A program made the translations under genes and the position numbers. From a virus, in the IMG/VR virus record IMGVR_UViG_3300025012_000122, positions 1-51,749 of that record: a DNA stretch of 51,749 bases, one strand, 5' to 3'. Below the pieces are notes generated by a model. That model was not told where the DNA came from, made no database searches, and worked only from the letters and a program-made list of their open reading frames with translations. Shown piece after piece: positions 1-51,749 of the stretch (position 1 is its first letter; the number at the start of each line of letters is the position of its first letter).

Positions 1-521
1 CTACCCGTTACTTTACCAGCGAAGACGTTGCTATGCGGGAGCTTATGATACCTGCACAGGCAGCAAGACACCTTATCGGTTACGGGTGCGACGAGTACGC
101 CACAACTGACGGTTGGTTGCACTTCCGTAACGCACAGGACGTAACTTTTTCCTGTCGCACTACTGAAGAGAGTTACCCGAACCTTGATAGGTTTCTTGAG
201 TGCAAGGGGGGGAAAGGGGAATTCCCTGAAGAGTTGGGGGAAATGCTGGACAGGGCTAACACCCTCTCGGACGGCGAAAGAGTTAACGTGGCTCTGAACG
301 GCAGCAAGCTAACCGTCTCCACTGAGGGTGTAGCTGGTTGGTACGAGGAACCGGCAAGGGTCAAGTATACGGGTAAAGCCGTAGACTTTGATATACACCC
401 CGATTTCCTTGTTTCCATGCTCAAGATAGGTACCAGCATCGTAATTGCCGAAGGTCGGTTGTTATTCCAGACGGATGACTTTGTACATATCGTCAAAACC
501 TACGCACCGAAGGAGGGTTAA
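1..521 (+). CDS. DNA polymerase sliding clamp (beta/DnaN-like), C-terminal part, cut by window edge
   Basis: The frame is open to the left edge, so the true start lies outside the window; the ATG at 33 is internal. The visible ~172 residues look like the last one and a half domains of a beta-clamp. An L-M-I-P-A-Q-A-A segment matches the usual I-I-P-r-k-a-l strand, followed by DGWLHFR and SCRTTEESYPNLDRF, which match the family's 'i-f / t-l-s-R-l-i-e-g-k-F-P-d' region. The end, FDIHPDFLVSMLK followed by a hydrophobic strand and ...HIVKTYAP, matches the F-n-p-k-y-l-l-d-a-l and terminal y-l-i-m-P segments. A clamp fits the polymerase and clamp loader encoded just downstream. The clamp call is family pattern matching by eye; a divergent phage clamp is the only good alternative I see. 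Confidence 0.7.
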   Translation, partial: TRYFTSEDVAMRELMIPAQAARHLIGYGCDEYATTDGWLHFRNAQDVTFSCRTTEESYPNLDRFLECKGGKGEFPEELGEMLDRANTLSDGERVNVALNGSKLTVSTEGVAGWYEEPARVKYTGKAVDFDIHPDFLVSMLKIGTSIVIAEGRLLFQTDDFVHIVKTYAPKEG

Positions 522-522
522 T

Positions 523-891
523 ATGGAACTGTATGAAAAACACGTTTCCTCTAAAGGTAAGGTATCGTATACGAAATTTACTAACTTACCCGAATTGAAA
601 GTACCTGTTGTTTCTTCCGAATACAACAACGAAGAACTTATCACATGGACATGCGCTCTTGCCACCATGCAGATCATGATACTTGAGGAGAGTTTACCAG
701 AACATTCCTTTTTGGCTAGGACTGGCAAGGTTACAGCGGTTAGGGTTGCTTTGTTGGATCTCTACAAGGGTTTGGGTAAGCCGCTCAACAGCGAACTCGT
801 TGACTACATTACTGACACATGGAACCTTGCCATAAAACTTGCAATGATGGGACTGATAAAACAGCACGAATCTCAGAAAGAGGGGGTTTAA
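523..891 (+). CDS. Conserved hypothetical protein, replication region (122 aa)
   Basis: The ATG at 523 has AGGAGG at 511-516, overlapping the end of the clamp gene, so it is translated in the same operon. The protein is 122 residues, soluble, rich in short helices in its second half, with no membrane segment or recognisable catalytic motif. I do not recognise the family. Its position between sliding clamp and DNA polymerase suggests an accessory role in replication or nucleotide metabolism, but nothing in the sequence proves this. A longer frame upstream (from 445) overlaps the clamp gene heavily and lacks a ribosome binding site, so I prefer 523. Confidence 0.7.
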   Translation: MELYEKHVSSKGKVSYTKFTNLPELKVPVVSSEYNNEELITWTCALATMQIMILEESLPEHSFLARTGKVTAVRVALLDLYKGLGKPLNSELVDYITDTWNLAIKLAMMGLIKQHESQKEGV

Positions 892-893
892 AT

Positions 894-1058
894 ATGTGTA
901 AAACACCATGCAATGTCGAAAATTGTAAAGATGGGGATCGTTCGTGTTTAGAGTGCGTCAATGCGAACTTACCTCTCCATGAGGGTGATTGTGCAATTTG
1001 TTCAGGTTTGGTAGGTGTTGGTCCGTTCATTTGTAAATTCGTCAGAAAGGAAGCTTGA
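894..1058 (+). CDS. Small cysteine-rich protein, probable zinc-binding (54 aa)
   Basis: A 54-residue protein starting two bases after the preceding stop, behind a G-rich Shine-Dalgarno (AGAGGGGG near 880-886). It carries eight cysteines, including two CxxC pairs (CLEC and CAIC) plus further cysteines near the N- and C-termini, which suggests one or two structural zinc sites. Such mini zinc ribbons are common in phage early operons and often bind nucleic acid or a replication protein; that function is inference. It ends two bases before the polymerase start, so the two are probably translationally coupled. Confidence 0.65.
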   Translation: MCKTPCNVENCKDGDRSCLECVNANLPLHEGDCAICSGLVGVGPFICKFVRKEA

Positions 1059-1059
1059 T

Positions 1060-2973
1060 ATGAGTAATGAGGGTTTTTTCTCTTCCGTGGAACTAAAGAA
1101 GTGCATCCCCTTACCACCGCGTCCACAAGTCAAATTCCCTTTACCTGAACCTAAGAAGGAGGTCAAAGCTAGCCCCGTAGACCAGCACTCCATTCTTTTT
1201 ATGGACATAGAATGTTATATCAATTACTTTTTGGTCAAGTTCCTGAGACTCAGTGACGGTAAGTTTTACAGCTTTGAAAGAACTGAGCATCAAGAACTTG
1301 ACTATGACGGAATTGAGCAACTTCTGGATGACTACGAAATAGTCACATTTAACGGGGTTAAGTTCGACATACCTATGTTGAGGTTATCTTTGGAAGGAGC
1401 GACCTGTAATGAGCTAAAACGGGCCGCAAACAGCCTAATCGTGGGAGGGTTGACACCGTACAACTTCGCTAAGGAATACGAGCTACCGGATTTTGAGGTT
1501 AGTCACATAGACCTTATCGAATTGTTACCGGGGATCGTCTCCCTGAAGATTTACGGTGGACGGTTGCATTGTGAGAAAATGCAGGATCTCCCCATTGAGG
1601 AGAACGCTACTTTAACTGACAGTGATATGGATGACATTGATCTGTATTGCGGTAACGACCTTGACGTTACCAAACTCATTTACAAGAAGTTATTACCTCA
1701 AATAGAACTGCGCCGGTCAATGTCCAAAAGGTACAAGCTTGACTTGTTATCGAAGTCAGATGCTCAAATAGCCGAGGAGGTTCTAAAGTCAGAAATCACC
1801 AAAACCAAGGGCGTTAAATTGGAGCGGCCCGAAGTTGTTAGCGGCACGTTCAATTACAAAGCCCCTCATTTCATCAACTTCACCAATCCCAAACTGAACG
1901 CAGCTTTAAAGATAGTAGAGACTGAACCTTTCACCATAGGCTCTAACGGTAGAATCACCATGCCGGAAGAGTTACGCAAGCTGAAAATAAACATCGGTAG
2001 GTCAACCTATCAAATGGGTATGGGGGGTTTACACTCAACCGAGAAGAAAGCCTTTCACATTAGCGACGATAAGTTTTCCATTTATGATTGGGACGTTGCC
2101 AGTTACTACCCCGCCATTATATTGGGTTGCGGTCTTTACCCCAAGAACGTGGGTAAGGAATTCCTACAAGTCTACCGCGACATTGTTAACGAAAGGTTGA
2201 ATGCTAAACGTTCAGGGGATAAGATTAAAGCCGACTCACTTAAGATTACTATCAATGGAACGTTCGGAAAGCTGGCATCGCCTTACTCGGTGTTATACGC
2301 ACCGGAGCTAATGGTACAGGTCACAGTAACGGGTCAGTTAGCGTTGCTCATGCTCATCGATATGATGGAGAGTAGGGGATTCTCTGTTGTCTCAGCCAAC
2401 ACGGACGGTATTGTAATCAAATGTCCTAAAGGTGAAGAACGTAAGATGCACTCTGTCATCAACCTTTGGAGCAAGACTACCGGCTTTGAAATGGAGTCGG
2501 CACAATACGCGGGTTTATATTCGCGTGACGTGAATAACTACATTGCCATCAAGACGGACGGAGAGGTTAAGTACAAGGGTTGTTTCGCACCGGCAGGAAT
2601 CGCTAAGAACCCTGAGAACGAAATCTGTACCATTGCTCTGGTTGAATACCTGAAGTACGGCATTCCCTTTGAAAAGACCATACGTAACTGCGCCGACATT
2701 ACCAAGTTCATAACGGTTAGATCGGTAAACGGGGGTGCTGTCAAGAACGGTCAATACCTTGGCAAAGCTATCAGGTGGTATCACAACATAGACAGTACAG
2801 TAGAGAAAGTAACTTCAAGGATAACAGGTGACGCTGTTGGTATCAGGTATAAGACTAACGGCAATCTCGTTCCAATGACAGAGGGTGTAAGGCCCATCAT
2901 GGACTTGAGCGTTCCTTTCCCACAAGATGTTGATTATGACTGGTACATTGGGAAGTGCAGGGAACTATTCTAA
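1060..2973 (+). CDS. Family B DNA polymerase with 3'-5' exonuclease domain
   Basis: The replicative DNA polymerase of the phage, 637 residues. The N-terminal proofreading domain shows Exo I (FMDIECY, D49/E51), Exo II (TFNGVKFDIP, D103) and Exo III (YCGND, Y196/D200). The polymerase domain has motif A (DWDVASYYP, catalytic D345), motif B (K-x-T-x-N-G-T-F-G-K around 395-404) and motif C (SANTDGI, D449). Motif C is NTDG rather than the classic DTDS, so only one of the two usual acidic residues is present there. At 637 residues it is shorter than cellular or T4 family B enzymes. The start at ATG 1060 is preceded by AGAAAGGA and is better than an upstream GTG/TTG overlapping the previous gene. Clamp and clamp-loader genes lie on either side. 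Confidence 0.93.
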   Translation: MSNEGFFSSVELKKCIPLPPRPQVKFPLPEPKKEVKASPVDQHSILFMDIECYINYFLVKFLRLSDGKFYSFERTEHQELDYDGIEQLLDDYEIVTFNGVKFDIPMLRLSLEGATCNELKRAANSLIVGGLTPYNFAKEYELPDFEVSHIDLIELLPGIVSLKIYGGRLHCEKMQDLPIEENATLTDSDMDDIDLYCGNDLDVTKLIYKKLLPQIELRRSMSKRYKLDLLSKSDAQIAEEVLKSEITKTKGVKLERPEVVSGTFNYKAPHFINFTNPKLNAALKIVETEPFTIGSNGRITMPEELRKLKINIGRSTYQMGMGGLHSTEKKAFHISDDKFSIYDWDVASYYPAIILGCGLYPKNVGKEFLQVYRDIVNERLNAKRSGDKIKADSLKITINGTFGKLASPYSVLYAPELMVQVTVTGQLALLMLIDMMESRGFSVVSANTDGIVIKCPKGEERKMHSVINLWSKTTGFEMESAQYAGLYSRDVNNYIAIKTDGEVKYKGCFAPAGIAKNPENEICTIALVEYLKYGIPFEKTIRNCADITKFITVRSVNGGAVKNGQYLGKAIRWYHNIDSTVEKVTSRITGDAVGIRYKTNGNLVPMTEGVRPIMDLSVPFPQDVDYDWYIGKCRELF

Positions 2974-2986
2974 AGGAGATATTGAA

Positions 2987-3226
2987 ATGACTTTCAGAAA
3001 ATCGTGCGGTGACACTATCAGACAGCTTCAAAAGAAGTATGACGAAAAAGACAAGGCGAACCGGAAGATGATTTCTTACCTTTCGGAACTGTTGGAGAAC
3101 GACAAGATCACCAACGACTACGATAAAGATTTTATTCGTAGCGTAGAGGCGAGAATAAACCAAGACATACCCTTGAGTGAGAAACAACAGGCGCACTTAG
3201 ACAAGTGTTACCATGATAGGTACTAA
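2987..3226 (+). CDS. Hypothetical small charged protein (79 aa)
   Basis: The ATG at 2987 follows AAAGGAG at 2972-2978. The protein is highly charged and predicted largely helical, with Lys/Asp/Glu/Arg-rich stretches such as QLQKKYDEKDK that could form a short coiled coil. I see no motif and cannot name a family. It lies in the tight operon between the polymerase and the clamp loader, with only a two-base gap before the next gene, so it is expected to be co-expressed with the replisome genes. Confidence 0.65.
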   Translation: MTFRKSCGDTIRQLQKKYDEKDKANRKMISYLSELLENDKITNDYDKDFIRSVEARINQDIPLSEKQQAHLDKCYHDRY

Positions 3227-3228
3227 AC

Positions 3229-3486
3229 ATGACAGACATTGACGTTAGGGCGGAAATGCAAAAGGTTGTATCGGGGGAACTAGCTTATGTTGACCTTGCT
3301 GCACTGGCTAAAAGTTCTGATTACGCCAAAATGCGTTTGGTTGACATTGCCAAGGAATTAGGCTTAGTGGTACACCCCGACCTACCCCAACACAAATACC
3401 GTGCAACATTACCCGTAGGTAGAACACCACATCAAATACACACAAGTCAAAGGTACAGGAGGATTGAAGAAAATGAGTATGTGTAA
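3229..3486 (+). CDS. Hypothetical protein with possible helix-turn-helix (85 aa)
   Basis: The start at ATG 3229 is two bases after the previous stop. The middle of the protein (residues ~20-50) contains two or three short helices ending in DIAKELGLVVHPD, reminiscent of a DNA-binding helix-turn-helix but too short to be sure. The C-terminal part, after a proline-rich turn, is basic (HTSQRYRRIEE). The end overlaps the next gene by 14 nt, and the next gene's ribosome binding site lies inside this one. Function unknown. Confidence 0.55.
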   Translation: MTDIDVRAEMQKVVSGELAYVDLAALAKSSDYAKMRLVDIAKELGLVVHPDLPQHKYRATLPVGRTPHQIHTSQRYRRIEENEYV

Positions 3487-3883
3487 AAAACACGGCGAGT
3501 ATTTTAGTGAGGAATGCCCTAAGTGTTTCCTCGAAAAACAACTGTCAGTTAATTCATATCTGAAACGTATAGGCGACTCTCTAAGTCGTGTCGGTAAACA
3601 AGAATCTCCCGAACTGGCAGAACTTAGAAAAAAGCTCAACTTCAACGAAAGCGGTTCAAAGTATTTGCGTGACATACCCTGCACCATTGAGGGTAAGATA
3701 GACGTTTACGCAGTACTTGACGCTTTCAACGTAACATGCCCTGCAAGACAACATGCCGTGAAAAAGCTGCTCTGTTCCGGTATACGCGGTAAAGGTGACG
3801 TGTTGCAAGACCTGAAAGAAGCAGGAGACGCTATCACTCGCGCCATTCAGATGGAAGAATCCCGTAGCAAAGGAGAAGAGTAA
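3473..3883 (+). CDS. Conserved phage protein with N-terminal Cys motif (136 aa)
   Basis: The ATG at 3473 is 10 bases from AGGAGG (3457-3462); the in-frame TTG at 3464 is too close to that site. The N-terminus has a C-x3-H...C-x2-C pattern (C4, H7, C15, C18), probably a zinc knuckle. The C-terminal ~70 residues carry a pattern I recognise from many phage replication regions: KIDVYAVLDAF, CPARQHAVKKLLC, GIRGKGDVLQDL, followed by a helix ending in RAIQME. Its biochemical role is not known to me. It is immediately followed (no gap) by the clamp-loader gene, supporting a replication-linked role. Confidence 0.75.
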   Translation: MSMCKKHGEYFSEECPKCFLEKQLSVNSYLKRIGDSLSRVGKQESPELAELRKKLNFNESGSKYLRDIPCTIEGKIDVYAVLDAFNVTCPARQHAVKKLLCSGIRGKGDVLQDLKEAGDAITRAIQMEESRSKGEE

Positions 3884-4798
3884 ATGCCTTTAGCAAAAGA
3901 CTATCGACCACGTAACCTTCAGGAGTTTGAGGGTAATCAGGCTCTCAAAGCCGCTCTTGAATCCAAGCTGAAACAACCGGCCAACAAGCGCCCTCACGTC
4001 TATATGTTCACCGGCCCCAAGGGTTGCGGTAAAACAACACTCGCCCGTATCGTTGCGGAAGCTTTGGAGTGTTCCGAGTTTGAGTTTAACGAGATCGACG
4101 CTTCAGATGATAGCGGCGGTGTTGCGGCTATCCGTGAACTCAAAAGGACCGTGCGCCATATGCCGATGGAGGGCAAGGTGAGGGTGTGGTTTATCGATGA
4201 GTGTCATAAGCTCACCAAACCAGCACAGGAAGCACTCTTGAAGATGTTGGAGGAACCACCGTCTTACGCATATTTCATCTTGGCTACCACCGACCCCCAA
4301 TTGCTGAAACCTACCCTGAAGGACCGTTGCGTAACCTTTGAGGTCAAACCCCTCACTGATAAAGAAATGTTCGTACTTCTTGACGAGGTTGTTGAAACCG
4401 AAGACAAGAACGTACCGGACGATGTTCTGAAACAGATAGTTAAAGCTTCCAACGGACACCCCCGCGCAGCTTTGCAAATCCTTGAAAGAATCATTGATTT
4501 ACCCCCCAAGGAAATGAAAGCAGCGGCAGAACAGACAGAAGAGAATGAAGTACAAATCAAGGAACTCATAACGGCGCTCATAAACCGTCATAAATGGCCT
4601 GTAGTAGCAAAACTCATACAAGGTATAGCCGAGGAGCCGGAGACGGTTAGAAGGGCGCTATTGGGTTACATGAGTGCTATTTTGTTAAGCGGTAAGGATT
4701 CAAAACAAGCAGCTCTCATAATTGAGTGTTTCAAAGATAATTTTTATGACAGCGGCAAGGCCGGTTTGGTCGCTGCTTGTTATGAGTGCGTTTTATGA
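3884..4798 (+). CDS. Clamp loader AAA+ ATPase (DnaX/RFC small subunit-like)
   Basis: Loads the sliding clamp onto primed DNA using ATP. The 304-residue protein has the clamp-loader signature near the N-terminus (DYRPRNLQEFEGN), Walker A GPKGCGKT at 44-51, Walker B VWFIDEC (D105/E106) followed by HKLTKPAQEALLKMLEEPP, the sensor 1 segment FILATTDP, and the arginine-finger region LKDRC (R148). This arrangement is the same as in bacterial DnaX and archaeal RFC-S. No separate delta-like subunit is visible, so this may be the only loader subunit, or a partner may lie outside the window. Its stop overlaps the start of the homing endonuclease gene (ATGA at 4795-4798). Confidence 0.92.
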   Translation: MPLAKDYRPRNLQEFEGNQALKAALESKLKQPANKRPHVYMFTGPKGCGKTTLARIVAEALECSEFEFNEIDASDDSGGVAAIRELKRTVRHMPMEGKVRVWFIDECHKLTKPAQEALLKMLEEPPSYAYFILATTDPQLLKPTLKDRCVTFEVKPLTDKEMFVLLDEVVETEDKNVPDDVLKQIVKASNGHPRAALQILERIIDLPPKEMKAAAEQTEENEVQIKELITALINRHKWPVVAKLIQGIAEEPETVRRALLGYMSAILLSGKDSKQAALIIECFKDNFYDSGKAGLVAACYECVL

Positions 4799-5385
4799 GA
4801 TTTACCAGTGGGGATGGTTATGGAATAAACACACGCTTCAAAACAAAGTATGACAATGACTATGAGATTGATTCAGGAATCATAACTGTGAGATGGATCA
4901 ATAAGAAAGGTGTTGTCTTTTTGATAAAAATGGACGAAGACGACGAGTATTTGTTGAAACAAGGAATTGTTCGTGTTGACAATGGTGGATATGTGATGTT
5001 CAAAGTCAAAACCGTACCTAAACAAAAAGTGCAAAAACTTTCAAGAGTTGTGATGAATGCGCCTGACGGTTTATTAGTGGATCATATACATCATGATAAA
5101 TTAGACAACAGAAAGACACAATTGCGGATAGTTACCAACGCAGAAAACAGTCAAAATAAAATAGGAGCTATGCCTCATAGCAAGTCAGGTATTCGTGGTG
5201 TTTGTTGGAACAAACAACAGCAAAAGTGGACAGGTGCTGTTAGTATCTTAGGAAAACAACACCATATGGGTTACTTCTTGACAGCAGCAGAGGCAGAAAA
5301 AGCTTGTATTTCTTTCAGAGCGAAGCATATGCCTTTCTCACAAGACGCTATTACTCAAAGGAGGTCTAAAAGAACAACAAAATAA
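4795..5385 (+). CDS. Free-standing HNH homing endonuclease with AP2 domain
   Basis: A selfish nuclease that cuts DNA and spreads its own gene; not needed for phage growth. The 196-residue protein has an HNH_3-type core (DHIHHDKLDNRK, then LRIVTNAENSQNK, residues ~96-122) followed by an AP2 DNA-binding domain (SGIRGVCWNKQQQKW, then LGKQHHMGYF and a helix with AAEAEKA, ~131-176). This architecture is typical of phage homing endonucleases. The ATG at 4795 overlaps the clamp-loader stop; an upstream GTG at 4786 is possible but unnecessary. The gene is visibly richer in A and T than its neighbours, suggesting separate acquisition. A tandem-repeat motif and a promoter follow directly, so the genes downstream are not left without transcription. 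Confidence 0.9.
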   Translation: MRFTSGDGYGINTRFKTKYDNDYEIDSGIITVRWINKKGVVFLIKMDEDDEYLLKQGIVRVDNGGYVMFKVKTVPKQKVQKLSRVVMNAPDGLLVDHIHHDKLDNRKTQLRIVTNAENSQNKIGAMPHSKSGIRGVCWNKQQQKWTGAVSILGKQHHMGYFLTAAEAEKACISFRAKHMPFSQDAITQRRSKRTTK

Positions 5386-5386
5386 A

Positions 5387-5410
5387 ATTTTCTTTTGTGT
5401 CTTTTGTGTC
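5387..5410 (+). promoter_or_regulatory. Tandem 9-bp repeat motif, copy 1 (putative regulator binding site)
   Basis: ATTTTC is followed by two perfect copies of TTTTGTGTC (5393-5401 and 5402-5410). Related tandem 9-mers occur in only two other intergenic places (42737-42754 and 48481-48498). This copy sits 9 bp upstream of a good -35 box, the usual position of an activator site. Binding protein unknown. Confidence 0.5.
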
Positions 5411-5419
5411 ATTTTCTTG

Positions 5420-5448
5420 TTGCAATGTGTTTTTCTTTAGCTTATAAC
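5420..5448 (+). promoter_or_regulatory. Predicted sigma70-type promoter
   Basis: TTGCAA (5420-5425), a 17-bp spacer, then TATAAC (5443-5448). The predicted start, about 7 bases on, leaves a ~35-base leader before the ATG at 5492. It would restart transcription of the operon downstream of the homing endonuclease. Confidence 0.6.
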
Positions 5449-5491
5449 GGTTCACGCATTGCAGCACAACCAAATAAGGAGACTCATAAAC

Positions 5492-5992
5492 ATGCGGCTC
5501 ACTCAAGGTATGAAGGATGCTATCAAAAGTTCGGTAATCAAAAAGAAGTTCAATCCGCTATATGCTGCACTGAAAGAAAAAGAAATAAGCTTTGGTTTGG
5601 AAGTTTACAAAACCATCCCCCACATTGAAAAAGTTGATAATGTTCCAGGAGAGTGGCTGGACAGTAAAACAGAACTCTCTGTCACTTTCGATGGATGGTC
5701 AAAAAGAGTGTATTTCGGAAAAGCTTTAAAAGTTCCATATCACACAAGACTCTACTTCTCTCAAGAGAGTGAAGAATACAAGAAGCATCATGCTTTAGCG
5801 CATGAGCGCGGCGTACTTGACGAGTTTAAAAATGAGGTGGAGTCTGAGATTAACAAAGTGTTGTCGGCTTGCACTACAGACAAGAAGTTGTCGGAACTGT
5901 GGCCGGAGGCGATGGAACATTTACCAAACGCCGCACAATCTCTTCTTCCGGCGATTATCAATATTGACAAACTTAAATCACTCTTAGCTTAA
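5492..5992 (+). CDS. Nmad5-like (nucleotide modification associated domain 5) protein
   Basis: The 166-residue protein starts MRLTQGMKDAI and contains, in order, a PGEWLDS-type loop, a beta-rich middle, a long charged helix (GVLDEFKNEVESEINKVL), then TTDKKLSELWPE and a C-terminal LLPAI...LKSLLA. This order and these anchor motifs match what I remember of Nmad5, a domain found in phages and in predicted DNA-modification operons; its activity is not established. The start at ATG 5492 has AAGGAG upstream (5475-5480); upstream in-frame starts lie across the promoter. No thymidylate or deoxycytidylate modifying enzyme is visible in this window to go with it. Confidence 0.6.
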   Translation: MRLTQGMKDAIKSSVIKKKFNPLYAALKEKEISFGLEVYKTIPHIEKVDNVPGEWLDSKTELSVTFDGWSKRVYFGKALKVPYHTRLYFSQESEEYKKHHALAHERGVLDEFKNEVESEINKVLSACTTDKKLSELWPEAMEHLPNAAQSLLPAIINIDKLKSLLA

Positions 5993-6004
5993 AGGAGAAG
6001 TTGA

Positions 6005-6339
6005 ATGGGCTTGCAAATCCCTTTTGTTGTCGGTGAAAAACGCTCTACATTACCAGTGGCGACAAGTCTTACGAAATCAGCGAATACCGTTCTATCAGAA
6101 ATCCCAAGACGCAGGAAATGGAGGACACGCTTTGTCCTACCAAGTGGTACGGGAGTTTGGATGGTGTTTTAAGCGCAGCGTTGAACATGCAGATAAGAGC
6201 ATCGGACGCAACCAACTTCAAGGAACTCAAGGAGGTAATCAAAGACTGTACTGAAAAGCTGTTCAGTGATTACGAGATCAAGCCCAAACAACCTCAACAA
6301 GAACAACAACAATCCACTACAAGGAGGCGTAGAACTTGA
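6005..6339 (+). pseudogene. Conserved phage protein interrupted by a -1 frameshift in an A-run
   Basis: A strong start (AAGGAG at 5992-5997, ATG 6005) opens a reading frame beginning MGLQIPFVVGEK, which runs out of sense after a run of five A residues (6036-6040) and stops at 6172. From the same A-run, the -1 frame continues coherently with TLYITSGDKSYEISEYRSI, then LCPTKWYGSLDGVLSAALN, a helical segment KELKEVIKDCTEKLF and a Gln/Arg-rich tail ending at 6339. One extra A would join the two into a ~110-residue protein. No classic X XXY YYZ slippery heptamer is in the right frame, so a sequencing or real indel is more likely than programmed frameshifting. The next gene starts within the stop codon of this one, which confirms the downstream frame is the coding one. 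Function unknown. Confidence 0.7.
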
Positions 6340-6965
6340 GCGAAGAGGTAAGACGAAGACGGCGGGGAACACCTGTTGAAGAGGCACCACCGCCTGTTGA
6401 AGAGGCTCCCAAAAGAGTCAGAACCAGAACACCCCAAACGCAAACGCCGGATCTACCGGCAAGCGAAGAAGGGGAATTCGATTACGACGCAGATTTAACT
6501 ATCAACCCTTTCTTTCTTGACGCTGAGTTTCTGAATCATGCCCGACTTGCAATGAAGTACAACGCGGAAGCATCAAGGGCAAACAAAGCGGCAATGGAAG
6601 CGGAGGAAAAGGTAAAGACGAAACGTAGTGAGTTGGTGAAGCTTGCCAACGAAGATCCAACGGTTATGGGTAAGGATATCAAACCCACTGCACCGAACGT
6701 TGAAGCTTTCTACCGGATGCACCCCGAATACAAGAAGATCAAGCAGGACTGGATTGAGGCGGTTTACTACGCAGACCTCATGCGGGGTGCAGTAGCTCAG
6801 TTTGCGGCTAGGAAATGCGCGATTGAGGGGGAAATCAAGCTGTTTGGCATGAATTACTTTGCCAACCCGCAGGAACCAAGGGATTTACCGGAAGCGGTTA
6901 AACGTCTGGAAGAACTCAAAAGCAAGAACACGCAACAGACTATCAAAGAGCGCCTTAACAGGTAG
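6336..6965 (+). CDS. Possible UvsY-like recombination mediator
   Basis: A 209-residue protein starting with TTG at 6336, eight bases after AAGGAGG (6321-6327); the TTGA overlaps the stop of the preceding gene. The first ~45 residues are basic and proline-rich with two PVEEA repeats, probably disordered. After that comes a helical domain with LAMKYNAEASRANKAAMEAEEKVKTK and, near the end, YYADLMRGAVAQFAARKCAIEGEI. The spacing and character of these helices resemble the T4 recombination mediator UvsY, which loads UvsX onto gp32-coated ssDNA. UvsX-like and gp32-like genes lie 1-3 kb downstream, which makes the role plausible. The similarity is weak and judged by eye, so treat the function as a hypothesis. 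Confidence 0.45.
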   Translation: MSEEVRRRRRGTPVEEAPPPVEEAPKRVRTRTPQTQTPDLPASEEGEFDYDADLTINPFFLDAEFLNHARLAMKYNAEASRANKAAMEAEEKVKTKRSELVKLANEDPTVMGKDIKPTAPNVEAFYRMHPEYKKIKQDWIEAVYYADLMRGAVAQFAARKCAIEGEIKLFGMNYFANPQEPRDLPEAVKRLEELKSKNTQQTIKERLNR

Positions 6966-6998
6966 CAACCACACCAACCAAAAGGAGAAGTAGACGAC

Positions 6999-7319
6999 AT
7001 GGCAAAGAACGAGAGCATTGGTATCAAAGAACTGGCAAAACTCGTTGCGGACAGGACCAACTGGAGTCAGGCGGATTCCAAAGCAGCTATCGACGCGATC
7101 ACCGGCGCGATCATCGAAACCTGCAAAGAGGGCAAAGACGTGAAGCTTGTCGGCTTCGCTACCTTCAGCAACGTGTTCAAACCGGCGCATGACGCACGTA
7201 ACCCCGCAACCGGCGAAACCGTCAAGGTTGCCGACAAAAACGTGTTCACTGCCAAGGCAGCTAAAGGCGTGGACATGACCCCGCCGAAACCGGCAGCAAA
7301 AGGCCGCAGGAACCGCTAA
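6999..7319 (+). CDS. HU/IHF-family DNA-binding protein
   Basis: A 106-residue basic protein of the bacterial histone-like family, which bends and compacts DNA as a dimer. It has the helical N-terminal half (GIKELAKLVADRTNW) and the beta-arm region VKLVGFATFSNVFKPA...ARNPATGE, where the family's G-F-G-x-F and R-x-x-R-N-P-x-T-G motifs are clear. The last ~15 residues are an added Pro/Lys/Arg tail. The start at ATG 6999 has AAAGGAG at 6980-6986. It could help open the origin or assist recombination or packaging; the sequence does not say which. Confidence 0.9.
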   Translation: MAKNESIGIKELAKLVADRTNWSQADSKAAIDAITGAIIETCKEGKDVKLVGFATFSNVFKPAHDARNPATGETVKVADKNVFTAKAAKGVDMTPPKPAAKGRRNR

Positions 7320-7322
7320 CAT

Positions 7323-7394
7323 TCCGGTAGGTGTTCCGAGAATACAAAAGGTAATGGAAAGCCGGGAACTTGAGAGGTTGGCCTACCTACCGGA
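7323..7394. other. Inverted repeat enclosing a possible leader structure
   Basis: TCCGGTAGGT (7323-7332) and its exact complement ACCTACCGGA (7385-7394) enclose 52 bases in the 114-bp gap between two + strand genes. There is no T-run after it, so it is not a standard terminator. It could be an mRNA stability or processing element for the gene at 7434. Confidence 0.4.
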
Positions 7395-7433
7395 TAAACT
7401 AAACATCAACGATCAAAACAAGAGGGGGTTAAA

Positions 7434-7646
7434 ATGCCTAAGTTTGGATACAACATCAACAAGAACGAGAAAAACGAGGAGGGTAGAGTTTACCGCAACC
7501 TCAATGAATACGGCACTGTGGAAGCGGAAGGGTTGGAGGGAGCAATCGAAAAAGCTCTCGTCTCGTTCAACACCTTACCGGGGGAATTTGCCGGTATTTC
7601 CATCTACGTCGTAAATGAGGAAGATCTCGCCGTAGTGCGGGCATAA
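7434..7646 (+). CDS. Hypothetical protein (70 aa)
   Basis: The ATG at 7434 has an AGAGGGGG ribosome binding site (7421-7428). The protein is small, acidic and probably a single alpha/beta unit: a basic N-terminus (MPKFGYNINKNEKNE), a helix around EGLEGAIEKAL, and a hydrophobic strand ISIYVVN near the end. It is unrecognised. A different-frame reading of the same DNA starting at 7354 lacks a ribosome binding site and is rejected. It lies between the HU-like gene and the ssDNA-binding protein, facing the same way. Confidence 0.6.
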   Translation: MPKFGYNINKNEKNEEGRVYRNLNEYGTVEAEGLEGAIEKALVSFNTLPGEFAGISIYVVNEEDLAVVRA

Positions 7647-7684
7647 CATCAACACCAACGACAAAACAAGGAGAATTGAAATAC

Positions 7685-8839
7685 ATGGCAAAACGACCAA
7701 GCATGAGGGATAGGGTAAAAGAAGCAGCGGCTAAACAGGCTTCCGGCGGCGCAGCGTATATCAAGTTGCCGGACGGAGCCAAAGCCAAGTTCTTCCAGCC
7801 GAAAGCGCAGGAATACGAACTGGACTTCCTCCCCTACGAAGTCACCATCAAGAATCACCCCGAAGGTCTGAACCCCGGCGATTTGTGGTACAAGAGGGAT
7901 ATCAAGGTTCACTACAACATCGGCGCAGAGGAGAAGTCCTACATCTGCCCCCGTACCATCGGCCTCCCTTGCCCCATTTGCGAGGCTCACAAGGTACTGG
8001 CAAAAGACCCCTCTGCCACCGAGGAAGAAGTAAAGGCTCTGCAACCCAAGGACCGCACCATCTTTCAGGTGATAGACCTGAGCGACGAATCGGGAACCGT
8101 TCAGCTTTTCGAGTACAGCCACCACCTGTTCAACAAGAAGCTTTTGCTTGAGATCAACAAGACCGAGAACGGCGCAGGAAGCACACGTCGCCGTAAGACG
8201 GTTCATGCAGGTTTCGCGGATCTGGACGAGGGACAAACCCTTATCGCATCCTTCCAAGAGAAGTCGATGGGCAAGAACAAGTTCTACGAGTGCGACCGCA
8301 TCGATGCTGATGACAGGGACGCTTACGGTGAGGAGATTCTGGACGAAGTTCTGGACCTCGATAGCATCATCGAAATCCTCCCTTACGACAAGCTGGAAGC
8401 AATCTTCCTTGCTATCGCAGGAGCCGATAAAGAGGACAAGGAAGAGAAACCCGCAGGGCGCAGAGGACGCGCAGCGAAGGAAGAAGAACCTGAACCGGAG
8501 AAAGAAGAAAAACCGGCAAGGCGTGGCCGTGGTGCGGCTAAGGAAGAGGAGCCGGAACCCGCCAAAGAAGAAACCGGACGGCGCAGACGTGGTGCTGCTG
8601 AACCTGAACCCAAAGAGGAAGAGAAACCCGCAGGACGTAGGGGTCGCGGAGCCGCCAAGGAGGAGCCGAAAGAAGAGGAACCGGCACCTTCCGGCAGACG
8701 TACACGCGGAGCGGCCAAGGAAGAAAACCCTTGCCCCCACAAGCTGAAATTCGGTGAGGATCACGAAACGCAGGATTGCTGCATCGACACTTGCCCCGAA
8801 GAAGTTTGGGAGAAGTGCAAAGCGGCAAGCGAAGCCTAA
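7685..8839 (+). CDS. gp32-like single-stranded DNA-binding protein with low-complexity tail
   Basis: A 384-residue protein proposed to coat ssDNA during replication and recombination. The core contains a probable zinc site H76-x11-C88-x7-C96-x2-C99 (the SYICPRTIGLPCPIC region), close in spacing to the zinc site of T4 gp32 (H-x12-C-x9-C-x2-C). After the core (~residue 245) is a ~105-residue repetitive segment of alternating acidic KEEEPEP and basic GRRGRGAAKE blocks. The last 35 residues hold a second Cys/His cluster (CPHKLKFGEDHETQDCC...C...C). The start at ATG 7685 is 11 bases from AAGGAG; an upstream TTG at 7676 is too close to it. A strong terminator follows. The acidic tail is where such proteins usually contact their partners. 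Confidence 0.8.
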   Translation: MAKRPSMRDRVKEAAAKQASGGAAYIKLPDGAKAKFFQPKAQEYELDFLPYEVTIKNHPEGLNPGDLWYKRDIKVHYNIGAEEKSYICPRTIGLPCPICEAHKVLAKDPSATEEEVKALQPKDRTIFQVIDLSDESGTVQLFEYSHHLFNKKLLLEINKTENGAGSTRRRKTVHAGFADLDEGQTLIASFQEKSMGKNKFYECDRIDADDRDAYGEEILDEVLDLDSIIEILPYDKLEAIFLAIAGADKEDKEEKPAGRRGRAAKEEEPEPEKEEKPARRGRGAAKEEEPEPAKEETGRRRRGAAEPEPKEEEKPAGRRGRGAAKEEPKEEEPAPSGRRTRGAAKEENPCPHKLKFGEDHETQDCCIDTCPEEVWEKCKAASEA

Positions 8840-8868
8840 CACCTTCCACTTAACATCCAACGTCTCAC

Positions 8869-8910
8869 AAGGCGGGTTAGCGATTGATATCCTGACCCGC
8901 CTTATTTCAT
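8869..8910 (+). terminator. Rho-independent terminator after the ssDNA-binding protein
   Basis: Stem AAGGCGGGTTAG (8869-8880) pairs with CTGACCCGCCTT (8892-8903) with one mismatch (G-T type), an 11-base loop, then TTATTTCATT. It separates the highly expressed ssDNA-binding gene from the recombinase genes. Confidence 0.8.
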
Positions 8911-8923
8911 TTATGAGGTAACT

Positions 8924-9223
8924 ATGGAGGTACCCCGAACAAACGCACCGCCTACGATATCAATCAAACGTGCAGTCGAGATTGCTGAACAGGAATTCGG
9001 CATAACGGTAAGGCACAAGAAGATGATTGAGTGGGTAGAGTTGCACGACTGTTGCTATCAACCCGGAGGGGTAGGTGGTAAAATCTACGTAGTGGAAGAG
9101 TTATTCAGGAGGATTTTTAATGGCAAGAACGTCAAACAAACCCAAAGCAGCAAGCAAACCCCCATTGAAGGAACAGATAATAGCGAGGTCAAGAAAGCCG
9201 GTAGAGGTCGCAAAAGAAGATAA
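8924..9223 (+). CDS. Small predicted DNA-binding protein overlapping the recombinase gene (99 aa)
   Basis: The ATG at 8924 has GAGG upstream (8914-8917). Residues ~12-65 look like a winged-helix or MerR-like unit: a helix ISIKRAVEIAEQEFG, a second helix HKKMIEWVELHD, then a hairpin GGKIYVVEELFRRIF. The tail is hydrophilic, ending in the basic GRGRKRR. The last 104 bases are read in another frame as the start of the RecA-like gene, whose ribosome binding site (GGAGG near 9109) lies inside this gene. Most of the overlap encodes the low-complexity tail here and the basic N-terminus there. Possibly a regulator or recombination accessory factor. Confidence 0.65.
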   Translation: MEVPRTNAPPTISIKRAVEIAEQEFGITVRHKKMIEWVELHDCCYQPGGVGGKIYVVEELFRRIFNGKNVKQTQSSKQTPIEGTDNSEVKKAGRGRKRR

Positions 9224-10256
9224 AAAGGCACCGCTTGACTCTGAGCATTTCGTTTCTTCAGGGTCTACCTTGCTCAACCTTGCCTTGACCGGACACCCTG
9301 ATTTTGGCTGGCAATTGGGGAAGATGGCTAACATCATAGGTGACTCAGGCGCAGGTAAGACACAGCTTGCTTTGACCTCCTTTGCCGAAGCTTCCTATAA
9401 CCCCGATCATAAGAACATGCGTCTGATATACGATGACGCAGAGAACGCTTTGGAGTTTGACCTTGGCGATGTTTTCGGAAAACAGACTGAAAAGAGGGTT
9501 GAAGTGTTGGACCCGCCGAGTGACAACATCGAACAGTTCAGCGACAATCTTGCCCTTACCATTCGTGAAAAGGTACCGTTCATTTACGTGCTTGATTCTT
9601 TTGACGCTATCGGTTCTGAAGCTGACACGGAACACATAGAGTCTGAGCGCAAGATACGTCTCGGTGAAAGCAAGAAGGAAAGCAAGGGTAGCTACGGTAT
9701 GGCTAAACCCAAGCTTGCCAGTCAGTTGTTACGGGAAGAGTGCGGCAAGCTGAAACGCACCAAAGGTGCATTGCTGATAGTAAGTCAAACCCGCGACAAT
9801 CTTACCCCCGGCTCTTTTGAAAAGAAAACCCGTAGTGGTGGAAGGGCGTTGAAGTTTTACGCCACTCACGAAGTATGGGTTATTCTCACAGGTCAGATAA
9901 CGCACCCTAAAACAAAGCTTCGCATCGGTGCTGAGTGTGACGTAAGGGTGACAAAGAACAAGGTTACAGGTAAGAGGCGTACCGTTTCCTTTAACGTGTA
10001 TGACGGTTACGGTGTGGATGATATCGGTTCAATGATTGACTTCATGCTGGACATGGATGCATGGACAGGGGGCGGTAAAACGAGCATTGATACCAAGGGT
10101 GATTTGAGGCTTAAAGAGCCTATTTCCCGCGCCAAGTTGATCGATCTGTTGGAAACCGAAGAGGACCGGTTAGCAGACCTGAAAGAGCTTGTTGCTGAAG
10201 AATGGCACTTACGGGAGAAAGAAGTACAACCGGACCGGAAGAAACGGTATGAGTAG
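9120..10256 (+). CDS. RecA/UvsX-like recombinase
   Basis: A 378-residue ATPase of the RecA fold that would form filaments on ssDNA and drive strand exchange. It has Walker A GDSGAGKT at 74-81, a conserved LIYDDAENAL segment with the acidic pair expected after strand 3, Walker B FIYVLDSFDAI, a mobile loop around KESKGSYGMAKPKLASQLL, and the LLIVSQTRDNL strand equivalent to the RecA L2 boundary. The first ~35 residues are a basic extension. The ATG at 9120 has a good GGAGG. With the gp32-like protein, possible UvsY, SbcCD-like nuclease and RuvC-like resolvase it makes a complete recombination-dependent replication set. A Sak4-type or RadA-type assignment is less likely because of its length. 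Confidence 0.9.
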   Translation: MARTSNKPKAASKPPLKEQIIARSRKPVEVAKEDKKAPLDSEHFVSSGSTLLNLALTGHPDFGWQLGKMANIIGDSGAGKTQLALTSFAEASYNPDHKNMRLIYDDAENALEFDLGDVFGKQTEKRVEVLDPPSDNIEQFSDNLALTIREKVPFIYVLDSFDAIGSEADTEHIESERKIRLGESKKESKGSYGMAKPKLASQLLREECGKLKRTKGALLIVSQTRDNLTPGSFEKKTRSGGRALKFYATHEVWVILTGQITHPKTKLRIGAECDVRVTKNKVTGKRRTVSFNVYDGYGVDDIGSMIDFMLDMDAWTGGGKTSIDTKGDLRLKEPISRAKLIDLLETEEDRLADLKELVAEEWHLREKEVQPDRKKRYE

Positions 10257-10890
10257 AACCACCGGTAAGAAAACAGAAACCGTAACGGGACGGGTCTTTT
10301 TAGGTTTGGACCTGTCCCTTACCTCTTCAGGCGTGGTGTTCCTTGACGATAAAGGAACTGTCAAGTATGCCAAAACAATCAAAGTAAAATCAAAGGGCGC
10401 TGAAAGACTCTTTGAGATTTACGAGATAGTAAGAAGTTGCTGTATGAAACTGAAACCTCAACTTGTCTGTATAGAAGGTTATGCAATGGGGTCTAAGTAC
10501 GGACGTGAAGCAGCGGGGGAGTTAGGGGGTGTTATCAGGATGCTCCTTTACTCCCTCAACATTCCATTCTATATCGTGCAACCCACTTCACTTAAGCTGT
10601 TCGTACTCGGTAAGGGTGTAGGGGAGAAAGATCAGATTCAAATGCACGTTTATAAGAATTGGGGTTTTGAGGCTCCCGACAATGACACGGCAGATGCCTT
10701 TTCGCTCTCGAAAATAGCCCATGCGGTTCATGATTTACTTTCGGGTAGACCAATGGTGCTTTGGAGCAAGGAACAGCTTAAAACGGCGAAATTGGTAGCT
10801 GAATCGAAAGAAGAGAAGCTTGAGAAGAAACGCACCCTAAGACAAGCCAAGGAAGACAGGCGCAGGAAGAAAGAAGAAAAATACATGTAA
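10249..10890 (+). CDS. RuvC-like Holliday junction resolvase
   Basis: An RNase H-fold nuclease of 213 residues expected to cut Holliday junctions. The family's acidic residues are seen at D21 (FLGLDLSLTSSG), E75 (LVCIEGYAMG) and D146/D149 (NDTADAFSL). The ATG at 10249 overlaps the recombinase stop by 8 bases. The last ~35 residues are a very basic helix (Lys/Arg/Glu-rich) not present in bacterial RuvC, probably for DNA binding. It could help debranch DNA before packaging, as other phage resolvases do. Confidence 0.88.
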   Translation: MSRTTGKKTETVTGRVFLGLDLSLTSSGVVFLDDKGTVKYAKTIKVKSKGAERLFEIYEIVRSCCMKLKPQLVCIEGYAMGSKYGREAAGELGGVIRMLLYSLNIPFYIVQPTSLKLFVLGKGVGEKDQIQMHVYKNWGFEAPDNDTADAFSLSKIAHAVHDLLSGRPMVLWSKEQLKTAKLVAESKEEKLEKKRTLRQAKEDRRRKKEEKYM

Positions 10891-10900
10891 AGGAGGCGAT

Positions 10901-11101
10901 GTGAAGAAAGCAGCAATTGCAATAGACGATTGGAAGTTGCCTATTTTCAAGCAGCGGTTAACCGAAGCCGGATACTCTTTCAAACAGGGTCCGGGGTTGA
11001 CAAAGAACACGCTTATGCTCACAGTAGATACCAATAACGTTGCTGCGCTGGGGGCGGTAGTGCAGGCAGCAAACAACGAAGCAGCTTTAAGCAAAGCATA
11101 A
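10901..11101 (+). CDS. Hypothetical protein (66 aa)
   Basis: Starts with GTG at 10901 just after AAAGGAGG (10889-10896). A compact alpha/beta protein: KLPIFKQRLTEAGY helix, a TLMLTVDTNN strand and an Ala-rich C-terminal helix. It looks like a ferredoxin-like half-domain but I do not recognise a family. It lies between resolvase and ligase in the same operon. Confidence 0.65.
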   Translation: MKKAAIAIDDWKLPIFKQRLTEAGYSFKQGPGLTKNTLMLTVDTNNVAALGAVVQAANNEAALSKA

Positions 11102-11120
11102 CATAAAAGGAGCCGTACAC

Positions 11121-12038
11121 ATGGTAAAAGCCCCGATGAAAGCCCCGACTATTGGGTTAACTGATACAGACCTTGACAACCTACTATACCCTGTGTACGG
11201 CTCCCCCAAGTTTGACGGTTTTAGATGCCTTACTGACAATAAAGCATACACTTCCAGTCTAAAACTTATCCAAAACCAATTCATTCAGAAAATCCTTTCA
11301 AAACCGGAATACGCAGGACTTGACGGTGAAATAGTAATAGGTGATCCCACAAGCCCCGATGCGTTCAATAACACCACTGGACCTGTAAGACGCGCAGACG
11401 GTAAACCCGATTTCAGATACTATGTCTTCGATACCTTCAGAAACACCAATTTGAATTACGAAGATCGTTTAGTAAACCTTATCATGAGATACGCACAACT
11501 TCCCTTTGTGGTAGTTGTAGAACAAACCGTTATCAAGAACGCAAAAAAAGCAAGAGATTACATTGCATGGTGCTTGGAACAAGGTTATGAAGGTGCGATG
11601 TTGCGTAGTCTTCGCGCCCCCTATAAAGAGGGGAGGGCTACCGCTAGGGAAGCTTACATTTTCAAAGTCAAACCTTTTGATGATGACGAAGCCGAGATAG
11701 TAGGTTTCGTAGAACAACAAGAGAACCTAAACGAGAAAACAACTAATGAACTTGGGCGCAGTACCCGTTCAAGTCACAAGGATAATAAGCGCGGCAAAGA
11801 TACGTTGGGTAAACTGATACTGCGCACCAAGAACAAGAAATTAGCTTGGTACGGAAAAGATATAACATGCGGTTGCGGTAGAATGACACATGCTCAAGCT
11901 CAAGAGATTTGGGATAACAAAAAGAAATACCTTAGCTGCATTGGGACGTACAAGTATCAAACGGTAGGTTCAATAGACATGCCGCGCTTACCCATTTGGA
12001 AAGGCTTTAGAGACAAAAATGATATGACGAACTACTAA
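11121..12038 (+). CDS. ATP-dependent DNA ligase
   Basis: Seals nicks with ATP. The 305-residue protein has the nucleotidyltransferase motifs: motif I SPKFDGFR (adenylated lysine K30), the GLDGEI strand, motif III YYVFDTF, motif IV EGAMLR and motif V FKVKPF. After these comes a short OB-like domain (EAEIVGF, then LGKLILRT). This is a minimal two-domain ligase, as in many phages. The ATG at 11121 follows AAAAGGAG (11105-11112). A run of glycine and cysteines (CGCGRM) in the OB domain is unusual but may not be functional. Confidence 0.9.
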   Translation: MVKAPMKAPTIGLTDTDLDNLLYPVYGSPKFDGFRCLTDNKAYTSSLKLIQNQFIQKILSKPEYAGLDGEIVIGDPTSPDAFNNTTGPVRRADGKPDFRYYVFDTFRNTNLNYEDRLVNLIMRYAQLPFVVVVEQTVIKNAKKARDYIAWCLEQGYEGAMLRSLRAPYKEGRATAREAYIFKVKPFDDDEAEIVGFVEQQENLNEKTTNELGRSTRSSHKDNKRGKDTLGKLILRTKNKKLAWYGKDITCGCGRMTHAQAQEIWDNKKKYLSCIGTYKYQTVGSIDMPRLPIWKGFRDKNDMTNY

Positions 12039-12047
12039 GGAGGAGTT

Positions 12048-13244
12048 GTGAACGAGCATATAACACAGATACACATTCGTAACTTCCAAAGCCACCGCGA
12101 CACCCTTATAAGGCTGAAACCGGGGGTTAATGCTATCGTGGGTTTGTCGGACGCCGGGAAATCTGCCGTACTCAGGGCCACCGGACTTGTGCTCGCGAAT
12201 AGCGGCCTGGATCAATCTCGTTGGGGCGGGGTGACAGACGTTGAAGTTACCTTTGCGGACGGTAACGTAGTAAGCAGAACAGCCGACCCGAAAAACAAAT
12301 ACTACCTGCTGAACGACGATGTTGATAACGTCTATGAGAATGTGGTCAAGGACGGTATGCCTACCGACATTGCCGAAGTCATTAACATGGACGAAATCAA
12401 TATCAGCCGTCAAATGGACCTTCCATTCCTTCTCGGGGAAACGGCGGGGCAGGTAGCCAAGACTCTGAACAAATGCTGTAATCTGGAAATCATAGATACA
12501 ACTATCAAAGCAATAAAGGGAACAGCCTCACGTAACAAAGATGATATCAACGTAGCTACCGCGCAGTTATCGGAACTGGAAGAACAGAAAGCTTCTTTCG
12601 CTTTTCTTAAACAGATGGAGGAGGACGTAAATGAATATGAACTTTTGGTACAAAGTAGTGATCGGCTTGAACGTGACATGTTATCTCTCGATTCTCTTCT
12701 GTTGCTTCTTGGAACACAGAAGGAAGAAGAAAGAGAACTTTCCACCCTTCTCCAATCGGAAGCTGATATCAACGAAGCGTTTGCCAAAATCGAGACTCAA
12801 AAAGTCTTATCACAGGAGATTTTCTCACTCACAGGAATAATAGCTGCAATAGAGCGTGATCTATCAGAATTACAAGCTCTGAATTCGCTCTTAGAGGCTG
12901 AAATGCAACTGAACGAAGCCCTTTCCTTGCTTGAAGAGGTTGAACCGCTAAATAGTGCCATTTCGGGCCTTAATCAGCTACTCATGGCTATTGAGGGTGA
13001 CGAAGACGATGCGGCACAGATTATGGACCTGTTACAAGCGGAACCTCTGGTAAATGACGCCCTGAAATTGATCGAACAACGGGAGGTAATTCAAAAAGAG
13101 GGGCAAGGGTTGTTGAACCTGATAACAGCGATTGAAAAACAACAAAAGCAAAAAGCGAGTCTGGAAGAACAGATCACAGATAGAGAAATCGAATTCAACA
13201 AAGCCATGCCGGATACGTGTCCGTTATGCGGGGAGAGGCCATGA
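12048..13244 (+). CDS. SbcC/Rad50-like ATPase, N-terminal half ending at the zinc hook
   Basis: A 398-residue protein (GTG start at 12048, AAGGAGG just upstream). It contains an ABC-ATPase N-lobe: IRNFQSHRDT, Walker A GLSDAGKS at 32-39, and a Q-loop-like RQMDLPFLL. A long coiled coil follows from ~170, with three repeats of ~47 residues (each with an LLQ/LLE-E-A-x-x-N-E/D-A-L core). It ends in DTCPLCGERP: the CxxC of a Rad50 zinc hook lies four residues from the stop. The second coiled-coil arm, signature motif and Walker B are missing here and are found at 15133-15753, so the protein is split in two at the hook. The stop overlaps the nuclease start (ATGA). Confidence 0.88.
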   Translation: MNEHITQIHIRNFQSHRDTLIRLKPGVNAIVGLSDAGKSAVLRATGLVLANSGLDQSRWGGVTDVEVTFADGNVVSRTADPKNKYYLLNDDVDNVYENVVKDGMPTDIAEVINMDEINISRQMDLPFLLGETAGQVAKTLNKCCNLEIIDTTIKAIKGTASRNKDDINVATAQLSELEEQKASFAFLKQMEEDVNEYELLVQSSDRLERDMLSLDSLLLLLGTQKEEERELSTLLQSEADINEAFAKIETQKVLSQEIFSLTGIIAAIERDLSELQALNSLLEAEMQLNEALSLLEEVEPLNSAISGLNQLLMAIEGDEDDAAQIMDLLQAEPLVNDALKLIEQREVIQKEGQGLLNLITAIEKQQKQKASLEEQITDREIEFNKAMPDTCPLCGERP

Positions 13245-14155
13245 AAAGAGTTGATGCTATCCTGTGTGCCGATTTACACATAAGAGAAGATTCGCCCGTA
13301 TGCCGTACTGATAACTTCTTTGAAGCACAGACACGGAAGCTTGAATTTATTTCAAAGCTACAAAAGAAATACGATTGTCCGGTGCTTTGCGCGGGAGACG
13401 TTTTCGACAAATGGAAAAATTCCCCCTTCTTGCTTTCTTATGCTATACGTAACCTCCCCGACAACATGATTGCCGTGGCTGGAAACCATGACCTTGCTTC
13501 GCACAGTATGGAGAACTTACACCGAAGCAGCATAGACGTGTTAGCCGCTGCTGGTAAGCTCAGACTTCTTAACGACGAGGACGATATTGATTGTGGTTCT
13601 TTCGTTGTGTGTGGGTTTCCGTGGGGATCTGAACTGGAAGGGATCGATTCAGACTTTATTCACGAGTCGGGTCAAAAGACAGTTGCGCTAATGCACTACT
13701 TAGTTTATCAGAATGAACCACCATTCCCCGGTGCTGAGAAGCATGGGGGTAACGCTAAAACTATTCTGAGGAAGATGAAGGGGTTTGATTTGATAGTAAG
13801 TGGTGACTGTCATCAAACTTGCGTTGAGCGTGTAGGTAACAGAGCTTTGGTGAATTCGGGAAGTCTTATGCGGACTACCGCAGCGCAGGTTGATTATGTA
13901 CCACAAGTGTTTCTTTGGAATGCCGCAACCAATGAAATAGAAGGTGTGAATCTTCCGTGCGAAAGTAATGTTGTCAGTAGGGAACACATAGAGATTAAGA
14001 AGCAACGGGACGATAGGATAGAATCCTTTGTCTCCAATCTCAAACAAAATGTCGAGGTCGGGCTTTCGTTCAGTGATAACATTTCTAAAAGAATAGCAGC
14101 AGACAACATAAGTAAACCTGTTCAGAAGTTAATCTATACAGCTATGGGGGTTTGA
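13241..14155 (+). CDS. SbcD/Mre11-like nuclease (metallophosphoesterase)
   Basis: The nuclease partner of the SbcC/Rad50-like ATPase, 304 residues. It has the metal-binding motifs in order: ADLHI (D11, H13), AGDVFDKW (D53), GNHD (82-84), LMHYLV (H152) and SGDCH (H191). The last is G-D-x-H instead of the usual G-H-x-H, so one histidine ligand is replaced by aspartate. The ~100-residue C-terminal region would cap the nuclease and bind the coiled-coil base of the ATPase. The start overlaps the ATPase stop by 4 bases, so the two are translated together. In T4 the equivalent pair is gp46/gp47. Confidence 0.9.
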   Translation: MKRVDAILCADLHIREDSPVCRTDNFFEAQTRKLEFISKLQKKYDCPVLCAGDVFDKWKNSPFLLSYAIRNLPDNMIAVAGNHDLASHSMENLHRSSIDVLAAAGKLRLLNDEDDIDCGSFVVCGFPWGSELEGIDSDFIHESGQKTVALMHYLVYQNEPPFPGAEKHGGNAKTILRKMKGFDLIVSGDCHQTCVERVGNRALVNSGSLMRTTAAQVDYVPQVFLWNAATNEIEGVNLPCESNVVSREHIEIKKQRDDRIESFVSNLKQNVEVGLSFSDNISKRIAADNISKPVQKLIYTAMGV

Positions 14156-14156
14156 C

Positions 14157-14333
14157 ATGGAACAGAAAAAAGTTACAGCTAAAGGTGTCATGGGATACGC
14201 ATACGCAAAAGACCTTGAAGAAGCAATGTTGATTGGGTTGAATTGGGAGTATCCTGAAATTACCTTTGACGGTAAGGATTACGTTCTGTTTGACGGCAAA
14301 TACAGGGAGGTTGTCCAGAATGCCAAAAGCTGA
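14157..14333 (+). CDS. Small hypothetical protein (58 aa)
   Basis: A short gene directly after the nuclease stop (ATG 14157), translating to a 58-residue protein beginning MEQKKVTAKGVMGYAYA, with an acidic middle (DLEEAMLIGLNWEYPE) and a beta-hairpin FDGKDYVLFDGKYREVV. It fills an otherwise unexplained 164-base stretch, has the same base composition as its neighbours and overlaps the next start by 14 bases, which all favour a real gene. Function unknown. Confidence 0.6.
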   Translation: MEQKKVTAKGVMGYAYAKDLEEAMLIGLNWEYPEITFDGKDYVLFDGKYREVVQNAKS

Positions 14334-14787
14334 AACCAAGTTTGATATCAAGATGGAGGACAAGTCTTTTACAAAGTATTGGTGTGAGGGTCCAAGTATT
14401 CTTTACGTTATGGACGGTGTTGAAGCAATCATTACCGCACCGAACGTCAAGGAACTTGGTATCATTTGGCGCAAGCTTACCGGCAGTGATTTACCTGAAC
14501 GTGACGTTATCATTATGGTTCTTGGCTCCCGTAAGAACGTAAAAGCTACGGAAGTCGAGCCCGCACAAACGGGTAACTTTAGTTTGGTGTGGGTTTATCA
14601 CGACCCGTCAGACTGCGTGTTTGTGGACATACGCGCTAAGGTGGATGGTGTTGATCTTAAAGAAATAGGACCGGCTGTAACCTTCACTACCTTAGAAGCT
14701 AAAAAGGCTTTGATGTTAAAAGGTTGGAGTAGAGAAGACGTAAGAGAAGTAGAAATAAGGGAGGGTTACGATGAAATCCCGTTCTGA
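14320..14787 (+). CDS. Conserved hypothetical protein (155 aa)
   Basis: ATG 14320, with AGGGAGG about 10 bases upstream. Mostly beta-rich in the first two thirds (SILYVMDGVEAIIT; VIIMVLGS; FSLVWVYHD), with a helical C-terminus (LEAKKALMLKGWSREDVREVE). I do not recognise it. It lies inside the split SbcCD-like cluster, between the nuclease and the C-terminal ATPase half, so a role linked to that complex is possible but unproven. It overlaps the next small gene by 17 bases. Confidence 0.65.
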   Translation: MPKAETKFDIKMEDKSFTKYWCEGPSILYVMDGVEAIITAPNVKELGIIWRKLTGSDLPERDVIIMVLGSRKNVKATEVEPAQTGNFSLVWVYHDPSDCVFVDIRAKVDGVDLKEIGPAVTFTTLEAKKALMLKGWSREDVREVEIREGYDEIPF

Positions 14788-14899
14788 TGAAAAGAAAAGT
14801 CTTTGTCTTACCTGTACCAACCACTGTCTGTTTAAGAAAGAGAACATTGCTGACAATACAAACATTCAAAAGTGTGATGCTTATATCAAAGGAGAATAA
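14771..14899 (+). CDS. Mini cysteine-rich protein (42 aa)
   Basis: ATG 14771, behind AGGGAGG at 14759-14765, encodes 42 residues beginning MKSRSDEKKSLCLTC. Four cysteines (C12, C15, C19 and C35) and H18 make a likely zinc-binding site. It fills the space between the preceding gene and the coiled-coil gene. A different-frame extension of the downstream gene covers the same bases but has no ribosome binding site. Function unknown; a small zinc-binding accessory protein is the simplest guess. Confidence 0.5.
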   Translation: MKSRSDEKKSLCLTCTNHCLFKKENIADNTNIQKCDAYIKGE

Positions 14900-14903
14900 A
14901 AAC

Positions 14904-15143
14904 ATGGCGACTGCAACCGAAAGACTTTTAAAGATGAAAGACGAGTTATCAAAATGCAAAATAGACAAGGCTGAAATCGACGGTGCTATCAAGCAGAACA
15001 TGGAGCGTCTGAAAACGGAATTCTCTTGCGGTTCTTTGGAGAGGGGTAAAAGTAAACTCAATCTCCTGAAGGAAAAGAAAACCAAGCTTGACGAACAGAT
15101 CGAGGACGCAGTTAACAAACTGGAAAACTCTTATGTCTGGTAG
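14904..15143 (+). CDS. Small coiled-coil protein, probable SbcC/Rad50-associated (79 aa)
   Basis: ATG 14904 follows AAAGGAG (14888-14894). The 79-residue protein is almost entirely helical: a first helix TERLLKMKDELSKCKIDKAEIDG, a middle LKTEFSCGSLERG loop, then a second helix LLKEKKTKLDEQIEDAVNKLE. I associate this pattern with short genes found next to phage genes for the C-terminal half of Rad50-like ATPases. It overlaps that gene by 11 bases. It may pair with the ATPase coiled coil or bridge its two halves (inference). Confidence 0.7.
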   Translation: MATATERLLKMKDELSKCKIDKAEIDGAIKQNMERLKTEFSCGSLERGKSKLNLLKEKKTKLDEQIEDAVNKLENSYVW

Positions 15144-15753
15144 AAACTATCGACAAATTCTCGAAAGACGTAAGGGACAACTAGAACAGTGTGAAGGTAT
15201 GATAACCAACACACTGAACAACCTCAACCGGTTACAAACAGAACAACACGAAATCGAACAGGCACAAGCTGTTATCATGGAAACGGCGCAACAAACCCAA
15301 CAGCAATTAGAGTTTCACATAAGCAACCTTGTGTCACTTGCACAAGCAGCAGTGTTTGACGATCCTTACACCTGTCAGATAGAGTTTGTGCAACGCCGCA
15401 ACCAAACGGAGTGCGATATCTCTCTGGTAAGAAACGGCGCTAAGGTAGAAGATCCGTTGAACGGTGCGGGAGGGGGTGCTTGCGACGTGGCGGGGTTTGG
15501 CTTGAGGGTTGCCCTTTGGAGCCTGAAACGACCCCATACGAGGCCGATCTTAGTATTGGACGAACCTATGCGTCACCTTAAAGGGAAGGAGGCTAATATA
15601 AGGGCTATTCAAATGATTAAGCAGGTAGCCGACAAGTTAGGTCTTCAAATCATCATGGTTGCGGACGAGCGTGTACCCTTATCTGAAATTGAACAAGGTG
15701 CGGATAATGTTATCACAATAGGAATTAAAGGAGGTGTTAGTTATGTCGTATGA
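15133..15753 (+). CDS. SbcC/Rad50-like ATPase, C-terminal half
   Basis: A 206-residue protein that completes the split Rad50. The N-terminal ~85 residues are coiled coil (LERRKGQLEQCEG onward, Gln-rich). Then comes the C-lobe of an ABC ATPase: the signature region NGAGGGACDVAGFGLRVALW, Walker B PILVLDEPM (catalytic E), the D-loop region RHLKGKEA and the IIMVADE strand where the switch histidine of other family members is replaced. It cannot bind ATP alone because Walker A is in the gene at 12048. The start at ATG 15133 overlaps the previous gene; no clear ribosome binding site, so coupling is likely. No cysteine pair for a second half-hook is visible. Confidence 0.88.
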   Translation: MSGRNYRQILERRKGQLEQCEGMITNTLNNLNRLQTEQHEIEQAQAVIMETAQQTQQQLEFHISNLVSLAQAAVFDDPYTCQIEFVQRRNQTECDISLVRNGAKVEDPLNGAGGGACDVAGFGLRVALWSLKRPHTRPILVLDEPMRHLKGKEANIRAIQMIKQVADKLGLQIIMVADERVPLSEIEQGADNVITIGIKGGVSYVV

Positions 15754-16429
15754 AACAGACAAGCAGGAATATTTTGAAAAGGTTGGTGCGAGGAGCTTAC
15801 CTTTCGTGTTAAGAAAACTCGCTGATCAACAAGACCGCCGCGACCCTGAATTTGGTAGGGATTGGGAAGTTTTGCGCTACATTGCCGATTACATCGAAGA
15901 TCAACAAACACAAATCACTGGTAAAATTGACCTTAAACTTGACGAGATGTTGGAGAAAATGACGAACGGGGAAGAATTGAAGGATTTTGTAACTTGTGAG
16001 GGGGTTGTTCAGTTCGCAAGGATACACAGCAAAGCGGTTATGCCCCACTTCGCACATAAAGGGGATTCGGGGTTTGACCTCTACACGTTGGACACGGTTA
16101 TTTTAGGTGCAGGGGAAAGACGCATACTCCCCACCGGCTTAAAGGTTTGTCTGCCTGAAGGGTTTGAGATTCAAATAAGACCCCGTAGCGGTATATCAGC
16201 TAAAACACCCCTTACGGTTTTGTTGGGAACTGTAGACAGTGGTTACAGGGGGGAGATAGGGGTTATAGTTCACAACACTTCCAAAGGGGAATATGTTATC
16301 AAGGAGGGGGAACGAATAGCACAGGGGGTTGTTATGCGTGTTCCGCATGTAGTGTTTATGGAAATAGCAGAGAAGGATTTACCCCCTAGTTCCAGAGGTA
16401 CCAATGGTTTCGGGAGTACCGGTAAGTAA
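15743..16429 (+). CDS. dut: dUTPase with N-terminal extension
   Basis: Hydrolyses dUTP to dUMP and pyrophosphate, keeping uracil out of phage DNA. All five trimeric dUTPase motifs are present in the 228-residue protein: I GDSGFDLYT (~107-115), II PRSGIS (147-152), III GTVDSGYRGEIGVIVHN (162-178), IV EGERIAQGV (188-196) and V RGTNGFGSTGK (218-228). The first ~90 residues are an added helical domain not found in standard ~150-residue enzymes. The ATG at 15743 has AAAGGAGG at 15727-15734. It is the last gene before a strong bidirectional terminator. Confidence 0.94.
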   Translation: MSYETDKQEYFEKVGARSLPFVLRKLADQQDRRDPEFGRDWEVLRYIADYIEDQQTQITGKIDLKLDEMLEKMTNGEELKDFVTCEGVVQFARIHSKAVMPHFAHKGDSGFDLYTLDTVILGAGERRILPTGLKVCLPEGFEIQIRPRSGISAKTPLTVLLGTVDSGYRGEIGVIVHNTSKGEYVIKEGERIAQGVVMRVPHVVFMEIAEKDLPPSSRGTNGFGSTGK

Positions 16430-16432
16430 AAG

Positions 16433-16470
16433 AAAAGCCCTTCTACCGTAACTTTGATAGAAGGGCTTTT
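16433..16470. terminator. Bidirectional rho-independent terminator
   Basis: AAAAGCCCTTCTA (16433-16445) and TAGAAGGGCTTTT (16458-16470) form a perfect 13-bp stem with a 12-base loop and T-runs on both strands. It ends both the leftward structural operon and the rightward replication operon. Confidence 0.93.
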
Positions 16471-16479
16471 CCACGTCCT

Positions 16480-16917
16480 TTATTCTTCGATTTCCAGAAA
16501 GAAACCTATGGTGGCCGCTGCTGCGTTGGAGTTGGATAGTGCCAACAGGTACGTTGTGGAAGGTTTGAGAATCCACTCACCGTGCATCTTCAACTCATTT
16601 GCTGCGACAGGTACAAGGATACCCTCAAGTGTTATCGCGTCCGGTCCACCGTCCACCGTTACGTCAGGATAGGATTTCACGATTGTACCAGCAGTACCCG
16701 ACAGGGAACGTTGCTTGTTACGTAACGGGAGGGTTGATTCAGCAGCATCGGTATATGTGTAGTTTTCCAACAGTGAGATTGACACCGTGGGTTTGTCACT
16801 GGAAAACACAGGTGCTTTGAGTGTTACCGGTTTACCTGCTGGGGTGATTATCTTCAACGCACCTACTTTGGCTGTTTGTATGGCAATGTTGCCAGATAGG
16901 ATAAATGTTTCTTTCAC
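16480..16917 (-). CDS. Putative structural protein, beta-rich (145 aa)
   Basis: The last gene of the leftward structural block. The protein is beta-rich, with alternating Val/Ile/Thr strands (GNIAIQTAKVGALKIITPAG; TVDGGPDAITLEGILVPVAA) and a C-terminal segment TTYLLALSNSNAAAATIGFFLEIEE. That segment resembles the jelly-roll subunits found in phage head-decoration or tail-adhesin proteins. A virion or receptor-related role is inferred from this and from its place beyond the lysis genes. I do not recognise the family. Confidence 0.6.
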   Translation of the reverse strand: MKETFILSGNIAIQTAKVGALKIITPAGKPVTLKAPVFSSDKPTVSISLLENYTYTDAAESTLPLRNKQRSLSGTAGTIVKSYPDVTVDGGPDAITLEGILVPVAANELKMHGEWILKPSTTYLLALSNSNAAAATIGFFLEIEE

Positions 16918-16935
16918 TGTTTCTACTCCTTTTGT

Positions 16936-17343
16936 TTAGGGTTGTGTTACTACCGGCTTACCGTCTACGATTCCGTCAACCTTCTCTCTCGCCCACCATC
17001 CACCTACCCTAACCCCCGCCCACATAATCCACCTTCTCCATGCAGGTTGTTTTTCAGCTTTCATAGCATCGTCAAAGATCCAGTCACAACGCTTTCTACT
17101 GATGTTGGTCATACGATACAGATAGTCATGGATGACAGCCGCTTCATGTACCTTGTTACCACACAAGGCGTACATGATTGGAAGGAAGCGGGGAACTGAA
17201 GCAAAGTCGGTTACGAAACCCGCAGGGACATTGATAACTTGACCGTCACTTGTCCTATAAGCAAAATCAGCGTTCAGCTTATGATCGTCATGACCTACCG
17301 GAGTTGTGTCAAGTTCACTCAGAAACACACCTTTGTTACTCAT
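16936..17343 (-). CDS. DUF1353 family protein
   Basis: A 135-residue protein with the DUF1353 pattern: VPAGFVTDFASVPRFLP, then a helix ending AAVIHDYLYRMT, CDWIFDDAMKAE, and a C-terminal aromatic/glycine segment (RRWIMWAGVRVGGWWA). The conserved His-Asp and Asp pairs suggest a metal-dependent hydrolase-like site, but no activity is known to me. This family is common next to phage lysis genes. Its start overlaps the endolysin stop (ATGA), so the two are co-translated. Confidence 0.85.
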   Translation of the reverse strand: MSNKGVFLSELDTTPVGHDDHKLNADFAYRTSDGQVINVPAGFVTDFASVPRFLPIMYALCGNKVHEAAVIHDYLYRMTNISRKRCDWIFDDAMKAEKQPAWRRWIMWAGVRVGGWWAREKVDGIVDGKPVVTQP

Positions 17344-18014
17344 GCGGTAGCCTCCATTGCAGATTTAATTTCAGTAACTTCTTTTTCGTCAAGTCTTCCG
17401 TCTTTAGCAGCGGCTCTTACCATTGCTATGATATTGGGAGGTTGGCCGTCCCGATTCAACCAACCCGTCAAAAACTGTATCTGTGACGGTGTGTTATGTG
17501 CAACGTCAAGTCTGTGTGCGCCAGCAATATCAGAAGCTCTTGAAATGAACAGTATGGGTTTCATACCGTTGATTGCTGCAATACTCTTAGGTCCGATAGC
17601 ACCGTCTGGCGTAACCTTTGCTGCAAGCTGCGCCCACTTTGCACCACGACCCCCGGCGTTAACTACGTGATCGTAAATCCAGTTTGCTACCACTTGACTG
17701 TCTAACTCTGAGAGTCGGTAAGCGTCCCAAAAGTTGACCTTGTAGAACGATTTGACTAGCTCTTGTAGCGCCGGTATTGCCTGTAGGCGGGCATTAACCA
17801 CCTTGACCCATACCTTGTACGCCTTAGTGCCGTAAGGCGGCTGTATGGCTAATCCTGCGAGGCAATTACGAACATAGCGCCAACCTTCCCACTTAGGATG
17901 AAAGCTAGAGGCAATTCCACGGTAGGTCATTTTACCAATGTCGTGAGGGTTATTGGCAAACAGACCCTCATTCCCGTTGGTGATACTAAATGCCGGTTCA
18001 AACTTTGCACTCAT
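17340..18014 (-). CDS. Endolysin, glycoside hydrolase 108-like
   Basis: A 224-residue muramidase-type lysin that would cut host peptidoglycan. The N-terminus (FEPAFSITNGNEGLFANNPHDIGKMTYRGIA) matches the catalytic region of GH108, with E16 as the likely catalytic acid (family E-G-G; here E-G-L). The C-terminal half has the peptidoglycan-binding type 3 pattern: IYDHVVNAG...AQLAAKV and PDGAIGPKSIAAIN. There is no signal peptide, so export depends on a holin, for which the next gene upstream is a candidate. Confidence 0.88.
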   Translation of the reverse strand: MSAKFEPAFSITNGNEGLFANNPHDIGKMTYRGIASSFHPKWEGWRYVRNCLAGLAIQPPYGTKAYKVWVKVVNARLQAIPALQELVKSFYKVNFWDAYRLSELDSQVVANWIYDHVVNAGGRGAKWAQLAAKVTPDGAIGPKSIAAINGMKPILFISRASDIAGAHRLDVAHNTPSQIQFLTGWLNRDGQPPNIIAMVRAAAKDGRLDEKEVTEIKSAMEATA

Positions 18015-18024
18015 TCACACCCCC

Positions 18025-18327
18025 TTATTCGTCCACATGACTTTTGTGGATCGCCTCATGTTGACCTATCAGATTGGAAAGCCGCTTGTCCAGTCGTCCG
18101 ATGTGTGACCACATACTTGTTGTCGTTGCTTCAAACTTTGTCGTTGATTCTTTGATTGTTTCACTCAGCTTGTCGATTGATGCTTCAATCCTGTTTACCA
18201 TTTCTGACTGTTGTTGTGCTTTGATGTTAGTATTCTGCCGCCACAAATAACCAATGATGCTGAATAACACTGTGAGAACTGAAAGATCACCCCACTTAAT
18301 ACCACTACCGACAGAACCTAAATCCAT
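18025..18327 (-). CDS. Holin candidate: single membrane helix plus coiled coil
   Basis: A 100-residue protein with one hydrophobic segment (LSVLTVLFSIIGYLW, about residues 15-30), followed by a long helical, coiled-coil-like stretch (MVNRIEASIDKLSETIKESTTKFEATTTSMW) and a charged C-terminus. It lies directly upstream of the endolysin in the same operon, so it is a good candidate for the holin that releases the lysin; a spanin-like protein is a weaker alternative. The assignment rests on topology and position only. Confidence 0.6.
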   Translation of the reverse strand: MDLGSVGSGIKWGDLSVLTVLFSIIGYLWRQNTNIKAQQQSEMVNRIEASIDKLSETIKESTTKFEATTTSMWSHIGRLDKRLSNLIGQHEAIHKSHVDE

Positions 18328-18363
18328 GTACGCCTACCTCCTCTGGTTTTGGAATGTGTGCTT

Positions 18364-21027
18364 CTAGTCTATGTAAACAACACCCTGCGCTGTCATTATT
18401 CTGGTACGTCCTGTTGTACGTTTTGCTAGTTGAATAACCACACCGTCAGAACATTTGATACGCACCCCACCACCGGAAGAAGCGTACATGCGCACTTGAT
18501 TAGCTGAAATGGGAGGAAGCTCTACGGGTTCCGCTACCGTTACTGTAACTGCGTTGGAAACTACAGGTGTTATGTCTCCCGTAAGTGCTGTGATTCTCAG
18601 CTTTACTTGATAGCTACCTGCGACAAGTCCGGTTACGGTATAAGTCTTACCTGTACCGGGAGTTTCGTCTGCAACTATCGTTGTCCAAGAAGTTCCGTTA
18701 TTGGTACTCAGGTCTAAGCGATAGTGATTACTTTCGTTGTCGCTTGTTCCGTATGTCAACACAGCACCGTCTGTTGTAGTAGACTGTACTGCTGGTTGTG
18801 ATGTGAATGTGGGAGGTTGATTAGATACAGGCAAAGTAATCACCACTGTATCACCCACCCCTGTGCTCACGTTCCCCGCCGCGTCCTTGGCCCATGCGTA
18901 GAGCGTTTTACTCCCTGCACTGGCAAACGTGTACTCAGTCGGAGCCGTCGCACTCCATCCTGCGTCTCCTGCGAGGGGAGAGGTTGCCGACTCGGTGAGC
19001 TTGTAACCCGTTACCGCCACATTGTCCATCGCCTCGGTAATCACGGCTACGGTCAGGCTGGATGAGGTTGAAGGGACGTTGAAGAAAGTGATTGTCGGTG
19101 CTGTTGCGTCGGACATCTCCATCGGTGGTATGTCTGCAGGGTCTGCGAAATACATTTCGTAACCTACAAACAGACTCGGAGAAGACGGCTTCACCGCCTC
19201 CGTTGAAGGGGGGTCGGAACTAACATACTGAGTGGTGTAGTCAATCGCTGAACCGTCATACTGTATTTCAACCTCTATTTGTGCGCGGGTAGCTGTATTC
19301 TCCGGTACTTCTATTATGGGCGCGTTAGTAACTGTGTCTACAGTAACATAATTGAGAATCGGTACTCCGTCTTGATCTATTATACGTGCCCTGAGTGTAC
19401 CATACTGCCGAAACCCATGAAAAACCACGTAAGCAACTCTAGTACCCGACGGCACTTCTACGGGTAAAGTTTTTGCCGTATGCAACGCTGTAGAAAAAGG
19501 TGGGGGTGTGTTACTGTTCCAGGGTTGAGGTAATAACATATCGTAGTCAAGTTCTTGTACTGGCAGACTACTGTAAAAAGCTGTGCTAGGCAAGAACGGA
19601 ACGGTATACCCTGAATGGAGCGTTGATGTGAAGCGGGTTATTGGTGTATTATTGCCTACATAACACAGACCTGTTAGAGTATGTTTTGCAGGGTTGTAGT
19701 TATCAAATCCACTGTATCCATCTTTGTAACCATACTGCGATGCTTGAGAGCCTGCCTGTTTTGCAGACCAGCCTGCATAATGCATAGGGGATGCGGTTTG
19801 AAATAACACATCTCCTATATCAATAAACTGACTTTCAGGGTTACTATAGTAGTTGCTGAGACATTGAAACTTCATCTTAAACTGAATCGGAAAATCGTAA
19901 TGATCGTGTGGGAATTTTTTACGGTATATGGGTAGATTGTGTTCAGTGCCCATAACTGTGTGAAGCACATCATCTAGATATACTCTGAGTTTTCTTTCAC
20001 TTGCTGTGTATCTAAAAGAAAACACGTTCCTCTGCAAGAACTGCATACGACGCCCCGGCGCCAAAGGGGAACTTGCTGAGTTGGTCATACTCCACGCAGT
20101 AGCTGCGAAGGCTGCTAATTCCCCGTCTATGTTACCGTAACGTGTGGCCCATACGGAGGTCCCATCCAGTGTAGGGGCGGTACTAAGATCGCTAAAATTA
20201 CCTGCCATTTCCGACGTTTTCCCGACATAAACATTATGCGCCGCATTATGACATACAAGTACTTCACACTGATCCCCGCTGGAGATACCTGTCTCCATCT
20301 GGTACAGACCACCTGACTGATCTAGTTGCCAGTTGTTTTGTAGTGAGGTGTTTGGGGCAGGGGTTCTTAAAGGTATATCTATGCGCCAATCGTGCCTTGG
20401 CGATAGTGCCTTGACCCCTTCAAAACCGCTCAAGTCGAAAATTATCTCTACGGTTTCTTCTTGTGCGTTTACCCCGTGCTTAATATCTCTATAGGTGACT
20501 TGGACGTAACTGCCCATGACCGCATCGGAATACTTATGCAGTGAGTAGAATTGTTGTGAATTATCCCACGGCCTGAATGACCCAGTAATCCAGTCACTGA
20601 ACTTGTCCACGGACCAATCTATCTGCTTTGAGAGGTTTGGGGGCGTTACTTCAATGGCGTCCTGCCAGGTTTTTAGCAACTCCTCATTACTGATGTCTGT
20701 GGCGGTACCGTTACTGTCGAATCGTACACAGCCTATCCTGTAGAGCCTGTTTGGTGCCAAGCCTGTGAGTGTTACGGACGTAGCCGCGCTGTCCGTAACG
20801 GAGCCTGCCTCAATAGCCTGTGTGTAGTTGTCCAGTGTTACCGACACGTCGTGAACATAAATACGATCAGTATATCCGGAGGGGAGTCCTCCAGGACCTG
20901 ACCCATACCCTATGACGGCTCCTGTAGATGTTACCGTATAGTCGGCGGGCTGGTTGTACGTGTCAATACCGGTGTAAAATTTTAGAGAGTGTGCTCTAAG
21001 TGCACCAATCTGAGGAGCCATAATCAT
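18364..21027 (-). CDS. Large tail/receptor-binding protein with Ig-like/FN3 modules (887 aa)
   Basis: Probably a distal tail fibre or adhesin. The 887-residue protein starts with a short conserved segment (MIMAPQIGALRAHSLKF), has a fibronectin-like unit at ~55-120, and a large beta-rich central domain (~130-620). Two Ig-like modules follow: one with DATAPTITFFNVP...AWAKDAAGNVS, and one FN3-like with NQPPTFTSQPAVQ...VTGLVAGSYQVKLRITA. The C-terminus ends in a short conserved strand set. There is AAGGAC just before the ATG at 21027; MIM versus the ATG two codons later cannot be separated. It could bind the host surface, next to the repeat-rich protein at 21067. Confidence 0.75.
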   Translation of the reverse strand: MIMAPQIGALRAHSLKFYTGIDTYNQPADYTVTSTGAVIGYGSGPGGLPSGYTDRIYVHDVSVTLDNYTQAIEAGSVTDSAATSVTLTGLAPNRLYRIGCVRFDSNGTATDISNEELLKTWQDAIEVTPPNLSKQIDWSVDKFSDWITGSFRPWDNSQQFYSLHKYSDAVMGSYVQVTYRDIKHGVNAQEETVEIIFDLSGFEGVKALSPRHDWRIDIPLRTPAPNTSLQNNWQLDQSGGLYQMETGISSGDQCEVLVCHNAAHNVYVGKTSEMAGNFSDLSTAPTLDGTSVWATRYGNIDGELAAFAATAWSMTNSASSPLAPGRRMQFLQRNVFSFRYTASERKLRVYLDDVLHTVMGTEHNLPIYRKKFPHDHYDFPIQFKMKFQCLSNYYSNPESQFIDIGDVLFQTASPMHYAGWSAKQAGSQASQYGYKDGYSGFDNYNPAKHTLTGLCYVGNNTPITRFTSTLHSGYTVPFLPSTAFYSSLPVQELDYDMLLPQPWNSNTPPPFSTALHTAKTLPVEVPSGTRVAYVVFHGFRQYGTLRARIIDQDGVPILNYVTVDTVTNAPIIEVPENTATRAQIEVEIQYDGSAIDYTTQYVSSDPPSTEAVKPSSPSLFVGYEMYFADPADIPPMEMSDATAPTITFFNVPSTSSSLTVAVITEAMDNVAVTGYKLTESATSPLAGDAGWSATAPTEYTFASAGSKTLYAWAKDAAGNVSTGVGDTVVITLPVSNQPPTFTSQPAVQSTTTDGAVLTYGTSDNESNHYRLDLSTNNGTSWTTIVADETPGTGKTYTVTGLVAGSYQVKLRITALTGDITPVVSNAVTVTVAEPVELPPISANQVRMYASSGGGVRIKCSDGVVIQLAKRTTGRTRIMTAQGVVYID

Positions 21028-21066
21028 TGTCCTTAAATGTTATCGAGGCGACTGGTCTGAACGTCG

Positions 21067-23688
21067 TTACGGTATCGGGATGGAGATGTTGTCGAGATGA
21101 ATCGCTCCAGCCAGACTGGTCATGCTGAACCGTATCACACCACCTGCCGGTATCGTTAGCGTATATGTGCTGCTGTTGTCATAACCTGCGGCATTACCCA
21201 CCTGCACATTGTCGATGTAGACCTTGACGGGTGTTGCTGCGGGTGAACCGGAGTCATGCTTTAGCGCGAACGTGAGGGTTCCTGCTACCATGGTCATGGT
21301 GCGCTCTACCCAAGCGGTGCCGGTTGATTCGGTGTCTCCCCCTCCCAGCACGAAGGACTGATACGCACTGGTGTAAAGGTTGTTGGCAATGTTGGCGTAT
21401 GCCCCGACACCAGAAGTCCCACTGATCCACCCGTCGTAGGTGGTGGCGTTCAGCGGCGCAGCATCCCAGTTTTGGGTATAGTAATTGGTAGACACAGCAA
21501 CCGGTGTCCCGCTAACCTCTGCTGACTCCGTACTACCCGCCCCGTTGATGGCCACAAGAGAGTAATAGTACGTGGTCCCGTTGGTGCGCCCCGTGTGTGT
21601 GTACGGGAGGGTGACACCGGTTATCGTGTTGCTGCGAGTCCCTGCTACGGTGCCCCATTTGAGGTCGTAGCTGGTTGCGCCCGCGCCGCCGGATGTGAGG
21701 GCGATCACGTTTGTGGTGTCGCCGGGGGTGACGCTGATGACGGGCTGAGTGGGGGCGGACAGTGCTACGGTAGTGACTGTAAACGTATCGCTAATTCCAC
21801 CTATTGTTAGTGTTGTATTTACTGCTGTGCTGTTGCTTGCAGAACTTGTCACCTTGACTTTGACAGTATCCCCGTTAACTACTGTTCCAGACGCGCTTGT
21901 GTAAGCTCCTCCGTTCTTACTGTATGTACCTCCGGATATAGAAATTGCTGTTGCTGCGTTTATACCCGCAACTGTTATCGTATTGGACTCTATGGCGGTA
22001 CTTACAGCAACGCCTGTTTGATCTGTAAATGTAAATGCATCCGGTGTGGTGTCTGACGCTGCTGCGGTAGTTGTGACTGTGAATGTGTCGCTTACTCCAC
22101 CTATGGTAAGAATCGCACTTACTGCGGTGCTGTTGCTTGCAGAACTTGTAACTTTTACCTTAACACTGTCACCATTACTTACCGTCCCTGAAGCAGCAGT
22201 ATAAGCGCCGTCATTTTTATTGTACTCACCGCCTGTTACGGAAATGGTAGCAGGGGAGTTGATACCAGCAACAGTTATTGCCGCCGACTCTATAGCCGTA
22301 CTTACAGCTACCCCAGTTTGGTCAACAAAGGTGAATGCGTTAGGTGTGGTATCAGTATTGGTGGTCACGTTGAAAGTATCGCTAACACCGCCTATGGTAA
22401 GGGTGCAATTAGTCTGCACTCCACCCGAAGCACTGGAAGTCTGACGCACCTTTACTGTATCCCCGTTTACCACTGTGCCAGTACTGGAAGTGTAACCCCC
22501 TCCGTTTTTACTATATTCACCGCCCGTTACAGATATTGCTGTTGACACGTTTATACCTGCAACAGTAATCGTGTTAGATTCGACAACGGTTGCAGAGTTG
22601 ACCCCTGTCTGATCGGTGAACGTGAAAGCGTTCGGTGTAGAATCTCCCGCTGCTACCGTTGTGGTTGTGAATGTGTCGCTCACGCCGCCGATAGTGAGAA
22701 TGGTGCTAACCGCTGTTGTGTTGACATTGGCTGAGGTATGGCGAACCTTTACCGTATCACCGTTCACAACAGTTCCGGCGGAAGCTGTATACGTACCGCC
22801 ATTCTTGCTATATTCGCCATTGGAAACTGTGATTGCTGTTGCTGCGTTTATACCCGCAACTGTTATCGTATTAGATTCGGTTACGGTGTTGAGTGCCACA
22901 CCGGTCTGATCTGTGAAGGTGAAAGCGTTAGGGGTCGTGTCCGTTGCTGCTGCTACGGTGGTAGAGGTAAACGTGTCAGACACACCCCCTACGGTAAGGG
23001 TTGTGTTAACCTCCGTGCTGTTGCTTGCAGAACTTGTATGTTTAACGCGCACAGTGTCACCATTTACGACCGTTCCCGCCGCACTGGTATACACCCCCCC
23101 ATTTTTACTAAACTCCCCGTTAGTGACGCTAATTGTAGCCGCTGAGTTTATTCCGCTGATTGTTATCAGATTGGATTCTATGGGAGTACTTACTGCTACA
23201 CCGGTTTGATCTGCGAACGTGAACGCTGCGGGAGTTGTGTCTGTTGAGGGTGTGCCGCTTTCTGCTGCTATGTCCGTTCTTACAACTACCGTGTAACCTG
23301 CCGCCCAAAGAGCATCTTCTTCAGCTTGACTATCAGCGGTACCTACCAAAATACCACTTGCTAACTTCCGCATGTTTTGTGTGATAAAATAAGCCCAATC
23401 TGCATCCCCTGCGCTTATTTCATACAGACCGTTGGAAGTAAACTCCCATGCAATAGCGTACTTCTGTTGAACCTTAGCCAAACCCTGATAGTTAGCTGTG
23501 AGTGTTAAGGATGTGTTGGAATTGACTGATTGTATGGTGTAGTGTGCGTTCTCCTTGAAAAACTTAAAAGAATCCCCCACATGTGCATTTGCCAACCATT
23601 CGGTACCGATGCCTGTAATGACAGCGGAGCCGGGAGTTGCCGAAGCTAACCCATGTGACCCATCATCCTCTGACTTATACTGCCCCAT
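21067..23688 (-). CDS. Tail fibre-like protein with five tandem Ig-like repeats (873 aa)
   Basis: The N-terminal ~145 residues (MGQYKSEDDGSHGLASATPGS..., a beta-rich stem) probably attach to the tail. Five ~98-residue repeats follow at about 150, 250, 349, 446 and 546. Each begins D-x-T-P-x-A-F-T-F-x-D-Q-T-G-V and holds GINxAxxIxVxxGxYSKNGG and LTIGGVSDTF. Then come an FN3-like unit (~645-735) and a C-terminal carbohydrate-binding-like beta domain with TLTIPAGGVIRFSM near the end. The repeats are similar at DNA level, so copy number may vary by recombination. The role in host binding is inferred from position in the tail block and architecture. Confidence 0.78.
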   Translation of the reverse strand: MGQYKSEDDGSHGLASATPGSAVITGIGTEWLANAHVGDSFKFFKENAHYTIQSVNSNTSLTLTANYQGLAKVQQKYAIAWEFTSNGLYEISAGDADWAYFITQNMRKLASGILVGTADSQAEEDALWAAGYTVVVRTDIAAESGTPSTDTTPAAFTFADQTGVAVSTPIESNLITISGINSAATISVTNGEFSKNGGVYTSAAGTVVNGDTVRVKHTSSASNSTEVNTTLTVGGVSDTFTSTTVAAATDTTPNAFTFTDQTGVALNTVTESNTITVAGINAATAITVSNGEYSKNGGTYTASAGTVVNGDTVKVRHTSANVNTTAVSTILTIGGVSDTFTTTTVAAGDSTPNAFTFTDQTGVNSATVVESNTITVAGINVSTAISVTGGEYSKNGGGYTSSTGTVVNGDTVKVRQTSSASGGVQTNCTLTIGGVSDTFNVTTNTDTTPNAFTFVDQTGVAVSTAIESAAITVAGINSPATISVTGGEYNKNDGAYTAASGTVSNGDSVKVKVTSSASNSTAVSAILTIGGVSDTFTVTTTAAASDTTPDAFTFTDQTGVAVSTAIESNTITVAGINAATAISISGGTYSKNGGAYTSASGTVVNGDTVKVKVTSSASNSTAVNTTLTIGGISDTFTVTTVALSAPTQPVISVTPGDTTNVIALTSGGAGATSYDLKWGTVAGTRSNTITGVTLPYTHTGRTNGTTYYYSLVAINGAGSTESAEVSGTPVAVSTNYYTQNWDAAPLNATTYDGWISGTSGVGAYANIANNLYTSAYQSFVLGGGDTESTGTAWVERTMTMVAGTLTFALKHDSGSPAATPVKVYIDNVQVGNAAGYDNSSTYTLTIPAGGVIRFSMTSLAGAIHLDNISIPIP
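21753..23241 (-). repeat. Five tandem ~300-bp repeats inside the tail fibre-like gene
   Basis: In-frame repeats encode the five Ig-like modules. Several blocks are nearly identical in DNA between copies, for example the GCTGTGCTGTTGCTTGCAG and CCCGCAACTGTTATCGTATT segments on the + strand. Expansion or loss by homologous recombination is expected. Confidence 0.85.
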
Positions 23689-23712
23689 ACAACCTCCTTG
23701 TTCTTAATTGAG

Positions 23713-24240
23713 CTACCAAGCTATTGCATTTACTTCTTCAATCGTTAAAGCCGCTTCTATTTGAGCGCGAAGGGTTCTTGACTTTTGATGTATTAAATCA
23801 CCTTGTACTGCCATTGTAATAGGCATTTGCATCATTTGCGTTCCATCTAATAACATAGTCGAATTATCTTGACAAGTCCACATAATTGAGAAGTCGGGTA
23901 TAACTTGTGCTGCTTGCACAGCTATTCCAATCCTTCTGATAGATGCAGGATCGGAATCAATACGCTTACCCATATAATCAAAACCGGCTTGTTCCGCATT
24001 GTCTCTTGCTCTTTTTATCTCCTCCCACTTCAATTCTTTAATTCTTTCCAAAGACAACATATTATTTACTACAGGCACGCCGTTGATTATGTGCGTTGCC
24101 TTTTCCATTTCTCGTAAGTTGTCAGGAGTACCTTTGAAGTGTAGGAACTTGTGAATGGAGGGATCACTATTGTAATCAGCCGATGAATCGTCAAATATAC
24201 CAACCTTCTTACCCGTCGCTATTTCATACACACATATCAT
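23713..24240 (-). CDS. DUF4376 tail-associated protein (tail fibre assembly-like)
   Basis: A 175-residue protein whose C-terminal ~110 residues match DUF4376: LKWEEIKRARDNAEQAGFDYMGKRIDSDPASIRRI, then IMWTCQDNSTMLLDGTQMMQMP and a helical end SRTLRAQIEAALTIEEV. This domain is common in small phage proteins next to tail fibre genes, where it may act as a fibre assembly factor or fibre-tip component. The start overlaps the stop of the tail tip gene (24237-24240), so it is co-translated with it. Confidence 0.8.
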   Translation of the reverse strand: MICVYEIATGKKVGIFDDSSADYNSDPSIHKFLHFKGTPDNLREMEKATHIINGVPVVNNMLSLERIKELKWEEIKRARDNAEQAGFDYMGKRIDSDPASIRRIGIAVQAAQVIPDFSIMWTCQDNSTMLLDGTQMMQMPITMAVQGDLIHQKSRTLRAQIEAALTIEEVNAIAW

Positions 24241-27200
24241 TTTACTGTCCCCTCTATAGAGAATACAACTTTGACTATTTCTTTAGCTCCTGAAAACAGG
24301 GCAATGTTTGCATACAAAGCTACCGTATGTGTACCGGCACTTAGGTAGACACGATTACTCACAGCGTTACCTCCCAAGAGTGCCGCGACAGCACCATACG
24401 CATGGGAATCTACAGTTACACCGTCCATTCTTATCTCATAGTAATAAAATTCATCGCCGGATACACTCCCGTTCTTGTCAACAAATGTCGTAATGTTGTA
24501 ATATGTGCTATGTCTCACTGTGAAAGAGTAATACGTCACAAGAGCCGGATTAAGTAGAGACTTGACACCATTGTAAAAATTTGTTGCTATGGAAGCATAT
24601 CTTTGTACAGATACAGCTTCACCAGCAATAACGGCAGTGTCCACATAGATAGCGTCGGCATATATTTTACCACCGTCAATCTTAGTTGTGTCTTCAGGTC
24701 TAGCCCAATCATTCGTTTTGGTCAAAGCTGGATCAGCATACGCCTGTGCTGCGGCTAGTGCTGCGTTTGCTTTGTTCGTTGCATCCTGTATGGCTCTTTG
24801 TTCTTCTGCTGTTACAATACCGTCTGCGTAAGCCTCAGCTATAACCCGTTCAGATTCCGCTTTAGCGTCTGCATATGTCTGTGCTGCTGCTTTAGCATCA
24901 TCTGTGTACTTCTTTAAGTCTTGTTGTGAAATGGACCAAGCCGAAGCCTTGTTACCCTCTTCCACCATAACACAACTAAAATCCACATAACCCGAAGCGT
25001 TACCGTTTACAGATATATACGGCCCGTAAGAATCCACGTTAACCCCCCATGTAACAACAAAAACATATCGTTGCCATGAGGTATTGATGGTGGGGTTAGA
25101 AACTGGTATGATTTCTATCGGAGCAACACCCCATCCTAGAAAGGTATTAACAGCAGCGGTTATACTACCAGTCTTAGCATAAAAGCTGATAGTGTAAGTT
25201 GTTTCAGTCTGCCAGCCCAAATTCGCGTAATAAATTATACCTTTTGAGGATGTATTGCTGGTAAAAGACACACGTAGAGCATTGGTTCCTTCTCTACCAC
25301 CACCTTCTATCAATTCTAAACTTGCTGCTTCTGGACCGTTATTGTACAGTATCCAAGGTACGTACCCTGAAGCAAAGTTGCTATTGGTCAGAACATTTCT
25401 ACCACCTACCACAATAGCACTGTTATCAACTTCTATCTCTTGCCCTGCTGCGTTCTTAGGTGCAGAGGTAAAATGAACAGTGCCGAAAAAGTCACCACCC
25501 ATGAGTTGAAACGTGCCATTCTTATCAATCTTCCATCCAGACTCACCCAAGACATAGTTATCGCTTTGTATGTAATTGCCTATCTTGGCATTGGTTATGG
25601 TTCCGTCTTTTATTGCAGCATTCGACATGTAAACAATGCCATCGTCAACAACGAATGGAACGAGTGCTGTTGCGCTAGCTCCCGGTCCCACTATAGCAAA
25701 CCTGTCAGCTAATATCTCAACAACGCTAGTTACACCGCTGCTCCAAAGACCAATACCGGCGATCTTACCGTTAACGTCTACTTTGATTGTGTATTGGGCC
25801 GTTATGGTCCCTGCTGCGTTGTTAGCGTCAATGGAATACTGTTGTGCTGCTGTAGCGTATCCTTGTGCGTTCTGTACGTGAATACCAGCGTCAATTACTG
25901 CCTGTGTTGCTGTATTGGAAGCACTGACTGTTGTGTTTTTATATCCAAGGGCTAAACCCGCCTCAGTTTGTGCGGAAACTGCACTTTGTTGAGCGGCACC
26001 CGCATACGTACTTGCGTCTTGTCGATATGTATAAGCTGTGTCCCTATAACCGACAGCCGCACTAGCAGCACTACCCGCATTCGTGGCTGCTAGTTCCGCT
26101 GCAACCTTATGATTATCAGCGTCAAGTGCGGCACTCTCAGCCCCTTGTTGTGCCAGTACAGCCGCCGCTCTTGCTAGTTCTGCTTCCTGTGCTGCTGTAT
26201 TCGCATCAACTATCGTTCCGTACTGTCCGCTCAGTGTACCGACAGTATCCATCTTAGCTTTTAAATCAGCATCTAACTGACTGTTGGTAATCTGATTTGT
26301 CAACTTGCTAAGCATGTTTTCAACAGAGTCGATAACAGTACAAGTGAGGATTGCAGTATAGTTGAGAGTCGTGTCACCAAATCCATCATAAGCCGCCGCT
26401 TTAAACGCCCACTCCCCTGCCGTCAATTGGAGGGTTAGTTTGTTTGCGACACCTTTGTATTTCTGGTTGAGTGCTGATGGTGTGAAGTTACCGGCAACAA
26501 GATCGGTGGTCGGTACAGCATATAGCACGTACCCTGCTAAGTCCAACTCAGGTGCAATTGATAACCTTACGTCCACACTTTCAACACCACCCGTTACAGT
26601 AGCTTCTATTGCAGCAGGGGCCGCATTGGAAACTGTGAGGGTTGCGGGGGTTGCGGACTTGTCACCCCATATAGCTACAGCGCGAATTTCAAAAGTTAGA
26701 TTTCTGGAAGGTACGCCTGTGTTATCAACATAGTTCTTTTCGTAATCATATATGTACTGTTCCCCTGCTACAAACTCAGTGCGAAGCAAAGCGCCCGTAC
26801 TGGAATAGACAAGGATCTCGTAATACCTGAACCAATACCAGTCAAGAGGGGGGTTTATACCGGCATCCACCGGAACGGTTGTCAACTCTCTCGGCGCTAC
26901 CTTACGCCATGCGAGTTTGATATCCTTACCAACAAAGACTGTATTCAACCCTTGTCCGAATATCTCAAGCCCACTAACGTTAGGTATATTGGAAACAAGG
27001 GGAGGGAGATACTTGGTTGCCGTAGCCCATACCGTAGTCCCTGAAAGACACTCGGCTCTTAACCTGAAATCGTACTGAGTACTCAGTACGGATATGTTTA
27101 TACGTGTGATTTCAGTATCATCACCGGACGGCATGACAACGTGCGTGTTCCATTGCGCCGTACTGCTCACCCTGTATTGCAACTCGTATGAAACTACCTT

Positions 27201-27557
27201 GGCGACAGCACCCCATGCAATATCTAAAAAAGACAGCACAGAGCCGTCTACCAATACAGTGCTGCCTATTGTTATATCAGATGCGGATAAACTCGGTGCG
27301 GTCGCCCTTGAGAGAAGGATACGCTCGTCAACCTGTTCCTGCTTACCGGCCACAACGGTCCAAACACCCGCGTCATAGGTCCAACAATCAGGAAGGATTC
27401 CAGCGGGTAGAGAAGTAACAGTTACAACTTCAGCCAGTGCAGGAGTTACCCTAGCGTCACACCATCCGTCACCTAAGTTTGTAATTTCGTCGGCTGTAAG
27501 ATCCGCACCAAAATACATTACAAGATGATCTGATTTTCTTCTTATGATTTGGGACAC
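24237..27557 (-). CDS. Tail tip / central fibre protein, gpJ-like (1106 aa)
   Basis: A large distal-tail protein. Several FN3-like modules occupy the first ~430 residues (LDIAWGAVAKVVSYELQYRVS; YDFRLRAECLSGTTVW). A helical, Ala-rich stalk of repeats follows (~440-610: AAQEAELARAAAVLAQQGAES and similar). Then comes a segment typical of gpJ C-terminal (DUF1983-type) regions: DGTITNAKIGNYIQS, GWKIDKNGTFQLMGG. A carbohydrate-binding-like beta domain (GGRNVLTNSNFASGYVPW, ~720-870) and a small C-terminal beta domain complete it. It probably forms the tip that contacts the receptor. Confidence 0.8.
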   Translation of the reverse strand: MSQIIRRKSDHLVMYFGADLTADEITNLGDGWCDARVTPALAEVVTVTSLPAGILPDCWTYDAGVWTVVAGKQEQVDERILLSRATAPSLSASDITIGSTVLVDGSVLSFLDIAWGAVAKVVSYELQYRVSSTAQWNTHVVMPSGDDTEITRINISVLSTQYDFRLRAECLSGTTVWATATKYLPPLVSNIPNVSGLEIFGQGLNTVFVGKDIKLAWRKVAPRELTTVPVDAGINPPLDWYWFRYYEILVYSSTGALLRTEFVAGEQYIYDYEKNYVDNTGVPSRNLTFEIRAVAIWGDKSATPATLTVSNAAPAAIEATVTGGVESVDVRLSIAPELDLAGYVLYAVPTTDLVAGNFTPSALNQKYKGVANKLTLQLTAGEWAFKAAAYDGFGDTTLNYTAILTCTVIDSVENMLSKLTNQITNSQLDADLKAKMDTVGTLSGQYGTIVDANTAAQEAELARAAAVLAQQGAESAALDADNHKVAAELAATNAGSAASAAVGYRDTAYTYRQDASTYAGAAQQSAVSAQTEAGLALGYKNTTVSASNTATQAVIDAGIHVQNAQGYATAAQQYSIDANNAAGTITAQYTIKVDVNGKIAGIGLWSSGVTSVVEILADRFAIVGPGASATALVPFVVDDGIVYMSNAAIKDGTITNAKIGNYIQSDNYVLGESGWKIDKNGTFQLMGGDFFGTVHFTSAPKNAAGQEIEVDNSAIVVGGRNVLTNSNFASGYVPWILYNNGPEAASLELIEGGGREGTNALRVSFTSNTSSKGIIYYANLGWQTETTYTISFYAKTGSITAAVNTFLGWGVAPIEIIPVSNPTINTSWQRYVFVVTWGVNVDSYGPYISVNGNASGYVDFSCVMVEEGNKASAWSISQQDLKKYTDDAKAAAQTYADAKAESERVIAEAYADGIVTAEEQRAIQDATNKANAALAAAQAYADPALTKTNDWARPEDTTKIDGGKIYADAIYVDTAVIAGEAVSVQRYASIATNFYNGVKSLLNPALVTYYSFTVRHSTYYNITTFVDKNGSVSGDEFYYYEIRMDGVTVDSHAYGAVAALLGGNAVSNRVYLSAGTHTVALYANIALFSGAKEIVKVVFSIEGTVK

Positions 27558-27563
27558 TGTACG

Positions 27564-29132
27564 CTACCCCCAAAGAGACAGAGTTAATTTCTCTGATATC
27601 CTATTTTCGATATAACCAACGACTGCCATTTTCTTACTAACATACCCGAAGCGATGAAGCAATACCTGTGTGGTAGTATCTTCCAAAACCAAAGTCACGA
27701 TCATTCCCGGTCTGATATTGGAAGTATGACCGAATGTGTCTATAGGTACGTCTATGTCGATCAAGTCACGTTGCACAGAGTACAATGCTGCACGTCTTGT
27801 TGCCTCTTCTGTGTTCTCTTGAGTCAGTGAGGTTTCTATTTTAAGTTCTTCCGAAAGAGGGTGGTTTGTTTTGACTTCAGGGTTTACAATCTGTGTCTTT
27901 CTCCATTGTTCTTTCAACCACACCTTACGAGCTTCAGTAACACGACCAAAAACCTCAGTCTGTGTCGTTTCGTTCTTAGATCTCAACAGTGTGACAATGT
28001 GTGCAGGTATGCCCCCCTGCGTATCTTGCGTACTTTTGATAGTTGCCTTACTGACAATCGTTGAACCTGTGTTAATGGTATAATCACTGACAGCGTTTAC
28101 AGGGTCCACAAACTGACCTACGAACAAAGTACCATTAGCATCAAAGTACCAATAAGCGCCACATGCTGAACAAATTAGATCGAGTGCCGCTGAGACAGGT
28201 TCACCGTTACCCAAAAACACCCCGCATTCGGCCCGAAAACCCGCATTTAAAGCGTTAATACTTGCGGCGTTATAGTCGGCCCCCACAAGAGTCAAAAGGT
28301 CTGAAATGAGGTTTCCCGGCTTCGCTGTTACCGACCTACCGTAACTCGCTGCGTCACAAGTGATAACCCCTGCCGGTGAAGAACCTAACCTGAAGTAACC
28401 CCCCTGCTCCCACACCTTGTACTTACCGGGGCTAGGTGCGTTAGCTTCCATATCAGCCTGATCTACATACGTACCCTCATATTGTAATTCAAGTCCACCG
28501 TCATAAACGGCGAAAAGGCTACCCATGTAGATAGCCGCTACGCCGGTAGCCGGTGATACTGCGAATATTAGTTTACTTGTGTTGCATTGGATTGGAGTGA
28601 GGTTGAACGCCCTACCCAACAGGAAGGGTTTCGGTTTACCTTTCAGATCCTCCCCTCCCTCAACACCACTAGCTCCTACGTTATCACCTGCAAAGGTACC
28701 GGAAGGAACCGGAACACTTAAATCAAGCTGCTTACCCTTCAAGGAAAACTTAACATCATCTATACCGAAAGTTATACGCTCTATTGTTGCGGTATATATG
28801 ATAGTGTATTGAGCGGGGAACAGTGAACCTAACGGCGCTTCGTAGAGTCTGATAGTACGACCGTCAAAAGAGTACCCCTTCATAAAGTCAAGTGTGCGTT
28901 TATAGTTGCTTAACACAACTTCCCCGAAACTGTATGAAGAGGCTCCGAAAGTCTTACCCCCGCTAAACATACTGTACTTCAGCAAGCCGGGGTCAATGAT
29001 ACCCCCCGCTATGAGTGTGTTAGCGGGGGTTTCATTTGCCGTAGTGGTAAACTCACCACTTGCATACCGTAAGGTTATTATCTGTTCTCCGTCCCATGCT
29101 TCTATTTCAAGGATATGTCTTATACCGATCAT
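27564..29132 (-). CDS. Tail baseplate/hub protein (522 aa)
   Basis: A 522-residue beta-rich protein directly downstream (in transcription) of the tape measure gene; they overlap in ATGA. Position between tape measure and gpJ-like tip is that of distal tail or hub proteins. The C-terminal half has features of hub proteins: a GNLISDLLTLVGADYNAASI helix, SAALDLICSACGAYWYFDANGTLFVGQF, and a TSNIRPGMIVTLVL segment shared with tail-associated hub domains. No lytic domain is visible. The identity is position plus general pattern. Confidence 0.75.
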   Translation of the reverse strand: MIGIRHILEIEAWDGEQIITLRYASGEFTTTANETPANTLIAGGIIDPGLLKYSMFSGGKTFGASSYSFGEVVLSNYKRTLDFMKGYSFDGRTIRLYEAPLGSLFPAQYTIIYTATIERITFGIDDVKFSLKGKQLDLSVPVPSGTFAGDNVGASGVEGGEDLKGKPKPFLLGRAFNLTPIQCNTSKLIFAVSPATGVAAIYMGSLFAVYDGGLELQYEGTYVDQADMEANAPSPGKYKVWEQGGYFRLGSSPAGVITCDAASYGRSVTAKPGNLISDLLTLVGADYNAASINALNAGFRAECGVFLGNGEPVSAALDLICSACGAYWYFDANGTLFVGQFVDPVNAVSDYTINTGSTIVSKATIKSTQDTQGGIPAHIVTLLRSKNETTQTEVFGRVTEARKVWLKEQWRKTQIVNPEVKTNHPLSEELKIETSLTQENTEEATRRAALYSVQRDLIDIDVPIDTFGHTSNIRPGMIVTLVLEDTTTQVLLHRFGYVSKKMAVVGYIENRISEKLTLSLWG

Positions 29133-32100
29133 TGGTTCACCGCCAGTCTTGAGTTAGTTTCAAGAGTTTCAAGTCTTGCTGCCATGTCAGCCATCAATAC
29201 TATCATGCGTTCCAGCTTCTCTTCCATTGAAGTAGTATCAACGGTTGTGTTGTAGTTGCTCGACTGTGCTTCGCTGTTCAGGTAAGGTTGCGGCGTAGGT
29301 GCTGAAGGTACCGGCGAACCAAGTCCCCTACCTATGTCAGTCCAAGGGTTGATCTGACTAATCAGGTTCAGAATGTCAATCGGGTTGTTTTCCTCAAGAG
29401 CCTCTTTGATATCAGTTAACAACTGAACCTGCTTGTTTGCTGCAACGAGTGTCGGGCTGTCATTCATTCCCGCTACGTTGGCAAGAGCTTGTGTCACGGT
29501 CTGGAAATCGGCCATATAAGCCGCACTGGAACCGTTGTAAGCCCTGCTTGCTTCAAGTAACGATCTACCAAGTTCAGCTAGTCTTGCATCGTCACCTGTG
29601 GCCTGTGCGTTCTGGAACGATTTGAGCGTGTCCCGATAAAGAGTCTCAGGGGAACCGGTTGAAAGTTCACCGCTCATGATTTCTTTCAACGCTTGAGCAG
29701 CAGACAGCGCATTGTCAATAAACGATGTGCGTATTTTCTCAGCCGCTTCTTCCGCCGCTTCAGTCATTGTAGCAAACGCAGGTGCTATCTTTATCAGTTC
29801 CACATAGAGGGAAGCACCTACGCTCGTTGTTACGTCAAGCCCCTCAACCAACTTTCTGAATTCAAGATTGGTTTGGGGTACACTGATACCCATTTCGTTG
29901 AAGGCTGCTGAAACCTCCCTGCTTGCCGCTGCTGCTTTCATTGCTTTCTGTTCAAACTCGGTGAACATGGAAGTAAAGTAATCGTCTACCGCACTCTTCA
30001 TATCCTCAAGCCCACCGAAAGCGTCAGCAAGACGGTAAGCTGCGTCTGCACCGGCCAGGCTAGATTCTATCAATGTCTGTCCAACAAGATCGAACATTCC
30101 ATTGACACCCTGTAGCGAAGTGGAAAGCCTGATTATTGCGTCAAATGCGTTCTCACCATAGAAAGCAAACTCCTCAAGCCCCTCCGTTGTCTTGGCAAGC
30201 TGATTTGCTGCGTTGGTGTAGAATTCCTCAAGGTCTTTCTGTATGTCTTCCGGTTTCCTCCCTGCTGTTGATATCTTTTTAGAATCAAGCTGCGCAGAAG
30301 AGAAGTCGGTTTGCGTCCCTAGAACTACTGCGGAACGGGAAATGCTGTTTTTGATATCGTTAAGATACCCAACGAACACGTCTTCTAAACCAGCGTCCAA
30401 GTCAGAGTAAATTGTTTTCTTCTTATCACTACCGAACCAACCACCATCTTTCTTACGGTTTATGTAAGATTGTCCGTCAAGACTCCCATCCTCCAACCCG
30501 AGAGATATGCCGCTACCGGTTGTACGCCACTTGTTACCAATACCGAAAGCATGGCGGATTAATGAGGCTCCGACGGCTATTGCGGCTGTCATACCTCCGA
30601 ATAAATTATCAACTACGGCGATTCCGAAATTGTCTTTCATGTCCTTCCAAGTCTGACTAAACACTCCTTTTTCAAAGTCACCCTCTGCTGTAACCAGACT
30701 CTTGCCAACATTCTTGGAATATCCAGTGGTGAAAAGGTCTGCTATTCTCGTAAGTCCGTCTGCTACTTTGGTGATAGCCATGCTTGCGTTATCAGATGCT
30801 TGAGCAAGAGTCCTTAAACTCTCTTCAGTCTGAAGGTCGCTTGTCGATTTGACCTGTGCGCCTATGGAAGACCCAACCTTACTACCCGAAGAAGATCCAC
30901 CTGAACCAAAGCTACCAGCGGACACGGTAGCAACGGAACCCCCACCACCAAAGCTAGTAGAGGAAATCTTTGCTATCTGAACAGCACCTATTGCCGCTGC
31001 CGATGCCGCCGCTATTACCGCTGCGGGGTACGGTGTGACGGTAGCCAAGGCATTAACTATAGCTGCCGCCGTAGACATAACTGCTGCGGCCATATTGTAC
31101 TGTTTTGCCGTCTCAAATCCTTTCCGGCTGCTTTGGTCCTGTGTGTCGGCCAAAGCGGTAAATAGACCCGCTACGGTGTTCACATAATCTGCCGCCAAAG
31201 TCATCTTGGAGGTCGTTGCTTTCTTCTCAACCGCCAACAACTCTTGCTCCTGCCTACCGATCATAAGGGTTAATGATTCCCTCAATGCCGATATCATAGC
31301 GGTTGTGTTCTTATTGCTTGCTATTTTGGCAGATGCTATTTTAGCGTCTGAGGCTTTGGTAGAACTTTCCAGCTTGTTCTGATAAGCTAGTTCTGCCGCA
31401 ATAGAAGCGTCCTTGGCCTGTGTCAGTAACGTAGGTTGGTTGAAGTACCTAGCCTCATTCTCAGCGGCTATTGCTGCCATAGTTGCCTGATGTACAGTAT
31501 CAATTGCTGCTAGTTGCGCGTCTCTTACTATGGATACCATGTCCAATTCAACTGTACTGGAAGATTGGAGTAGTTCGATCTTGTCTTCTATTGCCTTTCT
31601 TTCCAGATCGTACTTGGCTGTGATAGCTACTTTGTCAGCTTCCATTTGATCTGTGATTGCAGAGAAACCAAAACCTTTACCAGAGGTAGACGAAGCCGCT
31701 TTTAAATCAGCCGAATCCACCATGTTCTGATATTTGATAGCGTTCAATGCATTTTCTTCGTCCTGCCTCGCCTTGATTCTGTCCAGTTCCATTAACTTCT
31801 GTTTTGCTTGAAATGCCGCACCGCCTTTAGCCGCTAAATCCTTGTAAGCTGCGCTCTGTTGCTCTAACGCCTGATTCAGTGCCAATGCTGCAACTACTTC
31901 ACCTTGTGCGTTCAACAAGTCCGCTTGTGGTGCTATCTGCTTGCTCATTTCGTCAAGCCTCAACTGATCTTCTTTCAGCTTCTTCGTCTGCTTCAGAAGT
32001 TCGAGGTTTTCTTTTGCTACGTCCTGTCTTGCCTTGTCACCGTTCAGATTAGCCTCAAGAGACTCCCTTTCAGCAACAGCCATATCAAGACGCGCTTTCT

Positions 32101-35100
32101 GATTGTTCAGTTCGGCCAGTCCTGCACCGAGAGTGTCACCCTGTAAGTGGAGGACTTGTTGATTCAGTTGATCCTTCTGATCTATCAACTCCCTGTTAGA
32201 ACGTCCGATTGCAATGTCGGTATCAACGCTCACATTGCGTAACTGTGCCGACAACTCAATCCCTTTGGTCTGTGCGGCCACAAGTTGCGCCTGTTGTTCC
32301 AGTCTTGCCGCTGCCGCTTTCTTACCTGTAGGGTCTTCCTTCACGCTAAACGCGTCAAGCTTGGAACTCTGAAGGTGTTTTATCAAATCGTTGTTAGCGT
32401 CAATCTCATGCTGAATGCTCTTTTCTTCGATCTTCTGCTTACGTCTGTAAAACTCAGTTGTTGCTATCAATCCATTATCGTGCTTGTCCGTCAGGATTGA
32501 CAAATCTCTTGCCGCGTCTTCTTTGTAACCAGCTATCTTCTTTTCAGAGTTAGCTTTCTGTAAAGCTAACTGAGCGTCAAGGTACTTTCTCAATGCTCCG
32601 AGTCGTTCCGCCTGTTCAGCGTCAACCCTCTCATTCGCTTTGTATTCCGGTTCGGCTCTTTCCTTCTCAATGAAGTTCAACTTCAACCTTGCATTGATAA
32701 TAGTCTGTATGTTGTTTTCCAGATCCTTATAACGATTCTTGTCTTTGTCAGACAGTTCAAAACCGATGTTCTGATCAATCATCTGAGAAAGTTTAAGGTC
32801 CAGTGCATTCAGTTCCTTCTTATACGTTTCGATTGCCGCAAGTTCATTATCACGTAAGCCCAAAGAGGAGTCGGTTAGCGCCCTGTCCTTCAGGTCAACA
32901 GAGGGTTTATAATTGCTTTTACTCATAAGCCGGTCACGCTCATGAATCTTATCAATCTGATCTTGTAGACTCTTCAGAACGTCATCTGCGTCGTTCAGGG
33001 CTTTCTTGTTCGCCTCTTCAGCTTTGTTACCGTAATGGAACCATGCCATTGCAACAATACCCAACAGGGTAATTACGGTCATGACCGGTCCACCTAAAGC
33101 TGCCATTGCGCCCCTGAGAACGCCCATTGCACCCGCCGCAAGCCTTGAGCTAAGGGTAAGTGCTGCGTTTGCTTCCACGGACCTCAATTTAGCCGCTGTT
33201 GCGGCGTTAGTCGCAACTTGCTCGTTTGCGGTTGCGATAGTGGTTGCCGCTGTTGCCGCTGCTAGTTGCTTTTCGATACCGGTTTGTGCTATCTCAGCAA
33301 CAACCAACTGTCTTGCAGCAACACCCCTCTCAGTCAACGCGGAACCGGCCTTTACTTCCAAAGCGTTGTGTGTTGCTACAGCCAATGACAGTTGACGCTC
33401 TATCCCGTTCTGCTGCTTTGCTAATGGAACAAGTTCGTTGATTGCCTTAGTCTTTGCTATGTCAGTTGCCAGCGATTGATTTCTGATTCCTTCCAGAGCA
33501 GCTTCTTCGATAGCAGCTTGTCGCGTATGTGCTGAAAGAGAACGGCGCAGGTTGACCTCTTGTTCCTTAACCAAATTGAGCCCCGTTGATTGGGTTAAGC
33601 TGCGCCCTTCAAAGAACAGTTCGGATTCCCATTTTGCTATCAAAGCTTGTTTCTGTGCCAAGGTAGCCTGAATCTCTGCAACAGTAGCCGCCCGGTTAGC
33701 TTGTTTGGAAACTAGCTTTTTCTCCTGAAGCGCCAAAGTAGCAGCGTCCGTATCCAAGCCTTGCATTTTCGTAACAATTAAAGCTCTTTCAGCTTCGATA
33801 GAATTACGTACCGCTGTGAGGGACGCCACTTCTATCGCAGCTTCCTGTACCTTTAACTCAAGCTTGACTTGACTTGCCGTTGTTGCCGCTTGTGTGGAAG
33901 ATAGGGATTGCATGGAAGTTCTTATGCTTTCCTGTTCTGCCGCATTTGCCGCGAGTTTTGCTTTGGTTTCTGCCAATTTAGCTGCGGTCAATTCCCTAGC
34001 CGCTGTAGCTTCAGCCTTTATCGCATTAGCTGCGGCTAAAGAGGCTTCAGCGTTTGCCGCTCGCTTATACTTGTTCATTCCAGCAACGTCACCACTGATA
34101 ACAGTTGAACCGTCACCGTGCATACCGTTGTTAACACTCACCCGCCCGAATGGGGAAGCTTTGCCCTGTGCTACCTTTATCTGAAGTGCTATCGTCTGCA
34201 TGAGTTCACTGTTCATTGCTTTCTGAACAAGTACATTTGCAGCGACAGCTAACTTATATCCAACGTAAGCTTTTACTATGGTAATAATCGCGTCACCGTA
34301 CTTGTTGAAAAACGAAATCGTTTCCTTTACAAACGATAGTACGCTTTTCAGACTTTCTTTGAGATCCTTCAACCCCTCAAGGACTTCAGGATTCCAATTG
34401 AACTTCTTTCCTTCAGCGTCAACCGTACCCATGTAATCAATCATGGATTTAAGGCCGCGTTTCACTTCAACAAACATAGGCTCAAACGAAATGGAGAGAG
34501 CTTGTTGTGCCGCGTCCTTAAAGTTCGACCACAAACCGGCCCAAGTTTTTTGTGATTCGATACCAGCTTCTTTGAAACCGGACAACCTCCCCATGAGGAA
34601 GCTGAACAGTGCTTCTGTGTCACCTTTGATAGCATGTATATCTTCAGGTCTGATTCCAAGCACCTGTGCAATACGAGAGTTACGGGTAATGTTACCTGTC
34701 AACATGGTGCGTGTTTCTTCCGCGATCTGATCGAAAGGTAATCCGATAGCACCCGCCGCCTGTACCATAGCAACAGTGAAATCCATAACCTTTGACTTAT
34801 CAAATCCCTTACCCATTGCAACAGGTAGCGTAACCTGATAAGCATAGATCAATTGGTCAAGGGTTGCGATTGTGTTGAAGTTCGCAACTCGTAACTGATC
34901 GATCACACCCTTAGAAACGGTCATAGCGGCACTTAAAGCCGATTGCCCCTGAAGCACCTTGCCGGTAATCGTTTCAACGAAACGTCCGCCTGTGGTGAAG
35001 GATGCGGCTATACCGAGTGTTTCCGTTTCGATACGCCCCATGTAATCCAACACACCGACAAGAGCCTCTTTTAGCTTCTGGAATGCGGTTGCTATCCCAT

Positions 35101-35275
35101 AAATGCCAACAGCAGCACCCCCGAAACCCAAAAGGGTGTTGCGAAGATGCTGCATTGAGGAGTGTGTACTATTGGCTTGATTGGAAATGTCACTAAGGGA
35201 CCGCGTTACAACTCGCGCCCCCATTTGCGCCCCTGTTCCGTCTATCCCTACCCTGAGATATGTGGTAGTTCCCAT
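29129..35275 (-). CDS. Tape measure protein (2048 aa)
   Basis: The longest gene in the window; it sets tail length and is ejected with the DNA. The N-terminus has a typical tape measure start (LRVGIDGTGAQMGARVVTRSLSDI, then GTLxxFGG-like LGFGGAAVGIYGI). Long helical Ala/Lys/Glu-rich stretches occupy ~400-730. A membrane-like segment lies near 750 (VMTVITLLGIVAMAWFHYG), followed by more coiled coil, a Gly/Ser-rich hinge near 1460 and an amphipathic C-terminus. At about 0.15 nm per residue it predicts a tail near 300 nm, long for a siphovirus. The two tail chaperone products are encoded just upstream, as expected. Confidence 0.95.
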   Translation of the reverse strand: MGTTTYLRVGIDGTGAQMGARVVTRSLSDISNQANSTHSSMQHLRNTLLGFGGAAVGIYGIATAFQKLKEALVGVLDYMGRIETETLGIAASFTTGGRFVETITGKVLQGQSALSAAMTVSKGVIDQLRVANFNTIATLDQLIYAYQVTLPVAMGKGFDKSKVMDFTVAMVQAAGAIGLPFDQIAEETRTMLTGNITRNSRIAQVLGIRPEDIHAIKGDTEALFSFLMGRLSGFKEAGIESQKTWAGLWSNFKDAAQQALSISFEPMFVEVKRGLKSMIDYMGTVDAEGKKFNWNPEVLEGLKDLKESLKSVLSFVKETISFFNKYGDAIITIVKAYVGYKLAVAANVLVQKAMNSELMQTIALQIKVAQGKASPFGRVSVNNGMHGDGSTVISGDVAGMNKYKRAANAEASLAAANAIKAEATAARELTAAKLAETKAKLAANAAEQESIRTSMQSLSSTQAATTASQVKLELKVQEAAIEVASLTAVRNSIEAERALIVTKMQGLDTDAATLALQEKKLVSKQANRAATVAEIQATLAQKQALIAKWESELFFEGRSLTQSTGLNLVKEQEVNLRRSLSAHTRQAAIEEAALEGIRNQSLATDIAKTKAINELVPLAKQQNGIERQLSLAVATHNALEVKAGSALTERGVAARQLVVAEIAQTGIEKQLAAATAATTIATANEQVATNAATAAKLRSVEANAALTLSSRLAAGAMGVLRGAMAALGGPVMTVITLLGIVAMAWFHYGNKAEEANKKALNDADDVLKSLQDQIDKIHERDRLMSKSNYKPSVDLKDRALTDSSLGLRDNELAAIETYKKELNALDLKLSQMIDQNIGFELSDKDKNRYKDLENNIQTIINARLKLNFIEKERAEPEYKANERVDAEQAERLGALRKYLDAQLALQKANSEKKIAGYKEDAARDLSILTDKHDNGLIATTEFYRRKQKIEEKSIQHEIDANNDLIKHLQSSKLDAFSVKEDPTGKKAAAARLEQQAQLVAAQTKGIELSAQLRNVSVDTDIAIGRSNRELIDQKDQLNQQVLHLQGDTLGAGLAELNNQKARLDMAVAERESLEANLNGDKARQDVAKENLELLKQTKKLKEDQLRLDEMSKQIAPQADLLNAQGEVVAALALNQALEQQSAAYKDLAAKGGAAFQAKQKLMELDRIKARQDEENALNAIKYQNMVDSADLKAASSTSGKGFGFSAITDQMEADKVAITAKYDLERKAIEDKIELLQSSSTVELDMVSIVRDAQLAAIDTVHQATMAAIAAENEARYFNQPTLLTQAKDASIAAELAYQNKLESSTKASDAKIASAKIASNKNTTAMISALRESLTLMIGRQEQELLAVEKKATTSKMTLAADYVNTVAGLFTALADTQDQSSRKGFETAKQYNMAAAVMSTAAAIVNALATVTPYPAAVIAAASAAAIGAVQIAKISSTSFGGGGSVATVSAGSFGSGGSSSGSKVGSSIGAQVKSTSDLQTEESLRTLAQASDNASMAITKVADGLTRIADLFTTGYSKNVGKSLVTAEGDFEKGVFSQTWKDMKDNFGIAVVDNLFGGMTAAIAVGASLIRHAFGIGNKWRTTGSGISLGLEDGSLDGQSYINRKKDGGWFGSDKKKTIYSDLDAGLEDVFVGYLNDIKNSISRSAVVLGTQTDFSSAQLDSKKISTAGRKPEDIQKDLEEFYTNAANQLAKTTEGLEEFAFYGENAFDAIIRLSTSLQGVNGMFDLVGQTLIESSLAGADAAYRLADAFGGLEDMKSAVDDYFTSMFTEFEQKAMKAAAASREVSAAFNEMGISVPQTNLEFRKLVEGLDVTTSVGASLYVELIKIAPAFATMTEAAEEAAEKIRTSFIDNALSAAQALKEIMSGELSTGSPETLYRDTLKSFQNAQATGDDARLAELGRSLLEASRAYNGSSAAYMADFQTVTQALANVAGMNDSPTLVAANKQVQLLTDIKEALEENNPIDILNLISQINPWTDIGRGLGSPVPSAPTPQPYLNSEAQSSNYNTTVDTTSMEEKLERMIVLMADMAARLETLETNSRLAVNQ

Positions 35276-35281
35276 TTACGC

Positions 35282-35620
35282 TCACCTGTTTGATTTAAGT
35301 TTGGCATATTGCATTTCGAGGTATGCGGCATCTAGTTGATGAATAACAGTGATATAGTCTGAGCGTTCGTCTACGTCATACACCGTGTTTTCGTCTAACC
35401 AGAGAATGATTGTCTGATAGGGTATTGAGGCTGGCCCTGCCTGTGTCCACTGCCTTGAACCTGTCAAATCCTGAAAAGCGTTCCAGTAAGAAACCTCATG
35501 CGGATTTGGGAGGGGTCGATTGAGCAAAGCAGGAGGTGTATCCCCCGTACTCTGCTCAATCTCTATCAGTCCTTGTAAGCGACTACCCCATGTTGCATTC
35601 CATTCAAGGCAGCGTATCAG
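35282..35620 (-). CDS. Tail assembly chaperone, C-terminal (T) part made by -1 frameshift
   Basis: A 112-codon frame with no good start of its own (only a TTG at 35527 with no clear ribosome binding site). It is open without a stop from the slippery site at 35620-35626 down to 35282. Frameshifting joins it to the upstream chaperone, giving a ~263-residue G-T-type fusion whose joint reads ...EETIKK-LIRCLEWNATWG. It includes an aromatic-rich segment (ILWLDENTVYDVDERSDY). This is the arrangement of lambda G/GT, where the fusion recruits tail proteins to the tape measure during assembly. Confidence 0.85.
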   Translation of the reverse strand: MIRCLEWNATWGSRLQGLIEIEQSTGDTPPALLNRPLPNPHEVSYWNAFQDLTGSRQWTQAGPASIPYQTIILWLDENTVYDVDERSDYITVIHQLDAAYLEMQYAKLKSNR

Positions 35621-36072
35621 TTTTTTATGGTTTCTTCCTGCTGTACCGCAAGGAACAGGGTGAAATCGTTTGCCTGTTTCCTGATATCAAGGAACAGTTC
35701 CGGCAGATTCAGCAACCACGCGGTACGATTCTCGTAATCGTCCGCCACGATGTTACCTTCTTCGTTGAGGATACCGGGAATGTAAACCGGCTCTGCGTCG
35801 GTGCTCTTTTCCTGATCCTTCACGTCACATGCGAAGATGACACTGGAAGAGAACACTTCAACGAGAATCTTGGTTGCAACGTTTTCGTCCAGCGTACCGG
35901 CTGTAAGCGCACGCTGATGAGCTTTCATGCGAGCTTCGATGAGTTTGGTGTACTTCTTGTTTGCACCACCGGCCCGACCGACACGAACGCGGAAATCGCC
36001 GTAGTCGAGGATGATGCCGGTTTCTGCTTCAAGCTGCGGATCGGTTTTGAACATGCTGTACGGATTTGCCAT
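35617..36072 (-). CDS. Tail assembly chaperone, upstream (G-like) part
   Basis: A 151-residue protein between tail tube and tape measure, the standard place of tail chaperones. It has an acidic, helical character (KLIEARMKAHQRALTAGTLDEN; LLNLPELFLDIRKQAND) and ends ...QEETIKN at a TGA that directly follows the A AAA AAC heptamer. The start has AAAAGGGG before the ATG at 36072. It would coat the tape measure protein together with the frameshift product. Confidence 0.85.
   Translation of the reverse strand: MANPYSMFKTDPQLEAETGIILDYGDFRVRVGRAGGANKKYTKLIEARMKAHQRALTAGTLDENVATKILVEVFSSSVIFACDVKDQEKSTDAEPVYIPGILNEEGNIVADDYENRTAWLLNLPELFLDIRKQANDFTLFLAVQQEETIKN
35620..35626 (-). promoter_or_regulatory. 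-1 programmed ribosomal frameshift site A AAA AAC
   Basis: On the - strand the codons read ATA AAA AAC TGA. The heptamer A AAA AAC is in the correct register for simultaneous slippage, and the 0-frame stop follows at once. The -1 frame then stays open for 112 codons. Confidence 0.88.
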
Positions 36073-36228
36073 TTTGTTTCCCCTTTTGACTTCTGAAATT
36101 ACCTCATAAAGCCGAGGTTACGCTGTTGCCCCACCCTACCCCTTAACCAGAATATAATTGGCGGTAAATCCGCAATTCGGAACACACGGAAGGGGGTAAC
36201 GTGCGCCGCCAAGCCCAAGGACGGTTTG
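36073..36228. other. 156-bp gap between tail tube and tail chaperone genes
   Basis: No gene here. It holds the chaperone ribosome binding site (AAAAGGGG on the - strand) and, near 36159-36176, a weak hairpin (AATTGGCGG with CCGCAATT, one bulge). A gap after the highly expressed tail tube gene could hold an attenuator or processing site, but no U-rich terminator is visible. Confidence 0.4.
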
Positions 36229-37419
36229 TTAGGTTACGATATCAATCTGGAAAGCTTTTCCTTGGAAGATCCCGCCAGCGGCAGAGGGGTTAGCCTCTAT
36301 CTGGAACGTTGCCATAACGTCTTGGTTGGGTCCACCCGCTACGATGCTCGGATTCATGATCGTCGCATTGGGGATGGTGAAAACGAACCCTGCGCCGTTC
36401 AGGTCCACGCCACGGAACGAAATCATTGCGCCGATTTCTGCGATGAACTCGTTGTAGAGGTTGAAGTTTTTGAAGTAAACCTCCATGCTCCCAGTGGCAT
36501 CCAGAAGACCCTTACCGAAACCAGCCGCTCCGGTAGAACCCATGCCGTACTGCATCCTTGCGCTCTGCTGCTGCCACTTCATATCGATCTTTTGCAGGGT
36601 GCCGTCAAGAGCGGTTGCGCCCCTGTAGATGGTACCGAATCCGCCGATGGTGTTGATAACGTCACCACCACCCGCTGCAACTTGCGCTCCGGTGGAACCA
36701 TCGGTTGTTTCGGGGATTTCCTCTTTGCAAAGGAAGGAAAGATCACCCGAATAGAAAGCCCCAAGAGCCGCCGAAACACCACCTGCGATGGCTACCGCGC
36801 CGGGATATTGGAGGAAGAGGTCGGCGGCAAGCTGTTTCTGGAAAAAGAAGCTGTTGACGGTAGTGCCGTTCAGGATACGGGTACCGGTAAAGGTAACGGA
36901 GTCACCTGCGACAGCGGTTGCCGGGGGTGCGGGAAGTGTGGTGATAACACCAGCGGCAACCGTAAGCACTTGATAGTACCCGTTAATTCCGGCATTTGCT
37001 CCCGCAAAACCCTTAACCCTGATCCACGCACCTGCTGTAACACCCCCAGTAACGAACCCTGAAAGGGAGTCGGTGAAACCGGTTGCCGTCGCTGCTACGG
37101 TAGCCTTGTTTGCGAAGTTGACCGCCGTTCCAGCAACGCCCATGATGGAAGCTGCCAAGAGGTCTGTCGGAACTGCTGTGGAAAGAGCAAACTTGATGTC
37201 ACCTTTCGATTCCACTTTGGTTGTGACCGCTGCGCTCACCTGTCCGGTACTCTGGATCTCGTCGGGACGTGTACGGGTCTTGGAAGACTGGAAACCTTCC
37301 GATTGAACCCTGAGTTGCTTAAAGGCTACTTCCGGTTTTACGCCCCAATCAGCTTCGGGGGCATACGAAAGCAGCAAGTCGTTTGTAGCTACACCTGCGG
37401 CAAAATTGCTGGTTGGCAT
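36229..37419 (-). CDS. Major tail tube protein
   Basis: A 396-residue protein expected to form the tail tube. The N-terminus has the pattern of tail tube family 2 (LLSYAPEADWGVKPEVAFKQLRVQSEGF...KTRTRPDEIQSTGQV, then VESKGDIKFALS). Large Ala/Gly/Thr beta segments follow, one of which (~110-190) looks like an inserted Ig-like domain (WIRVKGFAGANAGINGYYQVLTV). The end (DVMATFQIEANPSAAGG...GKAFQIDIVT) is a closing strand typical of these proteins. It sits between tail terminator and chaperones. Confidence 0.88.
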   Translation of the reverse strand: MPTSNFAAGVATNDLLLSYAPEADWGVKPEVAFKQLRVQSEGFQSSKTRTRPDEIQSTGQVSAAVTTKVESKGDIKFALSTAVPTDLLAASIMGVAGTAVNFANKATVAATATGFTDSLSGFVTGGVTAGAWIRVKGFAGANAGINGYYQVLTVAAGVITTLPAPPATAVAGDSVTFTGTRILNGTTVNSFFFQKQLAADLFLQYPGAVAIAGGVSAALGAFYSGDLSFLCKEEIPETTDGSTGAQVAAGGGDVINTIGGFGTIYRGATALDGTLQKIDMKWQQQSARMQYGMGSTGAAGFGKGLLDATGSMEVYFKNFNLYNEFIAEIGAMISFRGVDLNGAGFVFTIPNATIMNPSIVAGGPNQDVMATFQIEANPSAAGGIFQGKAFQIDIVT

Positions 37420-37611
37420 TTACTTGATCTCCTTTTTTGATGTGGTATTCAGTTCCTCAACTACAGGTTCTTTTTTCTTTTCAGGGGCTTTTTCAATGGT
37501 TGCTTTTCCGTGAGCTACCAGAAGTGCCTCAGTCATTTCATCGGTAGTGATAACGGTATCCGCCTCAACAGGCACCCCATCAACCATCTGCTTCTCCAAC
37601 AGTCTGATCAT
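37420..37611 (-). CDS. Hypothetical protein in neck/tail region (63 aa)
   Basis: A 63-residue protein between tail terminator and tail tube genes. A short alpha/beta start (MIRLLEKQMVDGVPVEADTVITTDEMTEALL) leads to a lysine/glutamate-rich, probably disordered tail (APEKKKEPVVEELNTTSKKEIK). The stop meets the tail tube start exactly, so the two genes are coupled. A minor neck protein or tail-tube leader is possible; the family is not recognised. Confidence 0.65.
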   Translation of the reverse strand: MIRLLEKQMVDGVPVEADTVITTDEMTEALLVAHGKATIEKAPEKKKEPVVEELNTTSKKEIK

Positions 37612-37622
37612 GCAATCCTCCT

Positions 37623-38036
37623 TTAAAGTAATTCGTCCCTGTGAAATGGTATTACGCAGTTAACTTGATACCATCCGTTACCGTCTTCTCCAATCTCTTT
37701 GATAGCAGCAACGCCACAAACTATGTTGGTGCCGCTCCACTTGCCAAGAATCGTTGCAACCTCATTGGCGCGGGTAAGTGCAACAAGGTTCCCTATTCCC
37801 AAGTTACTGAACACCTGAACTATGATAACTCCTGCAAAACGACAAACATTCAAACCGGAGCCAATGGTAAGCTGTTGTCCTTCCGTGTTATCAATGATGT
37901 GAAACTTAACCCATTCTGCGTTACCTGTTTTAACAGGGGGTGTGAATTGCACGTTCGGCCATGCAACAGGGGTCCGGTTGTTCCAGATGGTGTTAAACCT
38001 TGTTCCCAACTCTGTATGTTCGCTGATTACGCTCAT
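37623..38036 (-). CDS. Tail terminator protein (DUF4128-like)
   Basis: A 137-residue protein with the DUF4128/tail terminator layout: a helix ELGTRFNTIWNNRTPVAWPNVQF at the start, a NAEWVKFHIID strand, a RFAGVIIVQVFSN strand and a helix NEVATILGKW, ending in FHRDEL. It would cap the tail tube and set up joining to the head. It overlaps the upstream neck gene (38033-38036). Confidence 0.8.
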   Translation of the reverse strand: MSVISEHTELGTRFNTIWNNRTPVAWPNVQFTPPVKTGNAEWVKFHIIDNTEGQQLTIGSGLNVCRFAGVIIVQVFSNLGIGNLVALTRANEVATILGKWSGTNIVCGVAAIKEIGEDGNGWYQVNCVIPFHRDELL

Positions 38037-38461
38037 AAATTGTCCACAAATACCTGAATTGAGTTTAGTGCGCCTGATACCATTCCTGTCGGTGCTTGAC
38101 CACTATGTCCGTCTTCCAGTGCTTCAATATAAGGTACGTTGTTGTATACCCAAATGAACGGGTATTTTGGTACCGAGAACAAAGCACCTTGAGCGTTAAA
38201 CACCGGAAGGTTTGTCTTGCCACCTTTACCGGGATATTTACCTATCGGTTCAGTGGGGCAAGTCCAACCGATCTTTACAGCCCAATTCGCTCTTGCCCAC
38301 CCTGTATCAACCGGTGTACCGGGACCACCGGGGGAACCAGCTACCACATATTGATGTAACCTAAAAGCGATTCGCCCACACAGTTTCGCGTGAGTCTCAG
38401 GTACCACAACCTCATGAAAGTGGGTCAGGTCCAGTTGAAATCGTTTAAGGTCTTCTATCAA
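38033..38461 (-). CDS. HK97 gp10-like neck/tail completion protein
   Basis: The ~142-residue protein has the gp10 family pattern: a long first helix (DLKRFQLDLTHFHEVVVPETHAKLCGRIAFRLHQYVV), then PVDTGWARANW, a family hallmark (P-v-D-T-G-x-L-r-x-s-W), and a C-terminal hydrophobic set FIWVYNNVPYIEALEDGHSGQAP with G-M-V. I place the start at TTG 38461, overlapping the stop of the upstream gene (TTGA). A longer reading from 38533 would overlap that gene by 76 bases with a sequence unlike the family. The N-terminal choice is the main uncertainty. Confidence 0.78.
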   Translation of the reverse strand: MIEDLKRFQLDLTHFHEVVVPETHAKLCGRIAFRLHQYVVAGSPGGPGTPVDTGWARANWAVKIGWTCPTEPIGKYPGKGGKTNLPVFNAQGALFSVPKYPFIWVYNNVPYIEALEDGHSGQAPTGMVSGALNSIQVFVDNL

Positions 38462-38820
38462 GTTCTCACCTGTACCGTGTGTATGACCGGAATACCGGCA
38501 GGTGCCAGCGGTTTGTTCCTCACTACTTGCCAAGTCTCAGTTCCGATAACAAGTAAGTTTTCCGCAAGTGGGGTAACTGTCAGATCGGAAGCGGCTATGG
38601 TAATCTTCTTGTCACCGTGTTTGATAACAGTCCCGTCAATATCTTTAAGGTTGTAATCTTCCACTATGCCAACACAGGGATGGTCAGTCACCGTGTCAGC
38701 CCCAAATAAGCGCGTATTGGGGTCATACGTCCCTTTTGTGGTGACTTTGAGGGTCATGGCTAACCCACGGCGAGCAATCAGCCGCTTCGCCCTCACAGCT
38801 TGTCTTTCGTAGAAGCCCAT
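38458..38820 (-). CDS. Head closure / stopper protein
   Basis: A 120-residue protein between the head-tail connector and the gp10-like gene, the usual place of the head-closure (stopper) protein. A basic N-terminus (MGFYERQAVRAKRLIARRGLAM) precedes a beta barrel (TLKVTTKGTYDP; KKITIAASDLTVTP; LLVIGTETWQVVRNKPLAPAG). The ending ...PAGIPVIHTVQVR is typical of this family. It seals the portal after DNA packaging. Confidence 0.75.
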   Translation of the reverse strand: MGFYERQAVRAKRLIARRGLAMTLKVTTKGTYDPNTRLFGADTVTDHPCVGIVEDYNLKDIDGTVIKHGDKKITIAASDLTVTPLAENLLVIGTETWQVVRNKPLAPAGIPVIHTVQVRT

Positions 38821-38823
38821 AAG

Positions 38824-39207
38824 TTATTCCACGTACCCTATGTGATCGTGCATACCCTTGGAAAACTCAGCGGTGGTTGTTTCGATAGAACCTACCACAT
38901 TGAAAGACTGTTTGCTGTTTGCTTTGATACTCAACCTTTTAGCCAAATCAGCATAGTTCTTAGCCCGATAATTAGCCTGTTCGCTTATTGGACCAATCTT
39001 GACTGACTCTGGTTGAGTTGCAAAGAAAGCAGCAAGACTTTCAGCAACTATCGCAGCGGCGGCATAAACGTTAGGATTCTCAGTCAAAGCAAACAAGATC
39101 TCTTCATCCTGTACCAAAGGTTCGTCACTCTGAGTATCCCCAACAAGGAAACGCACCGTGTCTTTACCTTTCTCAGCCAGCTTTGTTAAATCATAAGTCC
39201 ATGCCAT
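38824..39207 (-). CDS. Head-tail connector (adaptor) protein
   Basis: A 127-residue mostly helical protein of the gp6/gp15 connector type. It has the typical start VRFLVGDTQSDEPLVQDEEILFAL, then NVYAAAAIVAESLAAFFA and NYADLAKRL, which match the family's four-helix pattern. It would form the ring below the portal. It begins the neck-gene run and lies just after a hairpin in the intergenic gap. Confidence 0.82.
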   Translation of the reverse strand: MAWTYDLTKLAEKGKDTVRFLVGDTQSDEPLVQDEEILFALTENPNVYAAAAIVAESLAAFFATQPESVKIGPISEQANYRAKNYADLAKRLSIKANSKQSFNVVGSIETTTAEFSKGMHDHIGYVE

Positions 39208-39220
39208 TTGATAATCCTTC

Positions 39221-39250
39221 GGGGTAGAGTGCGGTTAAACACTCTACCCC
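39221..39250. other. Strong intergenic hairpin
   Basis: GGGGTAGAGTG (39221-39231) and CACTCTACCCC (39240-39250) form a perfect 11-bp stem with an 8-base loop. Neither strand has a U-rich tail, so it is more likely an mRNA end-protecting or processing hairpin between capsid-level and neck-level genes than a full terminator. Confidence 0.6.
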
Positions 39251-39259
39251 TGTACTTGG

Positions 39260-39733
39260 TTACGGTTTGTAGTCACCTGCTACAGTCTTGCGGGATACTG
39301 CCATGCAACCGAAACTCGGAAGACTTGCCGCCATGTAAAGCAGAACCGGTGTCGCATCGTCAATCACCTGAAGGGTGAACGTGCCAGCCGCCGTAGTTAG
39401 GACACGGAATGCTTTGTTTGCGGTCAGTGCGCCGAGAATGGTACCTGCGTTAGCTTTCGCTGTGATAGCACCGAAAGGGTCGGTAGCGGTAAGGCCGATA
39501 CCGGTTGCTGCATCCGAAAGCCACACGTCCAGAACGTGCGGACCGGGGATCACGTTACCTGCACTGTTGCATACGGAAACCTCAATCTCCGTCCCGTATT
39601 GGGTAGCGTTCTGAGCGATAGCAAACGACAGACTGGACGGTACGTTACGCCCGTTGACGTTGATATCCTTGAACACCTGCGCCCCATTGGAACGCTTGTT
39701 GACGAAACCTGTTTTCTTTGCGGAAAGCGTCAT
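39260..39733 (-). CDS. Putative virion decoration/structural protein (157 aa)
   Basis: A beta-rich 157-residue protein between capsid and neck genes. It has an Ig-like or immunoglobulin-fold composition: SLSFAIAQNATQYGTEIEVSVCNSAG; HVLDVWLSDAATG; RVLTTAAGTFTLQVIDD. It is not a match to known gp10-, gp6- or terminator-type proteins, and its high Ala/Thr/Gly content fits an exposed head decoration or head fibre. Its ATG overlaps the stop of the next gene by one base (TAATG). Confidence 0.6.
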   Translation of the reverse strand: MTLSAKKTGFVNKRSNGAQVFKDINVNGRNVPSSLSFAIAQNATQYGTEIEVSVCNSAGNVIPGPHVLDVWLSDAATGIGLTATDPFGAITAKANAGTILGALTANKAFRVLTTAAGTFTLQVIDDATPVLLYMAASLPSFGCMAVSRKTVAGDYKP

Positions 39734-40044
39734 TACCTAGTCCTCCTTCTCGACGCGGCAGGTTTTACCGTCGCCGGTTTGATATTGGCGGTTTCAGCTT
39801 TCTTGACTTCAGCTTTCTCCACCTTCTGTTCCTTGCTTTCCTTTCCCGCTTCTCTTACTTCTGTTTCTGCCTCACTCGGAGGGCCATACCATTCGATATT
39901 GCCGGTTTCGTGAAGCGCCCTTCTGTTCGCAAGGGGCCAGTTTTTAACCGTCTCAGGGGAAAGGGTAGCTCCCGCTATGAAAGCTACCCCAAAGCCCTTA
40001 AAAGGTCGCAAAACACGCCCACCATATTCACCAAAATTCACCAT
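39733..40044 (-). CDS. Hypothetical head-region protein with basic tail (103 aa)
   Basis: A 103-residue protein right after the capsid gene. The first ~55 residues are a compact domain (GRVLRPFKGFGVAFIAGATLSPETVKNWPLANRRAL...IEWYGPP). The second half is a Lys/Glu/Ala/Pro-rich, probably disordered, tail ending RRRTR. The pattern 'v-x-x-G-x-x-l-t-p-e-x-v...N-r-r-a-L' is common in small genes next to phage capsid genes, but I know no function. Confidence 0.65.
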   Translation of the reverse strand: MVNFGEYGGRVLRPFKGFGVAFIAGATLSPETVKNWPLANRRALHETGNIEWYGPPSEAETEVREAGKESKEQKVEKAEVKKAETANIKPATVKPAASRRRTR

Positions 40045-40068
40045 GTGTTGCTACCTCCCTTTATTGGA

Positions 40069-41031
40069 TTAGGAAACGGTACCGCTGAAGAAGTAGCCCA
40101 TATCAGCAGCAACCAGCTTCATGTCCAGCGCCATCGAGTTTTCCACGCGCTCCGATTCCAGATGCTCCATGCGGAAGCGTTTGGTTTTGATACCCACATT
40201 GTTCAGACCGGTCAGACCGGCCCAAGAGAACAGGTATCCGGCGGTCGGCTGAAGCAGGGAGGGTGCCGGTGCGGAGTAGGTCAGGAGGGCGCATTTCGGC
40301 GCGATGAGCTTCATGACCGGATCGGCAACGGTTTCGTCCGACTCGGTGAAGATAGCTTGCGAAACGAGGTAACGATCAACCTCAAAGTACGCCGCGAGCA
40401 TTTCCTTGGTAACGCTCATTTTCCCGCTGTATGCGAACTTGGCGAGAACCAACGGATGCTTCTTCAGGGCTTCGTGGGTATAGATATCCACGGTCAGGGT
40501 GTTCGGCAGGTAGCCGGTGTTGCTCAGGATCTTGAGCCTTGCGTTTTTGATGTCCTCTGCGGGGTCGGAAGCGGCTTCATCGTCCCAGTAGGCGAAGTTG
40601 GTGTTACCAACCGCGTCAGTTCCCCACACGCCGGTTTTCATGTACTCGTCCATGAAGAGGCGTTCGCGCCTGATAAGAAGGCTGTTCTGGCAGAAGATCG
40701 CTGCGTCACGGAACGGGTCAATACCCTCATCGGAGTTGGCGACGGTGTTATCGTCAACGTCCTTGTGGAACGCCCACGGATCGCAGTAGTACGAATCGGT
40801 CCCAAGCTTGTAACCGGAACCTGCGGACTCGGTACCGGGCGCACGTTTACGGGCTTCGTCGCGGAAGAACGCACCCTTCTCGTACTTCCAGTATTTGTTG
40901 CTCTGCTTACTCACCGGAATGATAGGGAAAACCTTATCAGCGATGAAGTTAGTTGCGTCCTGAACGTAGGCCACACTGATGTTAGTGAGGGCTACGTCAA
41001 TATGGACATCTGAGGGAGTGGGTTGCGGCAT
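40069..41031 (-). CDS. Major capsid protein
   Basis: A 320-residue protein in the capsid position (protease, scaffold, decoration, then capsid). It starts MPQPTPSDVHIDVALTNISVAYVQDATNFIADKVFPIIPV, matching capsid families that open with 'n-i-s-v-a-y-...-f-i-a-d-k-V-f-P-v-v-p-v'. The N-arm, E-loop region (KYEKGAFFRDEARKRAPGTESA), a long helix FRDAAIFCQNSLLIRRERLFMDEY and the end (VAADMGYFFSGTVS) are consistent. There is no long N-terminal delta domain, so assembly should use the separate scaffold. Confidence 0.92.
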   Translation of the reverse strand: MPQPTPSDVHIDVALTNISVAYVQDATNFIADKVFPIIPVSKQSNKYWKYEKGAFFRDEARKRAPGTESAGSGYKLGTDSYYCDPWAFHKDVDDNTVANSDEGIDPFRDAAIFCQNSLLIRRERLFMDEYMKTGVWGTDAVGNTNFAYWDDEAASDPAEDIKNARLKILSNTGYLPNTLTVDIYTHEALKKHPLVLAKFAYSGKMSVTKEMLAAYFEVDRYLVSQAIFTESDETVADPVMKLIAPKCALLTYSAPAPSLLQPTAGYLFSWAGLTGLNNVGIKTKRFRMEHLESERVENSMALDMKLVAADMGYFFSGTVS

Positions 41032-41061
41032 GTTTGAATCCTCCTTACTTTATTTTAGAAG

Positions 41062-41445
41062 TTATGCGGCGATGGTTGCGCCGGTTGCGTAGCCTACGGT
41101 TACGGTTGCGAGTTCACCAGCAGCAGCACCGATAAGAACGGTACCGAGTCCGACTTTGGCGGCAGTGCAAGTGATGCCGCTACCGTCATTTGCGGTTTCC
41201 CATATCGCACCGGCTGCGAGGTCGCCAGTACCGGCAACGATCTTGGTCACGCCGGAAAGCATGACGTTACCGGGGGAACCGGCAATCGGCTTATCCTGAA
41301 GAACGCCAAGGACGGCTTCCCCTGCTGCGGTAGCGATGTTGATTTTCTTGTCAGCCGTCACCTTCACGCAACGGAACTGCTTTGCCGAAAGATCGGCGGC
41401 TGCTTCCATGAAACCTACTGCAAAACACGGTTGTTCGATAGCCAT
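41062..41445 (-). CDS. Capsid decoration protein, DUF2190-like
   Basis: A 127-residue beta-rich protein just before the capsid gene in transcription order. It has the DUF2190-type layout: KQFRCVKVTADKKINIATAAGEAVLGVLQDKP, then AGSPGNVMLSGVTKIVAG, AAGAIWETANDGSGITC and a final hydrophobic Ala-rich run. This family gives head decoration (trimeric spike) proteins or capsid-stabilising proteins in several phages. The role here is assigned by pattern and place. Confidence 0.82.
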   Translation of the reverse strand: MAIEQPCFAVGFMEAAADLSAKQFRCVKVTADKKINIATAAGEAVLGVLQDKPIAGSPGNVMLSGVTKIVAGTGDLAAGAIWETANDGSGITCTAAKVGLGTVLIGAAAGELATVTVGYATGATIAA

Positions 41446-41471
41446 TTGTGTATATCCTCCTTAGTGGTTGA

Positions 41472-42254
41472 TTAGCGTTTGTTGCGCTCTGCGATGTACT
41501 GCTTACGCAGGTCAGCGTCGGTGTCGTAAACTTTCGTCCACGCCTTTTCCTTGGTCAGTTCGGGGCAGGTTTTGCGAAGCTCGTCGGCTTTCTGTGCGAT
41601 CTGTTCAGCAGCAGTCGCACCGGTATTACCCCCTGCGTCCGTACCCATTTCCTTGAACAATCCACCGGTCTTGATACGGGAATCGGCGGCTTTCAGCACG
41701 TCGAACACCTTACCGGCAAGCTCTTTGCTCACCTTACCGATGGATTTCAGGAGTTCCCCGACTTCATCCACCTTACCGACTGCGCCGATTTCTGCGGCCT
41801 TACCGATGTACTCGCGGGTAAGCTCCGCGTCCTTCAGCAGTTCCACGTCCTTACGGTTCTTTTCGATTTCCGCTTCCTGCTCGTCCAGCTTCTTCCGTAC
41901 CGCTTCCGGCAGTGCCGACTTGTCGATAGCGTCTTTCGGCGCTTCCTTGGTTACGCCGCAAGTGGGGCAGGACTCGCCCTCTTTCGGTGCGGTTTTCAGG
42001 GTTACGATTTCGGCCTGAAGGTCAGCTTTCTCTTTTTCCAGATCACTTACCTTTTCTTCCAGTTCTTTAACTACTTTTTCCGGCATGTTTTGTGCCTCCT
42101 TTGTTTTAGTGATGTCATCGTCTTCGTCTTTGACATTCGGTTTGCGCTTCAAGAGCAGTACATGGGCCTGTGGGTTATCACCCGCGCCCACAAAGGAAAT
42201 TTCATTCAGCTTTACGTTACTCAGTTTGTGGGTTGGTCCGGTTGTTCTTGCCAT
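41472..42254 (-). CDS. Scaffold protein carrying the C-terminal strand of an XkdF-type protease
   Basis: A 260-residue, mostly helical protein. The first ~35 residues (THKLSNVKLNEISFVGAGDNPQAHVLLLKRK) look like the last strand of the protease domain (l-x-l-x-E-V-S-l-V-d-x-P-A-N pattern). The rest is scaffold-like: acidic coiled coil (EKVVKELEEKVSDLEKEKADLQAEI), a CPTCG pair, long charged helices (AVRKKLDEQEAEIEKNRKDV), and a helical C-terminus. In many phages one XkdF-like protein holds protease and scaffold; here the division is between two adjacent genes with no gap. Confidence 0.75.
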   Translation of the reverse strand: MARTTGPTHKLSNVKLNEISFVGAGDNPQAHVLLLKRKPNVKDEDDDITKTKEAQNMPEKVVKELEEKVSDLEKEKADLQAEIVTLKTAPKEGESCPTCGVTKEAPKDAIDKSALPEAVRKKLDEQEAEIEKNRKDVELLKDAELTREYIGKAAEIGAVGKVDEVGELLKSIGKVSKELAGKVFDVLKAADSRIKTGGLFKEMGTDAGGNTGATAAEQIAQKADELRKTCPELTKEKAWTKVYDTDADLRKQYIAERNKR

Positions 42255-42668
42255 TTATTTGATCTCCTCCCTTGTTCCAGTGCCACCGATAGAAAACATT
42301 GAAAGCTCTCCCTTTTCAACCTTTTCGAGCAATTCAGGGTCCGTAATACGAAAACCCACGAACCACCCTTCTACCGACTCACCGTCTTTTTTGATATCAA
42401 TTCCAAGGGCATCCTGTACGGTCTTGTCGAACACAATGGAAGCAACAAGTTCCGCACCCCCTGTACTTTCATGGCTTTCACCACCGACCCGACAAGAAAT
42501 GAATTCATGTGCCGTCTTTTCCACTTCTTCGATAGGCCATATGTCGCCGGAATGATCCACGACAGTTTCACCGCCCCGTTTACACACGTATGCAAAACCG
42601 TAGGCAATCTTATGTACGGGGTCCACCTTTTTGAGTTCCCCTTTAAAAACTATCGAATCGTTCCCCAT
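42255..42668 (-). CDS. Prohead serine protease, XkdF-like
   Basis: A 137-residue protease domain that would mature the prohead. It has the XkdF-like pattern: GELKKVDPVHKIAYGFAYVCKRGGETVVDHSGDIW, then GESHESTGGAELVASIVFDK (H in SHES as catalytic histidine) and WFVGFRITDPELLEKVEKGELSMFSIGGTG (serine in FSI as nucleophile). The gene stops directly before the scaffold start, so its C-terminal strand is on the next protein. A motif shared with other intergenic regions lies ~70 bases upstream and may promote its expression. Confidence 0.82.
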   Translation of the reverse strand: MGNDSIVFKGELKKVDPVHKIAYGFAYVCKRGGETVVDHSGDIWPIEEVEKTAHEFISCRVGGESHESTGGAELVASIVFDKTVQDALGIDIKKDGESVEGWFVGFRITDPELLEKVEKGELSMFSIGGTGTREEIK

Positions 42669-42783
42669 TACTGTCTCCCTTTTAATGTTGATTTAAGCCC
42701 TTACACTATCCAAAATTGTAAGTATATGTATTTTTCGCCTGTGTCGTTTGTGTCAATTCAATTAAACGTGTCGCCAACTTGAC
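42669..42783. other. 115-bp gap between the GIY-YIG endonuclease and the protease gene
   Basis: No gene. It includes a tandem 9-bp repeat motif and, on the - strand, ACGACA, 17 bases, then TATACT (about 42722-42750), which may be a promoter for the protease-capsid genes. The leader to the ATG at 42668 would be ~45-50 bases. Confidence 0.45.
42737..42754. promoter_or_regulatory. Tandem 9-bp repeat motif, copy 2
   Basis: GCCTGTGTC (42737-42745) and GTTTGTGTC (42746-42754), preceded by GTATTTTTC. It is most like the copy at 48481-48498, with similarity extending left to a shared TAAGTA box, ~37 bp in all. Read on the - strand it is upstream of the protease gene. Confidence 0.5.
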
Positions 42784-43528
42784 CTAATTTGATAAGAATT
42801 TTCCGTCCGGCCCACACTGTCGTGAGCGCAATTTTGCGGCAACAGATAACTTCTTTCGATGTTCTTCAGAAAAAGCCCGTCCTTTTGTTCCCGAAGGTTT
42901 ACCTTTCTTCGATTCTGATAACTTTCGCCTAGTCTCTTCACTTACTACGCGTCCTTTACCTGCAATGGAAAGGTTGCGGCGATATTCTTCTGTAAATACT
43001 CGCTGCTTTGACATTTCCGACATCTTCTTACAATCCTCCTCAGTAAATACCTTTTGCCGTCTTGGATTCTTATCTCCGAGTTTGGATTCTCTCATTTTCC
43101 TTTTTGTTTCTTCTGTGTGTGTTCTACCTCTACGCGCATTACCCATATTACGCCGATGTTCTTCAGTAAAAATTTTCTTCTTTGCTGATTCTGACATCTT
43201 TTTACGAATCTCATCTGTGATTGGTATGTCTCCACCTCCGGGTGTGCTGTTGGTTAAGGCGAAACCCCTATCGTTATAATATTTAATCCAATAACGTTCA
43301 TTCCTTTCCCAATTTCTTTTCGATACCTTTTCAATCAAAATGATATTTGGTTTAAGTCCCAAAGCAAACAATGAATCAAACCAATTTTGCTTATGTGTCT
43401 TATCTTTTCTGTTATTCAAATGCTGTTTAAGTCTATGTTCTATTGTTTTTTTCAGTTTTACCTACATACCTAACCCTACCATCCCTCGGATCAACTAACG
43501 CATAAATGGAAACTGTTTTCTCGATCAT
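42784..43528 (-). pseudogene. GIY-YIG homing endonuclease with NUMOD3 repeats, broken by a 1-bp frameshift
   Basis: A good ribosome binding site (AAAGGAG) and ATG at 43528 start a reading frame whose first residues contain the GIY-YIG signature SIYALVDPRDGRVRYVGKT. It then meets a run of seven A residues (T7 at 43446-43452 on the + strand) and stops soon after. With one A fewer, the frame continues as KTEKTIEHRLKQHLNNRKDK and joins the long downstream frame, which holds the rest of the nuclease (NWERNERYWIKYY) and six or so NUMOD3 DNA-binding repeats (SEE/TEE-x-R-R-K-L/M-S-x). The gene is A/T rich. It is either a decaying selfish gene, a homopolymer sequencing error, or relies on slippage at A7. 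Confidence 0.82.
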
Positions 43529-43532
43529 TCTT

Positions 43533-43551
43533 ACTATCTCCTTTAGATAGT
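43533..43551 (-). promoter_or_regulatory. Hairpin over the ribosome binding site of the GIY-YIG gene
   Basis: On the - strand, ACTATCT, AAAGG loop, AGATAGT: a perfect 7-bp stem whose loop and 3' arm contain the AAAGGAG site, four bases before the ATG. It should lower translation, much as hairpins do for homing endonuclease genes in T4-type phages. Confidence 0.6.
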
Positions 43552-43561
43552 CCTTATGTTA

Positions 43562-43617
43562 TATTACGGCAGGCTAGTAAGGTGCCAGCTTTTCCCCCGC
43601 TAAAGGTAGCCGTAATA
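43562..43617. other. Inverted repeat between minor capsid gene and homing endonuclease
   Basis: TATTACGGC (43562-43570) and GCCGTAATA (43609-43617) enclose 38 bases in the gap after the minor capsid gene. It may be a terminator remnant or a structured insertion border of the endonuclease. No T-run. Confidence 0.45.
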
Positions 43618-43626
43618 ATTTTAAAC

Positions 43627-44637
43627 TTATAACGGATTGTGTATATCTGATAAGACTAAGCAACACCTACAGTTCACGAAACCGCTGTTTCTCGTTCCCG
43701 GTCCTGTTACCAAACCGTGAGGAGTGACAAAATAACCACCAATCTTTACACCGTTGGGATTCATAGCTGGAATGGGAGAATGTGTAGGTCGCACCCTTGC
43801 GTCTCCTGCGGTAAGCCAAAACATACGGTCAACTTCATCGTCCAGATAACCAGCGTCCCTTGCTTGCATCCACATTTCAAGTTGTCCGTTATTCACCGCG
43901 TTCAAGGATTCTGTTCTGGCTATATCAAGTGCGCGTTTGTTTACCAGCGACACATAATACCTTTCCACAAGAGCGTCAATCTGCGCGTCTGTCAGATACC
44001 CCGTTTTCATGTGCCGGTTCACCATTGCTTGTTCAACTGCACTTAAGCGACGATCCCCCGGCGCTGTTAATCCGAGGGTCTGTCTTGTCTCTAACTGTCT
44101 GCGGAAGTTCAAGACGGCTTGTGCTTGTGTCTCAGTCAGTCCTACAAGCTGTCGTATTTCGTAAACCTGCCGCGCAGGAGGTACATTTTCGGCCAATGAA
44201 CGACCTATGGTAGCCCTTACCCCTGCTTTGGTCGATTCGGTTATGTCTTGCACCATTTTCACGCCTTCACTTCTCAGGAACCTGATAGCCCTATCATTCA
44301 GAGAATCGAAAATAAGTGCCGTCTGTAATTCCAAGGGAAGGTTTTTAAGTGCAACTCCCGCACCGATACCAAAAGCTGCAATGGTAAGATCGTTCAGTAT
44401 GTAGTGATTTGGACCTAACCCTATGCCGAAAAGCAAATCCTTTAGATTGTCAACGTGAGTTGCGGCGATAGCACCCTCAATGTCTGAGTTTGCCAGTGCC
44501 ACGGCCAACGCTTCTTCGTCTACCAGATTGGAGCGAAGTTCGTTGACCGCTTGCACAAAAGCAACCTTCATTTTGGCAACCTGAAGATCCGCCGCTACAA
44601 GAACGGCCAATGCGAGTTCTTCCTTGTTATCGTCCAT
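43627..44637 (-). CDS. Minor capsid / head morphogenesis protein, Mu F (SPP1 gp7)-like
   Basis: A 336-residue protein directly after the portal gene. Its N-terminal ~200 residues are helical. The C-terminal part has the Mu F-like pattern: KRALDIARTESLNAVNNGQLEMWMQARDAG, then FWLTAGDARVRPTHSPI (R...R-x-x-H), a GGYFVTPHGLVTGPGT segment and NCRCCLVL (N-C-R-C). This family aids head assembly and may be carried into the virion near the portal. The gene appears whole despite the endonuclease inserted beyond it. Confidence 0.88.
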   Translation of the reverse strand: MDDNKEELALAVLVAADLQVAKMKVAFVQAVNELRSNLVDEEALAVALANSDIEGAIAATHVDNLKDLLFGIGLGPNHYILNDLTIAAFGIGAGVALKNLPLELQTALIFDSLNDRAIRFLRSEGVKMVQDITESTKAGVRATIGRSLAENVPPARQVYEIRQLVGLTETQAQAVLNFRRQLETRQTLGLTAPGDRRLSAVEQAMVNRHMKTGYLTDAQIDALVERYYVSLVNKRALDIARTESLNAVNNGQLEMWMQARDAGYLDDEVDRMFWLTAGDARVRPTHSPIPAMNPNGVKIGGYFVTPHGLVTGPGTRNSGFVNCRCCLVLSDIHNPL

Positions 44638-46052
44638 TATTTAACCGCACCTATAGCTGTTGTGTTCTTCTTTCCGCTTTTCGGATTCTTTATGTCTCCG
44701 TTAGCGGGTGCCTTTTCCGCTTGCAACTTAGCGTCTATAAAATCCATAGGTGTGATATCATTACCGTCAGAAATCAGTTTCGGCATGTCCAGAAGTTCAC
44801 GTATTTTAGTATCAACCGATTCGTCCGGTAGAAGCGCACCAACACCAACGAGCTTATATAGAGCATCAACGAATTTGGCAACGTCCGGCTTCTCAAGATC
44901 ACCGGCAACCAGTTTCGGCCAATGTTCAGGAGGAATGTTGTTCACGGTCATAAGTTCCGGTATCGCGTCCATGTTGAATACAGATGCTATACCGTTGAGC
45001 CATGCACCAAGACTTGCCGAAAACATATCGGTTTTGTCGGAAGACAGTGCAAAAGAACCGACTTTGCTTTGTCCCAAGAAAATGAAGTCTGCAACAACCG
45101 TCATGGCTATACGTTTATCATAACGGTCTACAATTTGTGAGGTATCAAACTGTCTAGTACCACCTGTGGATAACAGTTCCAGTTTATACATTTCGTTACC
45201 GTCACTGTCATATACGAGAGGGAACACAACACCCTCCTGCTCGTCCCTGCGAATGTTCTGAGCTAGGTTCTTGAGTGCCGCTAGGGTTGCTTTCTCTTCA
45301 GTGCTTGCGTCTGCTGCAAGAAGGTTTGCAGGAACCTTAACCACTACCAAACCGGCAAGGTCGCGCTCAATACCAATTCCCTCTATTTCCTCAATACGTT
45401 TTTTGAACAACCATGAACGATAAGAGTTTCTGAGGATGCTGCGCCCCATAGGGTTGTTCTTATATGACTGAGTGCGAAACAGGAGGATCTTACTCATGGG
45501 AATTTCGCGTTTTGGTCCTACTGCGGGTAACTGTTCAAGCGTTTTCACATCACCTGAATCATCAAACTCCCAACGCCAAAGCGTCTCTTGGGCGCGTAGG
45601 GGAAGCTTACGCCAACCGATCTTGCCGTCATTGAATTTACTTCGATAACTCTTGTTGCTCTGTAACCCTGCTCGTACCTTATAGACCTTTTCCAGTGGAG
45701 CGAATCCAAACGTGAGCATTGACGTGATTTCTGATATCATATCCTCCCACGAATGCTCCATGTCATACATACACTCTTTCAGAAAATCGTCGGCTTCCTG
45801 TGCTGCGGGATCTTTGCTTGCCGCTTCCGTCTTCCACTTGACGTTACGCAATAGCTTTTCAATGATGAAAAGAATTGCTCCGATAGTAGGGTCATTGTCA
45901 CGCATTTCGACATAGACCTTTATTCCCTTGAGTCCCGCAAGCTGTTTCAAAAACTCTTCGCTGATTTGTCCACCGAAAGCACGTAATCCGGTAGTACCTA
46001 TCTCGGAAAGGGATGGTGTTTTTGCTGCTGTTGGTTTAGTGGTACGTGCCAT
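44637..46052 (-). CDS. Portal protein (DUF935/Mu gp29-like)
   Basis: A 471-residue portal that forms the DNA channel at the capsid vertex. Family features are a first helical region with MRDNDPTIGAILFIIEKLLRNVKW, GFAPLEKVYKVR, the wing segment with RWEFDDSGDVKTLEQ, ILLFRTQSYKNNPMGRSILRNSYRSWLFKKR (the typical N-p-x-G-x-S-l-L-r portal motif) and a long helix LLELL... region near the end. It starts MARTTKP, like several neighbouring proteins. It overlaps the minor capsid gene by one base. Confidence 0.9.
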   Translation of the reverse strand: MARTTKPTAAKTPSLSEIGTTGLRAFGGQISEEFLKQLAGLKGIKVYVEMRDNDPTIGAILFIIEKLLRNVKWKTEAASKDPAAQEADDFLKECMYDMEHSWEDMISEITSMLTFGFAPLEKVYKVRAGLQSNKSYRSKFNDGKIGWRKLPLRAQETLWRWEFDDSGDVKTLEQLPAVGPKREIPMSKILLFRTQSYKNNPMGRSILRNSYRSWLFKKRIEEIEGIGIERDLAGLVVVKVPANLLAADASTEEKATLAALKNLAQNIRRDEQEGVVFPLVYDSDGNEMYKLELLSTGGTRQFDTSQIVDRYDKRIAMTVVADFIFLGQSKVGSFALSSDKTDMFSASLGAWLNGIASVFNMDAIPELMTVNNIPPEHWPKLVAGDLEKPDVAKFVDALYKLVGVGALLPDESVDTKIRELLDMPKLISDGNDITPMDFIDAKLQAEKAPANGDIKNPKSGKKNTTAIGAVK

Positions 46053-46067
46053 AGTTGTTTAACTCCT

Positions 46068-47660
46068 TTATACGCTGCCGAATAGATTCGTCTTTTTCAT
46101 ATCACCAAACTGAGGAGAGACAACCAGAGGTCCGCGTTGCCGTCTTTCCCTGACTCGTTTCAAATACATACTCATGGGGTCAATGGTATCGTCATGCTCC
46201 CCCATTGGAAAGCACATGCACTCTTCCTCGAAATCAGATAACCATAATGCCTTCTTCGTGCTTTGATTTAGCTCTAGTTCAACCCCTGCATGTTCAGGAA
46301 TCCAGACGCTACCGGCCTCAATAGCAGTCGCTTCATTTTCCATGCGGATAACTTTACTGAAAGCGCCGGGGTCAATACCAATGATATTAAACTTTGTTTC
46401 TTCTTTGAGACAAGCAATCAGTGCGATACCCGAAGACTTATCTTCTATCAAAACTTCATGGGGTCGCCACTCTTCGCACAACGATCTAGCCATACGTTTA
46501 AGTTCAGGGAAAGCGCAACGCTTACGCCACATATAGAGAAGGTAGAAGCCCCTTGCCGTTTCAACCCAAACCTCACACACGGAATAGTCATTCAGTTCGT
46601 TCTCTTTAGACGCTGTATCAAATACCAATGAAATACGTTTCCATGTTTCCCGCGCAGGGGGTACAGAGTAACGCTGAAACATATTCATTGGTATCAATCC
46701 ACCTTCACGCGGAGATGGTCTTTGTTGGAGCTGTCCCGCCGAGGCATACGCGCCTAGTGCGTTCTTGAGGATATCCAATTCGGCACGACCAAACTGCTCC
46801 GGCCATAACAATTCACCCTCCTCTTTGCGAGGATCTTCCCAACCATGAAACGTTTTCAAGCTCATTTTCCGCTTACTCTCAACCTCATATTCAGCGGGTA
46901 GGACTAAGTATGTGTATTCATTACCATATTTGCGAATTATATGCCCTGATAGGTCTAAATGGTGCGTTCTCTGCTGAATGGTGACAAGTGCGCCGGTCTT
47001 AGGATCATTGAAACGAGACTGCATAACTTCGTCATACCAGTTGTTCGTTGCCGTCCTTGTTGCTTCCGATTCAGCTTCCCTTACGTTGTTAGCATCGTCG
47101 ATAACGATAATGTCGCCACCTTCTCCAGTGGTCATACCGTCTACGGAAGTACATATTCTGTAACCCCCTTTGTCATTATCAAAACGAACCTTTGTGTTCT
47201 GATCGGAAGTCAGCTTAACAGAATTACCCCAACGAGATTGATAAAGAGGGCTTTCAATAACACGGCGGCACTTAACACCGTCACGAATGGAAAGTGAGTG
47301 CGCGTATGAAGAGAAAAGAAATTGAAGTGCTGGTTTTTTAAGCCACGCCCACGCGGGAAAAGCCACTGCTATCAGTATCGACTTACAATGGCGCGGGGGG
47401 ACGTTGATAGAGAGTCGTTTGATTTCCCCTGACATGACAGCTTCAAGGTGTTCGCATATACAGTCTATGTGCCAACCGTGAACGTATGTATGAGGGTCAA
47501 TACTAGGCCATACTTGCTTTAGAAAGTGGACAAGGCGTTTCTCAGCCAGCATCTTGTCAATTGTCTCAGGTGTGGTGCTTAACAACCTACGTGCAATCGC
47601 CATGTCCACTTCAGGAGGCGTATTGGTACGAGGTCCGTATTTCGGTTTGGTTGTTCTCAT
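46068..47660 (-). CDS. terL: Terminase large subunit
   Basis: The packaging motor: ATPase plus nuclease, 530 residues. The ATPase half has Walker A NVPPRHCKS (~87-95), a motif LQFLFSSYAHSL, Walker B DIIVIDDAN and a coupling motif VTIQQRTHHLDLSG. The nuclease half has FDTA, VLIEDKSSG and the final HDDTIDPM, giving the expected acidic residues. All motifs are intact. It overlaps the small subunit stop by 4 bases. Confidence 0.96.
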   Translation of the reverse strand: MRTTKPKYGPRTNTPPEVDMAIARRLLSTTPETIDKMLAEKRLVHFLKQVWPSIDPHTYVHGWHIDCICEHLEAVMSGEIKRLSINVPPRHCKSILIAVAFPAWAWLKKPALQFLFSSYAHSLSIRDGVKCRRVIESPLYQSRWGNSVKLTSDQNTKVRFDNDKGGYRICTSVDGMTTGEGGDIIVIDDANNVREAESEATRTATNNWYDEVMQSRFNDPKTGALVTIQQRTHHLDLSGHIIRKYGNEYTYLVLPAEYEVESKRKMSLKTFHGWEDPRKEEGELLWPEQFGRAELDILKNALGAYASAGQLQQRPSPREGGLIPMNMFQRYSVPPARETWKRISLVFDTASKENELNDYSVCEVWVETARGFYLLYMWRKRCAFPELKRMARSLCEEWRPHEVLIEDKSSGIALIACLKEETKFNIIGIDPGAFSKVIRMENEATAIEAGSVWIPEHAGVELELNQSTKKALWLSDFEEECMCFPMGEHDDTIDPMSMYLKRVRERRQRGPLVVSPQFGDMKKTNLFGSV

Positions 47661-48397
47661 TCCCCACCGTCCGGTACAAACATCTTATCAGCACGTTCCA
47701 ACAGATCGTGAATCGGTGTCATTTCGATAGTCTTGGGTGCTGTACCTGCACGTTCTTGGTTCTGAGCTACCATTTCCCTCAGTGCAAGTAATTGTTCCTC
47801 ATTCATTTCTTCAAGGTCTGCCGTGACTGCTATCTGAAGAGTGTCATTTCTCATTACCTGCTCACCCTTCACATTGATAGTCATTTTCCAATCGTCCGGC
47901 TGTCTGTTGGTAAGCCAGAAGGTACACGCCTTAACATCAGGCGGAATCTCTTTGACTACACAAGTAACCTCTTTAGCGGGAATCTTCAGCTTCTCGCCGG
48001 TAACAGGGTCTTTCTCGCGCAAATAGACCGATTTGGTCGTTCTTTCCGTGTAGCTATACCCCAAGGCCCGTTTTAACAGTGCTTGCTCCACATGGGCCGT
48101 GTCGAACGCAAAACGACCATTCCTGACAGCTTGCTTAAAGTCTTGGTGGTGGAGCATCCAATGATCTACGGTTTTCCTTGAAACGCCAAAGACGCGCCCT
48201 AATTCCTCGTTGGTGAAACCTCGTTCCTTGCACAGTACACCGGCAATGTACGGGAAGCGTTCAGCGTCATATACAGGGGGTTGTCCTCTACGCCCTTGTG
48301 AGGTAGTTGTTATCGCCCTTTGATGCCTACCCGGTTTCTCTTTTTCGGTTAGTATCTTAGGTCCGCGTTTCGTTTGTATTATCGTAGTTCTTGCCAT
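47657..48397 (-). CDS. terS: Terminase small subunit
   Basis: The start at ATG 48397 (MARTTIIQTKRG) has AAAGGGTG upstream; a longer reading from 48463 runs into the promoter region. The 246-residue protein has a basic N-terminus, then a helix-turn-helix ERGFTNEELGRVFGVSRKTVDHWMLHHQDF, the KRALGYSYTE segment characteristic of this family, and an acidic C-terminus. It recognises the packaging start and recruits the large subunit. It is the first gene of the leftward structural operon. Confidence 0.85.
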   Translation of the reverse strand: MARTTIIQTKRGPKILTEKEKPGRHQRAITTTSQGRRGQPPVYDAERFPYIAGVLCKERGFTNEELGRVFGVSRKTVDHWMLHHQDFKQAVRNGRFAFDTAHVEQALLKRALGYSYTERTTKSVYLREKDPVTGEKLKIPAKEVTCVVKEIPPDVKACTFWLTNRQPDDWKMTINVKGEQVMRNDTLQIAVTADLEEMNEEQLLALREMVAQNQERAGTAPKTIEMTPIHDLLERADKMFVPDGGE

Positions 48398-48473
48398 GAT
48401 TACACCCTTTGGAGATAATAAATAGTAGTTTTCATAGTTACGCCATATAACTATCGCGAGCATAAGTAAATTG

Positions 48474-48498
48474 TATTTTCGTCTGTGTCCTTTGTGCC
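48474..48498 (+). promoter_or_regulatory. Tandem 9-bp repeat motif, copy 3
   Basis: ATTTTC followed by GTCTGTGTC (48481-48489) and CTTTGTGCC (48490-48498). It ends 12 bp before the -35 box of the rightward promoter and, read on the - strand, faces terS ~75 bases away, so it may control both directions. Confidence 0.5.
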
Positions 48499-48510
48499 AT
48501 GAAATAAATC

Positions 48511-48539
48511 TTGCTATTAATTTTCTTATAGGGTACTAT
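48511..48539 (+). promoter_or_regulatory. Predicted sigma70-type promoter for the rightward cluster
   Basis: TTGCTA (48511-48516), 17-bp spacer, TACTAT (48534-48539). The predicted leader is ~25 bases, with AAGGAGG at 48561-48567 before the ATG at 48572. Confidence 0.65.
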
Positions 48540-48571
48540 GCTCCCCACATTGTTTTATAAGGAGGTTGTGA

Positions 48572-48844
48572 ATGAATAAAGAGGTTTGGATTCCGGTTGA
48601 GGTGTTACAGTGTGAAGAACTATCAGCGACAGACAAAATGATATTTGCTGTTATCGGATTGCTCTCAAGCGGTGGGGTTGGTTGTATAGCATCAAATTCC
48701 GCAATTGGTGATACCTTGAACGTGGGTAAACAAACTGCCAGCAATTCGATAGCCAAACTAACCAAACTCAAATTTGTGGAAAGTGCTTATAGTGGTAAGA
48801 AGGTTCGTAAGTTGACAATTCCCCAAAGACTGCAAGCGAACTGA
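48572..48844 (+). CDS. Winged-helix DNA-binding protein (90 aa)
   Basis: The first gene of the right-arm cluster, behind a good promoter and AAGGAGG. It has the winged-helix layout seen in phage replication and regulatory proteins: LSATDKMIFAVIGLLSSGGVGCIASNSAIGDTLNVGKQTASNSIAKLTKLKFV (helix, helix, recognition helix) and a basic C-terminal wing (SGKKVRKLTIPQR). It is a candidate regulator acting on the nearby operator-like repeats, or a helper of the initiator protein encoded next. Which of these it is cannot be told from sequence. Confidence 0.75.
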   Translation: MNKEVWIPVEVLQCEELSATDKMIFAVIGLLSSGGVGCIASNSAIGDTLNVGKQTASNSIAKLTKLKFVESAYSGKKVRKLTIPQRLQAN

Positions 48845-48846
48845 CC

Positions 48847-49716
48847 ATGACAACAAGACAAACACTGATAGATATATCAACGCTATACTCGTTCGTGGGC
48901 CAAAATAATACACGCACCTATAACATTCACTTGGCTCGGTGTTTGGGTAATGACAAGTCTGCTGCAATCTTACTTGCACAGATAATGTATTGGACGGGTA
49001 ACATAGCACCGGTGGGGCGGGATTGGTTTTTCAAAACCGATAAGGAATGGATGGTGGAACTTTGTTTCAATGAAAACGAATTGCGTACCGCCAAGAACAA
49101 ACTCAAAAATTTAGGCTTGATTGAAACACGTCTAAAACGAGCAAAGGGAAGTCCTACGTTACATTACCGTATCATACCAGACGCGCTAAGTACCTTAATT
49201 TCTGGTTTCCGTGAAAATCGGTATAACGAATCCGTGGAAATCGGTACTTCTATAACAAAGACTACAACACAGACTACAGAAGAAACTATAATAAACACTT
49301 GCCGCAAAAAACCTGCGGCAAGCAACTGTGTTTCAGACCCCCCTAAATCTAAAAGAACAACAAACCCCCCTACCACTAAACAAAGGTCTTACTTGTTGTT
49401 TAAAAAGATAATCACAAATCCTTCCACTCCGGAGGAAGAAGTTGCCGCCCAATTTTTTGAAGAATTTGAGTTCCGCCGCCGCGAGAAGCATCCAATGTTA
49501 TCAGACGATCAAGTTACCGCCGGATTAAAGCTTATTAAGGAACATGTAATTGATAACTTTTTACATGAGTGGTGTGGTGAGAGTGAATTAGATTGTGTCA
49601 GTGATATTATATATCAGCATTTCCGTAAAAAGATTTTTCACGAACAAGGTAGAGATTTCCGCTTTCCACTGTTTGTTGCTAACCTTCATATGTATGTTGC
49701 AGAGAGGTATAAATAA
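48847..49716 (+). CDS. Replication initiator, DnaD/O-like (289 aa)
   Basis: The N-terminal winged-helix domain has the pattern of phage replisome organizers: DKSAAILLAQIMYWTGN, W-x-F-K-T-D-K-E-W, LCFNENELRTAKNKLKNLGLIET and SPTLHYRI (~30-112). A hydrophilic linker (Thr/Lys/Pro-rich, ~130-185) joins it to a C-terminal domain with LSDDQVTAGLKLIKEHVIDNFLHEW and FPLFVANLHMYV. Such proteins bind the origin and load the helicase, often on sites within their own gene. It starts two bases after the upstream stop. The helicase it would load is not visible here. Confidence 0.7.
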   Translation: MTTRQTLIDISTLYSFVGQNNTRTYNIHLARCLGNDKSAAILLAQIMYWTGNIAPVGRDWFFKTDKEWMVELCFNENELRTAKNKLKNLGLIETRLKRAKGSPTLHYRIIPDALSTLISGFRENRYNESVEIGTSITKTTTQTTEETIINTCRKKPAASNCVSDPPKSKRTTNPPTTKQRSYLLFKKIITNPSTPEEEVAAQFFEEFEFRRREKHPMLSDDQVTAGLKLIKEHVIDNFLHEWCGESELDCVSDIIYQHFRKKIFHEQGRDFRFPLFVANLHMYVAERYK

Positions 49717-49979
49717 TGGCTAAGGATCGAAGATACACGTTGAGCGGTGTGTCTATACATACAATGAGACGTTTAGCTTTGGAATTTTGTGCGACACGAG
49801 GGCGTTATTTCACAAACCCTCCATCCAATAAAGTTATCAATAAGACGATTGCTGAATTGAAAGGTTTAACAAATCCAGACACTAAAAATATGGGATTCGC
49901 ACAATTGGTTTTGTCCGGTGTTCCTGTTACGCCCAAACCAAAAGCGACCAAATCTAAAGCCGCCTACAAGCCCCTTTAA
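49716..49979 (+). CDS. Hypothetical protein (87 aa)
   Basis: Coupled to the initiator gene: its ATG shares a base with the initiator stop (TAATG). A basic 87-residue protein with an early helix (HTMRRLALEFCATRGRYF), a second helix IAELKGLTNPDTK and a Lys/Pro-rich tail (KPKATKSKAAYKPL). It could bind nucleic acid. No family recognised. Confidence 0.65.
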   Translation: MAKDRRYTLSGVSIHTMRRLALEFCATRGRYFTNPPSNKVINKTIAELKGLTNPDTKNMGFAQLVLSGVPVTPKPKATKSKAAYKPL

Positions 49980-50002
49980 AGCGTACTTATTTGAAGACAA
50001 GA

Positions 50003-50344
50003 ATGGACTCTAAGGAGTTCTACGCAACGCGAGAGTGGCAGGAATTGCGTTATCGAGCCTTAGTGCTTCATGGAAGCAGTTGTTTATGCTGCGGTAGGAA
50101 TTATAAAGAAGACAAAGTTAAAATACACGTAGATCATATCAAACCAAGATCACTTAGAGCCGATCTGGAACTTGATATCAATAACCTTCAAGTCCTCTGC
50201 GAAGATTGTAACATGGGGAAAAGTAACAAAGACGATACTGATTGGCGACCTGTCAAAGAAGAACCAGTTGCATCAATAGGACGTAGCAGCAGAACGACAC
50301 CGATACCACCAAGAAGGAAAATTCAACCTAACACGGAGGAATAA
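50003..50344 (+). CDS. HNH endonuclease (113 aa)
   Basis: A compact HNH nuclease: SKEFYATREWQELRYRALVLHG start, C-L-C-C-G zinc pair, HVDHIKPRS (catalytic His) and NNLQVLCEDCNMGKSN (second zinc pair C-x2-C). It is the type often found beside phage terminases, where it makes the cut that starts packaging; here it is about 1.6 kb away, in the rightward cluster. I use ATG 50003, which matches usual family starts, over an in-frame TTG at 49991. The last ~30 residues (Arg/Pro/Ser-rich) are a non-catalytic tail. Confidence 0.85.
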   Translation: MDSKEFYATREWQELRYRALVLHGSSCLCCGRNYKEDKVKIHVDHIKPRSLRADLELDINNLQVLCEDCNMGKSNKDDTDWRPVKEEPVASIGRSSRTTPIPPRRKIQPNTEE

Positions 50345-50527
50345 ATGACCAGAGAGGAAACGATAGTAAATTTAGAGGAAATGAAACGGAAGGTGATAAG
50401 GGAAATGCCACATGTGAACTGTTTCTTTAATCCCGATCTTCCTGAAGAGAAATGTTCCTGTTATAAGATCCACTTGATAACACTTTTAGACATGTCGATC
50501 ATGGACGTAAAAACTATCGTAGAATAA
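50345..50527 (+). CDS. Hypothetical protein (60 aa)
   Basis: ATG 50345 directly after the HNH stop, with GGAGGA upstream (50336-50341). The 60-residue protein has a helical N-terminus (REETIVNLEEMKRKVIREM) and a middle with C-x10-C-x-C (VNCFFNPDLPEEKCSCYKIH), perhaps a metal site. No family recognised. Co-expressed with the cluster. Confidence 0.6.
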   Translation: MTREETIVNLEEMKRKVIREMPHVNCFFNPDLPEEKCSCYKIHLITLLDMSIMDVKTIVE

Positions 50528-50542
50528 AAAGGAGATAACAAA

Positions 50543-50746
50543 ATGGTGAAAGGTAACATAACACCTATTAGCGGTGGTGGTAAACCTGATAAGTTCAAAG
50601 AGGCTGTACGAGCAATGAAAGAACAGTTATCAGATCAAATCGAATTTCAACAACTCGTAGCAAAGTTACAACGTGCTAAATACGTGGCGTTGATCGAAGA
50701 AGGATTTACACCGGCTGAGGCGTTGGAACTTTGCAAGACCTTCTAA
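50543..50746 (+). CDS. Small helical protein (67 aa)
   Basis: ATG 50543 with AAGGAG at 50530-50535. The 67-residue protein is helical, with a first helix KFKEAVRAMKEQLSDQIEFQQLVAKLQRAKYVAL and a C-terminal EEGFTPAEALELCKTF, a motif common at the end of small phage proteins of unknown function. It is the last gene before the convergent terminator. Confidence 0.65.
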   Translation: MVKGNITPISGGGKPDKFKEAVRAMKEQLSDQIEFQQLVAKLQRAKYVALIEEGFTPAEALELCKTF

Positions 50747-50755
50747 GACACATAA

Positions 50756-50789
50756 AAGGGGGTAGGTTTTAAAGGTATACTACCCCCTT
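50756..50789. terminator. Convergent terminator between the right-arm cluster and the recombinase
   Basis: AAGGGGGTAG (50756-50765) and CTACCCCCTT (50780-50789) form a perfect 10-bp G/C-rich stem with a 14-base loop. The A-run on the left gives a T-run on the - strand, so it is best for leftward transcription, but it separates both. Confidence 0.7.
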
Positions 50790-50844
50790 ACCCGCCCCCT
50801 AAAGTGCCGCTAAACGCTAAATTTAAGCGTCTGTTTTAACCCCT

Positions 50845-51546
50845 CTAACCTCTCTTCTCTACCCTCACTATTACGTTACGTACCGCCGTAGCTGTCCACG
50901 CACCCCCTCTTGCTGTCTGTACCCCTAACCTGCTTAACTCGTCCGCTATAAATTGGAGTGACTTACCTTGTGCGCGTAATGCACTCACTATACTGATAAC
51001 TTTATCTGCAAACGCTTCAGCTTGTTGTTTGATAACTTTATTACCTTTATCGCTTGCCTCTTTTACTAACTCCGGTTTCAAGTTGTTGGTGCCAAGGATA
51101 ACACCCCTAGCTTTAGCTGCCTGAAGTCCCGCCTTAGTCCTACTTGATATCATTTCTCTTTCCCTCTGAGCTAACGCACCATATATGTGAATGGTGAAAC
51201 TGTCACACCCCGGTAAATCACATACAGCAAATTCGACCTTACTTTTCTGTAAAGAAGTAATAAAATGTAAATCCCTTGATAACCTGTCTAACTTACCTAC
51301 CAGCAGTTTTCCACCTACCAGATCCGCATACTTCATAGCGGCGGCTAATTGAGGTCTATCTGAACGCTTACCAGATTCTATTTCCGTGAACTCAGCTACC
51401 AACTCACCGTTGTTGTAATTCATAAAATCCGATATCATTTTATGTTGAGCCTCCAAACCTAAACCGGAAGCACCTTGTTTCTGAGTGGAAACCCTATAAT
51501 AAGCCACATATTTGACCGTTTTAGCCTCGGTTACATACTTACCCAT
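50845..51546 (-). CDS. Small serine recombinase (resolvase/invertase family)
   Basis: A 233-residue site-specific recombinase. The catalytic domain has YYRVSTQKQGASGLGLEAQ (nucleophile Ser), FTEIESGKRSDRPQL, LLVGKLDRLSRDLHF (catalytic Arg residues) and the long E-helix region YGALAQREREMISSRTKAGLQAAKARG. A C-terminal helix-turn-helix follows (ALRAQGKSLQFIADELSRLGVQTARGGAWTATAVRNVI). It could be a phage invertase, a resolvase or a small integrase; no repressor, excisionase or crossover site was found nearby to decide. The start at ATG 51546 has AGGGGGA upstream; a second ATG at 51585 is less likely. Confidence 0.92.
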   Translation of the reverse strand: MGKYVTEAKTVKYVAYYRVSTQKQGASGLGLEAQHKMISDFMNYNNGELVAEFTEIESGKRSDRPQLAAAMKYADLVGGKLLVGKLDRLSRDLHFITSLQKSKVEFAVCDLPGCDSFTIHIYGALAQREREMISSRTKAGLQAAKARGVILGTNNLKPELVKEASDKGNKVIKQQAEAFADKVISIVSALRAQGKSLQFIADELSRLGVQTARGGAWTATAVRNVIVRVEKRG

Positions 51547-51588
51547 AAATCCCCCTGTAATCGTAAAGTGTTGGTGTAATTTCAAGGA

Positions 51589-51617
51589 ATAATCGCATAT
51601 AAAACCCCAAAAGTCAA
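51589..51617 (-). promoter_or_regulatory. Possible promoter of the recombinase gene
   Basis: On the - strand TTGACT (51612-51617), 17 bases, GATTAT (51589-51594), about 35 bases upstream of the ATG. The -35 box is good, the -10 box weak. Confidence 0.4.
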
Positions 51618-51749
51618 ATTTATAAAACCAGACACAAAATAAAATTTACCCCCACAACACACATTAACGAGCATTTCTATTTTCGTTATCAAATATAGGG
51701 GTGTGGGTGTTATCATTTTCTATTTTGGGTAAATACCCCCCCCCCCCCC
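51618..51749. other. Right end: A/T-rich repeats and terminal poly-C
   Basis: No gene in the last ~130 bases. It holds one 9-mer related to the tandem motif (GACACAAAA, 51631-51639), a direct repeat (CATTTCTATTTTCGTTATC at 51672-51690 and a diverged copy at 51714-51732), and a final run of 14 C (51736-51749). The C run is probably where the assembly ended. Confidence 0.6.

Follow-up and report, generated by a model that had tools for sequence, protein, structure and literature searches.

Rad50 (SbcC) is probably encoded by this virus as separate polypeptides that work with Mre11 (SbcD) in recombination and DNA-end processing: an N-terminal half ending midway through the zinc hook, a C-terminal half carrying the second ATPase lobe, and a small coiled-coil protein, S, that would supply a piece of the return arm. 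From sequence comparisons and structure models we put the probability of this reading at roughly 0.8, and the role of the split Rad50 in recombination is one that we infer. The window, by which we mean the whole stretch of 51,749 nucleotides of IMG/VR virus record IMGVR_UViG_3300025012_000122, encodes a DNA polymerase, a clamp loader, a portal, a terminase and head genes. Its 9-16 kb region is a recombination block in which the split Rad50 and Mre11-like nuclease genes (Table 1) are found with a UvsX-like recombinase, a RuvC-like resolvase, a DNA ligase and a dUTPase.

Table 1. The split Rad50 genes and the open reading frames among them (positions are those of the window).
Feature	Position	Strand	Description
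Rad50 N-half	12048..13244	+	398 aa; ATPase lobe I, helical arm, half zinc hook
Mre11/SbcD-like metallophosphoesterase nuclease	13241..14155	+	Pfam Metallophos 6e-9; PHROG SbcD-like 4e-11
58-aa ORF	14157..14333	+	seen only in closest relative L003; probably passenger
~155-aa ORF, function unassigned	14320..14787	+	related ORFs only in L003, L009; probably passenger
42-aa cysteine-containing ORF	14771..14899	+	no homologue in other loci; outside core
Small coiled-coil subunit S, 79 aa	14904..15143	+	putative separate piece of Rad50 return arm
Rad50 C-half	15133..15753	+	73-residue helix (arm) and ATPase lobe II

The genes proposed in an earlier, sequence-only reading of the region are all real, with the exception of one start: position 14326 is AAA, which is no start codon, and the '153-aa' ORF assigned to it likely begins at the ATG at 14320, behind a GGAGG. 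The distance of 1.9 kb between the two Rad50 genes was confirmed, and Pfam and PHROG matches agree with the Mre11-like nuclease that had been placed between them. This nuclease gene overlaps that of the N-half by 4 nt, and the start of the C-half overlaps S by 11 nt. The 58-aa and ~155-aa ORFs were considered as components of the complex and rejected, as they are present in the closest relatives only.

Profile comparison and modelling identify the N-half as lobe I followed by the outgoing arm, with its C-terminus halfway into the zinc hook. It begins at a GTG with GGAGG upstream and carries a Walker A motif (GLSDAGKS, residues 32-39) and a Q-loop (ISRQ at 119, with the Gln at about 122); N-halves match Rad50 5f3w at 9e-21. 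The AlphaFold2 model (overall pLDDT 79.6, with lower values along the distal arm) comprises the lobe, helices at 146-183 and 185-330, a break at about 331-334, a further helix at 335-386 and a flexible hook, and Foldseek pairs it with 1ii8_A, 3qkr_A, 9a9j_A and 1f2t_A. The single CxxC lies at residues 391-394 of 398, in the terminal DTCPLCGERP, and is thus nearly C-terminal, as had been claimed. Across the whole PDB, the C-terminal ~84 residues of N-halves find their best profile match in the Pyrococcus furiosus zinc hook, 1l8d, followed by 6zff and then E. coli SbcC; the match to 1l8d ends just beyond the CPxC, midway along the hook domain. In all 50 non-redundant N-halves, 2-16 residues follow the CxxC before the chain ends.

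By the same means the C-half is shown to be the end of the return arm joined to lobe II. C-halves match the Rad50 C-lobe 3qkr_B at 6e-18 in profile comparison, and the AlphaFold2 model (pLDDT 92) is a single helix at residues 2-74 followed by the lobe, with 3qkr_B, 1f2t_B, 1ii8_B and 9a9j_B as Foldseek matches. The protein has no CxxC, only single cysteines at 20, 81, 94 and 117. Signature and Walker B motifs had both been assigned to this downstream protein: the latter stands, as LVLDEP at 140, but in the signature region (GGG, residues 113-115) the canonical Ser is Gly. That replacement (GG[GA]) is found in 47/47 C-halves of the tree described below, while the remainder of the signature helix aligns gap-free; an apparent Arg at this position in Firmicutes members proved to be a misalignment, the true change being again Ser to Gly. 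The Walker B Asp-Glu is invariant across the family, and the H-loop His is kept by most members but replaced in the source DNA and its closest relatives (VADERV). With Gly in the signature of all 47 tree members and the H-loop His lost in the source clade, ATP chemistry may differ from that of canonical Rad50.

The original proposal of a Rad50/SbcC split at the zinc hook is therefore borne out for the lobes by profiles, AlphaFold2 and Foldseek, and for the hook by the match to 1l8d. It might be argued that the two genes encode unrelated partial ATPases, whether decaying or independent RecF/SMC-like proteins, since both products are short and are annotated separately as 'exonuclease' and 'ATPase'. 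We regard this as highly improbable: the motifs are complementary between the halves, the halves co-occur wherever contigs allow, and Foldseek matches their models, each at a probability of 1.00, to complementary Rad50 chains, A against B, of the same entries, with TM-scores of 0.45-0.75 depending on the P. furiosus lobe chain taken as target. In those entries (1f2t, 1ii8, 3qkr and 9a9j) the lobes were put on separate chains by the crystallographers' design. The strongest sequence link between the lobes, which also counts against unrelated ATPases, is a set of armless fusions in three genomes (L145-L147), where Mre11, N-lobe and C-lobe form one chain of ~690 residues that lacks an arm and a CxxC. 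Other fusions join Mre11 to the N-half in plasmids and, in one locus (L034), Mre11, N-half, hook and 134 post-hook residues in a single chain; a search for further relatives of the latter found none. Together, the fusions support the placing of Mre11, N-half and C-half in one predicted complex.

On comparative grounds the split is a conserved class and not a break. Among phages it recurs in Bacillus phage vB_BboS-125, Microcystis phage Mvi-JY20 and an uncultured phage of 485 kb. Sutcliffiella, Paenibacillus and Brevibacillus carry it in prophages or integrated elements, and Paenibacillus, Geobacillus and Alkaliphilus on complete giant plasmids; Aneurinibacillus and B. velezensis plasmids have the same gene order. 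The arrangement is thus shared among homologous phage, prophage and plasmid loci, with an Mre11-type gene beside the split Rad50 in most of those with enough flank. N-half and C-half lie on separate genes in all standard loci and share one chain only in the armless L145-L147. Within a sample of 398 genomes from one bacterial phylum, 66 carried a C-half, and the open frame was of at most 314 residues at 66 of 69 C-half places; an order-level genome search found 1 in 39, so carriage is patchy. A tree of both lobes (47 members, with T4 gp46 and E. coli SbcC as the only outgroups) sets the split family apart from these two with a support of 97. HNH/AP2-type genes adjoin the halves in L001, L003 and L013 and are absent from most loci. 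Insertion of a homing endonuclease is a possible origin of the split.

A sequencing, assembly or splicing artefact (a frameshift, intron or intein) has in its favour a genuine frameshift in the N-half of L003. Against it, dozens of independent genomes break at the identical point, the genes lying between the halves are intact, and the same split is seen in separately sequenced isolates as well as in complete plasmids. Rfam finds no intron in the region, and an intron joining the halves was rejected on that ground. For the family, the artefact reading, which the sequence-only reading had itself named as a danger to its proposal, is already refuted and retains practically no probability.

How such a Rad50 could close its hook has been seen as a difficulty, on the ground that an intact half-hook on one protein and no cysteine pair on the other must mean a different mechanism. 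This does not follow. Canonical chains hold one CxxC each, exactly one being found mid-chain in both T4 gp46 (288 of 560) and E. coli SbcC (506 of 1048), and the Rad50 zinc site is common to two chains (PMC5093744), so that a CxxC is not expected in the C-half. At the hook, the N-half is equipped just as a canonical Rad50 chain is, and the N-half homodimer that had been put forward as something unusual is how Rad50 ordinarily works, since its zinc is bound between two chains. The 42-aa cysteine protein, the other suggested partner, was rejected in that role because other loci have no homologue of it. Isolated synthetic CPVC peptides of 4 residues dimerise on zinc with a logK12 of 14.9, and hook peptides of 8-14 residues, with 17.8-19.2, come near the 20.7 reached by those of 45 residues (PMC5093744); as such short peptides dimerise, a hook can close even where the return strand is missing, and by this analogy a free-ended hook is chemically plausible.

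The residues beyond the CxxC vary in a way that may bear on the site. Cys and His make up 10.9% of N-half tails against a background of 2.7%, with at least one in 27 of 50 tails, and these additional residues in many relatives may alter the zinc site. The same enrichment would be expected were the site closed inside one N-half tail by the extra Cys or His (as in CPLC...H.H or CPLC...GGGC), with no hooking at all; this is unlikely, given that the source clade keeps its CPLC yet has no further ligand in its tails (CPLCGERP, CPLCGGQP, CPLCGGEA and CPLCGK).

The truly unusual features went unremarked in the sequence-only reading: a nicked return arm, and a constant third piece that accompanies the C-half. 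Judged by its distribution, this piece is the 79-aa coiled coil just upstream of the C-half. S occurs in at least 58 of 74 non-redundant C-half loci, is mostly of 75-108 residues and directly precedes the C-half in most loci; many of the 16 remaining loci are cut by a contig end, have S farther off or, in L034, maybe have it fused. Independent copies of S on plasmids hit its profile with values of 2e-7 to 1e-11, and S was present in 13/13 examined bacterial loci with a standalone C-half. Position, length and one weak fusion match suggest that S makes up a detached portion of the return arm. S (~80 residues) and the C-half helix (~73) together give ~150 residues, which matches the N-arm only in its shortest versions (141-154 residues). 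The fusion match comes from L034, where no separate S was found and the 134-aa tail scores 15.7 bits against the S profile, compared with at most 7.0 for shuffles and up to 15.1 for family N-arms, which makes it a weak one.

S could alternatively be a separate regulatory or loading subunit, for instance a bridge to the recombinase or clamp, that is a coiled coil by chance, with the halves still forming one head. The near-constant length of S beside N-arms of 141 to 364 residues favours such a subunit, as do the weakness of the L034 match and the jumbo-phage loci, in which S is not adjacent to the C-half but ~0.5-1.2 kb from it with an intervening gene between. Set against this are the near-constant linkage of S to the C-half, with coupling overlaps of -4 to -26 nt in many loci, the lack of S in L034 where a 134-aa post-hook helix is present, and the armless fusions, in which neither CxxC nor S was found. 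A regulatory S is accordingly a possibility to be taken seriously, and the less probable of the two; we prefer S as the middle of the return arm.

The outgoing arm is itself built of repeats. In the source N-half it spans ~240 residues (~242) of ~47-residue repeats, and its 47-residue periodicity scores 0.76, where shuffles reach no more than 0.18; 32 of 49 N-arms show a significant period, in most cases 47, 94 or 44, and the distance from Walker A to the hook falls into clusters at ~315-320, ~360, ~425 and ~475. Growth of S with the N-arm, expected if S and C made up a full return arm, was not borne out, the trend being opposite (Spearman -0.51). Long versions have an N-arm extended by tandem ~47-residue repeats and no matching lengthening of S and C. 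Because the return pieces do not track N-arm length, the extra repeats would have to self-pair or else pair with the arm of the partner.

Taken together, a working model can be proposed. N-half and C-half, known here from single-chain models, would assemble in trans into one ATPase head, and two heads so assembled would sandwich ATP as usual, while two N-half C-termini would bind one zinc via their CxxC motifs like ordinary Rad50. S, often translationally coupled to the C-half, would be the detached middle of the return arm, packed on the head-proximal N-arm. The returning arm would have two gaps, one behind the hook and one separating S from C, which would leave the N-arm as the main path by which strain or signals could pass from hook to head. 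More tentatively, and with the odds against it, the whole could be an openable three-polypeptide Rad50 of self-standing N-half repeat rods, joined by zinc at their free tips, and a detachable S/C-half clamp near the head, its heads, arms and hooks exchangeable between complexes and its arm length tuned as 47-residue repeats are gained or lost.

The likeness to Rad50/SbcC (including T4 gp46) and Mre11/SbcD (T4 gp47) extends to the ATPase lobes with their Walker A, Q-loop and Walker B motifs, the helical arm, the CPxC half-hook and the linked Mre11-type nuclease gene. The split version differs in that its arm is interrupted just behind the CxxC and once more ahead of the C-half, and in adding an ~80-aa coiled-coil protein, a signature Gly and ~47-aa N-arm repeats. 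The P. furiosus crystal constructs (1f2t, 1ii8, 3qkr) likewise have the lobes on separate chains A and B; they are man-made with truncated arms, whereas the phage split occurs naturally, retains both arm and hook, and has S in addition. SMC proteins, cohesin and condensin share an ABC head on a coiled coil, but the split Rad50 has a CxxC hook, an Mre11 partner and Rad50 chains as best matches; no SMC hinge was found in any piece, the N-half ending at the CxxC. No published description of a split Rad50/SbcC was found in the literature searched, which was thin in subscription papers and preprints. In PHROG, the N-half, C-half and S correspond to families 16465 ('exonuclease', a misleading label), 15167 ('ATPase') and 18563 (unknown), typified by vB_BboS-125 gp32, gp35 and gp34, which are listed as unrelated with no statement of a split Rad50 found.

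Three PHROG families can thus be re-annotated as parts of one machine, and gene-by-gene annotation overlooks Rad50 in many phages, prophages and plasmids. Communication of the hook with ATPase and nuclease over tens of nanometres is still debated, and most often pictured as a signal that travels along an unbroken antiparallel arm. A natural, widespread Rad50 with a return strand interrupted both at the hook and near the head offers a natural test of the need for that continuity, and the series formed by split versions, arms stepped by ~47 residues and armless chains is one in which arm continuity, arm length and hook can be varied independently in natural proteins.

Within the C-half, which carries the end of the return arm and ATPase lobe II with Walker B, the signature serine of Rad50 is replaced by glycine in each of the 47 family members compared (residues 113-115 in the window). 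Most of the family retains TH at the H-loop, but the window and the relatives closest to it have another residue in place of the histidine, together with a four-residue insertion. In the N-half, which comprises ATPase lobe I and an outgoing arm ending at the CxxC half-hook, the tandem repetition of the arm recurs family-wide, with a period of 44-47 and with arm lengths that change in steps.

Coordinates of features in the window and in homologous loci (L-numbers)
Feature	Locus	Position	Detail
N-arm tandem repeats	window	12483-13211	N-half residues 146-388; unit ~47 residues
H-loop region, MVADERV	window	15655-15675	C-half residues 175-181
N-half with frameshift near 8429	L003	8001-9192	
HNH/AP2-like homing endonuclease gene, adjoining N-half	L003	9189-9803	
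HNH/AP2-like homing endonuclease gene, overlapping C-half 3' end	L003	12429-13100	
Small coiled coil/C-half region, 485-kb phage LR745208	L016	16732-18893	
Mre11, N-half, hook and 134-aa post-hook arm, one chain	L034	7062-9377	771 aa
Mre11, Rad50 N-lobe and C-lobe, single chain	L145	2764-4818	
as above	L146	3652-5754	
as above	L147	3583-5670	

The single-chain fusions of L145-L147 are armless proteins of ~690 aa without CxxC. L034 encodes the C-half as a separate gene product alongside its longer fusion, and is a version of Rad50 that is split differently. In L003, the window's closest relative, the N-half frameshift reflects either a contig error or a mutation. The terminal sequence of its downstream endonuclease gene resembles the 3' end of the window's C-half, which also contains the ribosome-binding site of the next gene.

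The small coiled coil and the C-half of LR745208 are separated by a clamp-like gene, and many other jumbo-phage loci have a gap of comparable size at this place. Giant plasmids from Bacilli and Clostridia, 127-722 kb in size (L124, L125, L126, L127 and L128), also encode the split C-half, and most of them carry the N-half and small coil as well; in Jeotgalibacillus (L127) the C-half adjoins ribonucleotide reductase genes, and the N-half was not found nearby.

PHROG 16465 is labelled 'exonuclease', yet the family is the ATPase N-half; together with PHROGs 15167 and 18563, it represents the pieces of a single split Rad50.
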